DNA of 56,866 nt from an uncultured Acetobacteraceae bacterium (lineage in GTDB: Bacteria; Pseudomonadota; Alphaproteobacteria; Acetobacterales; Acetobacteraceae): positions 1 through 56,866 of the forward strand of contig CADCTL010000139.1 in the NCBI GenBank assembly GCA_902805625.1, read 5' to 3'. The notes below the pieces were generated by a model. That model saw only the letters and a list, made by a program, of their open reading frames with translations. It searched no databases and was not told where the DNA came from. The position numbers and the translations under genes are program-made. Below are positions 1 to 56,866 of this stretch, in pieces. Each line of letters opens with the position of its first letter. Position 1 is the stretch's first letter.

Positions 1-100
1 CGCCATCGTCGACGCTCTCTGCCGCGCCTGGAATGCGCTCACCCCAGAGCGCATTCGCAGCCTCACCCGCTACCCGTATCTGGAACAGGTCAAGGTTTGA
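1..100 (+). CDS. IS630-family transposase, C-terminal end only (runs off the left edge)
   Basis: Only the last 32 codons are visible (frame starting at base 2, TGA at 98-100). The peptide contains DALCRAWNALTPERIRSLTR followed by a YPYLEQV ending. That is the typical tail of IS630/Tc1-type DDE transposases, where a W-N-x-L, an R-I-R-S-L and a Y-P-Y/W-x-E/K-x-V block close the protein. The catalytic DDE residues lie outside the window, so I cannot tell whether the element is intact. No terminal inverted repeat or TA duplication could be identified in the spacer after the stop. It is one of only three convincing plus-strand genes here. Confidence 0.8.
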   Translation, partial: AIVDALCRAWNALTPERIRSLTRYPYLEQVKV

Positions 101-319
101 GCGGGCCGGTATGAGGCGCCGAGCGTGAGGGCGACGACGATCATGACGTGATCCATGGCGGACGCTCCGGTGCGCGGGGTGCGCGCTTTCAACCGTACGT
201 CGTTGGTTCCATTCTGGTCCATGAATTTCGCCGGCTCGGTTTCGCCTGAGGCGACGGAGTTGCAGGCACATAGATCACGATAACGCGATTATCGAGGGAG
301 TGTCGGCGAGAGGTAATTT
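101..319. other. Spacer between the IS630 tail and ycjF, with a 17-bp dyad
   Basis: This 219-base stretch has no convincing gene. It should contain the right end of the IS630 element, but I could not fix the boundary. At 278-294 there is a perfect dyad, CGATAA-N5-TTATCG, which looks like an operator half-site pair. A minus-strand ATG at 155 opens only a 28-codon frame that stops inside the transposase tail, so I do not call it. Confidence 0.4.
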
Positions 320-1234
320 CTAGACACGCCCGGAGCCGGCCGTTGGGATGATTCGACACGCGTCCGCCGCGACGCGCGCGAGGCGCAGCATCCGCCGGGC
401 CGCCACCGCGCCGGCCGCGGCCTCGCCGGCGAACTGCTCGAGCAAGCGATTCGACAGCAGGGCGCGGGCGGCGGCGTCCACGGCGATGTCGGTGGCGGCG
501 ACGGTCGCGGCGTCGAACACCGTGCGGCGCAGCAGGGCGATGCTGCCGGCGAAGCCGGGCCGCAGCCCGTGCAGCGCCGCCACCTGCCGCACGAGGCGGA
601 CGCCGCGCCAAGCGAACACCAGCGCGTCCAGCCCCGGCGAAGGGCTGACCGCGGTGATGGAAAAGGCCTGGATGGCGGCCGTGCGGCCGAGGGCGGTGGC
701 GCGCGCTTCGAGGGCCGGCAGGGGGCCGGAGTCGAGCAGCGCCCGCAGCTCCTCCGTGCTGCCGGCGACGCGGAGCGCGGGGACCAGCGAAGCGGCTTCC
801 GGTACGGACTCGGCCCAGCGCACGGCCTCCGTCCGCGCGGTTTGGAGGTCGCCGCGGGCAAAGGCTTCACGGGCGCGGTCCACGGCGCGGATGGACAGGA
901 GCCCGCGCAGTTCGACCCAGGCGGCGGAGGCGATGAGGCCGAAGCCGGCCGCGACGACGCCGAGGGTCAGCAGCCCGGTGAAGGTGCCGCGCGCGAACTG
1001 GTCGAGGACGAAGTTGGCGGCGTCCAGCGCGCCGAGGCCGAGCAGGAGCACCACCAAGCCGGCGGCGGCGCGGCCCAGGCCGGACCAGCGCGACGGCAGG
1101 CGCGGCGGCGGCACGGGCGCCACCGCCTGCTCCCAGCCGAAATCCAGGCGGGGGGCCGGGGGCCGGGTGGGCGGCGCCTCGTCTTCCAGGATCACCCGCG
1201 GCGCGTTGGCGGCTTCGGCTGGCGGACGGTTCAC
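320..1234 (-). CDS. ycjF: YcjF / TIGR01620 family inner-membrane protein (DUF697)
   Basis: A 304-residue protein with a proline-rich N-terminus, two adjacent membrane segments (about residues 55-75 and 85-106), then a soluble alpha-helical, alanine/arginine-rich domain typical of the YcjF/DUF697 family. The GTG start overlaps the ycjX stop in a GTGA junction. The open frame continues upstream but only as a shadow of ycjX. YcjF is nearly always paired with the YcjX GTPase-like protein; both are stress-associated in enterobacteria, and their molecular role is unknown. Here the pair sits at the distal end of the rpsB-lpx cluster, so it is probably co-transcribed with lipid A genes. It is the last gene of the run. 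Confidence 0.85.
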   Translation of the reverse strand: MNRPPAEAANAPRVILEDEAPPTRPPAPRLDFGWEQAVAPVPPPRLPSRWSGLGRAAAGLVVLLLGLGALDAANFVLDQFARGTFTGLLTLGVVAAGFGLIASAAWVELRGLLSIRAVDRAREAFARGDLQTARTEAVRWAESVPEAASLVPALRVAGSTEELRALLDSGPLPALEARATALGRTAAIQAFSITAVSPSPGLDALVFAWRGVRLVRQVAALHGLRPGFAGSIALLRRTVFDAATVAATDIAVDAAARALLSNRLLEQFAGEAAAGAVAARRMLRLARVAADACRIIPTAGSGRV

Positions 1235-2649
1235 AGCAGGTCTCCGATGAGGCGTGCGAGCAGCGTGTCTAGTCCCAGATGGGGAACGCCCGCGGCGCCG
1301 GCGGGATCGAGGCGGGGGGGCTGGAATTCCGGCATCCGGAAGAAGCCGTGGGCCCAGAAGCCAGGCTCGGGCGTGCGGAGCGGCACCTCGCCGGGGTAGA
1401 CGCGGGCGCTGCGGCCGTTCTCCAGCAGCACGCCGCGGACGGCGGCGACGGGGCGGCCGTCGAGGGTCGCGACGTCGTCTTCCGTGCAGCGGACGCTGGC
1501 GAGGACGTGGACGGAGGCGGCCTCGGCTTCCCCCGCGCCGACCAGGGAGCCGAGCAGCGCCGCCAGGGCGTCGCGTTGGCGGGACGGGACGTGGTCGGCC
1601 TTGGTGGCGGCGAAGGCCACGCGCTCCGGGCCGACGCCGAGGAGGCGGTCGAGCCAGGACTCCTCGTCGCGGAGCGCGCCGGCGATCGCGGCCAGGGCGT
1701 CGGCGGTGTCCTCGAAGGCGGCTTGGCCCGCGTGGAGGGCGCCCAGCACGTCCACCAGCACGGCTTGGCGGCGGAAGCGGCGGAAGTAGGGCTCGAAGAA
1801 GGATTCGCGCTGGTCGGCGAGGTATGCGTCGAAGCGCTGGCGCAGGAGGTCGGACAGGCCGCCGCCGTCCGGGTGGGGCAGCGGGAAGAACCACAGGATG
1901 GGCGCTTCGCCGCGCGGGCCGGGGTTGAGGGCGCGGCCGGGCTGGAGGAGGCGCATGCCCAGCTCGTCGCGGCAGACGCGGAGCGCGTCGCGGTAGAGGA
2001 CGAAGCCGCGGCGGGCCAGCGCTTCCTCGGGGGGCGCGGCGGCCGGAAGCGCGTCGGCGAAGGACAGGAACTCGGCGCAGGCGGCGGCGCGGGGTTCGCG
2101 GCGCAGGCGGTCGAGGGTGGCGGCCGACCACCCGGCGTAGTCCTGCGACAGCATCGGCAGGTCGAGCAGCCACTCGCCGGGGTAGTCGAGCAATTCGAGC
2201 GTGACGGTGCGGCGGCCTAGGAGGCCGCCGAGCCAGGAAGAGCGTTCCAGCGTGAGGGTCAGCTCGACGGTGGAAAGGTCGTCCGTGCGGCCGGGCCAGG
2301 CGGGCGGGTCGGCGGCGAGCGCGCCGAGGTGGCCGGCCAGATCGAAGCGCGGCACGGTCTGCGTGCCGGCCGGGACCAGCCGCACGTCGCGGAGCCGCCC
2401 GCCGGAGGCCGCCTCCAGGGCCGGGAGGGCGCGCCTCCCCTGCCCCGCCGCCAGCAGGTTGGCCAGGAGCGAGGTGATGAACACGGTCTTGCCGGACCGG
2501 CTCAGCCCGGTGACGGCCAGGCGCAGGTGCTCCTGGCCGAGCGCCGAGCGGCCTAGCTGCTCGGCGGTCCAGGCCGCGTCGCGCAGCAGCCCGAGCGGAC
2601 GGGACAGGCCGAGCGGGCGCAGCAGGTCGAAGGGGTCTGGGACGGCCAA
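1231..2649 (-). CDS. ycjX: YcjX family P-loop GTPase-like protein
   Basis: A 472-residue protein, the usual length for YcjX. Nucleotide-binding motifs are visible: P-loop GLSRSGKT at residues 48-55, a DYPGEW motif at 155-160 (G3-like), the family-typical VLVDVLGALHAG stretch around 297-308, and ATKADH at 348-353 in the place of the NKxD base-specificity motif. The start is TTG, with GGAGG 11 bases upstream just after the gloA stop; no better start exists. It overlaps ycjF by 4 bases, which implies translational coupling. The family (DUF463) is widespread in proteobacteria and has no settled biochemical role. Its coupling to gloA and lipid A genes here is context, not proof of function. Confidence 0.9.
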   Translation of the reverse strand: MAVPDPFDLLRPLGLSRPLGLLRDAAWTAEQLGRSALGQEHLRLAVTGLSRSGKTVFITSLLANLLAAGQGRRALPALEAASGGRLRDVRLVPAGTQTVPRFDLAGHLGALAADPPAWPGRTDDLSTVELTLTLERSSWLGGLLGRRTVTLELLDYPGEWLLDLPMLSQDYAGWSAATLDRLRREPRAAACAEFLSFADALPAAAPPEEALARRGFVLYRDALRVCRDELGMRLLQPGRALNPGPRGEAPILWFFPLPHPDGGGLSDLLRQRFDAYLADQRESFFEPYFRRFRRQAVLVDVLGALHAGQAAFEDTADALAAIAGALRDEESWLDRLLGVGPERVAFAATKADHVPSRQRDALAALLGSLVGAGEAEAASVHVLASVRCTEDDVATLDGRPVAAVRGVLLENGRSARVYPGEVPLRTPEPGFWAHGFFRMPEFQPPRLDPAGAAGVPHLGLDTLLARLIGDLL

Positions 2650-2668
2650 CCGGGCCGCTGCCTCCGTC

Positions 2669-3064
2669 CTAGCGGCGCTCGATCAGCTCGATCTTGTAGC
2701 CGTCCGGGTCCTCGACGAAGGCGATCATCGTGGTGCCGAACTTCACCGGGCCGGGCTCGCGCGTGACCTTGCCGCCGCCGTCGCGCACCGCTTCGGCCGC
2801 CGCGGCCACGTCGGGCACGCCGACCGCGAGGTGGCCGAAGGCGGTGCCCTGCTCGTAGCGTTCCGTGCCGTAGTTGTAGGTCAGCTCGATCTCGCCGCCG
2901 CCGGAGGCGTTGCCGTCGCCGTAGCCGAGGAACACCAGCGTGTACTTGCCGTCCGGCACGTCGCGCCGGCGCAACTCCCTCATGCCGAGCAGGCGGGTGT
3001 AGAAGTCCACGCTGCGTTCCAGGTTGCCGACGCGGATCATGGTGTGCAGGAAGCTGCCGCTCAT
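2669..3064 (-). CDS. gloA: Lactoylglutathione lyase (glyoxalase I)
   Basis: Converts the methylglyoxal-glutathione hemithioacetal to S-D-lactoylglutathione in the cytosol, the first glyoxalase step. The 131 residues align along their length with the E. coli-type enzyme. The metal ligands are all present at H7, E60 (in EIELTYN), H78 (in FGHLAV) and E126 (in DGYKIELIE). The short loop form, without the eukaryotic insertions, suggests the Ni/Co-dependent bacterial class. The ATG start overlaps the lpxI stop in ATGA, so translation is probably coupled to lpxI. Finding gloA inside a lipid A operon is unusual and may simply reflect operon accretion. Confidence 0.95.
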
Positions 3065-3921
3065 CGTCTGGTCTCCTCGTTGGTGGTCTCGGCCGGTTCC
3101 AGCGCCAGCAGGAACAGCCCCGCCGCGTCCGCCGCCGCGACGGTCCGTTCGCGGTCGAGCAGAACGGTGGCGCCGGCCTCGAAGGCGATGCCGGCCAGCC
3201 CGGCGCCGGCGGCGTTCCGCACCGTGTCGGGGCCTACCGCCGGCAGGTCGAGGCGGCGATCCTGGCCGGGCTTCGCCAGCTTGACCAGGACGCCGCCCCG
3301 GCCCTCGCGCCGGAGAGTCCCGCAACGCGCGAGGAGGGCGTCGGTGCCCTCGATGGCCTCGACGCCCAGCACGAGCCCTTGCTGCACCACGACGGCCTGG
3401 CCGACGTCGGCGCCGCCCAGCGCGCGGCAAACAGCGATGCCGCGGCGGATGTCGGCGCGCGTGGCCTCGTCGGGCGGGGCGGCGCGGCCTAGCAGGCCGG
3501 ACGGGGGCAGCAGGCCGGCCAGCACGGATTGCGGGCTGACGACCTCGAAGCCTTCCTCTTCCAGCACGCGGGCGACGGCGCGCAACAGCCCGTCGTCGCC
3601 CAGGAGGAAGCCGGCGCCGATGCGGGCCACCACGCGGACGCCGACCGGGTCCGGCCGCAGCGCGGCCACGGAGGGCCGGCGGGCGCGGCCGGTCAGGACG
3701 AGCTGGCGCACGTTCGCGCCGCGGAGGCGGGACAGGATGCGGCCGGCGGCGCCCAAGCGCTCCACCGCGTGCGGCAAGCCCGCCCACTGCGCCGGGTCGC
3801 CCCACCCGCTGATCACCACGGCGAAGACCGGGCGGCCGGCTGTCTGGGCGGCGCGCGCCACCCGCAGGGGGAGTTCGCCGCCGCCGGCCAGGATGCCGAG
3901 GGTGCCGCCCGCGCCGTTCAC
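3061..3921 (-). CDS. lpxI: UDP-2,3-diacylglucosamine diphosphatase LpxI
   Basis: Hydrolyses UDP-2,3-diacylglucosamine to lipid X and UMP. It is the alphaproteobacterial replacement for LpxH. The 286-residue protein starts with the LpxI Rossmann-like motif [14 protein letters not shown] (residues 8-21) and carries the family blocks [32 protein letters not shown] and [16 protein letters not shown]. These correspond to the two domains (DUF1009) that close over lipid X. The GTG start overlaps the lpxA stop (GTGA), and the stop overlaps the gloA start (ATGA). lpxB, which often follows lpxI, is absent from this window. Confidence 0.95.
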
Positions 3922-4766
3922 CCGCCTTCCCCGTTCTCCTCGTCCACGCCGCCCAGTTCCGGCGCGGCCATGCGGCCGGGGCGGACGAACTGGCGGCGGC
4001 GCTCGGGGTCGCGGATGAAGGCGAGGACCTCTTCCACCAGCGCTTCGCCGGCGAAGCGCTCGGCCGCCTGCTCCACCTTGGCGGCGAACTCGCCGGGGTC
4101 CTTGAACAGCAGCGCGAAGGCGACGCGGAGCGTGCGGAGCTGGTCGCGCGAGGCGCCGCGGCGGAGCAGTCCGATCTTGTTGAAGCCCACGAGGCGCGCG
4201 GGGAGGCCGAAGACGTAGCCGAAGGGCGGGATGTCGTTGGTGACGCCGGCCAAGCCGCTCACCATGGCGAGGCGGCCGATCTGCACCGTCTGGTGGACCG
4301 CCGCGCCGCCGCCGACGAAGGCGCCGGCGCCGACGTGGACGTGGCCGCCGAGCATGACGTTGTTGGCGAGGATCACGCCCTCGCCGAGCTGGCAGTCGTG
4401 CGCGACGTGCGCCATGGCCATGACCATGCAGTTCGGCCCGACGCGGGTGACGCCGCCGCCGCCGACGCTGGCGCGGTGGATGGTGGCGCCTTCGCGCACC
4501 AGGGTGCCGGCGCCGACCTCGCAGCGCGTCGGCTCGCCGCGGTACTTCACGTCCTGGGGCGGGGTGCCGACGGCGGCGAAGGGGAGGACGCGCACGCCGG
4601 CGCCGAGCGTGGTCGCGCCTTCCACCACGACGTGCGAGGCGAGCTCCACGCCCTCTTCCAGCACGGCTTCGGGGCCGACGACGCAGAAGGGGCCGACGCG
4701 GCAGCCGGCGCCGATGCGGGCGCCGGGGGCGACGTTCGCGCTCGCGTGGATCTCGGGGGCGCTCAC
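3918..4766 (-). CDS. lpxA: Acyl-ACP--UDP-N-acetylglucosamine O-acyltransferase LpxA
   Basis: First lipid A step: transfers a 3-hydroxyacyl chain from ACP to the 3-OH of UDP-GlcNAc in the cytosol. The 282-residue protein is a left-handed beta-helix of hexapeptide repeats. Diagnostic are [10 protein letters not shown] (about residues 69-78) and the catalytic AHVAHDC, with H123 as the likely base, followed by the C-terminal helical cap ([19 protein letters not shown]). The start is the GTG that overlaps the fabZ TGA (GTGA). A longer open frame exists upstream but would overrun fabZ. It overlaps lpxI by 4 bases. Confidence 0.97.
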
Positions 4767-5257
4767 CGGTCGAGGATCATGGCGGAGTAGGTGGCCTCGG
4801 CCACGGTCTTGCCGTCCACCTTGGCGTCGGCGCGGAATTTCCAGATGTTGGCGCGCTGGCGCTGGCGCACGACGTGGACGCGCATCTGGTCGCCGGGGAC
4901 GACCGGGCGGCGGAACTTCGCGCCCTCGACGCTCATGAAGTAGACGAGCTTGCCGCGCGCTTCGGGCCCGAGCGACTCCACCACCAGCACGGCGGCCGTT
5001 TGGGCCATGCACTCGATGATGAGCACGCCGGGCATCACCGGGTGCGCCGGGAAGTGGCCCTGGAAGAAAGGCTCGTTGATGGAGACGTTCTTCACGCCGA
5101 TGGCGGAGACGTTCTTCACCACCTCCACCATCCGGTCCACCAGCAGGAAGGGGTAGCGGTGGGGGATGGCGCGCATGATCTGCGCGATGTCGAAGCTCTC
5201 GACCGTGGTCGCTTCTTCGACTCCCCGCGCCGCCGTGTTTTCGCCGTTTCCGTCCAT
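4763..5257 (-). CDS. fabZ: 3-hydroxyacyl-ACP dehydratase FabZ
   Basis: Dehydrates 3-hydroxyacyl-ACP to trans-2-enoyl-ACP in type II fatty acid synthesis, and so competes with LpxA/LpxD for hydroxyacyl-ACP. The 164-residue hot-dog fold protein shows IPHRYPFLLVDR, the catalytic His in FFQGHFPAHPVMPG (H68), and the catalytic Glu E82 in IIECMAQ. The start is the ATG five bases after the lpxD stop; it gives a slightly long polar N-terminus of about 20 residues before the conserved core. The position between lpxD and lpxA is the classical arrangement. Confidence 0.96.
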   Translation of the reverse strand: MDGNGENTAARGVEEATTVESFDIAQIMRAIPHRYPFLLVDRMVEVVKNVSAIGVKNVSINEPFFQGHFPAHPVMPGVLIIECMAQTAAVLVVESLGPEARGKLVYFMSVEGAKFRRPVVPGDQMRVHVVRQRQRANIWKFRADAKVDGKTVAEATYSAMILDR

Positions 5258-5262
5258 GGTCC

Positions 5263-6294
5263 CTAGTCCGTCTTGGCCTCGCCGCGCGCGAGCTTCCGCA
5301 AGCGGGCGAAGGCGCGCCACGTTTCCCGCGCCGGCCAAGCCGGACTGCCCAGGACGTCCGTGCCCGCCGGCACGTCGTTGATGACCCCGGCCTGCGCGCC
5401 GATCCGCGCCTTGGAGCCTATCGTGAGGTGACCGGTGAGCCCCGCCTGCGCGGCGATCGTGACGTAATCGCCCAGCGCGGTGGAGCCCGAAACGCCGGAC
5501 TGCGCGACCAGGATGCAACCGCGCCCGGCGCGCACGTTGTGCCCGACCATCACCAGATTGTCGAGGCGGGTGCCGGGGCCGAGCACCGTGTCGCCCTGGG
5601 CGCCGCGGTCCACGCAGGCGTTGGCGCCGATCTCCACGCCGTCGCCGAGGACGACGCGGCCGAGCTGCGGTACGGTTTCGAACCGCCCTTCGGGCGTGGG
5701 GGCGAAGCCGAATCCCTCCTGGCCGACGCGCGCCCCCGGGTGGAGGACCACGCCGCGGCCGAGCAGGGCGTGGGACACGCTGCTGTGGGGGTGCAGGCGG
5801 CAGCCGTCGCCGATCTCGACCCCGGCGCCCACCACGGCGTGCGGGTGGATGATGCAGTCGCGGCCGATGCGCGCGCCCTCGCCGACCACGGCGAAGGCGC
5901 CGATCTCCGTCCCTTCCCCGACCGTGGCGCCGGCGCCCACCACCGCCGTCGGGTGGACGCCGGGGCGCGGCGCGGGCGGCGGGTGGAACAGGGCGGCGAC
6001 GCGCGCGAATCCGAGCTGGGGCGCGTCGCTCAGCACGGCCACGGCGCTGGCCGGCACCGCGGAAGCGAATGCCGGCTGGACAATCACCGCCCCGGCGCCG
6101 GTGGCCCGGAGCGCGTCGAGGTAACGGCGTTCGCCGAGGAAGCTCACATCCTCAGGGCCGGCCTCCGCGAGGGAGGCCACGCCTTCGAAGAGCCGCTCCG
6201 GGTCGCCGGCCGCGGCGCTGCCGCCGGCCGCGGCGGCGATGGCGGCGAGCGTCCGCGGGCCGGCATAGGCGTGGAAGCGGGGGTCGGCCGGCAT
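5263..6294 (-). CDS. lpxD: UDP-3-O-(3-hydroxyacyl)glucosamine N-acyltransferase LpxD
   Basis: Third lipid A step: N-acylates UDP-3-O-acylglucosamine using hydroxyacyl-ACP. The 343 residues comprise an N-terminal uridine-binding domain (about 1-110, with PEDVSFLGERRYLDAL), a hexapeptide-repeat left-handed beta-helix (about 112-310) and a short C-terminal helix. The catalytic base is H252 in MVGHNVRAG, preceded by the typical ANACVDRGA block. The length matches the family. It is 13 bases downstream of the skp/ompH gene and 5 bases upstream of fabZ, in the canonical bamA-skp-lpxD-fabZ-lpxA order. Confidence 0.97.
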   Translation of the reverse strand: MPADPRFHAYAGPRTLAAIAAAAGGSAAAGDPERLFEGVASLAEAGPEDVSFLGERRYLDALRATGAGAVIVQPAFASAVPASAVAVLSDAPQLGFARVAALFHPPPAPRPGVHPTAVVGAGATVGEGTEIGAFAVVGEGARIGRDCIIHPHAVVGAGVEIGDGCRLHPHSSVSHALLGRGVVLHPGARVGQEGFGFAPTPEGRFETVPQLGRVVLGDGVEIGANACVDRGAQGDTVLGPGTRLDNLVMVGHNVRAGRGCILVAQSGVSGSTALGDYVTIAAQAGLTGHLTIGSKARIGAQAGVINDVPAGTDVLGSPAWPARETWRAFARLRKLARGEAKTD

Positions 6295-6307
6295 GGCGGC
6301 GGGCGGG

Positions 6308-7162
6308 TCAGCGCCGGGGCGGCGCCGGTTGGCCAGGCGTCGCCGCCGGTCCCTGCCCCGCCCCTTGTTGCTGCGGCCCGCCGCCGGCGGGGCGCGCGGT
6401 CGGCGCGCCGGGCTCCCCGGCCGCCGACTCGGGCGGGATGGAAACGCTGCGGAGCGCGCGGTTGAACTGCTGCGACACCTCGCCCGTGAGGTCGAACGGC
6501 GGATCGTTGAAGATCACCAGCGGGCGCGGCAGCACCATGTTGACGCTGCGGCTGGCGGCGACCTGGCGGATCACCGTGCCGAGCGCCTGCTCGATCTCCA
6601 CCAGCGCGCCTTGCGCCACCTGCTCGATGGCGCGCGAACGCTCGCGGAAGATGCGTTGGCTTTCCGTGATGCGGTCCTGGAGGTCGCGCTCGCGCTGGCG
6701 GAGCTGCTCGGGCGGGATCCCGGCGCGCTGGTTGGCGAGCTGCTGCTGCTGCTCCCGCCAATTGTTCTGTTCGCGCTGCAGGTCTTCGTTCAGCTTCTGG
6801 CGGCGGCGCTCGATCTCTTCCCGCACCTGGTTGAAGGCGGCGGAGTCGCGCTGGATCTCCGGCACGTCCACGACGCCGATCACGGGCGTCGGCGGCGGCT
6901 GGCCCGGCGGCAGCGGCGGCGCTTCCCGGCGCGCTCCGGACTGTGTCGGCGGCCGTTGCTGCTGCTGTTGCGGCGGCCGCTGCTGCTGCTGCTGCTGCTG
7001 CCCCTGCTGGGCGGGGCGTTGGCCGCCTTGGCCCTGCCCTTGGCCCGGCACGAACCACTCCTGGTTGGGCTGCGCCGCGGCGGGCGCGGTGGCGGCGAGC
7101 AGGAGGGCGCAGACGGTCGCGAGCGGGGCGCTGCTGGACGGGGAGGCGCGCTGTGCTGGCAT
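6308..7162 (-). CDS. skp: OmpH/Skp-family periplasmic chaperone with Gln/Pro-rich insert
   Basis: A periplasmic chaperone that holds unfolded outer-membrane proteins for BamA. The 284 residues comprise a signal peptide (1-30, cleavage after AAA), a glycine/glutamine/proline-rich segment (about 31-93), the OmpH/Skp core starting at VIGVVDVPEIQRDS with long charged coiled-coil helices (about 95-190), a closing strand (NMVLPRPLVIFND), and a low-complexity Pro/Gly/Gln C-tail. Standard Skp is about 160-200 residues, so both ends are extended. The glutamine runs at 55-61 and 65-69 are encoded by pure or near-pure CTG repeats on the plus strand. It starts 16 bases after the bamA stop. Confidence 0.9.
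   Translation of the reverse strand: MPAQRASPSSSAPLATVCALLLAATAPAAAQPNQEWFVPGQGQGQGGQRPAQQGQQQQQQQRPPQQQQQRPPTQSGARREAPPLPPGQPPPTPVIGVVDVPEIQRDSAAFNQVREEIERRRQKLNEDLQREQNNWREQQQQLANQRAGIPPEQLRQRERDLQDRITESQRIFRERSRAIEQVAQGALVEIEQALGTVIRQVAASRSVNMVLPRPLVIFNDPPFDLTGEVSQQFNRALRSVSIPPESAAGEPGAPTARPAGGGPQQQGAGQGPAATPGQPAPPRR
6956..7009. repeat. CTG/CAG trinucleotide repeats inside skp
   Basis: On the plus strand, 6980-7000 is seven uninterrupted CTG units. 6956-6970 is five Gln codons of TTG/CTG type, and a further short pair lies near 7004-7009. On the coding strand these read as CAG/CAA glutamine codons. Slippage in units of three would change the polyglutamine length without breaking the frame. 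Confidence 0.85.
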
Positions 7163-7178
7163 GGAATGGGTTCCGGAG

Positions 7179-9629
7179 TCAGAAGCGGGTGCCGAAGCCG
7201 AAGCGGAAGACCTGCGTTTCGTCGTAGGACTTCTTCACCACGGCCTGGGCCAGGTCGATGTTGATGAGGCCGAAGGGGCTGCGCCACGAGATGCCGACGC
7301 CGGCGCCGACGCGCGGGCTGGCGTCGTCGCGCACGCCGAACCCGGACTCGGACCGGGACAGGGAGCCGACGTCCACGAACGCGCGGCCGATCAAGCCCAA
7401 CTCGGCCGGGAGCGGCAGCGGGTAGCGCAACTCCGTGCTCTGGGTCCACAGGAACCGGCCGCCCAGCGAGTCGCGCGTGTCGCGGCGGTCGGCCTCGGCG
7501 GCGCCGGCCACGGGACCGAGTTCGCGTATGAGGCTTTGGCGCTCCGCGGAGCTGAGGGCGACGCGCGGTCCGGTGCCCGCGATGCGGAAGCCGCGCAGGT
7601 TCTCGCCGCCGAGGAAGAACCGGTCCACGATGCGGTCTTCCCTGCCGAGGGTTTCGAGGTAGCCGACGCTGCCGGACACGGACAGGACCCAGTCGGGGTC
7701 GCCGAAGTAGGACTCGAGCGGGAAGAAGTAGGTGCCGTCCAGCCGCGCGCGGACGTAGGTCACGTCGCCGCCGAGGCCCGCGAAATCCGTGCCGAGGCGC
7801 AGCACGCCGCCGCGGCGCGGGTCGATGATGGAGTCGCGGAAGTCGTAGGAGATCGTCTGGCCGACCTGCGACAGCAAGGTTTCGCCCTGCTGCTGCAGCA
7901 CGAAGCGCGACGCGGTCCCGGAGACGTCGAAGATCTCGCGGTTGGTGAGGGTGTACGCGAGGGTCTGGCGAAGCCGTTCGTTGTAGGCGTAGCCGGCGCG
8001 CACCGCGAAGCCGGCCCGGCGCTCGCGGTAGTTGGCGATCGTGATGAGGTTGCGCTGGATGTAGAAGACGTCGAGGCCGGCGGCGAGGTTGCGGTCGAGG
8101 AAGGCCGGGTCGGTGACGGACACGTCGATCTGGCTGCGCCGCTGGGCGAGCGTGCCGTTGATGCGCGCGTCGATGCCGGTGCCGAGCAGGTTGCGCTCGC
8201 GCAGGCCCACGTCCGCCAGCGCGCCCGCGTCGGTGGAGTAGCCGCCGCCCAGCGAGACCTCGCCGGTGGCGCGCTCCGTCACCGACGTGTTCAGGACCGC
8301 GCGGTCGGGCGCCGATCCCGGAGAAGAGGTGACTTGCACGTCGGAGAAGTAGCCGAGGTCGCGGATGCGCTGGCGGGACCGGCGGATCTGCGCGGCGTTG
8401 AAGGCGTCGCCCTCGGCGAGCCGGAATTCGCGCCGGATCACCCGGTCCTGGGTGCGGGTGTTGCCGCTGATCTCGATGCGTTCGACGAAGACGCGCGGCG
8501 CCTCGTTCACCTCGAAGGTGAGGTCCACGCGGCCCGCCGCCCGGTCGCGCTGGATGCGCGGCTGCACGTCCACGAAGGGGAAGCCGCGCAGGTTCACCGC
8601 GTCCTGGAGCGACTGCGACACGCGCTCCACCGCGTCGCCGTCGTACCAGTCGCCCTCCTCCACCTGGACGAGGCCGCGCAGCGTCGCTGGGTCGAGGTTG
8701 CGGATGTTGGACACCACCTCCACCCGCCCGACGCGGTAGCGGGCGCCCTCGTCCAAGGAGTAGGTGACGAAGAAGCCGGAGCGGTCGGGGGCGAGCTCCG
8801 CGGTGGCGCCCGAGACCTGCACGTCGGCGTAGCCGCTGCGGAGGTAGAAGCGGCGGAGGAGCTCGCGGTCGAAGGCGAGGCGCTCCGGGTCGAACTGGTC
8901 GGAGGAGGAGAAGATCCTGTACCAGGCCTGCTCCTTGGTGGCGACCACCTCCTTCAGCCTGCTGTCGGAATAGGCGCCGTTGCCGACGAAGTTGATGCGC
9001 GCGACCAGCGCCGCCTCGTTCTCCTGGATCTCGTAGACCACGTCCACGCGGTTCTGTTCGAGCTCGATCACCTTCGGCTCGACCACGGCGCCGAAGCGGC
9101 CGCGGCGCGCGTACAGCTCCAGGATGCGCTGGCGGTCGGCCTGCGCCGACTGCGAGGTGAACACGGACCGGCTGCGGAGCTGGACCTCGCCGCGCAGCAC
9201 GTCGTCGCTGATCTTGCGGTTGCCCTCGAAAGCGACGCGGTTGACGATCGGGTTCTCGGAAACCTCCACCACGACCCGGCCGCCGTCCCTGCCGATGCGC
9301 ACGTCGCGGAACAGGCCGGTGGCGTAGAGCGACTTCAGGCTGCGGTCCAGGCGGTCGGCGTCGAAGGCGTCGCCCGGTTGGAGCAGCATGTAGGAGCGGA
9401 CGGTGTCGGCCTCGATGCGCTGGTTGCCGCGCACCTCGATCTCGCGCACCGCTCCTTCGGCGCCCGCGGGCGCGGCGCGCGCGGGCTGGCGCTGGCGGGA
9501 CTGCGCCGCGGCCGGCTCCACAGCGAGCGCGAGGCAGGCGGTGGCGATCAGCAGCAGCGCGCGGTTGGTGGTGTGCAAGGGCGGAGCCGTGGCTGTGGGG
9601 GTCGCGGACGGGCGAGCGGCGCGGACCAT
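7179..9629 (-). CDS. bamA: Outer membrane protein assembly factor BamA (Omp85)
   Basis: The central barrel of the BAM complex, inserting beta-barrel proteins into the outer membrane. From the ATG at 9629 the protein is 816 residues. It has a hydrophobic signal segment (ALLLIATACLALAVEPAAAQ), POTRA domains beginning at VREIEVRGNQRIEADTVRSY and continuing through repeated G-N-x-x-I/T motifs (FEGNRKISDDVL, FVGNGAYSDSRL, EISGNTRTQDRV), then the barrel from about residue 430. Barrel hallmarks are FFLGGENLRGF (the VRGF-type lid motif), GRAFVDVGSL and a terminal phenylalanine in FRFGFGTRF. A longer frame upstream is low-complexity and precedes any ribosome site. It sits between rseP and skp, as in most proteobacteria. 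Confidence 0.97.
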   Translation of the reverse strand: MVRAARPSATPTATAPPLHTTNRALLLIATACLALAVEPAAAQSRQRQPARAAPAGAEGAVREIEVRGNQRIEADTVRSYMLLQPGDAFDADRLDRSLKSLYATGLFRDVRIGRDGGRVVVEVSENPIVNRVAFEGNRKISDDVLRGEVQLRSRSVFTSQSAQADRQRILELYARRGRFGAVVEPKVIELEQNRVDVVYEIQENEAALVARINFVGNGAYSDSRLKEVVATKEQAWYRIFSSSDQFDPERLAFDRELLRRFYLRSGYADVQVSGATAELAPDRSGFFVTYSLDEGARYRVGRVEVVSNIRNLDPATLRGLVQVEEGDWYDGDAVERVSQSLQDAVNLRGFPFVDVQPRIQRDRAAGRVDLTFEVNEAPRVFVERIEISGNTRTQDRVIRREFRLAEGDAFNAAQIRRSRQRIRDLGYFSDVQVTSSPGSAPDRAVLNTSVTERATGEVSLGGGYSTDAGALADVGLRERNLLGTGIDARINGTLAQRRSQIDVSVTDPAFLDRNLAAGLDVFYIQRNLITIANYRERRAGFAVRAGYAYNERLRQTLAYTLTNREIFDVSGTASRFVLQQQGETLLSQVGQTISYDFRDSIIDPRRGGVLRLGTDFAGLGGDVTYVRARLDGTYFFPLESYFGDPDWVLSVSGSVGYLETLGREDRIVDRFFLGGENLRGFRIAGTGPRVALSSAERQSLIRELGPVAGAAEADRRDTRDSLGGRFLWTQSTELRYPLPLPAELGLIGRAFVDVGSLSRSESGFGVRDDASPRVGAGVGISWRSPFGLINIDLAQAVVKKSYDETQVFRFGFGTRF

Positions 9630-9699
9630 AGCGGCGGCCCCGCGGCACGCCAACCGCCGCCACGGCCGCCGCCGGCGCGGACCACGACGGGTGTTGCGC

Positions 9700-10830
9700 T
9701 CAGCCCACGAGGCGCGCGACGAACCTGCCGATGGTGCCGTGCACGATGTCGTTCCACGACACCAGCACGAACAAGGTCGCCAGCAGCGCGAAGCCGGCCC
9801 GGTATCCGTATTCCTGCGCCTTGGGCGGCAGCGGCCGGCCCCTGATGGCTTCGGCGGCATAGAAAACGAGGTGGCCGCCGTCGAGGAGCGGGATGGGGAA
9901 CAGGTTCAGCAAGCCCAGGCTCACGGACAGCAGCGCCATGAGGCTCACCAGGGGCGCGAGGCCGAGCGACGCGGCTTCGCCCGAAACCTCGGCGATGCGG
10001 ATCGGTCCGCCGAGGTCGCGCGCGCTCCGCTGCCCGGTGAGCATCTCGGCGATGCTCGTGAGGGACTGCCAGGTGACGTCCACCGTTTGCGACACGCCGG
10101 CGGCGAGGGCGGCGCCGACGCCGAGGCGCTCCAGCCGCATCGCGCCGCCCTGGATTCCGAGCACGCCCGTGGCGCCCTGCGGCCCTTCGCGCGTGTCGGG
10201 CGTGATCGTCAGCGTGCGCTCCGCCCCGTCCCGCGCGATGCTGATCTCGATGGGCCGGCCGGCGCGCGGCTGCACGTGGCGCTGCACCTGCTCGAAGCGC
10301 GCCACGCGCGTGCCGTCCAGCGCGATGATCTCGTCGCCGGCGCGGAGGCCGCCGCGCTCCGCGGCCGAGCCTTCGACCACCGCGCCGACCGCCGCGTTGC
10401 CGGTCGGCTGGCCCACCGTCATGTAGAGGCCGGCGAAGAGCAGCGCCGCGAGCAGGTAGTTGGCCACGGGCCCGGCCGCGACCACGATGGCGCGGTCGCC
10501 GACGGGCTTCTCGTGGAAGGTCTGCCCTGGGCGCCACGACGCGCGCGTGGCGGCGTCCGTTTCCTCCGGCACCTCCTGCCCGTGCAGCTTCACGTAGCCG
10601 CCGAGCGGGAGCCAGCCGAGGCGCCATTCCGTGCCGCGGCGGTCGGTGCCGCGCAGGATCGGCCGGCCGAAGCCGATGGAAAAGGCGTCCACGTGGATGC
10701 CGCGCCAGCGCGCCGCGAGGTAGTGGCCCATCTCGTGGATGAAGACCAGCACCCCGAGCACCAGCGCGAAGGCGATCAGGGTGCGGGGCAACGAGGGCAG
10801 CAGGTTCCAGCCTTGCGCCAGGAAATCCAA
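9700..10830 (-). CDS. rseP: RIP metalloprotease RseP (site-2 protease)
   Basis: An inner-membrane zinc protease that cleaves anti-sigma factors and leftover signal peptides within the membrane. The 376 residues show the zinc motif HEMGH (H32, E33, H36) in the first membrane helix, a GWLPLGGYVKL segment, one recognisable PDZ domain in the periplasmic loop (about 130-215), and the second metal-ligand motif NLFPIPLLDGGHL in a late helix. I chose the TTG start at 10830: AGGAGGA lies 7 bases upstream, just after the dxr stop, and the first membrane helix then begins at a normal distance. Longer in-frame starts lie inside dxr. Confidence 0.93.
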   Translation of the reverse strand: MDFLAQGWNLLPSLPRTLIAFALVLGVLVFIHEMGHYLAARWRGIHVDAFSIGFGRPILRGTDRRGTEWRLGWLPLGGYVKLHGQEVPEETDAATRASWRPGQTFHEKPVGDRAIVVAAGPVANYLLAALLFAGLYMTVGQPTGNAAVGAVVEGSAAERGGLRAGDEIIALDGTRVARFEQVQRHVQPRAGRPIEISIARDGAERTLTITPDTREGPQGATGVLGIQGGAMRLERLGVGAALAAGVSQTVDVTWQSLTSIAEMLTGQRSARDLGGPIRIAEVSGEAASLGLAPLVSLMALLSVSLGLLNLFPIPLLDGGHLVFYAAEAIRGRPLPPKAQEYGYRAGFALLATLFVLVSWNDIVHGTIGRFVARLVG

Positions 10831-10843
10831 GTCCGAGTCCTCC

Positions 10844-12031
10844 TCAGGCCGCGGCGTGCCGGGCCGCCATCCGCCCGGCCTCGCGCCGCGCCTGCGCGTC
10901 CAGCGCCAGCACGTCGTCGAGCCCGCGCACGTGCGGCGCACCGAGCAGATCCAGCGCTTCCTCCACCACCGCGGCTATGTCGAGGAAGCCGAGGCGCCGT
11001 TCGAGAAACAGCGCCACGGCCACCTCGTTCGCCGCGTTCAGCACCACCGGCGCGCCGCCGCCCGCCCGCAGCGCGTCGCGCGACAGGCGGAGCGCCGGGA
11101 AGCGCACCGGGTCGGGGGGCAGGAACTCCAGCCGGCCGAGCGCCGCCAGGTCGAGCCGCGGCAGCGCCACCGCCATGCGGTCCGGCCAGGCGAGCGCGTG
11201 CGCGATTGGGGTGCGCATGTCCGGCGTGCCGAGCTGCGCGAGCAGGGAACCGTCGGCGTACTGCACCAGCCCGTGCACGGCGGATTGGGGATGCACCAGC
11301 ACCTCGATCCGCCCTTCCGGCACGGGGAACAGGTGCGCGGCCTCGATCAGCTCCAGGCCCTTGTTCATCATGGTGGCGGAGTCCACCGAGATCTTGGCGC
11401 CCATCTTCCACACGGGGTGGCGCACCGCGATCTCGGGCGTGACGGCGCGCATCTCGGCCTGGTCCATGGTGCGGCACGGGCCGCCGGAGGCGGTCAGCAC
11501 GATCTTCTCGACCATCGCCGGGTCGCGGAGGTCGAGGGCCTGGAAGATGGCGTTGTGCTCCGAGTCCACTGGGAGGAGCGTGGCGCCGGATCGGAGGGCC
11601 GCGGCGAGCACGATGGCGCCGGCGCAGACCAGGCTCTCCTTGTTGGCCAGGGCGAGGACACCGCCGCGTTCGAGCGCGGCCAAGGTCGGTCGCAACCCGG
11701 CCGCGCCCACGATGGCCGCCATGGTCCAATCCGCGGGACGGGACGCGGCTTCCGCCACCGCGTCCGGGCCGCCGGCCGTTTCGATGCCGGTGCCGGCCAG
11801 CGCTTCCCGCAGGGCGCCGAGCGCCGCGGGGTCTGCGACCACGGCCACGCGCGCCCCGAAGCGGCGCGCCTGCGCGGCGAGCGCGGCGGCGTCGCTGCCC
11901 GCCACCAGCGCTTCCACGGCGAAGCGGCCGGGCGGCGCGGCTTCGAGCAGGGCGAGGGTGCTGCGGCCGACGGAGCCGGTGCTGCCGAGCACGGTGACTC
12001 GGCGCGGCGCCGCGTCGGGCGTCAACGCCAC
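10844..12031 (-). CDS. dxr: 1-deoxy-D-xylulose 5-phosphate reductoisomerase
   Basis: Second step of the MEP isoprenoid pathway: NADPH-dependent conversion of DXP to MEP. The 395 residues have the NADPH-binding GSTGSVG at 16-22, followed by LANKESLVCAG, the metal/substrate site VDSEHNAIFQ, the flexible loop TASGGPCR, and SVDSATMMNKGLELIEA, all standard Dxr motifs. The start is GTG, with GGAGAGG four bases upstream, overlapping the cdsA stop by 10 bases. Its isoprenoid output feeds UppS, encoded two genes upstream. Confidence 0.97.
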   Translation of the reverse strand: MALTPDAAPRRVTVLGSTGSVGRSTLALLEAAPPGRFAVEALVAGSDAAALAAQARRFGARVAVVADPAALGALREALAGTGIETAGGPDAVAEAASRPADWTMAAIVGAAGLRPTLAALERGGVLALANKESLVCAGAIVLAAALRSGATLLPVDSEHNAIFQALDLRDPAMVEKIVLTASGGPCRTMDQAEMRAVTPEIAVRHPVWKMGAKISVDSATMMNKGLELIEAAHLFPVPEGRIEVLVHPQSAVHGLVQYADGSLLAQLGTPDMRTPIAHALAWPDRMAVALPRLDLAALGRLEFLPPDPVRFPALRLSRDALRAGGGAPVVLNAANEVAVALFLERRLGFLDIAAVVEEALDLLGAPHVRGLDDVLALDAQARREAGRMAARHAAA

Positions 12032-12963
12032 AAGGCCTCTCCGGGCCCGAGCAGCACGCCGAGGACCGCCGCCGCGGGCGCCGACGCCAGCACGCCGTCA
12101 AGCCGGTCGAGCAGGCCGCCGTGGCCGGGGATGAGAGAAGAGGAGTCCTTCACGTTGAAACGTCGCTTTATCCAGCTTTCGAAGAAATCGCCGGCCTGGG
12201 CCAGCACGCCGATGGCCCCGGCCACCAGCACGACCCGCCCGACCGTGGGCGGCAGGGTGCCGGCCATCGCGGCCATGACATAGGCCGCCGTGCCGCCGAC
12301 CGCCACCGCCGAAAGGAGCCCGCCCGCCGCCCCGGCCCAAGTCTTGTTCGGCGACACGGAGGGCGCGAGCTTGGGCCCGCCGAAGCAGCGTCCCGCGGCG
12401 TAGGCGCCGATGTCGCTCGCCCACACGGTGAGGAACAGGAACAAGACGTTGACCAAGCCGGCCGAGGCGTCGCCGCGGAGGTGGATCAGCGCCACGCACG
12501 CCAAACCGATGTAGAGCACGCCGAACGCGAGCCACACGCCGGGCACCCCGCCGCGGAAGCGCGGGGGTTCGCTCAACGCGCCCACGGCCAAAGTGCCGGC
12601 GCAGAGCAGGGCGACCGCGGGGAGCCAATGCGCCTCCACCGCGAGGGCCCCGGCAGCCAGCACCGCCGCCGGCACCGCCAAGCCGGGCAGGCGCCGGGTG
12701 GAGAAGCCGCACAGGCGCACCCACTCCCAGGCGAGCAAGGCCGCCGCAGCGGCCATCAGCGCGGTCCATGCTTCGGCGCCGAGCCAGACGCAGAGCAAGG
12801 CCGCAGGCGCCAGTAGCGCGGCGGACAGGACGCGCTTGCGGAGGTCTCGCCAGCGCGCGGCGGCGCCCGGCGGCGTCAGGGCTGGCCCGACCGGGGCGCC
12901 GCCCGCCGGGGATCCGCCCATCGGGGAACCGCCTGTTGGGGAACCGGCCGCGTCAGCCGACAC
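12022..12963 (-). CDS. cdsA: Phosphatidate cytidylyltransferase CdsA
   Basis: Makes CDP-diacylglycerol from phosphatidate and CTP in the inner membrane. The 313 residues have a polar, repetitive N-terminus, about eight membrane helices and the CDS signature near the C-terminus: VWASDIGAYAAGRCFGGPKL, SPNKTWAGAAGG and ESWIKRRFNVKDSSSLIPGH with GGLLDRLDG. The GTG at 12963 overlaps uppS by 11 bases; an ATG inside the N-terminal repeat (Met15) is an alternative. The first 25 or so residues are four GSPxG-type pentapeptides, encoded by a 15-bp tandem repeat, and are not part of the usual CdsA fold. Confidence 0.94.
   Translation of the reverse strand: MSADAAGSPTGGSPMGGSPAGGAPVGPALTPPGAAARWRDLRKRVLSAALLAPAALLCVWLGAEAWTALMAAAAALLAWEWVRLCGFSTRRLPGLAVPAAVLAAGALAVEAHWLPAVALLCAGTLAVGALSEPPRFRGGVPGVWLAFGVLYIGLACVALIHLRGDASAGLVNVLFLFLTVWASDIGAYAAGRCFGGPKLAPSVSPNKTWAGAAGGLLSAVAVGGTAAYVMAAMAGTLPPTVGRVVLVAGAIGVLAQAGDFFESWIKRRFNVKDSSSLIPGHGGLLDRLDGVLASAPAAAVLGVLLGPGEALWR
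12886..12945 (-). repeat. Four tandem 15-bp repeats in the cdsA N-terminus
   Basis: On the coding strand the units are GGTTCCCCAACAGGC, GGTTCCCCGATGGGC, GGATCCCCGGCGGGC and GGCGCCCCGGTCGGG. They encode GSPTG, GSPMG, GSPAG and GAPVG. The CCCC core is constant while the codon after it varies. This suggests local duplication and decay in a region free of structural constraint. Confidence 0.85.
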
Positions 12964-13726
12964 GCGCGCCGTAGCGCCGCTCGCGCTGCCCGTATTCCTG
13001 GATGGCGTCCGCGAGGTGCCGGGCGGCGAAGTCGGGCCACAGCACGTCCTGGAAGACGAACTCCGCGTAGGCCGCTTGCCACAGGAGGAAATTGGACAAG
13101 CGTTGCTCGCCGGAGGTGCGGATGATGAGGTCGGGGTCGGGCATCCCCGCGGTGGCGAGGTGCGCGGCGAAGCCGGCCTCGTCCAGCGCCGCCGGATCGA
13201 ACGTGCCCGAGGCCGAGGCCGCCGCGATGGCGCGCGCCGCGGCGAGGATCTCCGCCCGCGCGCCGTAGGACATGGCGACGGTGAGATTGAGGCGGGTGCC
13301 GTTCGCGGTGGCCGCCTCGGCGCGCTCCATCTCCCGCGTGATGTCCGGACCGAAGCGGCCGCGGTCGCCGATGACGCGGAGCCGCACGCCCTCGCGCGCC
13401 AGGGACGCGACCTCCGAACGGAGATAGAAACGCAGCAGGCCCATCAAGGCCGTCACCTCCTCCGCTGGGCGGAGCCAGTTCTCCGACGAGAAGGCGAACA
13501 GGGTGAGCCAGCCCACGCCCTGCTCTACGGCCGCTTCCGTGGCGCGGCGCGCGGCGTCCGCCCCGGCCTTGTGGCCGAGCGCGACGGGCAGGCCGCGGCC
13601 CTGCGCCCAGCGGCGGTTGCCGTCCATGATGATGGCGACGTGGCGGGGCACGGCGCCCGGCGGGGCGGCGAGCGGCGCGGGGGAGGAGGCCAGGGACACG
13701 AGGGATGATCGCCCGACGCGGATCAA
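12953..13726 (-). CDS. uppS: Polyprenyl (undecaprenyl) diphosphate synthase UppS
   Basis: Cis-prenyltransferase that extends farnesyl diphosphate to the C55 lipid carrier used for peptidoglycan and O-antigen. The 257 residues contain the catalytic/Mg motif VAIIMDGNRRWAQGRG (D35), GHKAGADA, the substrate-binding LFAFSSENWLRP, and the C-terminal PDPDLIIRTSGEQRLSNFLL with FQDVLWPDF. The TTG at 13726 overlaps the frr stop (TTGA); a GTG at 13699 is an alternative start, since the ribosome site before the TTG is very close. The context frr-uppS-cdsA-dxr is canonical. Confidence 0.96.
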   Translation of the reverse strand: MIRVGRSSLVSLASSPAPLAAPPGAVPRHVAIIMDGNRRWAQGRGLPVALGHKAGADAARRATEAAVEQGVGWLTLFAFSSENWLRPAEEVTALMGLLRFYLRSEVASLAREGVRLRVIGDRGRFGPDITREMERAEAATANGTRLNLTVAMSYGARAEILAAARAIAAASASGTFDPAALDEAGFAAHLATAGMPDPDLIIRTSGEQRLSNFLLWQAAYAEFVFQDVLWPDFAARHLADAIQEYGQRERRYGARVG

Positions 13727-14295
13727 ACCTGCCGGATGTCCCTTTCCTTGTCGGTCAGGGCTTGGTCCACCGCCTTGATGAACTGGTCGGTCAACTTCTG
13801 GACCTCGTCCTGGGCGCGGGCGGCCTCGTCCTGGCTGAGGGGCGCCTTCTTGTCGCGCTCCATGCCCTTGATCTGCTCCATGCCGTCGCGGCGCACGCCG
13901 CGCACCGCGACCTTCGCGCCTTCCGCGTACTTGGCGGCGGTCTTGATGAGGTCGTTGCGGCGCTCCTCCGTGAGCGGAGGGAGCGGAACGCGGATCACTT
14001 GGCCCTCGGCCTGGGGATTGAGGCCGAGGCCGGAGTCGCGGATCGCCACCTCGGCCGCCTTGGCCACCGACTTGTCCCAGACCTGCACCGACAGGAGGCC
14101 CGGCCCGGCGATCGAAATGTTGGCCACTTGGTTGAGCGGCTGGTTGGTGCCGTAGGCCTCCACCCGGATCGGCTCCAGCAACGCCGGACTGGCGCGGCCG
14201 GTGCGGAGCCCGCTGAACTCCTTCCGCAAGGTCTCCATGGCGCCTTCCATGCGCCGCTGGAGATCCCCCTTCAACGATTTCAAGTCGGCCGCCAT
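13723..14295 (-). CDS. frr: Ribosome recycling factor
   Basis: Splits post-termination ribosomes together with EF-G. The 190 residues match the family length, and the sequence is the three-helix-bundle plus beta-alpha-beta type: LKGDLQRRMEGAMETLRKEF, LRTGRASPALLEPIRVEAYG, PLNQVANISIAGPGLLSVQVWDKS, IRVPLPPLTEERRNDLIKTA and the C-terminal LSQDEAARAQDEVQKLTDQF. ATG start 51 bases downstream of the pyrH stop; it overlaps uppS. Confidence 0.98.
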   Translation of the reverse strand: MAADLKSLKGDLQRRMEGAMETLRKEFSGLRTGRASPALLEPIRVEAYGTNQPLNQVANISIAGPGLLSVQVWDKSVAKAAEVAIRDSGLGLNPQAEGQVIRVPLPPLTEERRNDLIKTAAKYAEGAKVAVRGVRRDGMEQIKGMERDKKAPLSQDEAARAQDEVQKLTDQFIKAVDQALTDKERDIRQV

Positions 14296-14346
14296 GGCCC
14301 TTGTTCCCTTGTCAAACCGAAGCCGCGACGGCTAGCGGCGGCGCGC

Positions 14347-15084
14347 CTACTCCGGCGCCCGCTCCTGCTCCATCACGGTGGTGAACCGGCCCTCGCCCTT
14401 CATCACCGCGGTGAAGGCGCCGGGCTCGTGGATGTTGAACACGATGATCGGCAGCCGGTTCTCCCGCGCGAGCGAGATTGCCGCGGCGTCCATCACCGCA
14501 AGGTCGCGCGCCAGCATGTCGAGGTAGGTGAGCGTGGTGTAGCGCTCGGCAGCCGGGTTCTTGCGCGGGTCGGCGGAGTAGACGCCGTCCACCTGCGTGC
14601 CCTTGAGCAGGGCGTCGCAGCCCATCTCCGCCGCGCGGAGCGCCGCCGCGGTGTCGGTGGTGAAGAACGGGTTGCCGGTGCCGGCCGCGAAGATCACGAC
14701 GCGGCCCTTCTCCATGTGCCGGATCGCCCGGCGGCGGATGTAGGGCTCGCTGATCTGGGCCATGGCGATGGCGCTCTGCACGCGGGTCGGCACGCCGGCC
14801 TTCTCCAGGGCCGACTGCATGGCGAGCGCGTTCATCACGGTGGCCAGCATGCCCATGTAATCGGCCTGGGAGCGGTCCATGCCGCTCGCGGCGCCGGCGA
14901 CGCCGCGGAAGATGTTGCCGCCGCCGATCACCAAGCAGACCTGCACGCCCAGGCCGACCACGTCCCGCACGTCTTCCGCGATGGCGCGGCAGGTGCCGGT
15001 GTCGAGGCCGTAATCGCGCCCGCCCATCAGCGCCTCGCCGGACACCTTGAGGAGTACGCGCTGGTAGCGCAGGGTTGAGGTCAT
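14347..15084 (-). CDS. pyrH: Uridylate (UMP) kinase PyrH
   Basis: Phosphorylates UMP to UDP in pyrimidine nucleotide synthesis. The 245-residue amino-acid-kinase fold protein has KVSGEAL at 13-19, [11 protein letters not shown], the [13 protein letters not shown] helix, [35 protein letters not shown] and a C-terminal [10 protein letters not shown]. Start at ATG 15084, the first Met giving the standard N-terminus; the open frame extends 16 codons further without support. A candidate promoter lies in the tsf-pyrH spacer. Confidence 0.97.
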
Positions 15085-15128
15085 TGGATTCCTGAGGATC
15101 GGCCGGCCGGGCGCGCCGGAGCGGCGGC

Positions 15129-15158
15129 ACAATACGCGCCGGGGCTCGCCCGGGGCAA
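15129..15158 (-). promoter_or_regulatory. Candidate sigma-70 promoter before pyrH
   Basis: In the 111-base tsf-pyrH spacer, TTGCCC (15153-15158) and TATTGT (15129-15134) are separated by 18 bases on the minus strand, about 45 bases before the pyrH start. An inverted repeat, GGGCTCGCC/GGCGAGCCC at 15142-15174, spans the -35 box. This could be an internal promoter or an attenuating hairpin. Confidence 0.35.
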
Positions 15159-15195
15159 GGCCGCAGGCGAGCCCGCGGCCGGTGGGCCGCCCGGT

Positions 15196-16152
15196 TCAGC
15201 CGTTCGGCGACGGCTGCGCGGCGCCCCCGGAAGAGCCCTTCGGGGAGCCCGCCGCGGCGGCGACCTCGGACGCGAAATCCGGGCCCTGCGGCCGGTCTAT
15301 GCCCTCGCCGAGTTGGAAGCGGGCGAAGCCGGCCAGCTTGACGCCGGCCTTCTGCGCCACCGCCTTGACCCGGCTTTCCCCGTCGTGGACCCAGACCTGC
15401 TCCAGCAGCACCACCTCCTCGTAGTACTTGCGGATGCGGCCCTCGACCATCTTCTCGATGATGTTCTCGGGCTTGCCGCTGCCGGCGGCCTGCTCGCGCA
15501 GCACGGCCTTCTCGCGCTCCAGCGCCGCGGGGTCCACGGCGGAGATGTCGAGCGCCTCCGGCCGGGCGGCGGCGACGTGCATGCCGACCTGGCGGCCGAG
15601 CGTTTCCAGCGCGTCCAGTTCGCTCGCGCCCTCCAGCGCCACGAGCACGCCGATCTTGCCCAGGCCGGGGCGGACGGCGTTGTGGACGTAGGTGGCGACC
15701 GCGCCCTGCTGCACCTGGAGGCGGCGGACGCGGCGGATGCTCATGTTCTCGCCGATGGTGGCGATGAGCCGGGTCAGCTCCTCGCCGACGTTGTGGTCGG
15801 TGCCGGGGTAGGCGGCGGCGCGGAGCGCCTCCACGTCGTCGCCGGTGGACAGGACGAGCTTGGCGGCCCCCTCCACGAAGGACTGGAACAGCTCGTTGCG
15901 GGCGACGAAGTCGGTTTCGGCGTTGACCTCGACCATGGCGGCCGCCGTCCCGGCGCTGGCCACGCCGATCAAGCCCTCGGCGGCGACGCGGCCGGACTTC
16001 TTGGCGGCGGCGGAAAGGCCCTTCTTGCGCAGCCAGTCCACGGCCGCGTCGGCGTCGCCGTTGTTCTCGGTGAGCGCCTTCTTGCAGTCCATCATGCCGG
16101 CGCCGGTCTTCTCGCGCAGATCGCGGACCATCGCGGCGGTGATTTCGGCCAT
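15196..16152 (-). CDS. tsf: Translation elongation factor Ts
   Basis: Nucleotide-exchange factor for EF-Tu. The 318 residues begin with the UBA-like domain [20 protein letters not shown] followed by MDCKKAL (EF-Ts signature 1). The second signature region reads [16 protein letters not shown], and the dimerisation/coiled-coil core follows. The C-terminus, after [15 protein letters not shown]-like sequence, has a short Gly/Ser-rich tail. ATG start with GAGGAG about 10 bases upstream. It lies 157 bases after rpsB, with a strong hairpin in between. Confidence 0.97.
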
Positions 16153-16225
16153 GGCCGTGTGTCTCCTCGTGGGGTGGGTGCCCGGTTGGCGGACGGGGCG
16201 CCCCTTCTGCTTCGAAACGGGGTGT

Positions 16226-16258
16226 GGCGGGCGGGGCCGTTTCCGGCCCCTGCCCGCC
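16226..16258 (-). promoter_or_regulatory. Strong hairpin between rpsB and tsf
   Basis: The minus-strand RNA folds GGCGGGC, bulged A, GGGGCCG, GAAA loop, CGGCCCC, GCCCGCC: a 14-bp GC stem with a GNRA tetraloop. No T-run follows, so it is not a simple intrinsic terminator. Partial attenuation or mRNA processing between rpsB and tsf is the likely role. Confidence 0.6.
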
Positions 16259-16309
16259 AGTGCTCTTGCCTAGCGCGGATCGCCCGCCGGCGTTGCGGCG
16301 GACGGCGGA

Positions 16310-17278
<969 letters not shown>

Positions 17279-17424
17279 GGGGCGTGATCGTCCTTCCTGA
17301 TGGTCCGGTTGGGCCTCCGCGGCGCGCACCAGGGCGATTGGCCCGGGACCGGACCCGACCGATGTGACGGAAGGGTGCGCCGCGTGCGGGATCGTCGGGC
17401 GCGAGGGGCGCTCCGGCGGAGGCG

Positions 17425-17453
17425 CATATCGCACGACGGCGCCTGGGGCACAA
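17425..17453 (-). promoter_or_regulatory. Candidate rpsB promoter
   Basis: Minus-strand TTGTGC (17448-17453) and GATATG (17425-17430) are 17 bases apart, giving a leader of about 140 bases before rpsB. The 276-base divergent region 17279-17554 otherwise shows no gene. Confidence 0.4.
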
Positions 17454-17554
17454 GGCGTCAACCCGCAGCATGCTCGACCAATGGTGACATCCGCCTGAGA
17501 CGCGTTTCGCCGGTCGCCGTGGTATGGATTCTTCCCTGAACCGCGTGAAACGGA

Positions 17555-19255
17555 ATGATGTCGCCTCCAATCCCCGCTTCCCTGGCGCCGTCTCGGGCGG
17601 CCTCCCGCTGGCCGCGCCTCGTGCTGGAGGCCTCGGCCGCGTTGGCGGTCCTGTGCTGCTTGGCGCTGGCGGCGGTGTGGCTCGTCCGCCATCCCGTGAT
17701 CAACGCGTACGACGAGGTCGGCCACATCGGCAACACCCTGTCTGACGCGTTGATGCTGCGGCAGGGCGACTTCGCGGTGCTGCGCGACTCCTTGTTCCTG
17801 TGGAACCGCTGGCTGCCCCCCGGCCTGCGGGTGGTCGGACTTCCGATCGCGGCGGTCGCGGGGGATTCGGCGCAGGAAGCGTTGCGCTTGTCCGCCGCGG
17901 TCCTGTTCCTGCTCACCGTGGGCGCCCTCTGGATGGCGCTGCGGCCCATCGGCGGGCGGGCCGGGGCGGCGGCCGGCGTGCTCCTTTACTGCCTGTCGCC
18001 GATCAACCTGTACGGCGCGCAGAACTTCATGACCGAGGCGGTGCTCCACCTCTGCGCCGCGCTGGCCTTGTGGTTGCTGGTGGCCGAAGCGCGGTCGCCC
18101 CGCCCCTCGATCCTGCGGATGGGGGCGCTGGGGCTGGTGCTCGGCCTGGGCACGCTGTCCAAGCTCACCTTCCTCCCGGCCTTCGGCGTGATCTGGGTCG
18201 GGGTGGCGCTATACCGCTGGTGGCGCGAGCGGGACGACGGCACCCTCGCGATTCGGCTGCTCCTGCCCGCCGCGGGGCTGCTGGCGGTGGCCTGGCCGCA
18301 CTACGTCCTCAACGGCACGCGCTACATCGGCTACGCCAAAGCGACGGCGCAGGGCTTCGCCTTCACCCCGTGGCCGGAGACGGGGATCGACTTCGTGGCG
18401 CGGGCCGCCCGCGCCCTGGTGGGCGACGTGCTCGGCCCGGCCGGCGCCGTCGCGCTGATCGGGGGGTTGGCCCTGGTGCCCTTCGCTTGGCGCCGCGCCG
18501 ACGAGACGCAGCGACTGATGGCCGCGCTCGCCACCCTGGCCGCGCTGCCGACGCTGTTCGCCTACTTCGGGAGCAACAACCAGACGGACCGCTACCTGGG
18601 CATGTCGCTCATCGGCTTCTCGGTCGTAATCGCGTTCGGGATAGGCGGGGCGCTGCGCGCGATGCCGCCGCGGTTGCCCGCGCGCGCCGTCGCGGGGGTG
18701 ATCGGGGCCGCGACGCTGGCGCAGGTGGCATGGGCGCTGCTCATCGCTTGGCAGGGCCCCTCGACCGCCTGGGCCGCGACCGGCCTCACCTTCACCTCTT
18801 GGCGGGAGAACCCCCACTGCGACTACGCCGAGTTGGCTTCCGTGGTCCCGCCGGTCGCCGGGCCGGTCAACGTCGGCGTGTTCGGCACCAACCGGCAAAC
18901 GAACCCCGGCACGGTGCGGTTGGCTTTCCTGGAAGCCGGGCGGCGCGTCGCCGCCAACGACTTCGGCATGTACCAGAGCGGGATAGACTGGGACTCGGTG
19001 CTCACCGAGGCGGCCGCCCAGGACGCGATTGTGCTGCCGGTGGACCCGGGAGCCCTCGACGTCTTCCCCATCAACCGGTTCGTTCCCGAGTTCGAGGGCA
19101 GGCTGACAGGCGCCGGCGTGGTCATCGAGAAGCGCGTCGAACTGGCGGGCGGCCCCGACCCCGCATGCGCCATCCGTGTGCTGATCCCGGCGCGCGGCAC
19201 GGGGCCGCGGCCGGCGCGGGGGCCGTTCCGCTCGGAGGTGAACACGCTGCCCTGA
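17555..19255 (+). CDS. GT-C type integral-membrane glycosyltransferase (ArnT/PMT-like)
   Basis: A 566-residue polytopic protein. After a basic N-terminus and the first helix (about 22-44) comes YDEVGHIGN (52-60), an acidic motif in the first periplasmic loop. In GT-C enzymes of the GT39/GT83 type such an acidic pair binds the polyprenyl-phosphate sugar donor. About ten further membrane helices follow, then a soluble C-terminal region of about 150 residues. A charged segment ([17 protein letters not shown]) resembles the conserved region before the last helices of this superfamily. Acceptor and sugar are unknown; lipid A, a glycan or a protein are all possible. It is one of two plus-strand genes placed inside conserved minus-strand synteny, and its ribosome site is weak. 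Confidence 0.7.
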
Positions 19256-19285
19256 CGGCTGGTGCGCCGGCGGCGACGGCGGCGC

Positions 19286-22753
<3,468 letters not shown>

Positions 22754-22866
22754 GGAGTGCTCCCTGCCGCCGGAAGCTACCACGACGGCCCGAGTCGCGG
22801 TGACGCCCTCGCGGCGGGCCGGTCGCGCTTTGGCGAGCGTGTGTCGCCGGTGCATCTTGCGCGCCT

Positions 22867-23778
22867 ATGCAGGAATCGCAGGAAACCGCGCGGCGGCCGG
22901 ATGTAGCGGCCACGGACCGTGGCCCCGTCGCCGGCGGCGTCCTGGCGATGGTGTTGTTCAGCGGCAACTTCGCTTGCACGCGACACGGGCTGGAGAACGG
23001 CCTGTCCATCGCGGACCTCGTGCTCATCCGCTACGGGGTGTCTGGCCCGCTGTGCCTGCTCGTCCTGCTGCGGATCGGCCTGGGCGGCGTGACCGCGGGC
23101 CGCGCGGCGGTGCTCACCTCGCTGGGCGGCGCGCCGTACTTCCTGCTGACGGCGGCGGCGCTTTTCTTCACCTCCGCCGCGCACGGCTCCATCCTCAACC
23201 CGGGCGGCACCATGGTTTGCGGGGCGCTGTTGGCGTGGCTGGTGCTGGGCGAAAAGCCGGGCGCGGGCGTGCTGCTCGGCGCCGCGATTCTCGTGGCGGG
23301 GCTGGCGATGATAGGCGGAGGCCCGCTCCTGGAGGGTGGCGGCGGCGGGCACGCGTGGATCGGAGACTTGCTGCTGCTCTGGAGCGGATTCGACTGGGCC
23401 TTGTTCGGCGTGCTGATGCGCCGTTGGCGCCTGAGTGGACTGCGCACGGCGTGCGTGATGGGTGCGTGCTCCCTGGTCTGGTTGCCCGTGCACCTGCTCA
23501 TCTTCGGCCTGGGCGGCATCTTCGACGCGCCGGGCGCGGCGGCGATCCAGGCCGGCTACCAGGGGCTGATCGCGGGATGGCTCGCCATCATCCTCTACAG
23601 CCGCGCGGTGGAGGCGCTCGGCCCTTCGCGGGCGGCGCTGCTGCCGCCCCTTGTGCCGGCGCTCGGGGTGTTCTGGGCTTGGCTGCTGCTGGGCGAGCGC
23701 GTTTCGGCGTTGCAGGTCGCGGGCATGGCGACGGTCATCGCCGGGATGCTGGTGGGGGCGCTGTGGCGGCGGCGGTGA
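22867..23778 (+). CDS. EamA/DMT-family transporter
   Basis: A 303-residue member of the drug/metabolite transporter superfamily: ten predicted membrane helices arranged as two EamA repeats. The repeat ends are marked by LLAWLVLGEKPGAGVLLGAAILVAGLA-type and WAWLLLGERVSALQVAGMA-type segments, where the LGE motif is a family hallmark. The substrate cannot be predicted. No clear ribosome site precedes the ATG at 22867, so translation may be weak or the transcript leaderless. It is divergent from dnaE (113-base spacer) and convergent with lolD, with only three bases between the stops. Confidence 0.88.
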   Translation: MQESQETARRPDVAATDRGPVAGGVLAMVLFSGNFACTRHGLENGLSIADLVLIRYGVSGPLCLLVLLRIGLGGVTAGRAAVLTSLGGAPYFLLTAAALFFTSAAHGSILNPGGTMVCGALLAWLVLGEKPGAGVLLGAAILVAGLAMIGGGPLLEGGGGGHAWIGDLLLLWSGFDWALFGVLMRRWRLSGLRTACVMGACSLVWLPVHLLIFGLGGIFDAPGAAAIQAGYQGLIAGWLAIILYSRAVEALGPSRAALLPPLVPALGVFWAWLLLGERVSALQVAGMATVIAGMLVGALWRRR

Positions 23779-23781
23779 CGG

Positions 23782-24471
23782 TCAAGCCGCCACGACGCGG
23801 CCTTCGCTGAGCGTCACCACGCGGTCCATGCGGGCGGCGAGGTCCGGGTTGTGCGTGGCGATCAGGGCCGCGACTCCGCGGTTGCGGACGGCGTCCAGCA
23901 GTTCGGCGAAGACGCGGTTGGAGGTGGCCACGTCGAGGTTGCCGGTGGGCTCGTCGGCGAGCAGGACCCGCGGCTCGTTGGCCAGGGCGCGCGCGATGGC
24001 GACTCGCTGCTGCTCGCCGCCGGAAAGCTGGCCGGGGCGGTGCGACTCGCGCCCGGACAGGCCGAAGGCGGCGAGGAGTTCGCGCGCCCGCGCGCGCGCT
24101 GCGGAACGGGACGCGCCGGCGGCGAGGCGGGCGAGCAGCACGTTCTCCTCCGCCGAGAACTCCGGCAGCAGGTGGTGGAACTGGTACACGAAGCCGATGG
24201 TGTCGCGGCGTATCGCGGTGCGGGCGTCGTCGGAAAGGGTGCCTGCGGGCCGGCCGGCGATGTGGACCTCGCCCGCGTCGGGGCGCTCCAGCAGGCCGGC
24301 GAGGTGCAGGAGCGTGGACTTGCCGGTGCCCGAGGGCGCGACGAGGGCCACGATCTCCCCGGCCTCGACCGTGAGGTCGGCGGCGGTGAGGATCGGCAGG
24401 TCGCCCGCCTCCGTGCGGAACCGCCGGCCGACGCTTTCCAGGCGTAGGGGCGGCGCGGCGCCGTCACTCAT
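23782..24471 (-). CDS. lolD: Lipoprotein-releasing ABC transporter ATP-binding protein LolD
   Basis: The ATPase of the inner-membrane complex that extracts lipoproteins for transport to the outer membrane. The 229 residues have Walker A APSGTGKS (45-52; Ala replaces the more usual first Gly), Q-loop Q97, ABC signature LSGGEQQR (149-156), Walker [12 protein letters not shown] (170-180) and an ATHN switch. The LolD-characteristic [16 protein letters not shown] is present. ATG start overlapping the lolC stop by 8 bases. Confidence 0.96.
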
Positions 24472-25717
24472 TGCGGAGCGCTTCCACCGGGTCGAGCCGG
24501 GCCGCGCGCCACGCCGGATACATGGCGGCGAGCAGCGACAGGACGAAGCTCATGGCGATCACCTGCGTCACCTCCGACACGTCCACCACCGCCGGGAGCT
24601 GCGCGAGGAAATAAACCTCGGCCGGGAAGAGCTGGGTGGAGGTGAGCCATTGGAGGAACTGGCGGATCTCCTCGATGTAGGCGCAGAACACGAGGCCGAG
24701 CAGCGAGCCGGCGGTGGTGCCGAGCACGCCGATGGCGGCGCCGCACATGAGGAACACGCGCAGCACCGCGCCGCGCCGGGCGCCCACCGTGCGGAGGATG
24801 GCGATGTCGCGCCGCTTGTCCTTCACCAGCATGGTTTGCGTGGTGACGATGTTGAACGCCGCGACGAGGATGATGAGGGTGAGGATCAGGAACATCACGT
24901 TCCGCTCCACCTGCACCGCGGCGAAGAAGCTGTTGTTCGACTCCTGCCAGTCCAGGATGCGGACGGGCCGGTCCGCCAGGACGCGCTGGATCTCGCGCGT
25001 GGCGGCGCGGACGCGCGTCGGCTCCTCCACGAAGACCTCGATCTGGGTGGCGGCGCCGGGCATCTGGAAGTAGGCCTGGGCAGCCTCCAGCGGCATGAAG
25101 GCAAAGGTGCTGTCGTACTCGTTCATGCCTACGTTGAAGAGCGCCACGACCCGGAAAGCGCGGAGACGCGGCAGGGTGCCGACCACCGTCGCCCTGCCTT
25201 GCGGCGAGACGAGCGTGATGCGGTCGCCCACCCCGACACGGAGGCGGTTGGCGAGGCCGGTGCCGACCACGATCGTGTCCTCGCCTTCGAAATCGGCGAG
25301 GCTGCCGCGGAGGATGTTGCGGGCGATGATGTCGCGCTCGCGCAGGTCCGCCGGGCGGATGCCGCGGGCGAGGCCGCCGGAAGCGCCGCCCGCCTCGCTG
25401 GTGATGAGGACCTGGCCCTCGATGATGGGCGTGGCTTCCACGATGCCCGGCACGGCGCGGATGCGGGCGGCCACCGCGTCGAAGTCGCGGAGCGGCCCGC
25501 CTTCGGCCGCGTAGGCGCCGAGGTGGCCGTTGAGGCCGAGGATGCGGCCGAGCAGCTCCTGGCGGAAGCCGTTCATCACGCTCATGACGATGATGAGGGT
25601 GGCTACGCCGAGCGCGATGCCGATGAGGCTGAACCAGGCGTTGAAGGAGACGAAACGCTCCCCCTTGCGCGCCGCCAGGTAGCGGAGCGCGACCAACCGT
25701 TCAAAGGCGCCGAACAT
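24464..25717 (-). CDS. lolC: LolC/LolE-type lipoprotein-releasing permease (single LolF-like gene)
   Basis: Membrane subunit that works with LolD. The 417 residues begin [20 protein letters not shown], the conserved Lol N-terminal block. Then come one membrane helix ([20 protein letters not shown]), a large periplasmic MacB-like domain (about 50-270) and three more helices in the C-terminal FtsX-like part ([20 protein letters not shown], the [13 protein letters not shown] coupling segment, [19 protein letters not shown]). Start ATG 25717, in a TGATG overlap with proS. Only one such gene is present here, with no lolE partner, so it may act as a LolF-type homodimer; a partner could lie elsewhere. 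Confidence 0.93.
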
Positions 25718-27036
25718 CAGGCCGACCGCGACTCGCGGATACGGGCGACGGCGTCTTCGGGGGAGACTTCCTGCCGTTCGCCCGTGGCGCGACGCTTCAG
25801 CTCCACGCGCCCGGCGGCGGCGCCGCGCGGGCCGACTATGGCCTGCCAGGGGTGGCCCATCAGGTCGGCGTCGGCGAACTTGACGCCGGCGCGCTCGGCC
25901 CGGTCGTCGTAGAGGCAGTCGGGGGCGAGCGCGGCGTGCAGCCGGTCGCACAAGGCGTCGCAAGCGCCGTCGCCCTGCTTGAGGTTCAGCACGGCGGCGG
26001 CGAAGGGCGCGACGGCATCAGGCCAGCGGATGCCGGCCTCGTCGTGGTTGGCTTCGATCAGCGCGCCGACCAAGCGGGACACGCCGATGCCGTAGCTGCC
26101 CATCTCGGGCGCCACCAGGGCGCCGTCCGGGCCGGGCACCTTGAGGTCCATCGAGATGCTGTATTTCGTGCCGAAGTAGAAAATGTGGCCGACCTCGATG
26201 CCTCGGGCGGAGACGCGACGCTCTTCCGGGATCGCGGCCCAGGCGGCTTCGTCGTGCTCCTCGTCCGTGGCGGCGTAACGGCCGGTCCAGAACTCCACGG
26301 CGGAAGAGAGGTCGCCCTCGTAGTCCGGCGCTTCGCGGAGCACGTCGAAGTCGAGCAGGTCGCGGTGCAGGAAGACTTGGCTCTCGCCGGTGTCGGCCAG
26401 GACGACGAATTCATGGCTGAGATTGCCGCCGATCGGGCCGGTCGCCGCCCGCATCGGGATGGCCTTCAGCCCCATGCGCGCGAAGGTGCGGAGGTAGGCC
26501 ACGAACATGCGCCGGTAGCTCGCCTGGGCGCCCTCGCGGTCGAGGTCGAAGGAGTAGGCGTCCTTCATCAGGAACTCGCGGCCGCGCATGACGCCGAAGC
26601 GCGGGCGCACCTCGTCCCGGAACTTCCATTGGATGTGGTAGAGGTTGCGCGGCAGGTCGCGGTAGGAGCGGGCGTAGCCGCGAAAGATCTCGGTGACCAT
26701 CTCCTCGTTGGTCGGACCGTACAGCATGTCCCGGTCGTGGCGGTCCTTGAAGCGCAGCATTTCCGGCCCGTAGGCGTCGTAGCGGCCGCTCTGGCGCCAG
26801 AGGTCGGCGGTCTGCACCGTCGGCATCAGGATTTCTTGCGCGCCGGCGGCGTCCTGCTCTTCGCGGACGATTTGCTCCACCCGTCGCAGCACGCGCCAGC
26901 CGAGCGGCAGCCAAGCGTAGATGCCGGCCGAGGTCTGGCGGACCATGCCGGCGCGCAGCATCAAGCGGTGCGAGGCGATCTGCGCGTCCGCCGGCGTCTC
27001 CTTGAGGGTGGGCAGGAAGGCTCGGGACAGGCGCAA
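25717..27036 (-). CDS. proS: Prolyl-tRNA synthetase, short class without editing domain
   Basis: Charges tRNA-Pro. The 439 residues match the short alphaproteobacterial ProS that lacks the INS editing domain found in the 570-residue E. coli type. Class II motifs are visible: [16 protein letters not shown] at the start, [19 protein letters not shown], motif 2 around [31 protein letters not shown], and motif 3 near [16 protein letters not shown]. An anticodon-binding domain closes the protein. I chose the TTG start at 27036: AGGAG lies 8 bases upstream and residue numbering then matches the family; the longer frame upstream is not conserved. Confidence 0.95.
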
Positions 27037-27238
27037 CGCGGACTCCTGGAAGCAGCACTGGGTGGGGCGCCGGACAGTAGGTGGAGGCGCGCCGCTTCGC
27101 CAGGGTTCCCGCGTTGGTAGATTTCGCCCGGCACCGGTGAAAGCTTCAGTCTCTCGGCCGCTCGAGATCGCACGAACCGGAAAGAAGTTGCGTGACTCGA
27201 GCAAGAAATCGCTTGGATGCTTGCACAATGACAGTTAC
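27037..27238. other. proS upstream region, no gene
   Basis: About 200 bases between the sRNA terminator and proS. I see no open frame with support. It should hold the proS promoter, but no convincing -35/-10 pair stands out. One copy of TTGTGCA (27222-27228 on the minus strand) lies just after the sRNA terminator. Confidence 0.4.
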
Positions 27239-27274
27239 AAAAAAAGCGGGCCGCACCCGTGAGGGTGCGGCCCG
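27239..27274 (-). terminator. Intrinsic terminator of the MmgR-like sRNA
   Basis: An 11-bp perfect GC stem (27264-27274 with 27247-27257), six-base loop CTCACG on the RNA strand, followed after one C by seven T. It also insulates proS from upstream transcription. Confidence 0.92.
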
Positions 27275-27330
27275 AGTTTAGGGAGGAAACGCCAGTCACA
27301 CGACAGGAGGAGAAACCCTCCTCCTGCCCA
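27239..27330 (-). ncRNA. mmgR: MmgR / alpha-r8 family small RNA (Rfam suhB-mmgR type)
   Basis: The minus-strand RNA has the full architecture described for alphaproteobacterial MmgR. Stem-loop 1 is CAGGAGGAG, loop GGTTT, CTCCTCCTG (27304-27326), a perfect 9-bp stem. A single-stranded linker follows, carrying exactly TTTCCTCCCT (27280-27289), the conserved family motif. The second stem-loop, CGGGCCGCACC/GGTGCGGCCCG, ends in seven T (27239-27245) and is an intrinsic terminator. Size is about 90 nt; the 5' end is inferred. In Sinorhizobium meliloti MmgR limits polyhydroxybutyrate accumulation; the role here is inference. It lies between proS and the DUF1467 gene and is preceded by a GATATC that could be part of its -10 region. 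Confidence 0.85.
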
Positions 27331-27421
27331 TGATGGTGGCGCAGACGGATATCGCTGCACAATCTCGAAGGATGCAGTGAACCGTCGGAAAAAACGGCTT
27401 TCAGGCCGACTTTGCACAAGC

Positions 27422-27446
27422 GCTGACCGGGGCTTCCCCGGTCAGC
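27422..27446 (-). terminator. Hairpin directly after the DUF1467 stop codon
   Basis: Perfect 11-bp inverted repeat GCTGACCGGGG / CCCCGGTCAGC with a three-base loop, abutting the TAG at 27447-27449. No T-tract follows, so it may be a weak terminator or an mRNA 3'-end stabiliser for the long nuo-birA-rnj transcript. Confidence 0.6.
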
Positions 27447-27710
27447 CTACCTTTCGGGCAAGGCGAGCCAGCCGGACCGGAAGCTGAGCCAATCGCTCTC
27501 GATCAGCGCGTAGACGCCGAGCCAGAGCACGGCCGATATCACGGTGGTCGCCAATACCTTGCGGAGCAGCAACGGCCGCTCGGGCGCGCCGCGCCAACCC
27601 CCCGACGCCTGGTCGCCTTCCGGGTCGGGGCGGGTGCCGATCGGCAGCACGGCGAAGAGCGCCGTCCACCAAATCAGCGCGTAGACGATGATGCCGGTGA
27701 CGACGGTCAC
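27447..27710 (-). CDS. DUF1467 family small membrane protein
   Basis: An 87-residue protein with two membrane helices. The N-terminal helix contains GIIVYALIWWTALFAVLPIG, followed by a polar loop (TRPDPEGDQASGGWRGAPER), then a second helix around VISAVLWLGVYALIES. This is the DUF1467 pattern (WW-x-x-LF-x-x-LP-x-G), found next to proS and rnj across Alphaproteobacteria. Function unknown. GTG start 22 bases after the rnj stop; a hairpin follows its stop. Confidence 0.88.
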   Translation of the reverse strand: MTVVTGIIVYALIWWTALFAVLPIGTRPDPEGDQASGGWRGAPERPLLLRKVLATTVISAVLWLGVYALIESDWLSFRSGWLALPER

Positions 27711-27732
27711 GGCGGGGCGCCGGACGTCGCCG

Positions 27733-29406
27733 TCACACGCGCAACAGGTGGACCTCGACCGCGGGGCGCTTGCGCAGCCGGCGGCCGACGGCCTTGCGGA
27801 GCGCGGCCCGCGCCGCCTCCCGGAGCGCGTCGTCCTCGCGGCGGAGCGCGCTCGGCAGGCCTTCCACCGCGCGGGTGAGGTCGGCGGCTATCTGCGACGG
27901 CGCGAGGTCCGCGATCTCGAACAGACCGGGCGCGGAAACTTGCGCTTCGCCCATGACGCGGCCGGCGGCGTCCACCGCGAACGAGGCCATGACCACGCCG
28001 TTGAACAGCATCCGCTTGCGCGCGGCCAGCACGCCGCCGGAGAGCGGCAGGAGGCGGCCTTCGTCCACCGCTAGGCGGCCGGTCGGCACGCCCTCAACAA
28101 CGTCCGGCCGGCCGGGCGCCAAGCGCAGCACGTCGCCGTCCTCGACCAGCATCGGCTTGGCCCCGAGTTCCTCGGCGAGGGCGGCGTGCTCGGTGAGGTG
28201 GCGCCATTCGCCGTGGACCGGCACGGCGTAGCGGGGCTTCACCAGTTCGTAGAGGCGCTTCAGCTCGTCCCGTGCGGGGTGGCCGGAGACGTGGACCATG
28301 TGGTCGTCGGCCGTCATCACCCGGCATCCGCGGCGGGCGAGGCTGTCCTGCACGCGCAGGATGCCGCGCTCGTTCCCGGGGATCATGCGGGACGAGAAGA
28401 TCACGGTGTCGCCCTCCCCCAGCGCGATGTTGGGGTGGGTGTCGGCGGCGATCTTGGCGAGGGCGGAGCGCGGCTCGCCCTGGCTGCCCGTGCAGATGAC
28501 GAGCAGCGAGTCGTCGGGGATGAAGCCGGCTTCGTCCTCGGGCACGAAGGGCTGGATGCCCTTGAGGTATCCGCACTCGCGGGCCGCCGCCTCGGCGTTC
28601 CGGAGCGAGCGGCCGAACAACGCGACCTGCCGCCCCGCGCCTTCTGCGGCGCGGACGATGCTCTCGACGCGGGCGATGTTCGTGGCGAAGCAGGTGACGG
28701 CGACGCGGCCCTTGAGGGGGCGGATGATGGCGGCGAGGTTGCGGCGCACCTCGGCCTCGCTGCCGGAGTGCCCCTCCACCAAGGCGTTGGTCGAGTCGCA
28801 CACCATGGCCAGCACGCCCTCGGCGCCGAGGCGGGCGAAGGCGGCCTCGTCCGTGGGCGGTCCGGTCAGCGGCTCGGGGTCCAGCTTCCAATCGCCGGTG
28901 TGCAGGACCAGTCCGTGCCGGGTGCGGATGGCGACGGCCTGCGCCTCCGGCACCGAATGCGCGACGTGGAGGAATTCGAGGTCGAAGGGCGGCAGCGACA
29001 AGCGGCCGCCGAGCGGCACCGTGGTGACTCGGGCCTCTCCGTTCAGCCCCGCTTCGCCCAGCTTGCGGCGGAGGACGGCTGACACGAACGGCCCGGCGTA
29101 GATGGGGCAGCGGAGCTGCGGCCACAGGTGCGCCACCGCGCCCACGTGGTCCTCGTGGGCGTGGGTGATGACGAGGCCGACGAGGCTGTCGCGACGGTCC
29201 GCCGCCCAGGAAGGGTCGGGGACCATGATTTCGGCTTCGGGCATGTCGGGCCCGCCGAAGCCGATGCCGCAATCCACCGCCAGGAGCTTGCCGTCGCACC
29301 GGTAGAGGTTGAGGTTCATCCCGATCTCGCCGGTGCCGCCGAGCGGGATGAAGGCTAGGTCGCCGGCCGGCTGGTGGGGGCCGGCGCCCGATACGAAATC
29401 GTCCAT
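27733..29406 (-). CDS. rnj: Ribonuclease J
   Basis: A metallo-beta-lactamase-fold RNase with 5'-3' exo- and endonuclease activity, acting in rRNA and mRNA maturation. The 557 residues show the zinc motif THAHEDHVG (H82, H84, D86, H87), the beta-CASP domain (FATNIARVESIVRAAE, FGRSLRNAE, ICTGSQGEPRSALAKIA), and the RNase J/J-like HVSGHPARDELKRL and PVHGEWRHLTEHAALA motifs. Start ATG 29406, 8 bases after coaX; the open frame upstream belongs to the coaX shadow. The methylmalonyl-CoA epimerase gene often found after rnj in this synteny block is missing. Confidence 0.96.
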   Translation of the reverse strand: MDDFVSGAGPHQPAGDLAFIPLGGTGEIGMNLNLYRCDGKLLAVDCGIGFGGPDMPEAEIMVPDPSWAADRRDSLVGLVITHAHEDHVGAVAHLWPQLRCPIYAGPFVSAVLRRKLGEAGLNGEARVTTVPLGGRLSLPPFDLEFLHVAHSVPEAQAVAIRTRHGLVLHTGDWKLDPEPLTGPPTDEAAFARLGAEGVLAMVCDSTNALVEGHSGSEAEVRRNLAAIIRPLKGRVAVTCFATNIARVESIVRAAEGAGRQVALFGRSLRNAEAAARECGYLKGIQPFVPEDEAGFIPDDSLLVICTGSQGEPRSALAKIAADTHPNIALGEGDTVIFSSRMIPGNERGILRVQDSLARRGCRVMTADDHMVHVSGHPARDELKRLYELVKPRYAVPVHGEWRHLTEHAALAEELGAKPMLVEDGDVLRLAPGRPDVVEGVPTGRLAVDEGRLLPLSGGVLAARKRMLFNGVVMASFAVDAAGRVMGEAQVSAPGLFEIADLAPSQIAADLTRAVEGLPSALRREDDALREAARAALRKAVGRRLRKRPAVEVHLLRV

Positions 29407-29414
29407 GCTCTCTT

Positions 29415-30227
29415 CTACGCGGGGATGTACGGCGGGTCGCGGGGGCTTGTCCGCGTGAAGATTGGGGCGGGGTTGCGATCCGCCAACAGTCGCAGCCCTT
29501 CGAGGGTGATGTCCTGGTCGATCACTTCGATGGCGGCGGTGCCTTCGCTGAACAACGGGGCGAGCCCGCCCGTCGCCACCACCTTGAGCGGGCCCTGCTC
29601 GCCACGGATGCGGACGATGATGCCCTCGATCATGCCGATGTAGCCCCAATACATGCCGGATTGCATGGCGGCCACCGTGTCGCGGCCGATCACAGCTTGG
29701 GGGCGGCCGATGCCGATGCGCGGCAGACGGGCGGCGGCTTGGTGGAGCGCCTCGATGGACAGGTTGATGCCGGGGGCGATGACGCCGCCGAGATAGGCCC
29801 CTCCCCCGTCCACCACGTCGAAGGTCGTGGCAGTGCCGAAATCGACCACCACGAGGGGGCCGCCGTAGTGGTGGTGCGAGGCCAAGGCGTTGAGCAAGCG
29901 GTCGGCGCCGACCTCCTGCGGCCGGTCAACCTTGATCTCGAACCCCCAGTCCACAGCGGCGCGGGCGATGAGCGGTTCCACTTCGAACCATTCGCGGGAC
30001 AGGCGGCGGAGGTTGTAGAGCGCCGCCGGGACGACGGTGCCGATGGCGCAGCGGTCGATGCCGGCCGCTTTCAGGCCGCAGTGCTGGAACAGCGAGAGCA
30101 GCCACACCGCGTACTCGTCCGAGGTGCGGTCGGGACGCGTGGCGATGCGCCAGCGGCCGCGCCACTCCCGGCCGTCGTGCACGGCGAAGACGACGTTGGT
30201 GTTGCCCGCGTCCACGGCCAGCAGCAT
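29415..30227 (-). CDS. coaX: Type III pantothenate kinase
   Basis: First step of coenzyme A synthesis: phosphorylation of pantothenate by the acetyl-CoA-insensitive class. The 270-residue ASKHA-fold protein has [14 protein letters not shown] (catalytic Asp6), [10 protein letters not shown] (107 onward), the [12 protein letters not shown] phosphate loop (129-140), [10 protein letters not shown] and [10 protein letters not shown]. Start ATG 30227, 4 bases after birA, giving the family-typical N-terminus. Translationally close to both neighbours. Confidence 0.96.
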
Positions 30228-30231
30228 GGTC

Positions 30232-30984
30232 CTAGCGCGCCTCCGCCCGTTCGGGCAACGGCTCCAAAACCTCGCCGGCGGCGATGCGGAGGACGCCCTG
30301 CCCCGTTTCGAGCAACAGGCTGCCATCGGCGCCGAGGCCCGCGAAAGCCCCTTCGGCCGTGCCGCGCCCGCAACGCGCGGCGATGCGCTCCCCGTGCGCG
30401 GGGCCGTGCGAGGCCCAGGCCTTGCGGACCGGCCCGAAACCTTCAGCGTCGCGGACGCGGCGCCAAGCGGACACGCGGTCGAGCAGGCGGACGGCGAAGG
30501 CCTCCGGCGTTTCGGCGCCGCCGAGACGGGCGGTGGCGCGACCCGCGACGGGGGGCGCGTAGGCGAGGTTGACGCCGAAGCCCAGCACCAGCCAGGCGAG
30601 TCCGCCTTCCGGGGAAAGCGCGCTTTCCGTCAACACGCCGGCGCATTTAGCGCCGTGCCGGAGGAGGTCGTTCGGCCAGCGGAGGGAGAGCGCGCCGGGC
30701 TCGGGATCGCCGGCGCGGGCGGCTTCGATGAGCGCGACGCCGCCGAGCAGGCTCCACTGCGCCGCCTCGCGCACGGGGTGGCCGGGCCGGAGGAGCAGCG
30801 ACAGGGCGAGGTTGCCCGGCGCGTCGCTCCAGCCCCGGCCGCCCTGCCCCCGTCCGGCGGTTTGGCGCAGCGCCAGGACCGCGAGGCCGCCGGGCGCGCC
30901 TTCCCGCGCGAGCCCGATCAGGTGGCTGGACGTGCTGGGGAGTTCGGGATGGACCTCCAGCCGCCAGCCCGAACCTCCGGCCAT
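30232..30984 (-). CDS. birA: Biotin--[acetyl-CoA-carboxylase] ligase, catalytic form
   Basis: Attaches biotin to the carboxyl-carrier protein of biotin enzymes. The 250 residues hold only the catalytic and C-terminal domains; the N-terminal helix-turn-helix of E. coli BirA is absent, so it is probably not a repressor. Motifs: substrate entry [15 protein letters not shown]/biotin loop [12 protein letters not shown] (41-52), RWPNDLL with the catalytic Lys at K113, and [13 protein letters not shown] start in a TGATG overlap with the nuoN stop. The second biotin-loop residues (GQGG instead of GRRG) are slightly unusual. Confidence 0.93.
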
Positions 30985-32405
30985 CAGGTCAGCAACGCCG
31001 CCGCCGCAGCGCCGGCCGCGGCCAGCATCGGCGCCGGCCACAAGATGAACAGGAGATTGAACAGTCCGGTGCCGGCCATGACGACGGAGAGGCTGGCGGG
31101 CGCGCGGTCCAGCGCGCCGGCGCCCTGGTCGAAGTACATCACCTTGACGATGCGCAGGTAGTAGTACGCCGAGACCACGCTGGTGAGCACGCCGACCGTG
31201 GCGAGCACCCAGAAGCCGCCCTGCACCGCGGCGAGGAAGACGTAGAGCTTGCCGAAGAAGCCGGCGAGCGGCGGGATGCCGGCCATGGAAAACATGAACA
31301 CCGCCATCCACATCGCCATGGCGGGGTCGTGGCGCCCGAGACCGGCGAGATCGTCCACCTGCTCCACCGCCCTGCCCCCGCGGCGCATCGCCACGATCAC
31401 CGCGAAGGTGCCGACGTTCATGACGATGTAGATGGCCATGTAGACGAGCAGGCCGCGCAGCCCCTCGTCGCTGGCGACGGCCACGCCCATCAGCGCGTAG
31501 CCGACGTGGCCGATGGAGGAGTAGGCCATCAGGCGCTTGATGTTGCGCTGGCCGATGGCGGCGAAGGCGCCGAGCAGCATCGAGCCCATGGAGACCAGCA
31601 GCATCACTTGTTGCCACTGCGCCGCGACGTCGCCGAAGGGGCCGAGCAGCACGCGCGCGAGCAGCGCGATCGCCGCGACCTTGGGCGCCATGGCGAAGAA
31701 GGCCGTGACGGGCGTCGGCGCGCCCTCGTAGACGTCGGGCGTCCACATGTGGAACGGCACGGCGGACACCTTGAAGGCCAAGGCCGCGATGACGAAGACG
31801 ATGCCCACGACGAGGCCGGGCGACGCGCCCTGCGCCGTGTCCAGGGCCTCGGCGAGGCGGTCGAAGTTGGTGGAACCGGCGAAGCCGTAGATCAGGGACG
31901 CGCCGTAGAGGAGCAGGCCCGAGGCGAGCGCGCCGAGCACGAAGTACTTCAGGCCGGCTTCGGAGGATCGCGCGTCGTCGCGGTTGAAGGCGGCTATGAC
32001 GTAGAGCGGCAGCGAGAGCAGTTCCAGGCCGAGATAGGTCGCCATCAGGTCGTTGGCCGAAACCATCACCATGCCGCCGAGAGTCGCGTAGAGCACCAGG
32101 ACGGAGAACTCGAACCGGTCGAGCCCTTCCTTCTCGTTCCAGTCGAGCGCGAGCAAGAGGCCGAGCGCGCCGCCGAGGATGGTGAGCAGCTTCATGAAGG
32201 ACGAAAAGCTGTCAGACACGTACTGGCCGCCGAAGGCCGTGCCCTCCTCCTGGCCGAGCACGAGCACGGCGGTGAGCAGCAGGGCGCCGATCACAGCCAT
32301 GCTGGCGGGGAAGAAGGTGTCGCGCTTCGGGAACACGCCCACGGCGAGGATGAGGAGGCCCGCGACGGCGAGCACCAGCTCCGGCAGGGCGAGGGTCCAG
32401 GACAT
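30984..32405 (-). CDS. nuoN: NADH-quinone oxidoreductase subunit N
   Basis: Antiporter-like proton-pumping subunit of complex I, inner membrane. The 473 residues have about 14 helices and the conserved blocks SANDLMATYLGLELLSLPLYV (with the key TM5 Glu), AFKVSAVPFHMWTPDVYEGA (broken-helix Lys), GQRNIKRLMAYSSIGHVGYAL and MAGIPPLAGFFGKL. Last gene of the nuo operon; the stop overlaps birA by one base, linking complex I to birA-coaX-rnj. Confidence 0.97.
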   Translation of the reverse strand: MSWTLALPELVLAVAGLLILAVGVFPKRDTFFPASMAVIGALLLTAVLVLGQEEGTAFGGQYVSDSFSSFMKLLTILGGALGLLLALDWNEKEGLDRFEFSVLVLYATLGGMVMVSANDLMATYLGLELLSLPLYVIAAFNRDDARSSEAGLKYFVLGALASGLLLYGASLIYGFAGSTNFDRLAEALDTAQGASPGLVVGIVFVIAALAFKVSAVPFHMWTPDVYEGAPTPVTAFFAMAPKVAAIALLARVLLGPFGDVAAQWQQVMLLVSMGSMLLGAFAAIGQRNIKRLMAYSSIGHVGYALMGVAVASDEGLRGLLVYMAIYIVMNVGTFAVIVAMRRGGRAVEQVDDLAGLGRHDPAMAMWMAVFMFSMAGIPPLAGFFGKLYVFLAAVQGGFWVLATVGVLTSVVSAYYYLRIVKVMYFDQGAGALDRAPASLSVVMAGTGLFNLLFILWPAPMLAAAGAAAAALLT

Positions 32406-32411
32406 GGCGGC

Positions 32412-33923
32412 TTACAATCCGGCGAGTCGGGCGGCGCTCAGCGCCGCTTCATGACGTTGTATCAGGGCCGCCACGCTGGTTTCGAACACATCCAAAAAGG
32501 ATTGCGGATAAACGCCCATCCAGAGCGTCACGAGCACGAGCGGGACGAACACGGCGTACTCCCGCGGCGAAAGGTCGAGCAGGGCGCGGAGGTCCTCGCG
32601 CGTCACGCGGCCGAACGCCACGCGGCGGTAGAGAAGCAGCATGTAGCAGGCGCCCAGGATCATCGAGAGCGCCGCGCCGGCGGCGACCCAAGGGTTGACC
32701 TTCCAAGCGCCGACGATGACCAGAAACTCGCCCACGAAGTTGGCCAGGCCGGGCAGGCCCACAGAGGCCATGGTGAAGAACAGGAAGACCAGGCCGTAGG
32801 AGGGCATGATGCCGGCGATGCCGCCGTAACGCGCGATTTCGCGGCTGTGGACGCGGTCGTACAGCACGCCGACGCAAAGGAAGAGCGCCCCTGATACGAC
32901 GCCGTGCGCCAGCATGGTGAACAGCGCACCGGACAGGCCCTGCTGGTTGAAGGTGAAGATGCCGATGGTGACGATGCCCATGTGGGCGACCGAGGAGTAA
33001 GCGATCAGCTTCTTCATGTCCTCCTGCGCCAGCGCCACCAGCGAGGTGTAGGCGACGGCGACCACGGAGAGGACGAAGATCAACGGCGCGAACTGAGCGC
33101 TGGCCTCCGGCAGGATGGGCAAGCTGAATCGGATGAAGCCGTAGGCGCCCATCTTCAGCAGCACGCCGGCGAGGATGACGGAGCCGGCGGTCGGCGCTTC
33201 CACATGCGCGTCGGGCAGCCAGGTGTGGACCGGCCACATCGGCACCTTGACCGCGAAGGAGGCCAGAAAGGCGAAGAAGATCCATGCCTGCGCGGCAATC
33301 GGGACGGCGTGGCGGTGCAAGGTGGGGATGTCGGTGGTGCCGGCCTCGCGCCAGAGATAGAGGATCGCCAGCAGCATCAGCACGCTGCCGAGCAGCGTGT
33401 AGAGGAAGAACTTATAGGCGGCGTAGACCCGCCTCGCGCCGCCCCAAACCCCGATGATGAGGAACATCGGGATCAGCACGCCCTCGAAGAACACGTAGAA
33501 GACGAGCATGTCGAGGGCGGCGAACATGCCCACCATCATCGTTTCCAGCACGAGGAAGGCGACCATGTACTCCCGGACGCGGGCGGTGATCGCCTCCCAG
33601 GACGCGAGGATGCAGATGGGCGTCAGCGCGGTGGAGAGCAGGACGAACAGCACCGAGATGCCGTCCACGCCCATGTGGTAGCCGACGCCGAACTCGGGCA
33701 GCCAGGACACGCGCTCGACGAACTGGAACTCGGCCGTGCCGCGGTCGAAGCGCGCCCACAGGATCAGGCTGAGCAGGAAGACGCCGAGGCTGGTCCAGAG
33801 CGCGATCCACCTGGCGTTGCGGGCCACCACCGCGTCCTCGCCGCGGACGGACATGGTGATCGCGGCGCCCACCAGCGGCAGGAAGGTGAGCAGGGACAGC
33901 AGGGGAAAGCCGACGGCGTTCAT
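32412..33923 (-). CDS. nuoM: NADH-quinone oxidoreductase subunit M
   Basis: Antiporter-like proton-pumping subunit. The 503 residues show YHMGVDGISVLFVLLST, FYVFFEGVLIPMFLIIGVWG (TM5 Glu), SFAVKVPMWPVHTWLPDAHV with EAPTAGSV, and AQEDMKKLIAYSSVAHMG. Start ATG 33923, in a TGATG overlap with nuoL; a longer open frame in this phase is an nuoL shadow. The spacer to nuoN is six bases. Confidence 0.97.
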   Translation of the reverse strand: MNAVGFPLLSLLTFLPLVGAAITMSVRGEDAVVARNARWIALWTSLGVFLLSLILWARFDRGTAEFQFVERVSWLPEFGVGYHMGVDGISVLFVLLSTALTPICILASWEAITARVREYMVAFLVLETMMVGMFAALDMLVFYVFFEGVLIPMFLIIGVWGGARRVYAAYKFFLYTLLGSVLMLLAILYLWREAGTTDIPTLHRHAVPIAAQAWIFFAFLASFAVKVPMWPVHTWLPDAHVEAPTAGSVILAGVLLKMGAYGFIRFSLPILPEASAQFAPLIFVLSVVAVAYTSLVALAQEDMKKLIAYSSVAHMGIVTIGIFTFNQQGLSGALFTMLAHGVVSGALFLCVGVLYDRVHSREIARYGGIAGIMPSYGLVFLFFTMASVGLPGLANFVGEFLVIVGAWKVNPWVAAGAALSMILGACYMLLLYRRVAFGRVTREDLRALLDLSPREYAVFVPLVLVTLWMGVYPQSFLDVFETSVAALIQRHEAALSAARLAGL

Positions 33924-35836
33924 CAGCGGAGACCGAGCATGAAGAGCGAAACGAAGAAGACGAGGCCGATGATCATGGCGAAGGCGTAATTCGCCACGCG
34001 CCCGGTCTGGATGCGGACGGCGCCGCGCGCGGCCCCGGCGGCGAGGTCGGCGGCGCCGTTCGGCATCCCGTCGATGATGCGGGCGTCGCCGACCTTCCAG
34101 AACACGGAGGCGAGCCGCCGGGCGGGGTTGACGAAGATGCGGTCGTAAAGCTCGTCGAAGTACCACTTGTTCAACAGGAAGCGGTACAGGGCGGGAACGG
34201 CGGCTGCCAGCCGCGCCGGCAGGCCGGGCGCCACCATGTAAAGGAAGTAGGCCAGGGCGATGCCGAGCACGCCGACCACGGTGGGCGCCAGCGGCACCCA
34301 GGCTGGGACCTCGTGCATGTCGTGCAGGACGTGGTTGTGGGCCGCGTTCACGATGGAGCCGGCCCAGAATGCGTGCTCCTGCTCGCCCACGAAGAAATCG
34401 TAGAACAGATACCCGGTGAGCACCGCGCCGACCGCGAGGAGGAGCAGCGGCGCCAGCATCACGACCGGGCTTTCGTGCACATGCTCCATGGTGTGCTCGT
34501 CGGCACGCGGCTCGCCGTGGAAGGTGAGGATGAGCAGACGCCACGAATAGAAGGCCGTCAGGAAGGCCGCGAGGATGCCGCACAGGAAGGCGTAGCCGCC
34601 GACCAAGCTGTGCGCCGCGAACGCCGCCTCCAGGATGGCGTCCTTGGAATAGTAGCCCGCGAAGAACGGGATGCCGGCCAGGGCCAGGCTGCCGACCCAC
34701 ATCACGGCGTAGGTGACGGGGATCTTGGACCAGATGCCGCCCATGCGGCGGATGTCCTGCTCGTCCGACATGGCGTGGATGACGCTGCCGGCGCCCAGGA
34801 AGAGCAGCGCCTTGAAGAAGGCGTGGGTGAAGAGGTGGAACATCGCCACTTGGTAGGCGCCCACCCCGGCCGCGAAGAACATATAGCCGAGCTGCGAACA
34901 AGTGGAGTAGGCGATGATGCGCTTGATGTCGTTCTGCACGCACCCGATCGTGGCGGCGAACAACGCGGTCGAGGCGCCGACGAAGGTGACGAGCGTGAGC
35001 GCGTTCGGCGCGTATTCCATCAGCGGCGACATGCGGCACACCAGGAACACCCCGGCCGTCACCATCGTCGCGGCGTGGATCAGCGCGGAAACCGGCGTCG
35101 GCCCCTCCATGGCGTCCGGAAGCCAAGTGTGCAGGCCGAGCTGCGCCGATTTGCCGCAGGCGCCGAGGAACAGCAGCACGCCGATCAGCTCGATCGAGTT
35201 CAGCCCGAGGAAGGTGTCGCCCGTGTGCTGCGGGACGGCCGCAAATATCTCGGAAAAGTCGATGCTGTCGAAGGTGAGGAAGACCAGCGCGACGCCGAGC
35301 ATGAAGAAGAAGTCGCCGACCCGGTTGACGATAAAGGCCTTCATGGCCGCGGCGTTGGCGCTCTCCCGGTCGTACCAGTAGCCGATGAGGAGGTAGCTCG
35401 CGAGGCCCACGCCTTCCCAGCCGAAGAAGAGCTGGGCGAGGTTGTCCGCCGTCACCAGCATCAGCATCATGAAGGTGAAGAGCGACAGGTAGGCGAAGAA
35501 GCGCGGCGGGGTCGCGTCGTGCGACATGTAGCCGACGCTGTAGAGGTGGATCAGGGTGGAGATGACCGTGACCATCGCCACCATCACCGCCGCCAGCGTG
35601 TCGTAGCGCAGCGCCCAGGCCAGTTCGAAGCCGCCGACGTCGATCCAGGTGGCGATGCCCACCGTGGCGGGGCGGCCGTCCATGGCGACCTCGGCGAAGG
35701 CGAGCACGCCGCAGATGGCGGCCAGGACCATGCAGCCCACGCTGGCCCACTGCGACGCGCGCGAGCCGATCCAGCGGCCCAGAAAGCCGCTGATCGTGGC
35801 CCCGAGGAGGGGGAAGAAGATGGCGCCTACGAACAT
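33923..35836 (-). CDS. nuoL: NADH-quinone oxidoreductase subunit L
   Basis: The distal antiporter-like subunit, which carries the long lateral helix. The 637 residues contain LFFGWEGVGLASYLLIGYWY (TM5 Glu), GKSAQLGLHTWLPDAMEGPT with PVSALIHAATMV, CVQNDIKRIIAYSTCSQLGY, SDEQDIRRMGG and a long C-terminal helical region with LLNKWYFDELYD typical of the lateral helix anchor. ATG start 7 bases after nuoK. Confidence 0.97.
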   Translation of the reverse strand: MFVGAIFFPLLGATISGFLGRWIGSRASQWASVGCMVLAAICGVLAFAEVAMDGRPATVGIATWIDVGGFELAWALRYDTLAAVMVAMVTVISTLIHLYSVGYMSHDATPPRFFAYLSLFTFMMLMLVTADNLAQLFFGWEGVGLASYLLIGYWYDRESANAAAMKAFIVNRVGDFFFMLGVALVFLTFDSIDFSEIFAAVPQHTGDTFLGLNSIELIGVLLFLGACGKSAQLGLHTWLPDAMEGPTPVSALIHAATMVTAGVFLVCRMSPLMEYAPNALTLVTFVGASTALFAATIGCVQNDIKRIIAYSTCSQLGYMFFAAGVGAYQVAMFHLFTHAFFKALLFLGAGSVIHAMSDEQDIRRMGGIWSKIPVTYAVMWVGSLALAGIPFFAGYYSKDAILEAAFAAHSLVGGYAFLCGILAAFLTAFYSWRLLILTFHGEPRADEHTMEHVHESPVVMLAPLLLLAVGAVLTGYLFYDFFVGEQEHAFWAGSIVNAAHNHVLHDMHEVPAWVPLAPTVVGVLGIALAYFLYMVAPGLPARLAAAVPALYRFLLNKWYFDELYDRIFVNPARRLASVFWKVGDARIIDGMPNGAADLAAGAARGAVRIQTGRVANYAFAMIIGLVFFVSLFMLGLR

Positions 35837-35843
35837 GGCGGCC

Positions 35844-36152
35844 TCAGCCCTTCAAGGTCGAGATGTCCTCGACCTCGATGCTGCCGGTGTTGCGGAAGTA
35901 GATCACCACGATGGCCAGGCCGATCGCCGCCTCCGCCGCGGCGACGGTCAGGACGAACATGGCGAAGACCTGCCCTGCCAAGTCGCCGAGGGAGGCGGAG
36001 AAGGCGACGAAGTTCAGGTTCACCGAGAGCAGGATCAGCTCCACCGACATCAGGATGACGATGACGTTCTTGCGGTTCAGGAAGATCCCCAGGAAGCCGA
36101 GGACCAGGAGGATGGCGCCGACAGCGAGGTAGTGGGGCAGCCCGATCGCCAT
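35844..36152 (-). CDS. nuoK: NADH-quinone oxidoreductase subunit K
   Basis: A small three-helix membrane subunit with the proton-channel glutamates, in [18 protein letters not shown] and the [12 protein letters not shown] helix. The 102 residues from ATG 36152 match the family exactly; nine extra codons upstream would overlap nuoJ and lack conservation. It starts one base after the nuoJ stop. Confidence 0.97.
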
Positions 36153-36153
36153 C

Positions 36154-36849
36154 TCAGTGGTGCCCTCCGTGGCCCTCATGCGCGATGGCGCCGGCGGCGG
36201 CCTGGCGTTCCTCTTCTGGCGCAGGAGGCCGCTCGATCCCGATGCGCGCCAACCCGGCGCCGGACGGCACCGAGCGCAGGTTGACGGTGCCGGCGCGGGC
36301 GATCTGCGCCGCGATATCCTGGCGTCGCGTGCCGGGGCGCTCGCGCAGTGTCAGCACGATGGCGCCGATCATGGCCACCAGCAGCACAAGGCCGGCCGCC
36401 TGGAAGAGGTAGACGTAGTCCGTGTAGAGGATGCGGCCCAGAGCCTCCGCATTGTTGACGCCGTTGGTGGGCGCTGGAAACGCCTTCGGCTCCTCGGCTC
36501 CCGTGTCGAAGTACCGCCAGACGAGGAGCGAAAACAATTCGATGAACAGGATGCCGCCCACCAAAGCGCCGGCGGGCGCGTAACGCTGAAAGCCCTCGCG
36601 CATCCGCGTGAAGTCCACGTCCAGCATCATCACGACGAAGAGGAACAGCACCGCGACCGCGCCCACGTAGACGATGACCAGGATCATCGCCAGGAACTCC
36701 GCGCCCGCGATCAGGAACAGCGCCGCGGCGTTGAAGAAGGCGAGGATCAGGAAGAGGACGCTGTGCACCGGGTTGCGCGACGTCACCACCATCGCCGCGC
36801 TGGCGATCAGGACGGCGGCGAAGACGTAGAAGGCGAGCGCGGTGATCAT
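36154..36849 (-). CDS. nuoJ: NADH-quinone oxidoreductase subunit J, extended C-terminus
   Basis: Membrane subunit with five helices, including the pi-bulge helix region in [20 protein letters not shown]. The conserved start is [20 protein letters not shown] with [20 protein letters not shown]. The protein is 231 residues. After the last helix and LRERPG there is a 50-residue soluble tail ending in HEGHGGHH, which is histidine-rich and not part of the usual core. ATG start; 49 bases after nuoI. Confidence 0.95.
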
Positions 36850-36898
36850 GGGGGTCCTCTAAACCGCAACGCCGGGGTGCGATACCCCGGCCGCGGCC

Positions 36899-37387
36899 TC
36901 AGCGATAGGGAGCGTCGAGCTCCAGGCGCTTCGCGAGTTCGGGCTCCCAGCGGTCGCCGTTGGCGAGCAGCTTGGCCTTGTCGTAGAGCAGCTCCTCCCG
37001 CGTCTCGACCGAGAACTCGAAATTCGGCCCCTCGACGATGGCGTCCACCGGGCAGGACTCCTCGCACAACCCGCAGTAGATGCACTTCGTCATGTCGATG
37101 TCGTAGCGAGTGGTGCGTCGGCTGCCGTCGGCGCGCGGTTCCGCCTCGATGGTGATGCACTGGGCGGGGCACACCGCTTCGCACAGCTTGCAAGCGATGC
37201 ACCGCTCTTCGCCATTGGGGTAGCGGCGGAGCGCGTGTTCGCCTTTGAAGCGCGGCGAGAGCGGCCCCTTCTCGTGCGGGTAGTTGATGGTGGCCTTGGG
37301 ACGGAAAAAGAACTTCAGCGTCGTCCACATGCCGCCCAGCAGCTCCGTCAGCAGGAAGCTGCGGGCCGTGCGGTCCAGGGTGGCCAT
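36899..37387 (-). CDS. nuoI: NADH-quinone oxidoreductase subunit I
   Basis: The peripheral-arm ferredoxin-like subunit carrying clusters N6a and N6b. The 162 residues have two CxxCxxCxxxCP motifs: C63, C66, C69 and C73, then C102, C105, C108 and C112. The N-terminal amphipathic segment and [20 protein letters not shown] are standard. ATG start 10 bases after nuoH. Confidence 0.98.
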
Positions 37388-37397
37388 GGTCAGATCC

Positions 37398-38408
37398 TCA
37401 TGCCGGCAGCCAGCCGGTCAGCTTGAGCACCGCAGCGGTGAGCACCAGCCAGACGAGGCTGAAGGGCAGGAACACCTTCCAGCCCAGCCGCATGAGCTGG
37501 TCGTAGCGGTAGCGGGGGAAGGTCGCGCGGACCCAGATGAAGACGAACAAGACCAGGGCGATTTTCAAGGCGAACCAGATCGGGCCCGGGATCCAGGTGA
37601 AGGGCTCGCTGGCGATCGGGGGCAGCCAGCCGCCGAGGAACAGGATCGCCGTCAGAGCCGACATCAGGATCATGTTCGCGTATTCGCCGAGGAAGAACAT
37701 GGCGAAACTGATGCCGCTGTACTCGACGAAGAAGCCCGCCACCAGCTCGCTCTCGCCCTCCGGGAGGTCGAAGGGTGCCCGGTTCGTCTCGGCAAGCGCG
37801 CTGATGAAGAAGATGACGAACATCGGCAGCAGCGGGATGAAGAACCAGACCGTCTCCTGCGCCCGCACGATCGCCGAAAGGTTGAGCGATCCCACGCACA
37901 TCAGCACGGTCACGATGACGAAGCCCATTGAGACCTCGTAGCTGACCATCTGCGCCGCGCTGCGGAGCGCGCCGAGGAAGGCGTACTTCGAGTTGCTCGC
38001 CCAGCCCGCGATGATGATGCCGTAGACGCCCAGGGAGGAGATGGCGAAGAGGTAGAGGATGCCGACGTTGATGTCGGCGATCGCCCAGCCGTCGTTCACC
38101 GGGATCACCGCCCAGGCCAGCATGGCGAGCATGAAGGTGAGCATCGGCGCGAACATGAAGAGGAGCCGGTTCGCGCCGGAGGGCACGATGGTCTCCTTCA
38201 TCACCGCCTTGATGGCGTCCGCGAAGGGTTGGAACAGGCCGAACGGCCCGACGACGTTCGGCCCGCGACGGAGCTGCATCGCCGCCAGCACCTTGCGCTC
38301 GGCGAGCGTCAGGTAGGCTACGGCGAGCAGAACCGGCACCAGCAGCGCCAAGGTCTGCGCCAGGGTGATGGCCAGGACGCCGGCGGGCGAGGAGAGGAAG
38401 CCTTCCAC
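37398..38408 (-). CDS. nuoH: NADH-quinone oxidoreductase subunit H
   Basis: Membrane subunit forming the quinone chamber at the arm junction. The 336 residues show [20 protein letters not shown] with [37 protein letters not shown] with [27 protein letters not shown] and [15 protein letters not shown]. The GTG start at 38408 is 5 bases after the nuoG stop and gives the standard short N-terminus; the longer frame is an nuoG shadow. Confidence 0.97.
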
Positions 38409-38413
38409 CGCCC

Positions 38414-40465
38414 CTACTCCGCCGCGATCCGCTCGGGCGCTGGCGGCAGCAGCACGCGGGCGCACTCGGCCATGGTCTCCGACGCGCGGCTGACCACATC
38501 CGCCTGCCAATAGTTGGCGATCGGCAGCGCGAAGGGCGAGTCCGACAGCGCGGAAGGATCGCCCGCCGGCCCGGCCTGGTCCGCGCAGCCCTGCCGCTCC
38601 ACGCGGTCCGGCCGCGCGAAGATCGGGTTGACGGCGGCCAAGCGCGCGCGCACGGCGGCGAGCGTGTCGTAGGGAAGGCGCACGCCCAGCACCTCGCTCG
38701 CCGCGCGGATGACCTTCCAGTCCTCGCGCGCCTCGCCCGGCGGGTGAACCGCGAGGCGCCCGCGCTGCACGCGCCCCTCCGTGTTCACCCAGGTGCCTTC
38801 CTTTTCCGTGTAGGCGCAACCGGGCAGGATCACGTCGGCCCGCGCCGCCGCGGCTTCGCCGTGGTGGCCCTGGTACACCACGAAGGTGTCGGCCGGGATG
38901 CGCGAAGCGTCGAAGCCGTCCGCGCCCAGCAGCCACAGCGCCTGCGGCGGACCGGGCGGCGCCAAGTCCGGCGGGGCCACGAAGCCGAGTTCGAGCGCGC
39001 CGACCTGCCCGCCGAACAGGTGCAGCAGGTTGAAGCCGTGCCAATCGGGCCGCAGCATGTTATGCCGCACCGCAACCTGCCACCCGGCGGCGAGCACCGC
39101 GGTGCCGTCCGAGCGCGCCAGGGCGCCGCGGCCGAGGACCAGCATCGGGCGCTCCGCCCGGCTCAACACCTCGCTGAAGCGGTGCGAACCGTCGAGCAAC
39201 GCGCGCAACGTCGCCGGTCCCTCCCCCAGCCAGTCGTGGCCGTAGGTGAGGTTCACGCCACGCGGGCCGATGTACCCCACGGGAAATGCCCCCGCGAGCG
39301 TCCGCCGGCGGATGCGCGCGTTCAGCACCGGCGCTTCCTGCCGCGGGTTGCTGCCTATGATGAGCAGCGCGTCCGCCTCGTCTATGCCGGCGATGGTGGA
39401 GTTGAAGCGCCAGAAGTCCGGGCGGGAGGCGTCGAGCGCCGCGCCGTCGATGCGGCATTCGAGGTTGCGGCTGCCGAGCGCCGCCATCAGGTCTTTGAGC
39501 GCGACGATCGCCTCCGCGTCCACCAAGTCGCCGACCGCGGCCCCGATGCGCTCTCCCGGGATGCCCTTCATGCGGGCGGCGATGGCGTCGAAAGCTTCCG
39601 TCCAGGTGGCGGGGCGGAGCTTGCCGTCGCGCTTCACCCACGGCCGGTCGAGGCGCCGGCGCTTCAGCCCGTCGAAGGAGAAGCGGCCGCGGTCGTGCAG
39701 CCACTCCTCGTTCACCTCGTCATTGGTGCGGGGCTGGATTCGCAGCACCTCGCCCGCTCGCGTGTCCACGCGGATGTTGACGCCGGTGGCGTCCAGCACG
39801 TCCACGCTGTCCGTCTTGCGGAGCTCCCAAGGGCGCGAAACGAAGGCGTAGGGCCGGCTGGTCAGCGCGCCGACCGGGCAGATGTCGATCAGGTTGCCCG
39901 AAAGCTCGGTGGTCAGCGCCTTCTCGACGTAGGTGCCGATCTCCATGGTCTCGCCGCGGCTGGTGGCGCCGAGCTCCGGCACGCCGGCGACCTCGGTGCA
40001 GAAGCGCACGCAACGGGTGCAATGGATGCACCGGTTCATGATGGTCTTGACCAGCGGGCCGACGTACTTGTCCTTGATGGACCGCTTGCCTTCCTGGAAG
40101 CGACTGTGGTCCATGCCGTAGGCCACCGCCTCGTCCTGGAGGTCGCACTCGCCGCCCTGATCGCAGATCGGGCAGTCGAGCGGGTGATTGATGAGCAGGA
40201 ACTCCATCACCCCGCGGCGGCCGTTGCGCACCATCGGCGTGTCGGTGAACACCTTCATCCCGTCCGCGACCGGATAAGAGCAGGACGCGATCGGCTTCGG
40301 CGCCTTCTCCACCTCGACCAAGCACATGCGGCAGTTGCCGGCGACCGAGAGCCGCTCGTGGTAGCAGAAGCGCGGGATCTCCTTGCCCGCCGCCTCGCAG
40401 GCCTGCAGCACGGAGGCGCCGTTCGGCACCTCCACCTCGATCCCGTCTACTGTGACCTTCGCCAT
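38414..40465 (-). CDS. nuoG: NADH-quinone oxidoreductase subunit G
   Basis: The large iron-sulfur subunit. The 683 residues have an N-terminal 2Fe-2S domain with C34, C45, C48 and C62, a His-Cys3 4Fe-4S motif in the following region ([16 protein letters not shown]), a further 4Fe-4S set ending at [20 protein letters not shown], and a molybdopterin-oxidoreductase-like domain that binds no cofactor. The length is typical for alphaproteobacteria. ATG start 5 bases after nuoF. Confidence 0.97.
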
Positions 40466-40470
40466 CTACC

Positions 40471-41790
<1,320 letters not shown>

Positions 41791-41794
41791 GCCC

Positions 41795-42532
41795 CTACTC
41801 TCCCGGTACGTCGATGAGGGTGAGCGGCCCGCCCGCGGGAGCGCTGGTCTGGCGCCCGATGGCGGAACCGATCGGCGGACGCTCGCCCCGCCGCAAGGCC
41901 TCGATCAGGGCAACCGTGCGGTCGTAGTCGAGGTCCTCGTAGTAGTCGTCGTCCACCTGCAGCAACGGCGCGTTCACGCAGCCGCCCAGGCACTCCACCT
42001 CAGTCAGCGTGAACATCCCGTCCGGGCTGGTGTCGCCGTAGCCCTTGAGGTGCCCGGCGTCCTTGCACGCGCGGAACACCTCGTCCGAGCCGCGGAGCCA
42101 GCAGGGCGTCGTGCCGCACACCTGGAGGTGGACCTTGCCGATCGGCTTGGTGTTGAACATCAGGTAAAAGGTGGCGACCTCGTAGACGCGGATCGGCGCC
42201 ATGCCGAGGCGCTCGGCGACCACGTCCATGGCGACTCGCGGCACCCAGGCGCTGCCGGTCTGCCGGCCCATCTGCCGCTGCACGAGGTACAACGCCGGAA
42301 TCACCGCGCTGGCCTGCTTGCCCGGCGGGTAGCGCTTGATGATGTCGGCCAGCGCCGCCTCGCTCTCCGCGTCGAACTCGAAGCGTGTCGGCTGGTCCGG
42401 CACCTCGTTGGCGTTGCCCAGGGCGTGCGTCGCCTCGAAGCCGCCGCCGATCTCCTGGCCGCCCTGCCCGTGGCCGCCCGCGATCCGGCCGCCGCCGCTC
42501 CGGTGCGCGTCGTCGTGGCTGCCGCCGCTCAC
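41795..42532 (-). CDS. nuoE: NADH-quinone oxidoreductase subunit E, with Gly/His-rich N-terminus
   Basis: 2Fe-2S (N1a) thioredoxin-fold subunit. The cluster ligands are C139, C144, C181 and C185 (VCGTTPC and ECLGGC). The GTG at 42532 overlaps the nuoD stop (GTGA), as elsewhere in this genome, giving 245 residues. The first 32 residues are a Gly/His/Ser-rich stretch ([21 protein letters not shown]) before the conserved [19 protein letters not shown]. If a later start were used the protein would be nearer 205 residues, but no good alternative ribosome site was seen. Confidence 0.93.
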
Positions 42533-43782
42533 CGGTCGATCTCCCCGAAGACGATGTCGAGCGAGCCGATGATCGCCACGGCGTCCGCCAGCATATGGCC
42601 TTTGGAGAGCACTTCCATGGCCTGCAGGTGCGCGAAGCCAGGCGCTCGGATCTTGCAACGGTACGGCCGGTTGGTGCCGTCCGCCACCAAGTACATCCCG
42701 AACTCGCCCTTGGGCGCCTCGGTCACGGTGTAGGTCGCGCCTGCCGGCACGTGGAAGCCCTCGGTGTAAAGTTTGAAGTGGTGGATCAGCGCCTCCATGG
42801 AGCGCTTCATTTCCCGGCGCGGCGGCGGCGCTATCTTGAAGTCGCGGATGCGCACCGGCCCGGGCTCCAGCCGGTCCAGGCACTGCTCGACGATGCGGAG
42901 GGACTGCATCATCTCCCGCACCCGGACGAGGTAGCGGTCGTAGCAGTCGCCGTGCCGGCCGACCGGGATGTCGAAATCCAGCTCGGGGTAGATCTCGTAA
43001 GGCTGGGATTTGCGCAAGTCCCAGGCGCAGCCGGAGGCGCGCAGGTTGGGGCCGCTGAAGCCCCACTCCATGGCCTGCTCCGGCGTCATCACGCCGATGT
43101 CCACGGTGCGCTGCTTGAAAATGCGGTTCTCCGTGAGCAGCCCTTCCAGCTCCTCCACGAAGGCCGGGAACTGCCGGCACCACGTGCGGATGCGCGCCTC
43201 GATCTCCGGCGGCACGTCCTTGGCCACGCCGCCGGGGCGGAAGTAGTTGACGTGGTAGTGCGAGCCGCCCACCGCCTCGTAGAATTCCAGCAGGTGCTCG
43301 CGCTGCTCGAAGGCCGGGAAGGCCGGCGTGATGGCGCCACAATCGAGCGCGTAGGTGGTGATGTTGAGCAGGTGGTTCATGATGCGCGTGATCTCCGCGA
43401 ACATCGTGCGGATCACGCGCCCCCGGCGCGGCACGTCGCCGTCGATGCCGAGCAAGCGCTCGATGGCGATGGCGTAGCTGTGCTCCATGCACATGGGCGA
43501 GACGTAATCCAGCCGGTCCATGTAGGGGATCGTCTGGAGGTACGGCTTGTACTCGACGAACTTCTCAGTCCCCCGGTGCAGCAGGCCGATGTGCGGGTCG
43601 GCACGCTCCACGAGTTCGCCCTTCATCTCCAAGATGAGGCGCAGCACGCCGTGCGCCGCCGGATGCTGGGGGCCGAAGTTGAGGGTGTGATTGTCCACCT
43701 CGATCGTGCGGCGCGCGGCGCCGGCATCCGGAGAGGCGGCGTCGGCGACCGGACCGGGGTTGGCAATGGCGGTGCCGCTCAT
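42529..43782 (-). CDS. nuoD: NADH-quinone oxidoreductase subunit D
   Basis: The 49-kDa-type subunit that forms the quinone-binding site with NuoB. The 417 residues include [60 protein letters not shown], and the C-terminal [20 protein letters not shown] with [19 protein letters not shown]. NuoC and NuoD are separate genes here, not fused. ATG start overlapping the nuoC stop by 4 bases. Confidence 0.98.
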
Positions 43783-44432
43783 GGCTTCGGCCCCTCGATG
43801 CGGTTATGGTGGATCTTCTCGTCGCCCGGCAGGGTGGTCATGCCCTCCCAAGGCGAGAGGAAGTCGAAATTGCGGAAGTCCTGCATGAGCTTCACCGGCT
43901 CGTAGACCACCTGCTTCCGCTCCTCGTCGTAGCGGACCTCGACGTAGCCGGTGAGCGGGAAGTCCTTGCGGAGCGGGTGGCCCTCGAAGCCGTAGTCGGT
44001 CAGCAGGCGGCGCAGGTCCGTCTGCCCCTCGAAGACGATGCCGTACATGTCCCAGGCCTCGCGCTCGTACCAGGTCGCGCAGGGCCAGAGGCCGGCGACG
44101 CTCGGCACGGAGCCGGCGTCCGCCACCTCCGTGACCACGCGGATGCGTTGGTTCCGGGACAAGCTGAGAAGGTTGTAAACGACCTCGAAGCGCAACGGCC
44201 GCTCTGGCCAGTCCACGCCGCAAAGGTCCATCAGCTGCTCAAAGGCGAATTGGGGCGCGTCGCGCAGCAGCGCCAGCACGTCGAGCAGGCCGTCGCTGCG
44301 CACGCGCAGCACCAGTTCCGCCCCGCGCTCCAACTCAATGGCCCGCACCGTGCCGTGCGGCAGGGCGGCGCGCACCGCCTCGCCCATCGCCTGCATGTCG
44401 GAGGCGCCGGTGTTCGTCGTCAGCTCACCCAC
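43779..44432 (-). CDS. nuoC: NADH-quinone oxidoreductase subunit C
   Basis: The 30-kDa-type subunit of the peripheral arm. The 217 residues show [55 protein letters not shown] with [20 protein letters not shown] and [11 protein letters not shown], which is the family signature. The GTG start overlaps the nuoB stop by 8 bases. Confidence 0.97.
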
Positions 44433-45030
44433 GGAGGATGGTCCCCTCCCGCCGAATCTTCTTCTGCAGTTGCATGATGCCGTAGAGCAGCCCTTCCGCC
44501 GTCGGGGGGCAGCCCGGCACGTACACGTCCACCGGCACGATGCGGTCGCAGCCGCGCACCACGCTGTAGCTGTAATGGTAGTAGCCGCCGCCGTTGGCGC
44601 AGCTCCCCATCGAGATCACCCAACGCGGCTCCGACATCTGGTCGTAAACCTTGCGCAGCGCGGGCGCCATTTTGTTGGTGAGCGTGCCGGCGACGATCAT
44701 CACGTCCGACTGCCGCGGCGAACCGCGCGGGAAGATGCCGAAGCGGTCGAGGTCGTAGCGCGCCATGTAGGTGTGGATCATCGGCACGGCGCAGCAGGCG
44801 AGCCCGAAGGTCATCGGCCACAGGCTGCCGGTGCGCGCCCAGTTCACCAGCTTGTCGAGGTTTGCGACCACGAAGCCCTTGTCCTGGACCTCGCCGGTGA
44901 TGCCCTGCACCACCGCGTCCTGCGCCGGGCCGGGCGGCAGCGCCTCGCGGTTCCACGCGAGCGCCTCCGTTTCGGCGTTCTCTTGCTGCCGCGGCGGCGG
45001 GACCGCGGCGGCTCCGGTGTGTGCGCTCAT
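44425..45030 (-). CDS. nuoB: NADH-quinone oxidoreductase subunit B
   Basis: Carries the terminal cluster N2 next to the quinone site. The 201 residues have the unusual tandem-cysteine ligand set C79-C80 ([12 protein letters not shown]), C144 ([19 protein letters not shown]) and C174 ([12 protein letters not shown]). An N-terminal polar extension of about 50 residues precedes the core, as in many alphaproteobacteria. ATG start 8 bases after the nuoA stop. Confidence 0.98.
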
Positions 45031-45038
45031 TCGCGGGG

Positions 45039-45407
45039 CTACTCCCAGTCCAGGGCGCCCTTGCGCCATTCGTAGAGGAAGCCGACCGTGAGGACGGCGA
45101 GGAAGCCGATCATGGAGAAGAAGCCGAACCAGCCCACGTCGCCGAGCGCGATGGCCCAGGGGAACAGGAAGGCGACCTCCAGGTCGAAGATGATGAACAG
45201 GATGGCGACGAGGTAGAACCGCACGTCGAAGCGGCGGCGCGTGTCGTCGAAGGGCTCGAAGCCGCACTCGTAAGTGGAGAGCTTCTCCGCGTTCGGCTTC
45301 TGCCGCGCCAGCAACAGGCTCCCGCCGACCATGGCCGCGGCGATGCCGCCCGCAACGGCCAGGAAGACGAGAATAGGGAAGTACTCGGCCAGCAACGGCT
45401 GGGTCAT
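45039..45407 (-). CDS. nuoA: NADH-quinone oxidoreductase subunit A
   Basis: A three-helix membrane subunit. The 122 residues contain [20 protein letters not shown] and [20 protein letters not shown] with FPWA, the diagnostic blocks. First gene of the 14-gene operon. GGAG sits six bases upstream of the ATG. The 241 bases upstream to tRNA-Asp contain no gene; nuo transcription may start there or read through from the tRNAs. Confidence 0.98.
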
Positions 45408-45648
45408 AAACTGCTCCGCCCGTGTTGGCGCCGCCCTGGCGCGTGGCTTCCGCGGCGCGCCGGGGCCCTGCCGCGACGCGGAGCGCGGAAGTTAGCGGCG
45501 ACGACGAAGGGGCGCCACAGGGCCGCTCTCGCTATCGGACACCGGAATTGGTCACGGCGACGCAGAACGAAAAGGGGCCGGAAGGCCGCAAGTTGTTGGA
45601 ATTCCGCGACGCTCAAAACCGCCGCATCCTCGCCCACGATGGGGAGGT

Positions 45649-45725
<77 letters not shown>

Positions 45726-45785
45726 AGTCCAACGAGCGGCGGGTCTAAGTCTCGGGTGGTGCGGTGTCAAGCGCGGAGCGGCGCA

Positions 45786-45857
45786 TGGGCGCTGACGGGA
45801 TCGAACCGCCGACATCCTGTGTGTAAGACAGGCGCTCTACCGCTGAGCTAAGCGCCC
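45786..45857 (-). tRNA. tRNA-Val (TAC)
   Basis: Cloverleaf on the minus strand: acceptor GGGCGCT/AGCGCCC, D arm GCTC/GAGC, anticodon stem CCTGT/ACAGG with loop CTTACAC (anticodon TAC), T arm GGCGG/CCGTC with TTCGATC, and discriminator A. The 3' CCA is not encoded. It lies 60 bases upstream of tRNA-Asp, probably in one transcript. Confidence 0.96.
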
Positions 45858-45868
45858 GCGCGCGGCCG

Positions 45869-45896
45869 GACATAGCATCCGGCGGCAAACAAGCAA
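45869..45896 (-). promoter_or_regulatory. Candidate promoter for tRNA-Val/tRNA-Asp
   Basis: Minus-strand TTGCTT (45891-45896) and TATGTC (45869-45874) are separated by 16 bases, placing a start about 5-10 bases before tRNA-Val. The -35 box overlaps the T-run of the lon terminator. Confidence 0.45.
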
Positions 45897-45935
45897 AAAA
45901 GAAGCCCGGGGCGCGATGCAAGTCGCGCCCCGGGC
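45895..45935 (-). terminator. Intrinsic terminator of lon
   Basis: Perfect 12-bp GC stem GCCCGGGGCGCG/CGCGCCCCGGGC (45904-45915 with 45924-45935), 8-base loop, followed on the minus strand by TTC and then six T. It lies 21 bases after the lon stop. Confidence 0.92.
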
Positions 45936-45956
45936 CTGTCTGTCGTCCCTACTTGG

Positions 45957-48377
<2,421 letters not shown>

Positions 48378-48465
48378 TAAGGACCTCGCTAAAGGACAGT
48401 CGACGCGTGGGCCGCCCTAGGAACCAAAGGTTGACGGCACGGCCCATAACATCGCGGGTTCTTAA

Positions 48466-48496
48466 AAAAATGGGTCGCCTACCCGGTGCCAACAAG
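48466..48496 (-). promoter_or_regulatory. Candidate sigma-32 (heat-shock) promoter of lon
   Basis: The minus strand reads CTTGTTGG (48489-48496), about 14 bases, then CCCATTTT (48467-48474). This resembles the RpoH consensus CTTG...CCCATNT. It lies in the 188-base clpX-lon spacer, which otherwise has no gene, and fits the known heat-shock control of lon. Confidence 0.5.
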
Positions 48497-48565
48497 CACT
48501 TGAAACAAAGCAGGCGCCGGCAGTGTCTACGAGGTGGGCCAGGCGCGGCCCAGGCGTGGGCGCCT

Positions 48566-49822
48566 TCAGGCCGAATTCTGTTCCGCCGGCCGCTCGCCGT
48601 AGATGTAGAGCGGGCTGGCCCGCCCTTCGGCGACCTCACGGTTGATCACCACCTCGTCCACGTCGTCCAAACCGGGCAGGTCGAACATGGTGGTGAGCAG
48701 GATTGCTTCCATGATGGACCGCAAGCCGCGAGCGCCTGTTTTCCGCTGGATGGCACGGTGCGCCACCGAACGCATGGCGTCCTCGGTGAAGGCCAGCTTG
48801 GTGCCCTCCATCTCGAACAAGCGTTGATACTGCTTGACCAAGGCGTTCTTGGGCTTGGTCAGGATCTCAACCAGCGCCTTCTCGTCCAAGTCGTCGAGCG
48901 TCGCCACCACCGGCAAGCGGCCGATGAACTCGGGAATCAGCCCGAACTTGAGCAGATCTTCCGGTTCGACCTCGCGCAGGATCGCGCCCGTGCGACGCTC
49001 GTCCGGGCTGCGGACCTCGGCGCCGTAACCGATGCCGCTGCCCTTGCCACGGGCGGCGATGATGCGCTCCAAGCCGGCGAAGGCGCCGCCGCAGATGAAC
49101 AAAATGTTGGACGTATCAACCTGCAGGAATTCCTGCTGCGGATGCTTGCGCCCGCCTTGCGGCGGCACGGAGGCCACGGTGCCCTCCATGATCTTGAGCA
49201 GCGCCTGCTGGACACCCTCTCCACTCACGTCGCGGGTGATGGAGGGGTTGTCCGACTTGCGGCTGATCTTATCGACCTCGTCGATGTAGACGATGCCGCG
49301 CTGCGCCCGCTCCACGTTGTAGTCCGCGGCCTGGAGCAGCTTGAGGATGATGTTCTCCACGTCCTCGCCGACGTAGCCCGCCTCCGTCAGCGTGGTGGCG
49401 TCGGCCATCGTGAAGGGCACGTCGAGGATGCGGGCCAGCGTCTGCGCCAGCAGCGTCTTGCCGCTGCCGGTTGGGCCGACCAGCATGATGTTCGACTTGG
49501 CGATCTCGACGTCGCTGTTCTTCGCGCCGTGCGCCAACCGCTTGTAATGGTTGTGGACCGCGACGGAGAGGACCTTCTTCGCGTGGTCCTGGCCGATGAC
49601 GTAGTCGTCGAGGACCTTGCAGATCTCCTTCGGCGTCGGCACCCCGTCGCGGGACTTCACGAGGTGCGTTTTGTGCTCCTCGCGGATGATGTCCATGCAC
49701 AGCTCGACGCACTCGTCGCAGATGAACACGGTCGGCCCGGCGATCAGCTTGCGGACCTCGTGCTGCGACTTGCCGCAGAAGGAGCAGTACAGGGTGTTCT
49801 TGGAATCGCCGGACTTGCTCAT
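48566..49822 (-). CDS. clpX: ATP-dependent Clp protease ATP-binding subunit ClpX
   Basis: Unfoldase partner of ClpP. The 418 residues have the N-terminal zinc-binding domain (C13, C16, C35, C38), Walker A GPTGSGKT (116-123), the pore loop [10 protein letters not shown], Walker [11 protein letters not shown], the RKH loop in [11 protein letters not shown], the ClpP-contacting IGF-type loop region ([10 protein letters not shown]) and sensor 2 [14 protein letters not shown] 49822 is chosen over a GTG two codons upstream: GGGGAG lies five bases before the ATG and the standard MSKSG start results. Confidence 0.98.
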
Positions 49823-50029
49823 GGGCACTCCCCGTCTCCTGGCCGCCCCGTCACCGGATCAGGGGGACGGCGGCCGGGAGGAACGCTGATCAGGACTGTA
49901 GCCCCCCTGCCATCGGGGGAAAAGCGCGACCCGCTTCGGGCACGCACGCGCAACGGCACCCAGGTCCAGGGTGGACCGGTCGTATTACCAGTGTGTTACC
50001 CGGGCCGTCCGGCCCGTGGCGGCCCGGTT

Positions 50030-50677
50030 TCAGGACCGGGACGCCTCGCTACCCGGCGGCACCGGCCGGCTCTCGACCACTTGGTCCACCAAGCCGAACT
50101 CCTTGGCCTCTTCGGCCGACATGAAGCTGTCGCGCTCCAGCTTGCGCTCGATGACGTCCAGCGGCTGGCCCGTGTGCCTCACATAGATCTCGTTCAACCG
50201 CTGCCGGAGCTTCAGGATCTCGCGGGCCTGGATCTCGATGTCCGTCGCTTGGCCTTGTGCCCCGCCGGAGGGCTGGTGCACCATGATCCGAGCGTTGGGC
50301 AGCGCGAAGCGCTTGTCCTTGGCACCGGCAGCGAGCAACAGGCTGCCCATGGAAGCCGCCTGACCGATGCAGACGGTGCTCACCGGGCTCCGGATGTACT
50401 GCATGGTGTCGTACATGGCCAAACCGGCCGAAACCACGCCGCCTGGGCTGTTGATGTAGAAGGCGATGTCCTTGTTAGGATTCTCGCTCTCCAGGAACAG
50501 GAGCTGGGCGCAGATCAAGGCCGAAACTTGGTCGAAGACCGGCCCAGTTAGGAAGATGATCCGCTCCTTCAGAAGGCGCGAATAGATGTCGAAGGCGCGC
50601 TCACCCCGCGCGGTCTGCTCGACCACCATCGGCACGAGATTGTTGTTGTAGACTTCGAACGGATCGCGGTCCCGCAT
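50030..50677 (-). CDS. clpP: ATP-dependent Clp protease proteolytic subunit ClpP
   Basis: Serine peptidase forming a 14-mer chamber. The 215 residues have the catalytic triad S109 ([11 protein letters not shown]), H134 (MVHQPSGG) and D183 ([18 protein letters not shown]). The N-terminus [20 protein letters not shown] and the INSPGG block are typical. ATG 50677 with AAAGG upstream. Downstream lie about 200 bases before clpX, and upstream a 129-base spacer to tig, so the genes are close but not overlapping. Confidence 0.98.
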
Positions 50678-50769
50678 GGTTCTGGCCTTTCGATCGCCCC
50701 GCCCCCCGAGGCGGCGCGGCGCCCCAGAGCGGGGTGCCGCATCAATGACGAGCCTATGTGGTAGCACGG

Positions 50770-50803
50770 ACCCAGCGGGGGAAGACCTCCCCCAAAGGCT
50801 GGG
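50770..50803 (-). terminator. Large hairpin after tig
   Basis: Outer stem ACCCAGC/GCTGGGT with an inner GGGGGA/TTCCCCC, just after the tig stop. There is no T-run downstream on the minus strand, so termination would be weak or Rho-assisted; it may instead stabilise the tig 3' end. Confidence 0.45.
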
Positions 50804-50806
50804 TTT

Positions 50807-52144
50807 TCAGGCGGCGACGGCCGTTGCCAGTTCCTCCGGCGCCACGCTCCGCTCCGTCACCTTGGCCAGTTCCAGCATGAAATCCACGACCTTCTCCTCG
50901 AAGATGGGGGATCGGAGGTTTTCGGCCGCTTGCGGCGTTTTGCGGAAGAACTCCATCACCTGCTGCTCCTGGCCGGGGTAGCGCGCGGCCTCCTGGCGCA
51001 TGGCGCGGGCCAGCTCCTCGCCGGAAACGGCGATGTTGTTGGTGCGGCCGATCTCCGACAGCAGCAGGCCGAGGCGGATGCGGCGTTCGGCGATGGCGCG
51101 GTACTCGCCGCGCAGCGTGTCCTCGTCCTTGTTCTTGTCGTCCTCGTCCAGCTTCCCGGCCTTCATGTCGGCTTCGACCCGTTGCCAGATCTGGTTGAAC
51201 TCGGCGTCCACCATCCCCTGGGGCACCGGGAAGTCGGCCCGCTCGGAAAGCCGGTCGAGCAGGGCGCGCTTGATCTTCATGCGGGCCATGGAGTCGTACT
51301 CCCGCTGGAGCGTCTCCCGCACGGTGTCCCGCAGCTTCTCGGCGTTCTCGAAGCCGAGGCTGGTGGCCATCGCGTCGTCGATCTCGGGCAGGACCGGGCG
51401 CTTGAGCGCCTTGCACGTCACCTCGAACCGCGCCGCCTTGCCGGCCAGCTCCTGCGCCGCGTACTCGGCCGGGAAGGTCACATCGACCTGGCGGGTTTCG
51501 CCGGCTCGGATGCCGACGAGCTGCTCGGTGAAGCCGGGGATGAAGCCCTCGCCGGCCACCTCGATCGGCATGTCGTTGGCGGAGCCGCCGGGGAAGGGCT
51601 CGCCCGGCTCGCCGTCCGTCACCATCCGGCCCACGAAATCGCAAACGGCGATCTCGCCCGCCTCGGCCGGGCGCTCTTCCGTGATGTCTTCCAGCTTGCG
51701 GTTGCGCTGGGCGATGGCGGACAGCGCCTTGTCCATCTGCTCGTCGCCCGGCTCCGCCTTCAGCCGCTCCAGTTCGATGCCGGCGAAATCGGGCATCGGC
51801 ACTTCGGGCATCACCTCCATCTCGACCTTGAATTCGAGGTCGGTGCCGTCGGCGAAGTTCACCAGCTCGATCTTCGGCTGCTGCGCGGGGCGGAGGCCGC
51901 GGTCGGACACGACCCGTTGGGTGGCGTCGTTCACCGAATTTTCCAGCACCTCGCCCATCACCGACTGGCCGTAGCGCTGCTGCACGACCCGCGGGGGGAT
52001 CTTGCCCGGACGGAAACCGGGCAAGCGGAGTTCCTTGCCGAGCTGGGCGAGGCGCTTCTCGCGCTCGGCGGTGATGTCGGTCGCGGGGACCACCACAGAA
52101 AAGGCCCGCTTCAGCCCCTCGTTCGCGACCTCGGTCACCTGCAT
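50807..52144 (-). CDS. tig: Trigger factor
   Basis: Ribosome-bound chaperone and peptidyl-prolyl isomerase. The 445 residues comprise an N-terminal ribosome-binding domain whose signature loop reads LPGFRPGKIPPRVVQQRYGQ (the GFRxGK-type motif), a central FKBP domain (AEAGEIAVCDFVGRMVTDGE, PGFTEQLVGIRAGE) and a long helical C-terminal cradle. ATG start 49 bases after the 3' end of tRNA-Leu, so it may share that transcript. The ribosome site is weak (GGA). Confidence 0.97.
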   Translation of the reverse strand: MQVTEVANEGLKRAFSVVVPATDITAEREKRLAQLGKELRLPGFRPGKIPPRVVQQRYGQSVMGEVLENSVNDATQRVVSDRGLRPAQQPKIELVNFADGTDLEFKVEMEVMPEVPMPDFAGIELERLKAEPGDEQMDKALSAIAQRNRKLEDITEERPAEAGEIAVCDFVGRMVTDGEPGEPFPGGSANDMPIEVAGEGFIPGFTEQLVGIRAGETRQVDVTFPAEYAAQELAGKAARFEVTCKALKRPVLPEIDDAMATSLGFENAEKLRDTVRETLQREYDSMARMKIKRALLDRLSERADFPVPQGMVDAEFNQIWQRVEADMKAGKLDEDDKNKDEDTLRGEYRAIAERRIRLGLLLSEIGRTNNIAVSGEELARAMRQEAARYPGQEQQVMEFFRKTPQAAENLRSPIFEEKVVDFMLELAKVTERSVAPEELATAVAA

Positions 52145-52193
52145 CGTCGTTCAATCCATAGAGTGTTGGCCGGGAAAACCGCAGCACGGGGCT

Positions 52194-52278
52194 TGGTGCG
52201 GGCGGAGGGACTTGAACCCCCAAGGCTTGCGCCACCGGAACCTAAATCCGGCGTGTCTGCCAATTCCACCACGCCCGC
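52194..52278 (-). tRNA. tRNA-Leu (TAG)
   Basis: Class II tRNA of 85 nt: acceptor GCGGGCG/CGCCCGC, anticodon stem CCGGA/TCCGG with loop TTTAGGT (anticodon TAG), a long variable arm (TGGCGCAAGCCT), and T loop TTCAAGT. Discriminator A and encoded CCA at the 3' end. Confidence 0.96.
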
Positions 52279-52309
52279 GCGGAGCCGGCCCGAAGCCCGG
52301 AAGCCGCCG

Positions 52310-52338
52310 GCTTTAGCGCAGCACGCGCGGCTTTCCAA
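52310..52338 (-). promoter_or_regulatory. Candidate promoter for tRNA-Leu (and tig)
   Basis: Minus-strand TTGGAA (52333-52338) and TAAAGC (52310-52315) with a 17-base spacer, in the short gap after the E1 gene; predicted start about 25 bases before the tRNA. Confidence 0.45.
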
Positions 52339-52366
52339 GGACGCGATGCGCCGGGCCGGGCGGGCC

Positions 52367-54760
52367 CTACCCGATCAGCGCCTGAGCGCAGGCGTCCAGG
52401 ATCGCGTCCGTGTCCAGTCCGTATTCCCGGTAAAGGTCGGGCAGATCGCCCGCCTGCCCGAAATGGTCCACGCCGAGCGGCACCACACGTTGGCCCCGCA
52501 CCGCGCCGAGCCAAGCGTGGGCCGCCGGGTGGCCGTCCAGCACCGTGACCAGCGCCGCGCCGGGCGCGAGCGGCGCCAGCAGGGTCTCTATATGGCTAGC
52601 GGCGCCGCGGTGGCCGGCCCTCGCCTGACGCCGCGCCGCCAACCAGTCCGCATGCAACCGGTCCGGGCTGGTGACGGCGAGCAGCCCGGCTTCGGGCACC
52701 TCATCGCGGAGTTCCCCGAAGGCGGCGAGAGCTTCCGGCGCCACCGGCCCTTGATAAGCGATGGCGATGGAGGCGCCCGGTGCCGGCGGCACCACCCAAT
52801 GGCCGCCCGCGATCACCGCCGCCGGGTCGAGGGTGCGCTTCGGCTGTTCAAGCCCGCGCGTGGACAAGCGTAGCCACACCGCCGATCCGTCCGGCTTCTG
52901 CATGTGCTCGAAGGCCCAGCGCATCAGGATGGCGAGCTCGTCCGCGTGGGCCGGCTCGTAGCTCGCCAACCGGTCCTGGGCGATGCCGATCAGCGGCGTG
53001 TTGACCGACTGGTGCTGGCCGCCTTCCGGTGCGAGCGTCAGCCCGGAAGGCGTTGATACTAAAAGAAACCTCGCATCCTGGTAGCAGGCGTAGATGAGCG
53101 CGTCGAGGCCCCGGTTGACGAAGGGATCGTACACCGTGCCGATGGGCAGAAGCCGGGCACCGTGGAGGGAGTGCGCGAGGCCGAGTGCCGAGAGCAACAG
53201 GAACAGGTTCTGCTCCGCGATGCCGAGCTCGATGTGCTGCCCATCAGGCGACATGCCCCAGCGTTGGGCTGACGCAAGCTTCGCATCGCGGAAGACGTCG
53301 TTCTTGAGATGCCGGTCGAAGATGCCGCGCCGGTTCACCCAAGGCCCGAGATTGGTCGAAACCGTGACATCCGGGCTGGTGGTGACGATGCGTGACGCGA
53401 GCGCCGCCGTCTCCTCCTCGCCGCGGCCGATCTCCGCAAGCACCTCGCCGAAGGCCTGTTGCGTCGAGAGCTTGCGGCCAGCCGGCACGCTCGGCGTGCG
53501 GAACGCGGCGGGCACGGGCACGGCGGGGGCGACGAGCCGCCGCCCTTCCGGCGCCAAGGGACGGGCGAAGGGCACGCTGTCCAGGAAGGCGCGCAGTTCG
53601 GTTTCGGAAAGCCCCAGTCCCTCGAAGGGGGCCCACTCGTGGCCCTCCCGGATCCGCATCTCCGCTTTGAAGCCGGCCATCTGCTCCTTGGTCATCAGGC
53701 CGGCGTGGTTGTCTTTGTGGCCGGCGAACGGCAGGCCCATGCCCTTCACCGTGTAGGCGATAAAGCAGGTGGGTTGATCGCCGGCGGCGTCCTGGGCGCG
53801 GAAGGCTTCCAACAAGGTGACCACGTCGTGGCCGCCCAGGTTGGTCATCAACGCTTCCAACTCCTCATCGGAGAGCGGGTCGATGATGGCGCGGATGCCG
53901 GAGATCCGGCCGAGCTCGGCCAGCAGAGCCGCCCGCCAAGCCGCGCCGCCTTGGAAGGTGAGCGCCGAGTAGAGGCTGTTCGGACAATCGTCGATCCAGC
54001 GGCGGAGGTGCTCGCCGTCCTCGCGGGCGAAGGCGGCTTCCAGCTTGCGGCCGTATTTCAGGGTGACGACGTTCCAGCCCATGTCGCGGAACAGGCCCTC
54101 GATCCGGCCGAAGAGCCGGTCCTGCACCACGGAGTCGAGGCTCTGGCGGTTGTAGTCGATGACCCACCAGACGTTGCGGACGTCGTGCTTCCAGCCCTCC
54201 AAGAGGGCTTCGTAGATGTTGCCTTCGTCCAACTCGGCGTCGCCCACGATGGCGACGTGGCGGCCGGCGGGCATGTCGGCCCGGCCTAGGCCGTGCAAGC
54301 GCACGTAGTCCTGCACGAGGCTGCCGAAGGAGGTCAGCGCCACGCCGAGGCCCACGGAGCCGGTGGAGAAGTCCACCTCCGCCCCGTCCTTGACCCGGCT
54401 CGGGTAGGGCTGGATGCCGCCGAACTGCCGGAGCGTTTCCAGCTTCGCCCGGTCCTGCCGCCCGAGGAGGTAGTTCACCGCGTGGAAGACCGGACCGGCG
54501 TGGGGCTTCACCGCCACCCGGTCCTCGGGCCGCAGGATCTCGAAATAGAGCCCGGCCATGATGGAAACGACGGACGCGCAGGAGGCCTGGTGCCCACCGA
54601 CCTTGAGCCCATCCCGGTTCGGCCGGATGTGGTTGGCGTGGTGGATCATCCAGGCCGAAAGCCAGAGCAGCTTGCGCTCCAGCGCGTGCAGCAGGCGCAG
54701 CCGCGATGCTTCGCCCTCGGCGGCCTCCGCGGGCTGGCCGGGGCCCGTCAGCACGTTCAT
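52367..54760 (-). CDS. AceE-type homodimeric 2-oxo acid dehydrogenase E1-like enzyme
   Basis: A thiamine-diphosphate enzyme of the transketolase/AceE superfamily. The 797 residues have an N-terminal TPP/Mg domain with GDAELDEGNIYEALLEGW (173-190) and DYNRQSLD, the equivalents of the GDG...N motif. A central pyrimidine-binding domain follows with ELGIAEQNLFLLLSALGLAH, holding the activating Glu. A transketolase-like C-terminal domain ends in VVPLGVDHFGQAGDLPDLYR. This is the homodimeric AceE layout, about 90 residues shorter than E. coli AceE; MdeB-like 2-oxobutanoate dehydrogenases are an alternative. No E2 or E3 gene is adjacent. ATG 54760 is chosen because GGAGG lies 7 bases upstream. Confidence 0.8.
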   Translation of the reverse strand: MNVLTGPGQPAEAAEGEASRLRLLHALERKLLWLSAWMIHHANHIRPNRDGLKVGGHQASCASVVSIMAGLYFEILRPEDRVAVKPHAGPVFHAVNYLLGRQDRAKLETLRQFGGIQPYPSRVKDGAEVDFSTGSVGLGVALTSFGSLVQDYVRLHGLGRADMPAGRHVAIVGDAELDEGNIYEALLEGWKHDVRNVWWVIDYNRQSLDSVVQDRLFGRIEGLFRDMGWNVVTLKYGRKLEAAFAREDGEHLRRWIDDCPNSLYSALTFQGGAAWRAALLAELGRISGIRAIIDPLSDEELEALMTNLGGHDVVTLLEAFRAQDAAGDQPTCFIAYTVKGMGLPFAGHKDNHAGLMTKEQMAGFKAEMRIREGHEWAPFEGLGLSETELRAFLDSVPFARPLAPEGRRLVAPAVPVPAAFRTPSVPAGRKLSTQQAFGEVLAEIGRGEEETAALASRIVTTSPDVTVSTNLGPWVNRRGIFDRHLKNDVFRDAKLASAQRWGMSPDGQHIELGIAEQNLFLLLSALGLAHSLHGARLLPIGTVYDPFVNRGLDALIYACYQDARFLLVSTPSGLTLAPEGGQHQSVNTPLIGIAQDRLASYEPAHADELAILMRWAFEHMQKPDGSAVWLRLSTRGLEQPKRTLDPAAVIAGGHWVVPPAPGASIAIAYQGPVAPEALAAFGELRDEVPEAGLLAVTSPDRLHADWLAARRQARAGHRGAASHIETLLAPLAPGAALVTVLDGHPAAHAWLGAVRGQRVVPLGVDHFGQAGDLPDLYREYGLDTDAILDACAQALIG

Positions 54761-54889
54761 CGCGTTCCCTCCCGCTCCCACGGGGCATGTGGCCCCGCAG
54801 CGCCCGACCCGGCAAGAGGGCGCGGGGAAGCCGTGCCGAGAACAAGGACCGACCGCGTCACCCTGGCGCTCTGGACGGAGTGCCCGCTA
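54761..54889. other. Spacer between mcd and the E1 gene, no gene seen
   Basis: 129 bases between the mcd stop and the E1 start. No hairpin with a T-run and no convincing promoter was recognised, so the E1 gene may be transcribed with mcd or from its own unseen promoter. Confidence 0.3.
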
Positions 54890-56332
54890 TCAAATCCAGC
54901 CGCGGGCGAGGCGCCGGATGGAAGTGGCGGCGGGGCGCCTGCCCTCGCCCACGTACTCCTCGTGGTAGTCCTCGATCCGGCCCGGGTCGTAGAGGTAGTT
55001 GACCATCAGCCCGGCGCTCTCGCGCAGCCCCTTTTCGGACACATCGCCGCGCCAGTTGATGCGTTCTACCCGCGCGCCGTTGGAGAGGTGGAAGTGCGCC
55101 ACCGGGTCGCGGGCGCGCCTGCCGCTCCTGGCCGCCTCGTTCATCAGGTAGCCGGCGCAGAGCCGGGTCAGCACCGGCTCAAGCGCCCGCGCCACCTTCT
55201 CCTCGCGCAGCCAGCCGCGGCGCTTCAGGACGCGCGACAAGGTCTCGGCCGGCGTTTCCGCGGCGACAACCGCCGTGCCGCCTTCCGCGCCCGCCCCCAG
55301 CGCCGGGGGAGCCGCAGCGCGGAGCGCGGCGCCCTCCTCCTCCGTCAGCAGCTTGGCCGACGGGTCGGACAGGCGCTCGTGCAGCCAGCGGCAGAAGCCG
55401 GGGATGGGCGACAGCGTGGCGAAGTTCTTCACATTGGGCAGCTCCCGGCCCAGCAGCTCCACCACCCGCTTGATGAGGAAGTTGCCGAAGGAGATGCCGT
55501 CCAGGCCCCGCTGGCAATTGTTGATGGAGTAGAAGATGGCGGTGTCCGCCTCGCGCGGGTCGAGCACCGGCGCCTTCTCGTCCAGCAAGCGCTGCACCGA
55601 ATCCGCCAGCCCCTTCACCAGCGCCACTTCCACGAAGATCAGCGGCTCGTCCGGCATGCGGGGGTGGAAAAAGGCGTAGCAGCGGCGGTCGGAGTCGAGG
55701 CGGTTTTTGAGGTCTCGCCAAGTGCGGATGCGGTGCACCGCTTCGTACTGGACGAGCTTCTCCAGCAGGGAAGCAGGCGAGGACCAGTCGATCCGGCGCA
55801 GCTCCAAGAACCCGACGTCGAACCAACTCGCCAACAAGCCCTTGAGGTCGGTTTCCAGCGCCTGGATGCGCTTGTCCCCGTCCGCCGACGCCTGGAGCAT
55901 CTCGGCGCGCAGGTCCACCAGGAACTTCACCCCGTCCGGGATGGTGTTGATCTGCGTCAGCAACCGCAGGCGCGGCGGCTCAAGAACGCGGCGGAGTTCC
56001 GCCCTGGCGGCGGCCTGGGCGTCCGCGTCGGCCGCGTCGGAAAGACGCTCAACCGCGGTGCGGACGGCGGCGGGGTCGGAGTCGAAGGCGGCGAGGCTCC
56101 GGAGAAAGGACAGGCGACCTTCGGCGTTGAGAGCGAGGTAGGCCTGGGCCAGCTTGGCGGCGCGGTTCCGGCCCGAGACCTCGCCGCCGCGGGCGTTCAG
56201 GCAGGCGCGCATCTGCGCCTCGATCGAGTCCTCCTCCGCGCCGCTCACCCGATCCGCCATGTCCCGCCAAAGGCTGGTGACGCGGCGCAGCGCGCGGTCG
56301 AAAAGGCCGCTCTGCTCGGCGACGTCGGACAT
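54890..56332 (-). CDS. mcd: Malonyl-CoA decarboxylase
   Basis: Decarboxylates malonyl-CoA to acetyl-CoA. The 480 residues follow the family layout: an N-terminal helical domain (about 1-180), then a GNAT-like catalytic domain. Key motifs are DGISFGNFLIKRVVELLGRE, the active-site serine S308 in ATLSPIPGFCRWL, and the catalytic histidine H415 in FHLSNGARVERINW. There is no mitochondrial or peroxisomal signal, so it is cytosolic. The usual partners matB (malonyl-CoA synthetase) and matC (transporter) are not in this window. ATG 56332; the open frame continues upstream through the nnr gene but as a shadow. A dyad lies in its short leader. Confidence 0.95.
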   Translation of the reverse strand: MSDVAEQSGLFDRALRRVTSLWRDMADRVSGAEEDSIEAQMRACLNARGGEVSGRNRAAKLAQAYLALNAEGRLSFLRSLAAFDSDPAAVRTAVERLSDAADADAQAAARAELRRVLEPPRLRLLTQINTIPDGVKFLVDLRAEMLQASADGDKRIQALETDLKGLLASWFDVGFLELRRIDWSSPASLLEKLVQYEAVHRIRTWRDLKNRLDSDRRCYAFFHPRMPDEPLIFVEVALVKGLADSVQRLLDEKAPVLDPREADTAIFYSINNCQRGLDGISFGNFLIKRVVELLGRELPNVKNFATLSPIPGFCRWLHERLSDPSAKLLTEEEGAALRAAAPPALGAGAEGGTAVVAAETPAETLSRVLKRRGWLREEKVARALEPVLTRLCAGYLMNEAARSGRRARDPVAHFHLSNGARVERINWRGDVSEKGLRESAGLMVNYLYDPGRIEDYHEEYVGEGRRPAATSIRRLARGWI

Positions 56333-56346
56333 GCTTGGCAGTCTTC

Positions 56347-56370
56347 CCGTAAGCTCGCGACGATTTACGG
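56347..56370. promoter_or_regulatory. Inverted repeat in the mcd leader
   Basis: CCGTAA-N12-TTACGG, 15 bases upstream of the mcd start, in the 68-base gap after the nnr stop. It could be an operator or a small mRNA hairpin that influences mcd translation. Confidence 0.35.
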
Positions 56371-56400
56371 AGTGATACCTAGCGCGATTTCGCCCCCGCG

Positions 56401-56866
56401 TCAGATCCCGGCTGCGTGGGCGAAGGCTTCTGGCAACAGAGTGATCAGGTCGCTGGCGACTAAGCCGGGCCGCGGGTGCAGCCGCGCCGCCTCGCCCTGG
56501 AGCCAAGCGGCCGCGGCGGCGGCCTCGAACGGCCGCATGCCTTGGCACAGCAGCGCGGCGATCGTGCCCGCGAGCACGTCGCCGGTGCCGCCGATGGCGA
56601 GGCTCGGCGGCGCGTTGTCGTTGATGGCGACCCGTCCGTCGGGCGCGGCGATCACCGTGTCGGCGCCCTTGAGCAGCACCACGGCACCGGTGCGCGCCGC
56701 GGCGGCGCGGGCGGCGGCCGGCTTGTCGGCGCCGACGGGGCCGAAGACGCGCGCGAACTCGCCGGCGTGGGGCGTGAGCACGGCGGCGCCGGACAGGGCC
56801 TCGGGCGTTTCGGCGCAGGCCAGGAGGGCCCCGGCATCGACCACTGCATCGCGGCCCGCGTCGATC
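56401..56866 (-). CDS. nnrD: NAD(P)H-hydrate dehydratase domain, 3' part (runs off the right edge)
   Basis: The C-terminal part of the ADP/ATP-dependent dehydratase that repairs hydrated NAD(P)H. About 154 codons are visible, with the frame open to the window edge (RDAVVDAGALLACAE precedes the first in-frame GTG). Ribokinase-like motifs are present: TPHAGEFARVFG, VVLLKGADTVIAAPDG, and GGTGDVLAGTIAALLCQG, which holds the catalytic Asp. In most bacteria this domain is fused to an N-terminal epimerase (Nnr/YjeF), which would lie outside the window. Confidence 0.93.
   Translation of the reverse strand, partial: IDAGRDAVVDAGALLACAETPEALSGAAVLTPHAGEFARVFGPVGADKPAAARAAAARTGAVVLLKGADTVIAAPDGRVAINDNAPPSLAIGGTGDVLAGTIAALLCQGMRPFEAAAAAAWLQGEAARLHPRPGLVASDLITLLPEAFAHAAGI

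What the first reader, a model, noticed from the sequence alone, without database searches (positions are those of the whole stretch)
27239..27330. MmgR/alpha-r8 small RNA candidate beside proS
The minus-strand RNA has a perfect first stem-loop, an exact TTTCCTCCCT single-stranded motif and a textbook Rho-independent terminator, in the order known for MmgR in Alphaproteobacteria. The linker motif and the stem 1 strand CTCCTCC are anti-Shine-Dalgarno-like, which fits a translational repressor. MmgR affects polyhydroxybutyrate storage in S. meliloti; its target in this lineage is unknown.
Basis: partly seen in the sequence, partly recalled or inferred. Interest (0 to 1): 0.7.

Follow-up and report, generated by a model that had tools for sequence, protein, structure and literature searches.

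The report
Acetobacteraceae branch of MmgR-type small RNA
This is a real small regulatory RNA gene of the known MmgR (alpha-r8) family, but it belongs to a separate, previously unlabelled branch found throughout one bacterial family, where it follows the RNase J gene and probably switches off translation of nutrient-uptake and metabolism genes.

Summary
In detail: on the minus strand, 27328-27239, there is a perfect stem-loop, an exact single-stranded TTTCCTCCCT and a strong intrinsic terminator. Rfam RF00519 (mmgR/suhB) matches at 41.1 bits, only 0.1 above its 41-bit threshold. Comparative evidence removes the doubt. A covariance model built from 32 relatives without the window scores the window at 92.8 bits (E 1.4e-22), and both stems are supported by compensatory changes. 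A -35/-10 pair at a conserved position lies just upstream.

The genome also has a copy with family-typical sequence elsewhere. The window copy belongs to a distinct paralogous branch with its own linker (GTGTGACTGGCG), found across Acetobacteraceae and nowhere else in a 289-genome class sample. Its constant neighbour is the rnj(RNase J)-DUF1467 operon upstream, not proS.

The anti-Shine-Dalgarno reading agrees with published work on SisA of Caulobacter. In this branch stem 1 keeps a purine 5' arm and a pyrimidine 3' arm despite covariation, unlike its own terminator or the sister copies. Predicted targets (transport binding proteins, 2-oxoglutarate dehydrogenase, thiolase) are only suggestive. 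No expression data were available. A known family, with a new branch.

The parts
27357..27362 (-). -35 box TTGTGC (branch consensus TTGACC/TTGTCC/TGGACC)
   Evidence: conserved upstream column block; -35/-10 pair at fixed position in orthologs
27333..27338 (-). -10 box CACCAT (xAxxxT), 18-nt spacer; predicted transcription start about 27325-27327
   Evidence: the -10 box ends 31-36 nt before the linker in 89 of 94 orthologs; 45 of 94 score >=10 against 3.4% of shuffles
27302..27328 (-). stem-loop 1: purine-rich 5' arm GGCAGGAGGAG, loop, pyrimidine-rich 3' arm CTCCTCCTGTC
   Evidence: fold; 8 of 10 pairs show double-sided covariation in 83 sequences
27290..27301 (-). branch-specific linker GTGTGACTGGCG
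   Evidence: alignments; the sister copies mostly carry CTTTCTTGGACG here
27280..27289 (-). 10-mer TTTCCTCCCT, the alpha-r8 seed, anti-Shine-Dalgarno-like
   Evidence: the same 10-mer is the proven SisA base-pairing site (PMC12559287)
27239..27274 (-). intrinsic terminator: CGGGCCGCACCC TCAC GGGTGCGGCCCG C TTTTTTT
   Evidence: helix 2 covaries, 10 of 11 pairs with double-sided changes
27240..27333 (-). whole RNA gene as matched by lineage model R1 (92.8 bits); RF00519 match 27233-27311 (41.1 bits)
27447..27710 (-). DUF1467 gene, upstream neighbour at near-constant distance
   Evidence: PF07330 E 3e-25; synteny
27733..29409 (-). rnj, ribonuclease J, the conserved anchor of the locus
   Evidence: PF22505 E 8.7e-39; synteny
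25720..27036 (-). proS, prolyl-tRNA synthetase, about 200 nt downstream (start codon TTG inferred); variable neighbour
   Evidence: PF00587/PF03129; synteny

Best explanation
The element is a free-standing small RNA gene of the alpha-r8 (MmgR/SisA, RF00519) family, about 87 nt long, in an Acetobacteraceae-specific paralogous branch located behind the rnj-DUF1467 operon. It is read from its own promoter and ends at its own terminator. With Hfq, the unpaired UUUCCUCCCU would pair with G/A-rich ribosome-binding sites of several mRNAs and block translation, mainly of transport and carbon-metabolism genes. Family, structure, promoter position and locus are shown here by comparison. Transcription, Hfq dependence and targets are inferred from SisA in Caulobacter.
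For: RF00519 at 41.1 bits. Fold z -5.8. Model built without the window: 92.8 bits, E 1.4e-22, and a clean gap between this branch (67.8-106 bits) and sister alpha-r8 copies (52 or less). Covariation: 94% of cells paired against 51-63% when slid, 234 double-sided changes against 74 in shuffles. Present in 18 of 24 family genomes (one search hits re-read). Synteny with rnj-DUF1467. Promoter pair at a fixed position. Hfq is encoded in the genome. The same 10-mer in SisA pairs with an mRNA leader upstream of the start codon, with compensatory mutants (PMC12559287).
Against: The RF00519 score exceeds its threshold by only 0.1 bit. There is no expression or Hfq-binding evidence in this lineage. The predicted target sites are also good Shine-Dalgarno sequences and are not clearly rarer in genomes without the RNA. 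The sucA site is not conserved in relatives.
Confidence: 0.8

Rival explanations
1. A cis-acting leader of proS: the stem and terminator form an attenuator in the proS 5' untranslated region.
For: Same strand and directly upstream of proS (within 1200 nt) in 77 of 98 loci.
Against: The distance to proS varies from about 130 to over 1200 nt. In several genomes the RNA stays with rnj-DUF1467 while proS is not found next to it (L053, L064, L166, L167). The 10-mer and layout are shared with alpha-r8 RNAs at unrelated loci.
Confidence: 0.07
2. A 3'-UTR-derived RNA cut from the rnj-DUF1467 mRNA, tying RNase J expression to the repressor.
For: Near-constant distance behind rnj or rnj-DUF1467, even where DUF1467 is not found and the RNA follows rnj directly.
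Against: A conserved U-tract that looks like an operon terminator and a conserved -35/-10 pair lie between the operon and the RNA.
Confidence: 0.12
3. A sponge or self-decoy: the G/A-rich 5' arm of stem 1 pairs with the 10-mer of the sister alpha-r8 copy, as CrfA does with SisA in Caulobacter.
For: In the window the 5' arm AGGAGGAGG can pair with UUUCCUCC by inspection. The purine arm is maintained in the branch.
Against: Many orthologs have arms such as AGAGAGAGG or GAATGAAG with little complementarity to the 10-mer. The arm is locked in a very stable hairpin.
Confidence: 0.05
4. Only a terminator plus a chance stem; no regulatory RNA.
For: Rfam score at threshold only.
Against: Conservation and covariation across the family and conserved promoter position.
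Confidence: 0.02

Closest known systems
MmgR (alpha-r8, RF00519) of Sinorhizobium meliloti
   Same: Order stem 1 - UUUCCUCCCU - terminator; similar length (77 nt reported, PMC8401924).
   Different: MmgR is described as the sole alpha-r8 copy in S. meliloti and affects PHB (PMC12559287, PMC8401924). The window copy is one of two in its genome, has a different linker and sits behind rnj-DUF1467.
SisA-SisD (alpha-r8) of Caulobacter crescentus
   Same: The same 10-mer, multiple siblings per genome, anti-SD signature; transporters and metabolism as targets (PMC12559287).
   Different: Stem 1 of SisA-D is described as weak; here it is strong. SisA is downstream of an FGase gene; the window copy is not. 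The CrfA sponge was not looked for here.
Sister alpha-r8 copies in the same bacterial family, including the copy at G000:C230 (L023)
   Same: 10-mer and terminator layout.
   Different: Mostly linker CTTTCTTGGACG; stem 1 of mixed polarity; 52 bits or less with the branch model.

Membership tests
alpha-r8 / MmgR / suhB (RF00519) | Covariance-model score at or above the gathering threshold (41 bits) | tested here: met
   41.1 bits; 11 of 18 branch members score above 41 and 7 below
alpha-r8 / MmgR / suhB (RF00519) | Internal unpaired 10-mer UUUCCUCCCU | tested here: met
   exact at 27289-27280, unpaired in the centroid fold
alpha-r8 / MmgR / suhB (RF00519) | 5' hairpin upstream and Rho-independent terminator downstream of the 10-mer | tested here: met
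   covariation in both helices
alpha-r8 / MmgR / suhB (RF00519) | Discrete transcript | not testable with these tools
   no RNA data; a conserved promoter pair is only indirect
alpha-r8 / MmgR / suhB (RF00519) | Hfq association | not testable with these tools
   an Hfq gene is present; binding not tested
canonical FGase-linked alpha-r8 copy (SisA-type locus) | Adjacent to an N-formylglutamate amidohydrolase gene | tested here: not met
   neighbours are DUF1467/rnj and proS; the genome's best FGase locus L105 shows no alpha-r8 match or 10-mer

The most novel reading that the evidence does not exclude
In this branch the pyrimidine arm of stem 1 (CCUCUUCC/CCUCCUCC) is a second anti-Shine-Dalgarno seed, held closed in the hairpin and opened by Hfq or by a target. 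The RNA would then be a two-seed repressor, with its gene kept beside RNase J for a functional reason.
Probability: 0.15. Interest if true: 0.55.

Novelty: new variant of a known kind. Interest (0 to 1): 0.36.

Why it matters
It adds a family-wide, syntenic branch to a widespread regulatory RNA family. The general Rfam model scores this branch low, so several members fall under its threshold. It gives a defined set of orthologs for testing whether alpha-r8 siblings share one anti-SD regulon or divide it, and whether the link to RNase J matters. For the original finding, it turns a borderline hit into a secure one.

Tried and rejected
1) Target conservation: the perfect 10-mer match at the sucA ribosome-binding site is not conserved in relatives. 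2) Target excess: GGGAGGAAA-N2-12-ATG occurs 15 times in the genome against 0 for the reversed pattern, but the full 10-mer before ATG is not clearly rarer in genomes without alpha-r8 matches, so ordinary Shine-Dalgarno use can explain the excess. 3) Transport binding proteins are 6 of 15 of these genes, against none of about 14 for one control SD word but 2 of about 5 for another; suggestive only. 5) RNAalifold on the plain alignment misplaces part of the structure because stem 1 is out of register; the model-based alignment was used instead. 6) The self-pairing/sponge idea was rejected because the complementarity is not conserved. 7) Columns inside the search pattern are invariant by construction in the named set, so their conservation was judged only from the RF00519-found set. 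8) The 2016 phylogenetic study of alpha-r8 and the 2017 MmgR paper are not in the library (for the latter), so prior mention of this locus could not be excluded.

Full report
What is in the sequence. The fold is far more stable than shuffles (z -5.8, 0 of 200).

Comparison within the lineage. In 40 relatives, RF00519 finds up to four copies per genome. Reading them shows two main sequence types. The sister copies, many beside an N-formylglutamate amidohydrolase gene, mostly carry CTTTCTTGGACG before the 10-mer. The window type carries GTGTGACTGGCG and was found in 18 of the 24 genomes of the window's family, with RF00519 scores of 32.5-51.5 bits; 7 of the 18 are below threshold. Nearly all carry Acetobacteraceae or compatible MAG labels: Roseomonas, Neoroseomonas, Belnapia, Acidiphilium, Acidocella, Elioraea, Rhodopila and others. 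The window's family is therefore very probably Acetobacteraceae (inference from contig matches; the window's genome itself is unnamed).

Locus. Among 98 such loci, the RNA lies on the same strand behind rnj and DUF1467 at a near-constant distance in most. In Acidocella and Acidiphilium, where DUF1467 is not found there, it follows rnj directly at about -170. proS follows within 1200 nt in 77 loci, at a variable distance, and is not adjacent in some genomes. Pfam confirms RNase J, DUF1467 and prolyl-tRNA synthetase in the window. So 'beside proS' is true here, but rnj is the more constant partner. The conserved region upstream contains a U-tract and a -35/-10 pair. The -10 box ends 31-36 nt before the linker in 89 of 94 loci, and 45 of 94 score at least 10 against 3.4% of shuffles. 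In the window these are TTGTGC (27362-27357) and CACCAT (27338-27333), placing the start near 27326.

Structure. A model built from 32 relatives without the window gives the window 92.8 bits, E 1.4e-22. Branch members score 67.8-106 and sister copies 52 or less. In 289 genomes of the class only the window's genome exceeds 52 bits; three small genomes of the same family lack a match. On the model-based alignment of 83 sequences, 94% of cells pair against 51-63% when slid, with 234 double-sided changes against 74 in shuffles. This alignment was fitted to the structure, so it leans towards it; the size of the effect in both helices still makes chance unlikely.

A feature of the branch. In stem 1, double-sided changes keep purine 5' and pyrimidine 3' in 72 cells and flip in 22 (mostly at one pair). 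In the terminator of the same sequences 20 keep and 126 flip. In sister copies stem 1 uses both polarities. Cells are not independent events, so this is a pattern, not a test. It suggests that one arm has a sequence role beyond pairing.

Mechanism. Published work shows that SisA of Caulobacter uses the same 10-mer, with Hfq, to pair upstream of a start codon and repress, and that its regulon is rich in transporters and metabolic genes (PMC12559287). By analogy the window RNA most likely does the same. Hfq and PhaC are encoded in the genome. Fifteen genes have GGGAGGAAA just before ATG, including six transport binding proteins, the 2-oxoglutarate dehydrogenase E1 gene, a thiolase and a PEP-mutase/isocitrate-lyase family gene. 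Controls show that this cannot be separated from ordinary Shine-Dalgarno usage. Targets remain inference.

Relation to the known. It is a member of alpha-r8 by every feature testable here, but not the canonical FGase-linked copy. MmgR in S. meliloti is a negative regulator of PHB (PMC8401924); that role cannot be transferred. I found no report of this branch in the papers searched; the main phylogenetic paper on alpha-r8 is not in the library.

Noticed in passing
L132 (CAJCJG010000050.1): A contig labelled Solirubrobacterales carries the Acetobacteraceae-type rnj-DUF1467-RNA-proS locus; probably a mislabelled or misbinned contig.
   Followed up: no
L207:1112-1132: The exact pattern also occurs in Agathobaculum without rnj/proS context or alpha-r8 layout; probably a chance match.
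   Followed up: partly
L173 1908-1999 and 2968-3064: Paracraurococcus sp. LOR1-02 has a second branch copy away from rnj/proS, with another alpha-r8-like match about 1 kb away.
   Followed up: no
L105 1567-1800 (G000:C104): The FGase gene of the window's genome has no alpha-r8 copy behind it, unlike many relatives; the second copy of the genome (C230) lies between an oxidoreductase-like and a binding-protein-like gene.
   Followed up: partly
L066, L069, L062: Weak RF00519 matches with CCTCCCTGTTGA or CCTCCCTGTTAA instead of the 10-mer, partly with CTCCCAGAC stem loops; they look like another sRNA type sharing CCUCCCU.
   Followed up: no
window 27387-27446: Between DUF1467 and the RNA there is an inverted repeat (GCTGACCGGGG/CCCCGGTCAGC) and a short CGGC/GCCG stem followed by T6, probably the end of the rnj operon.
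   Followed up: partly
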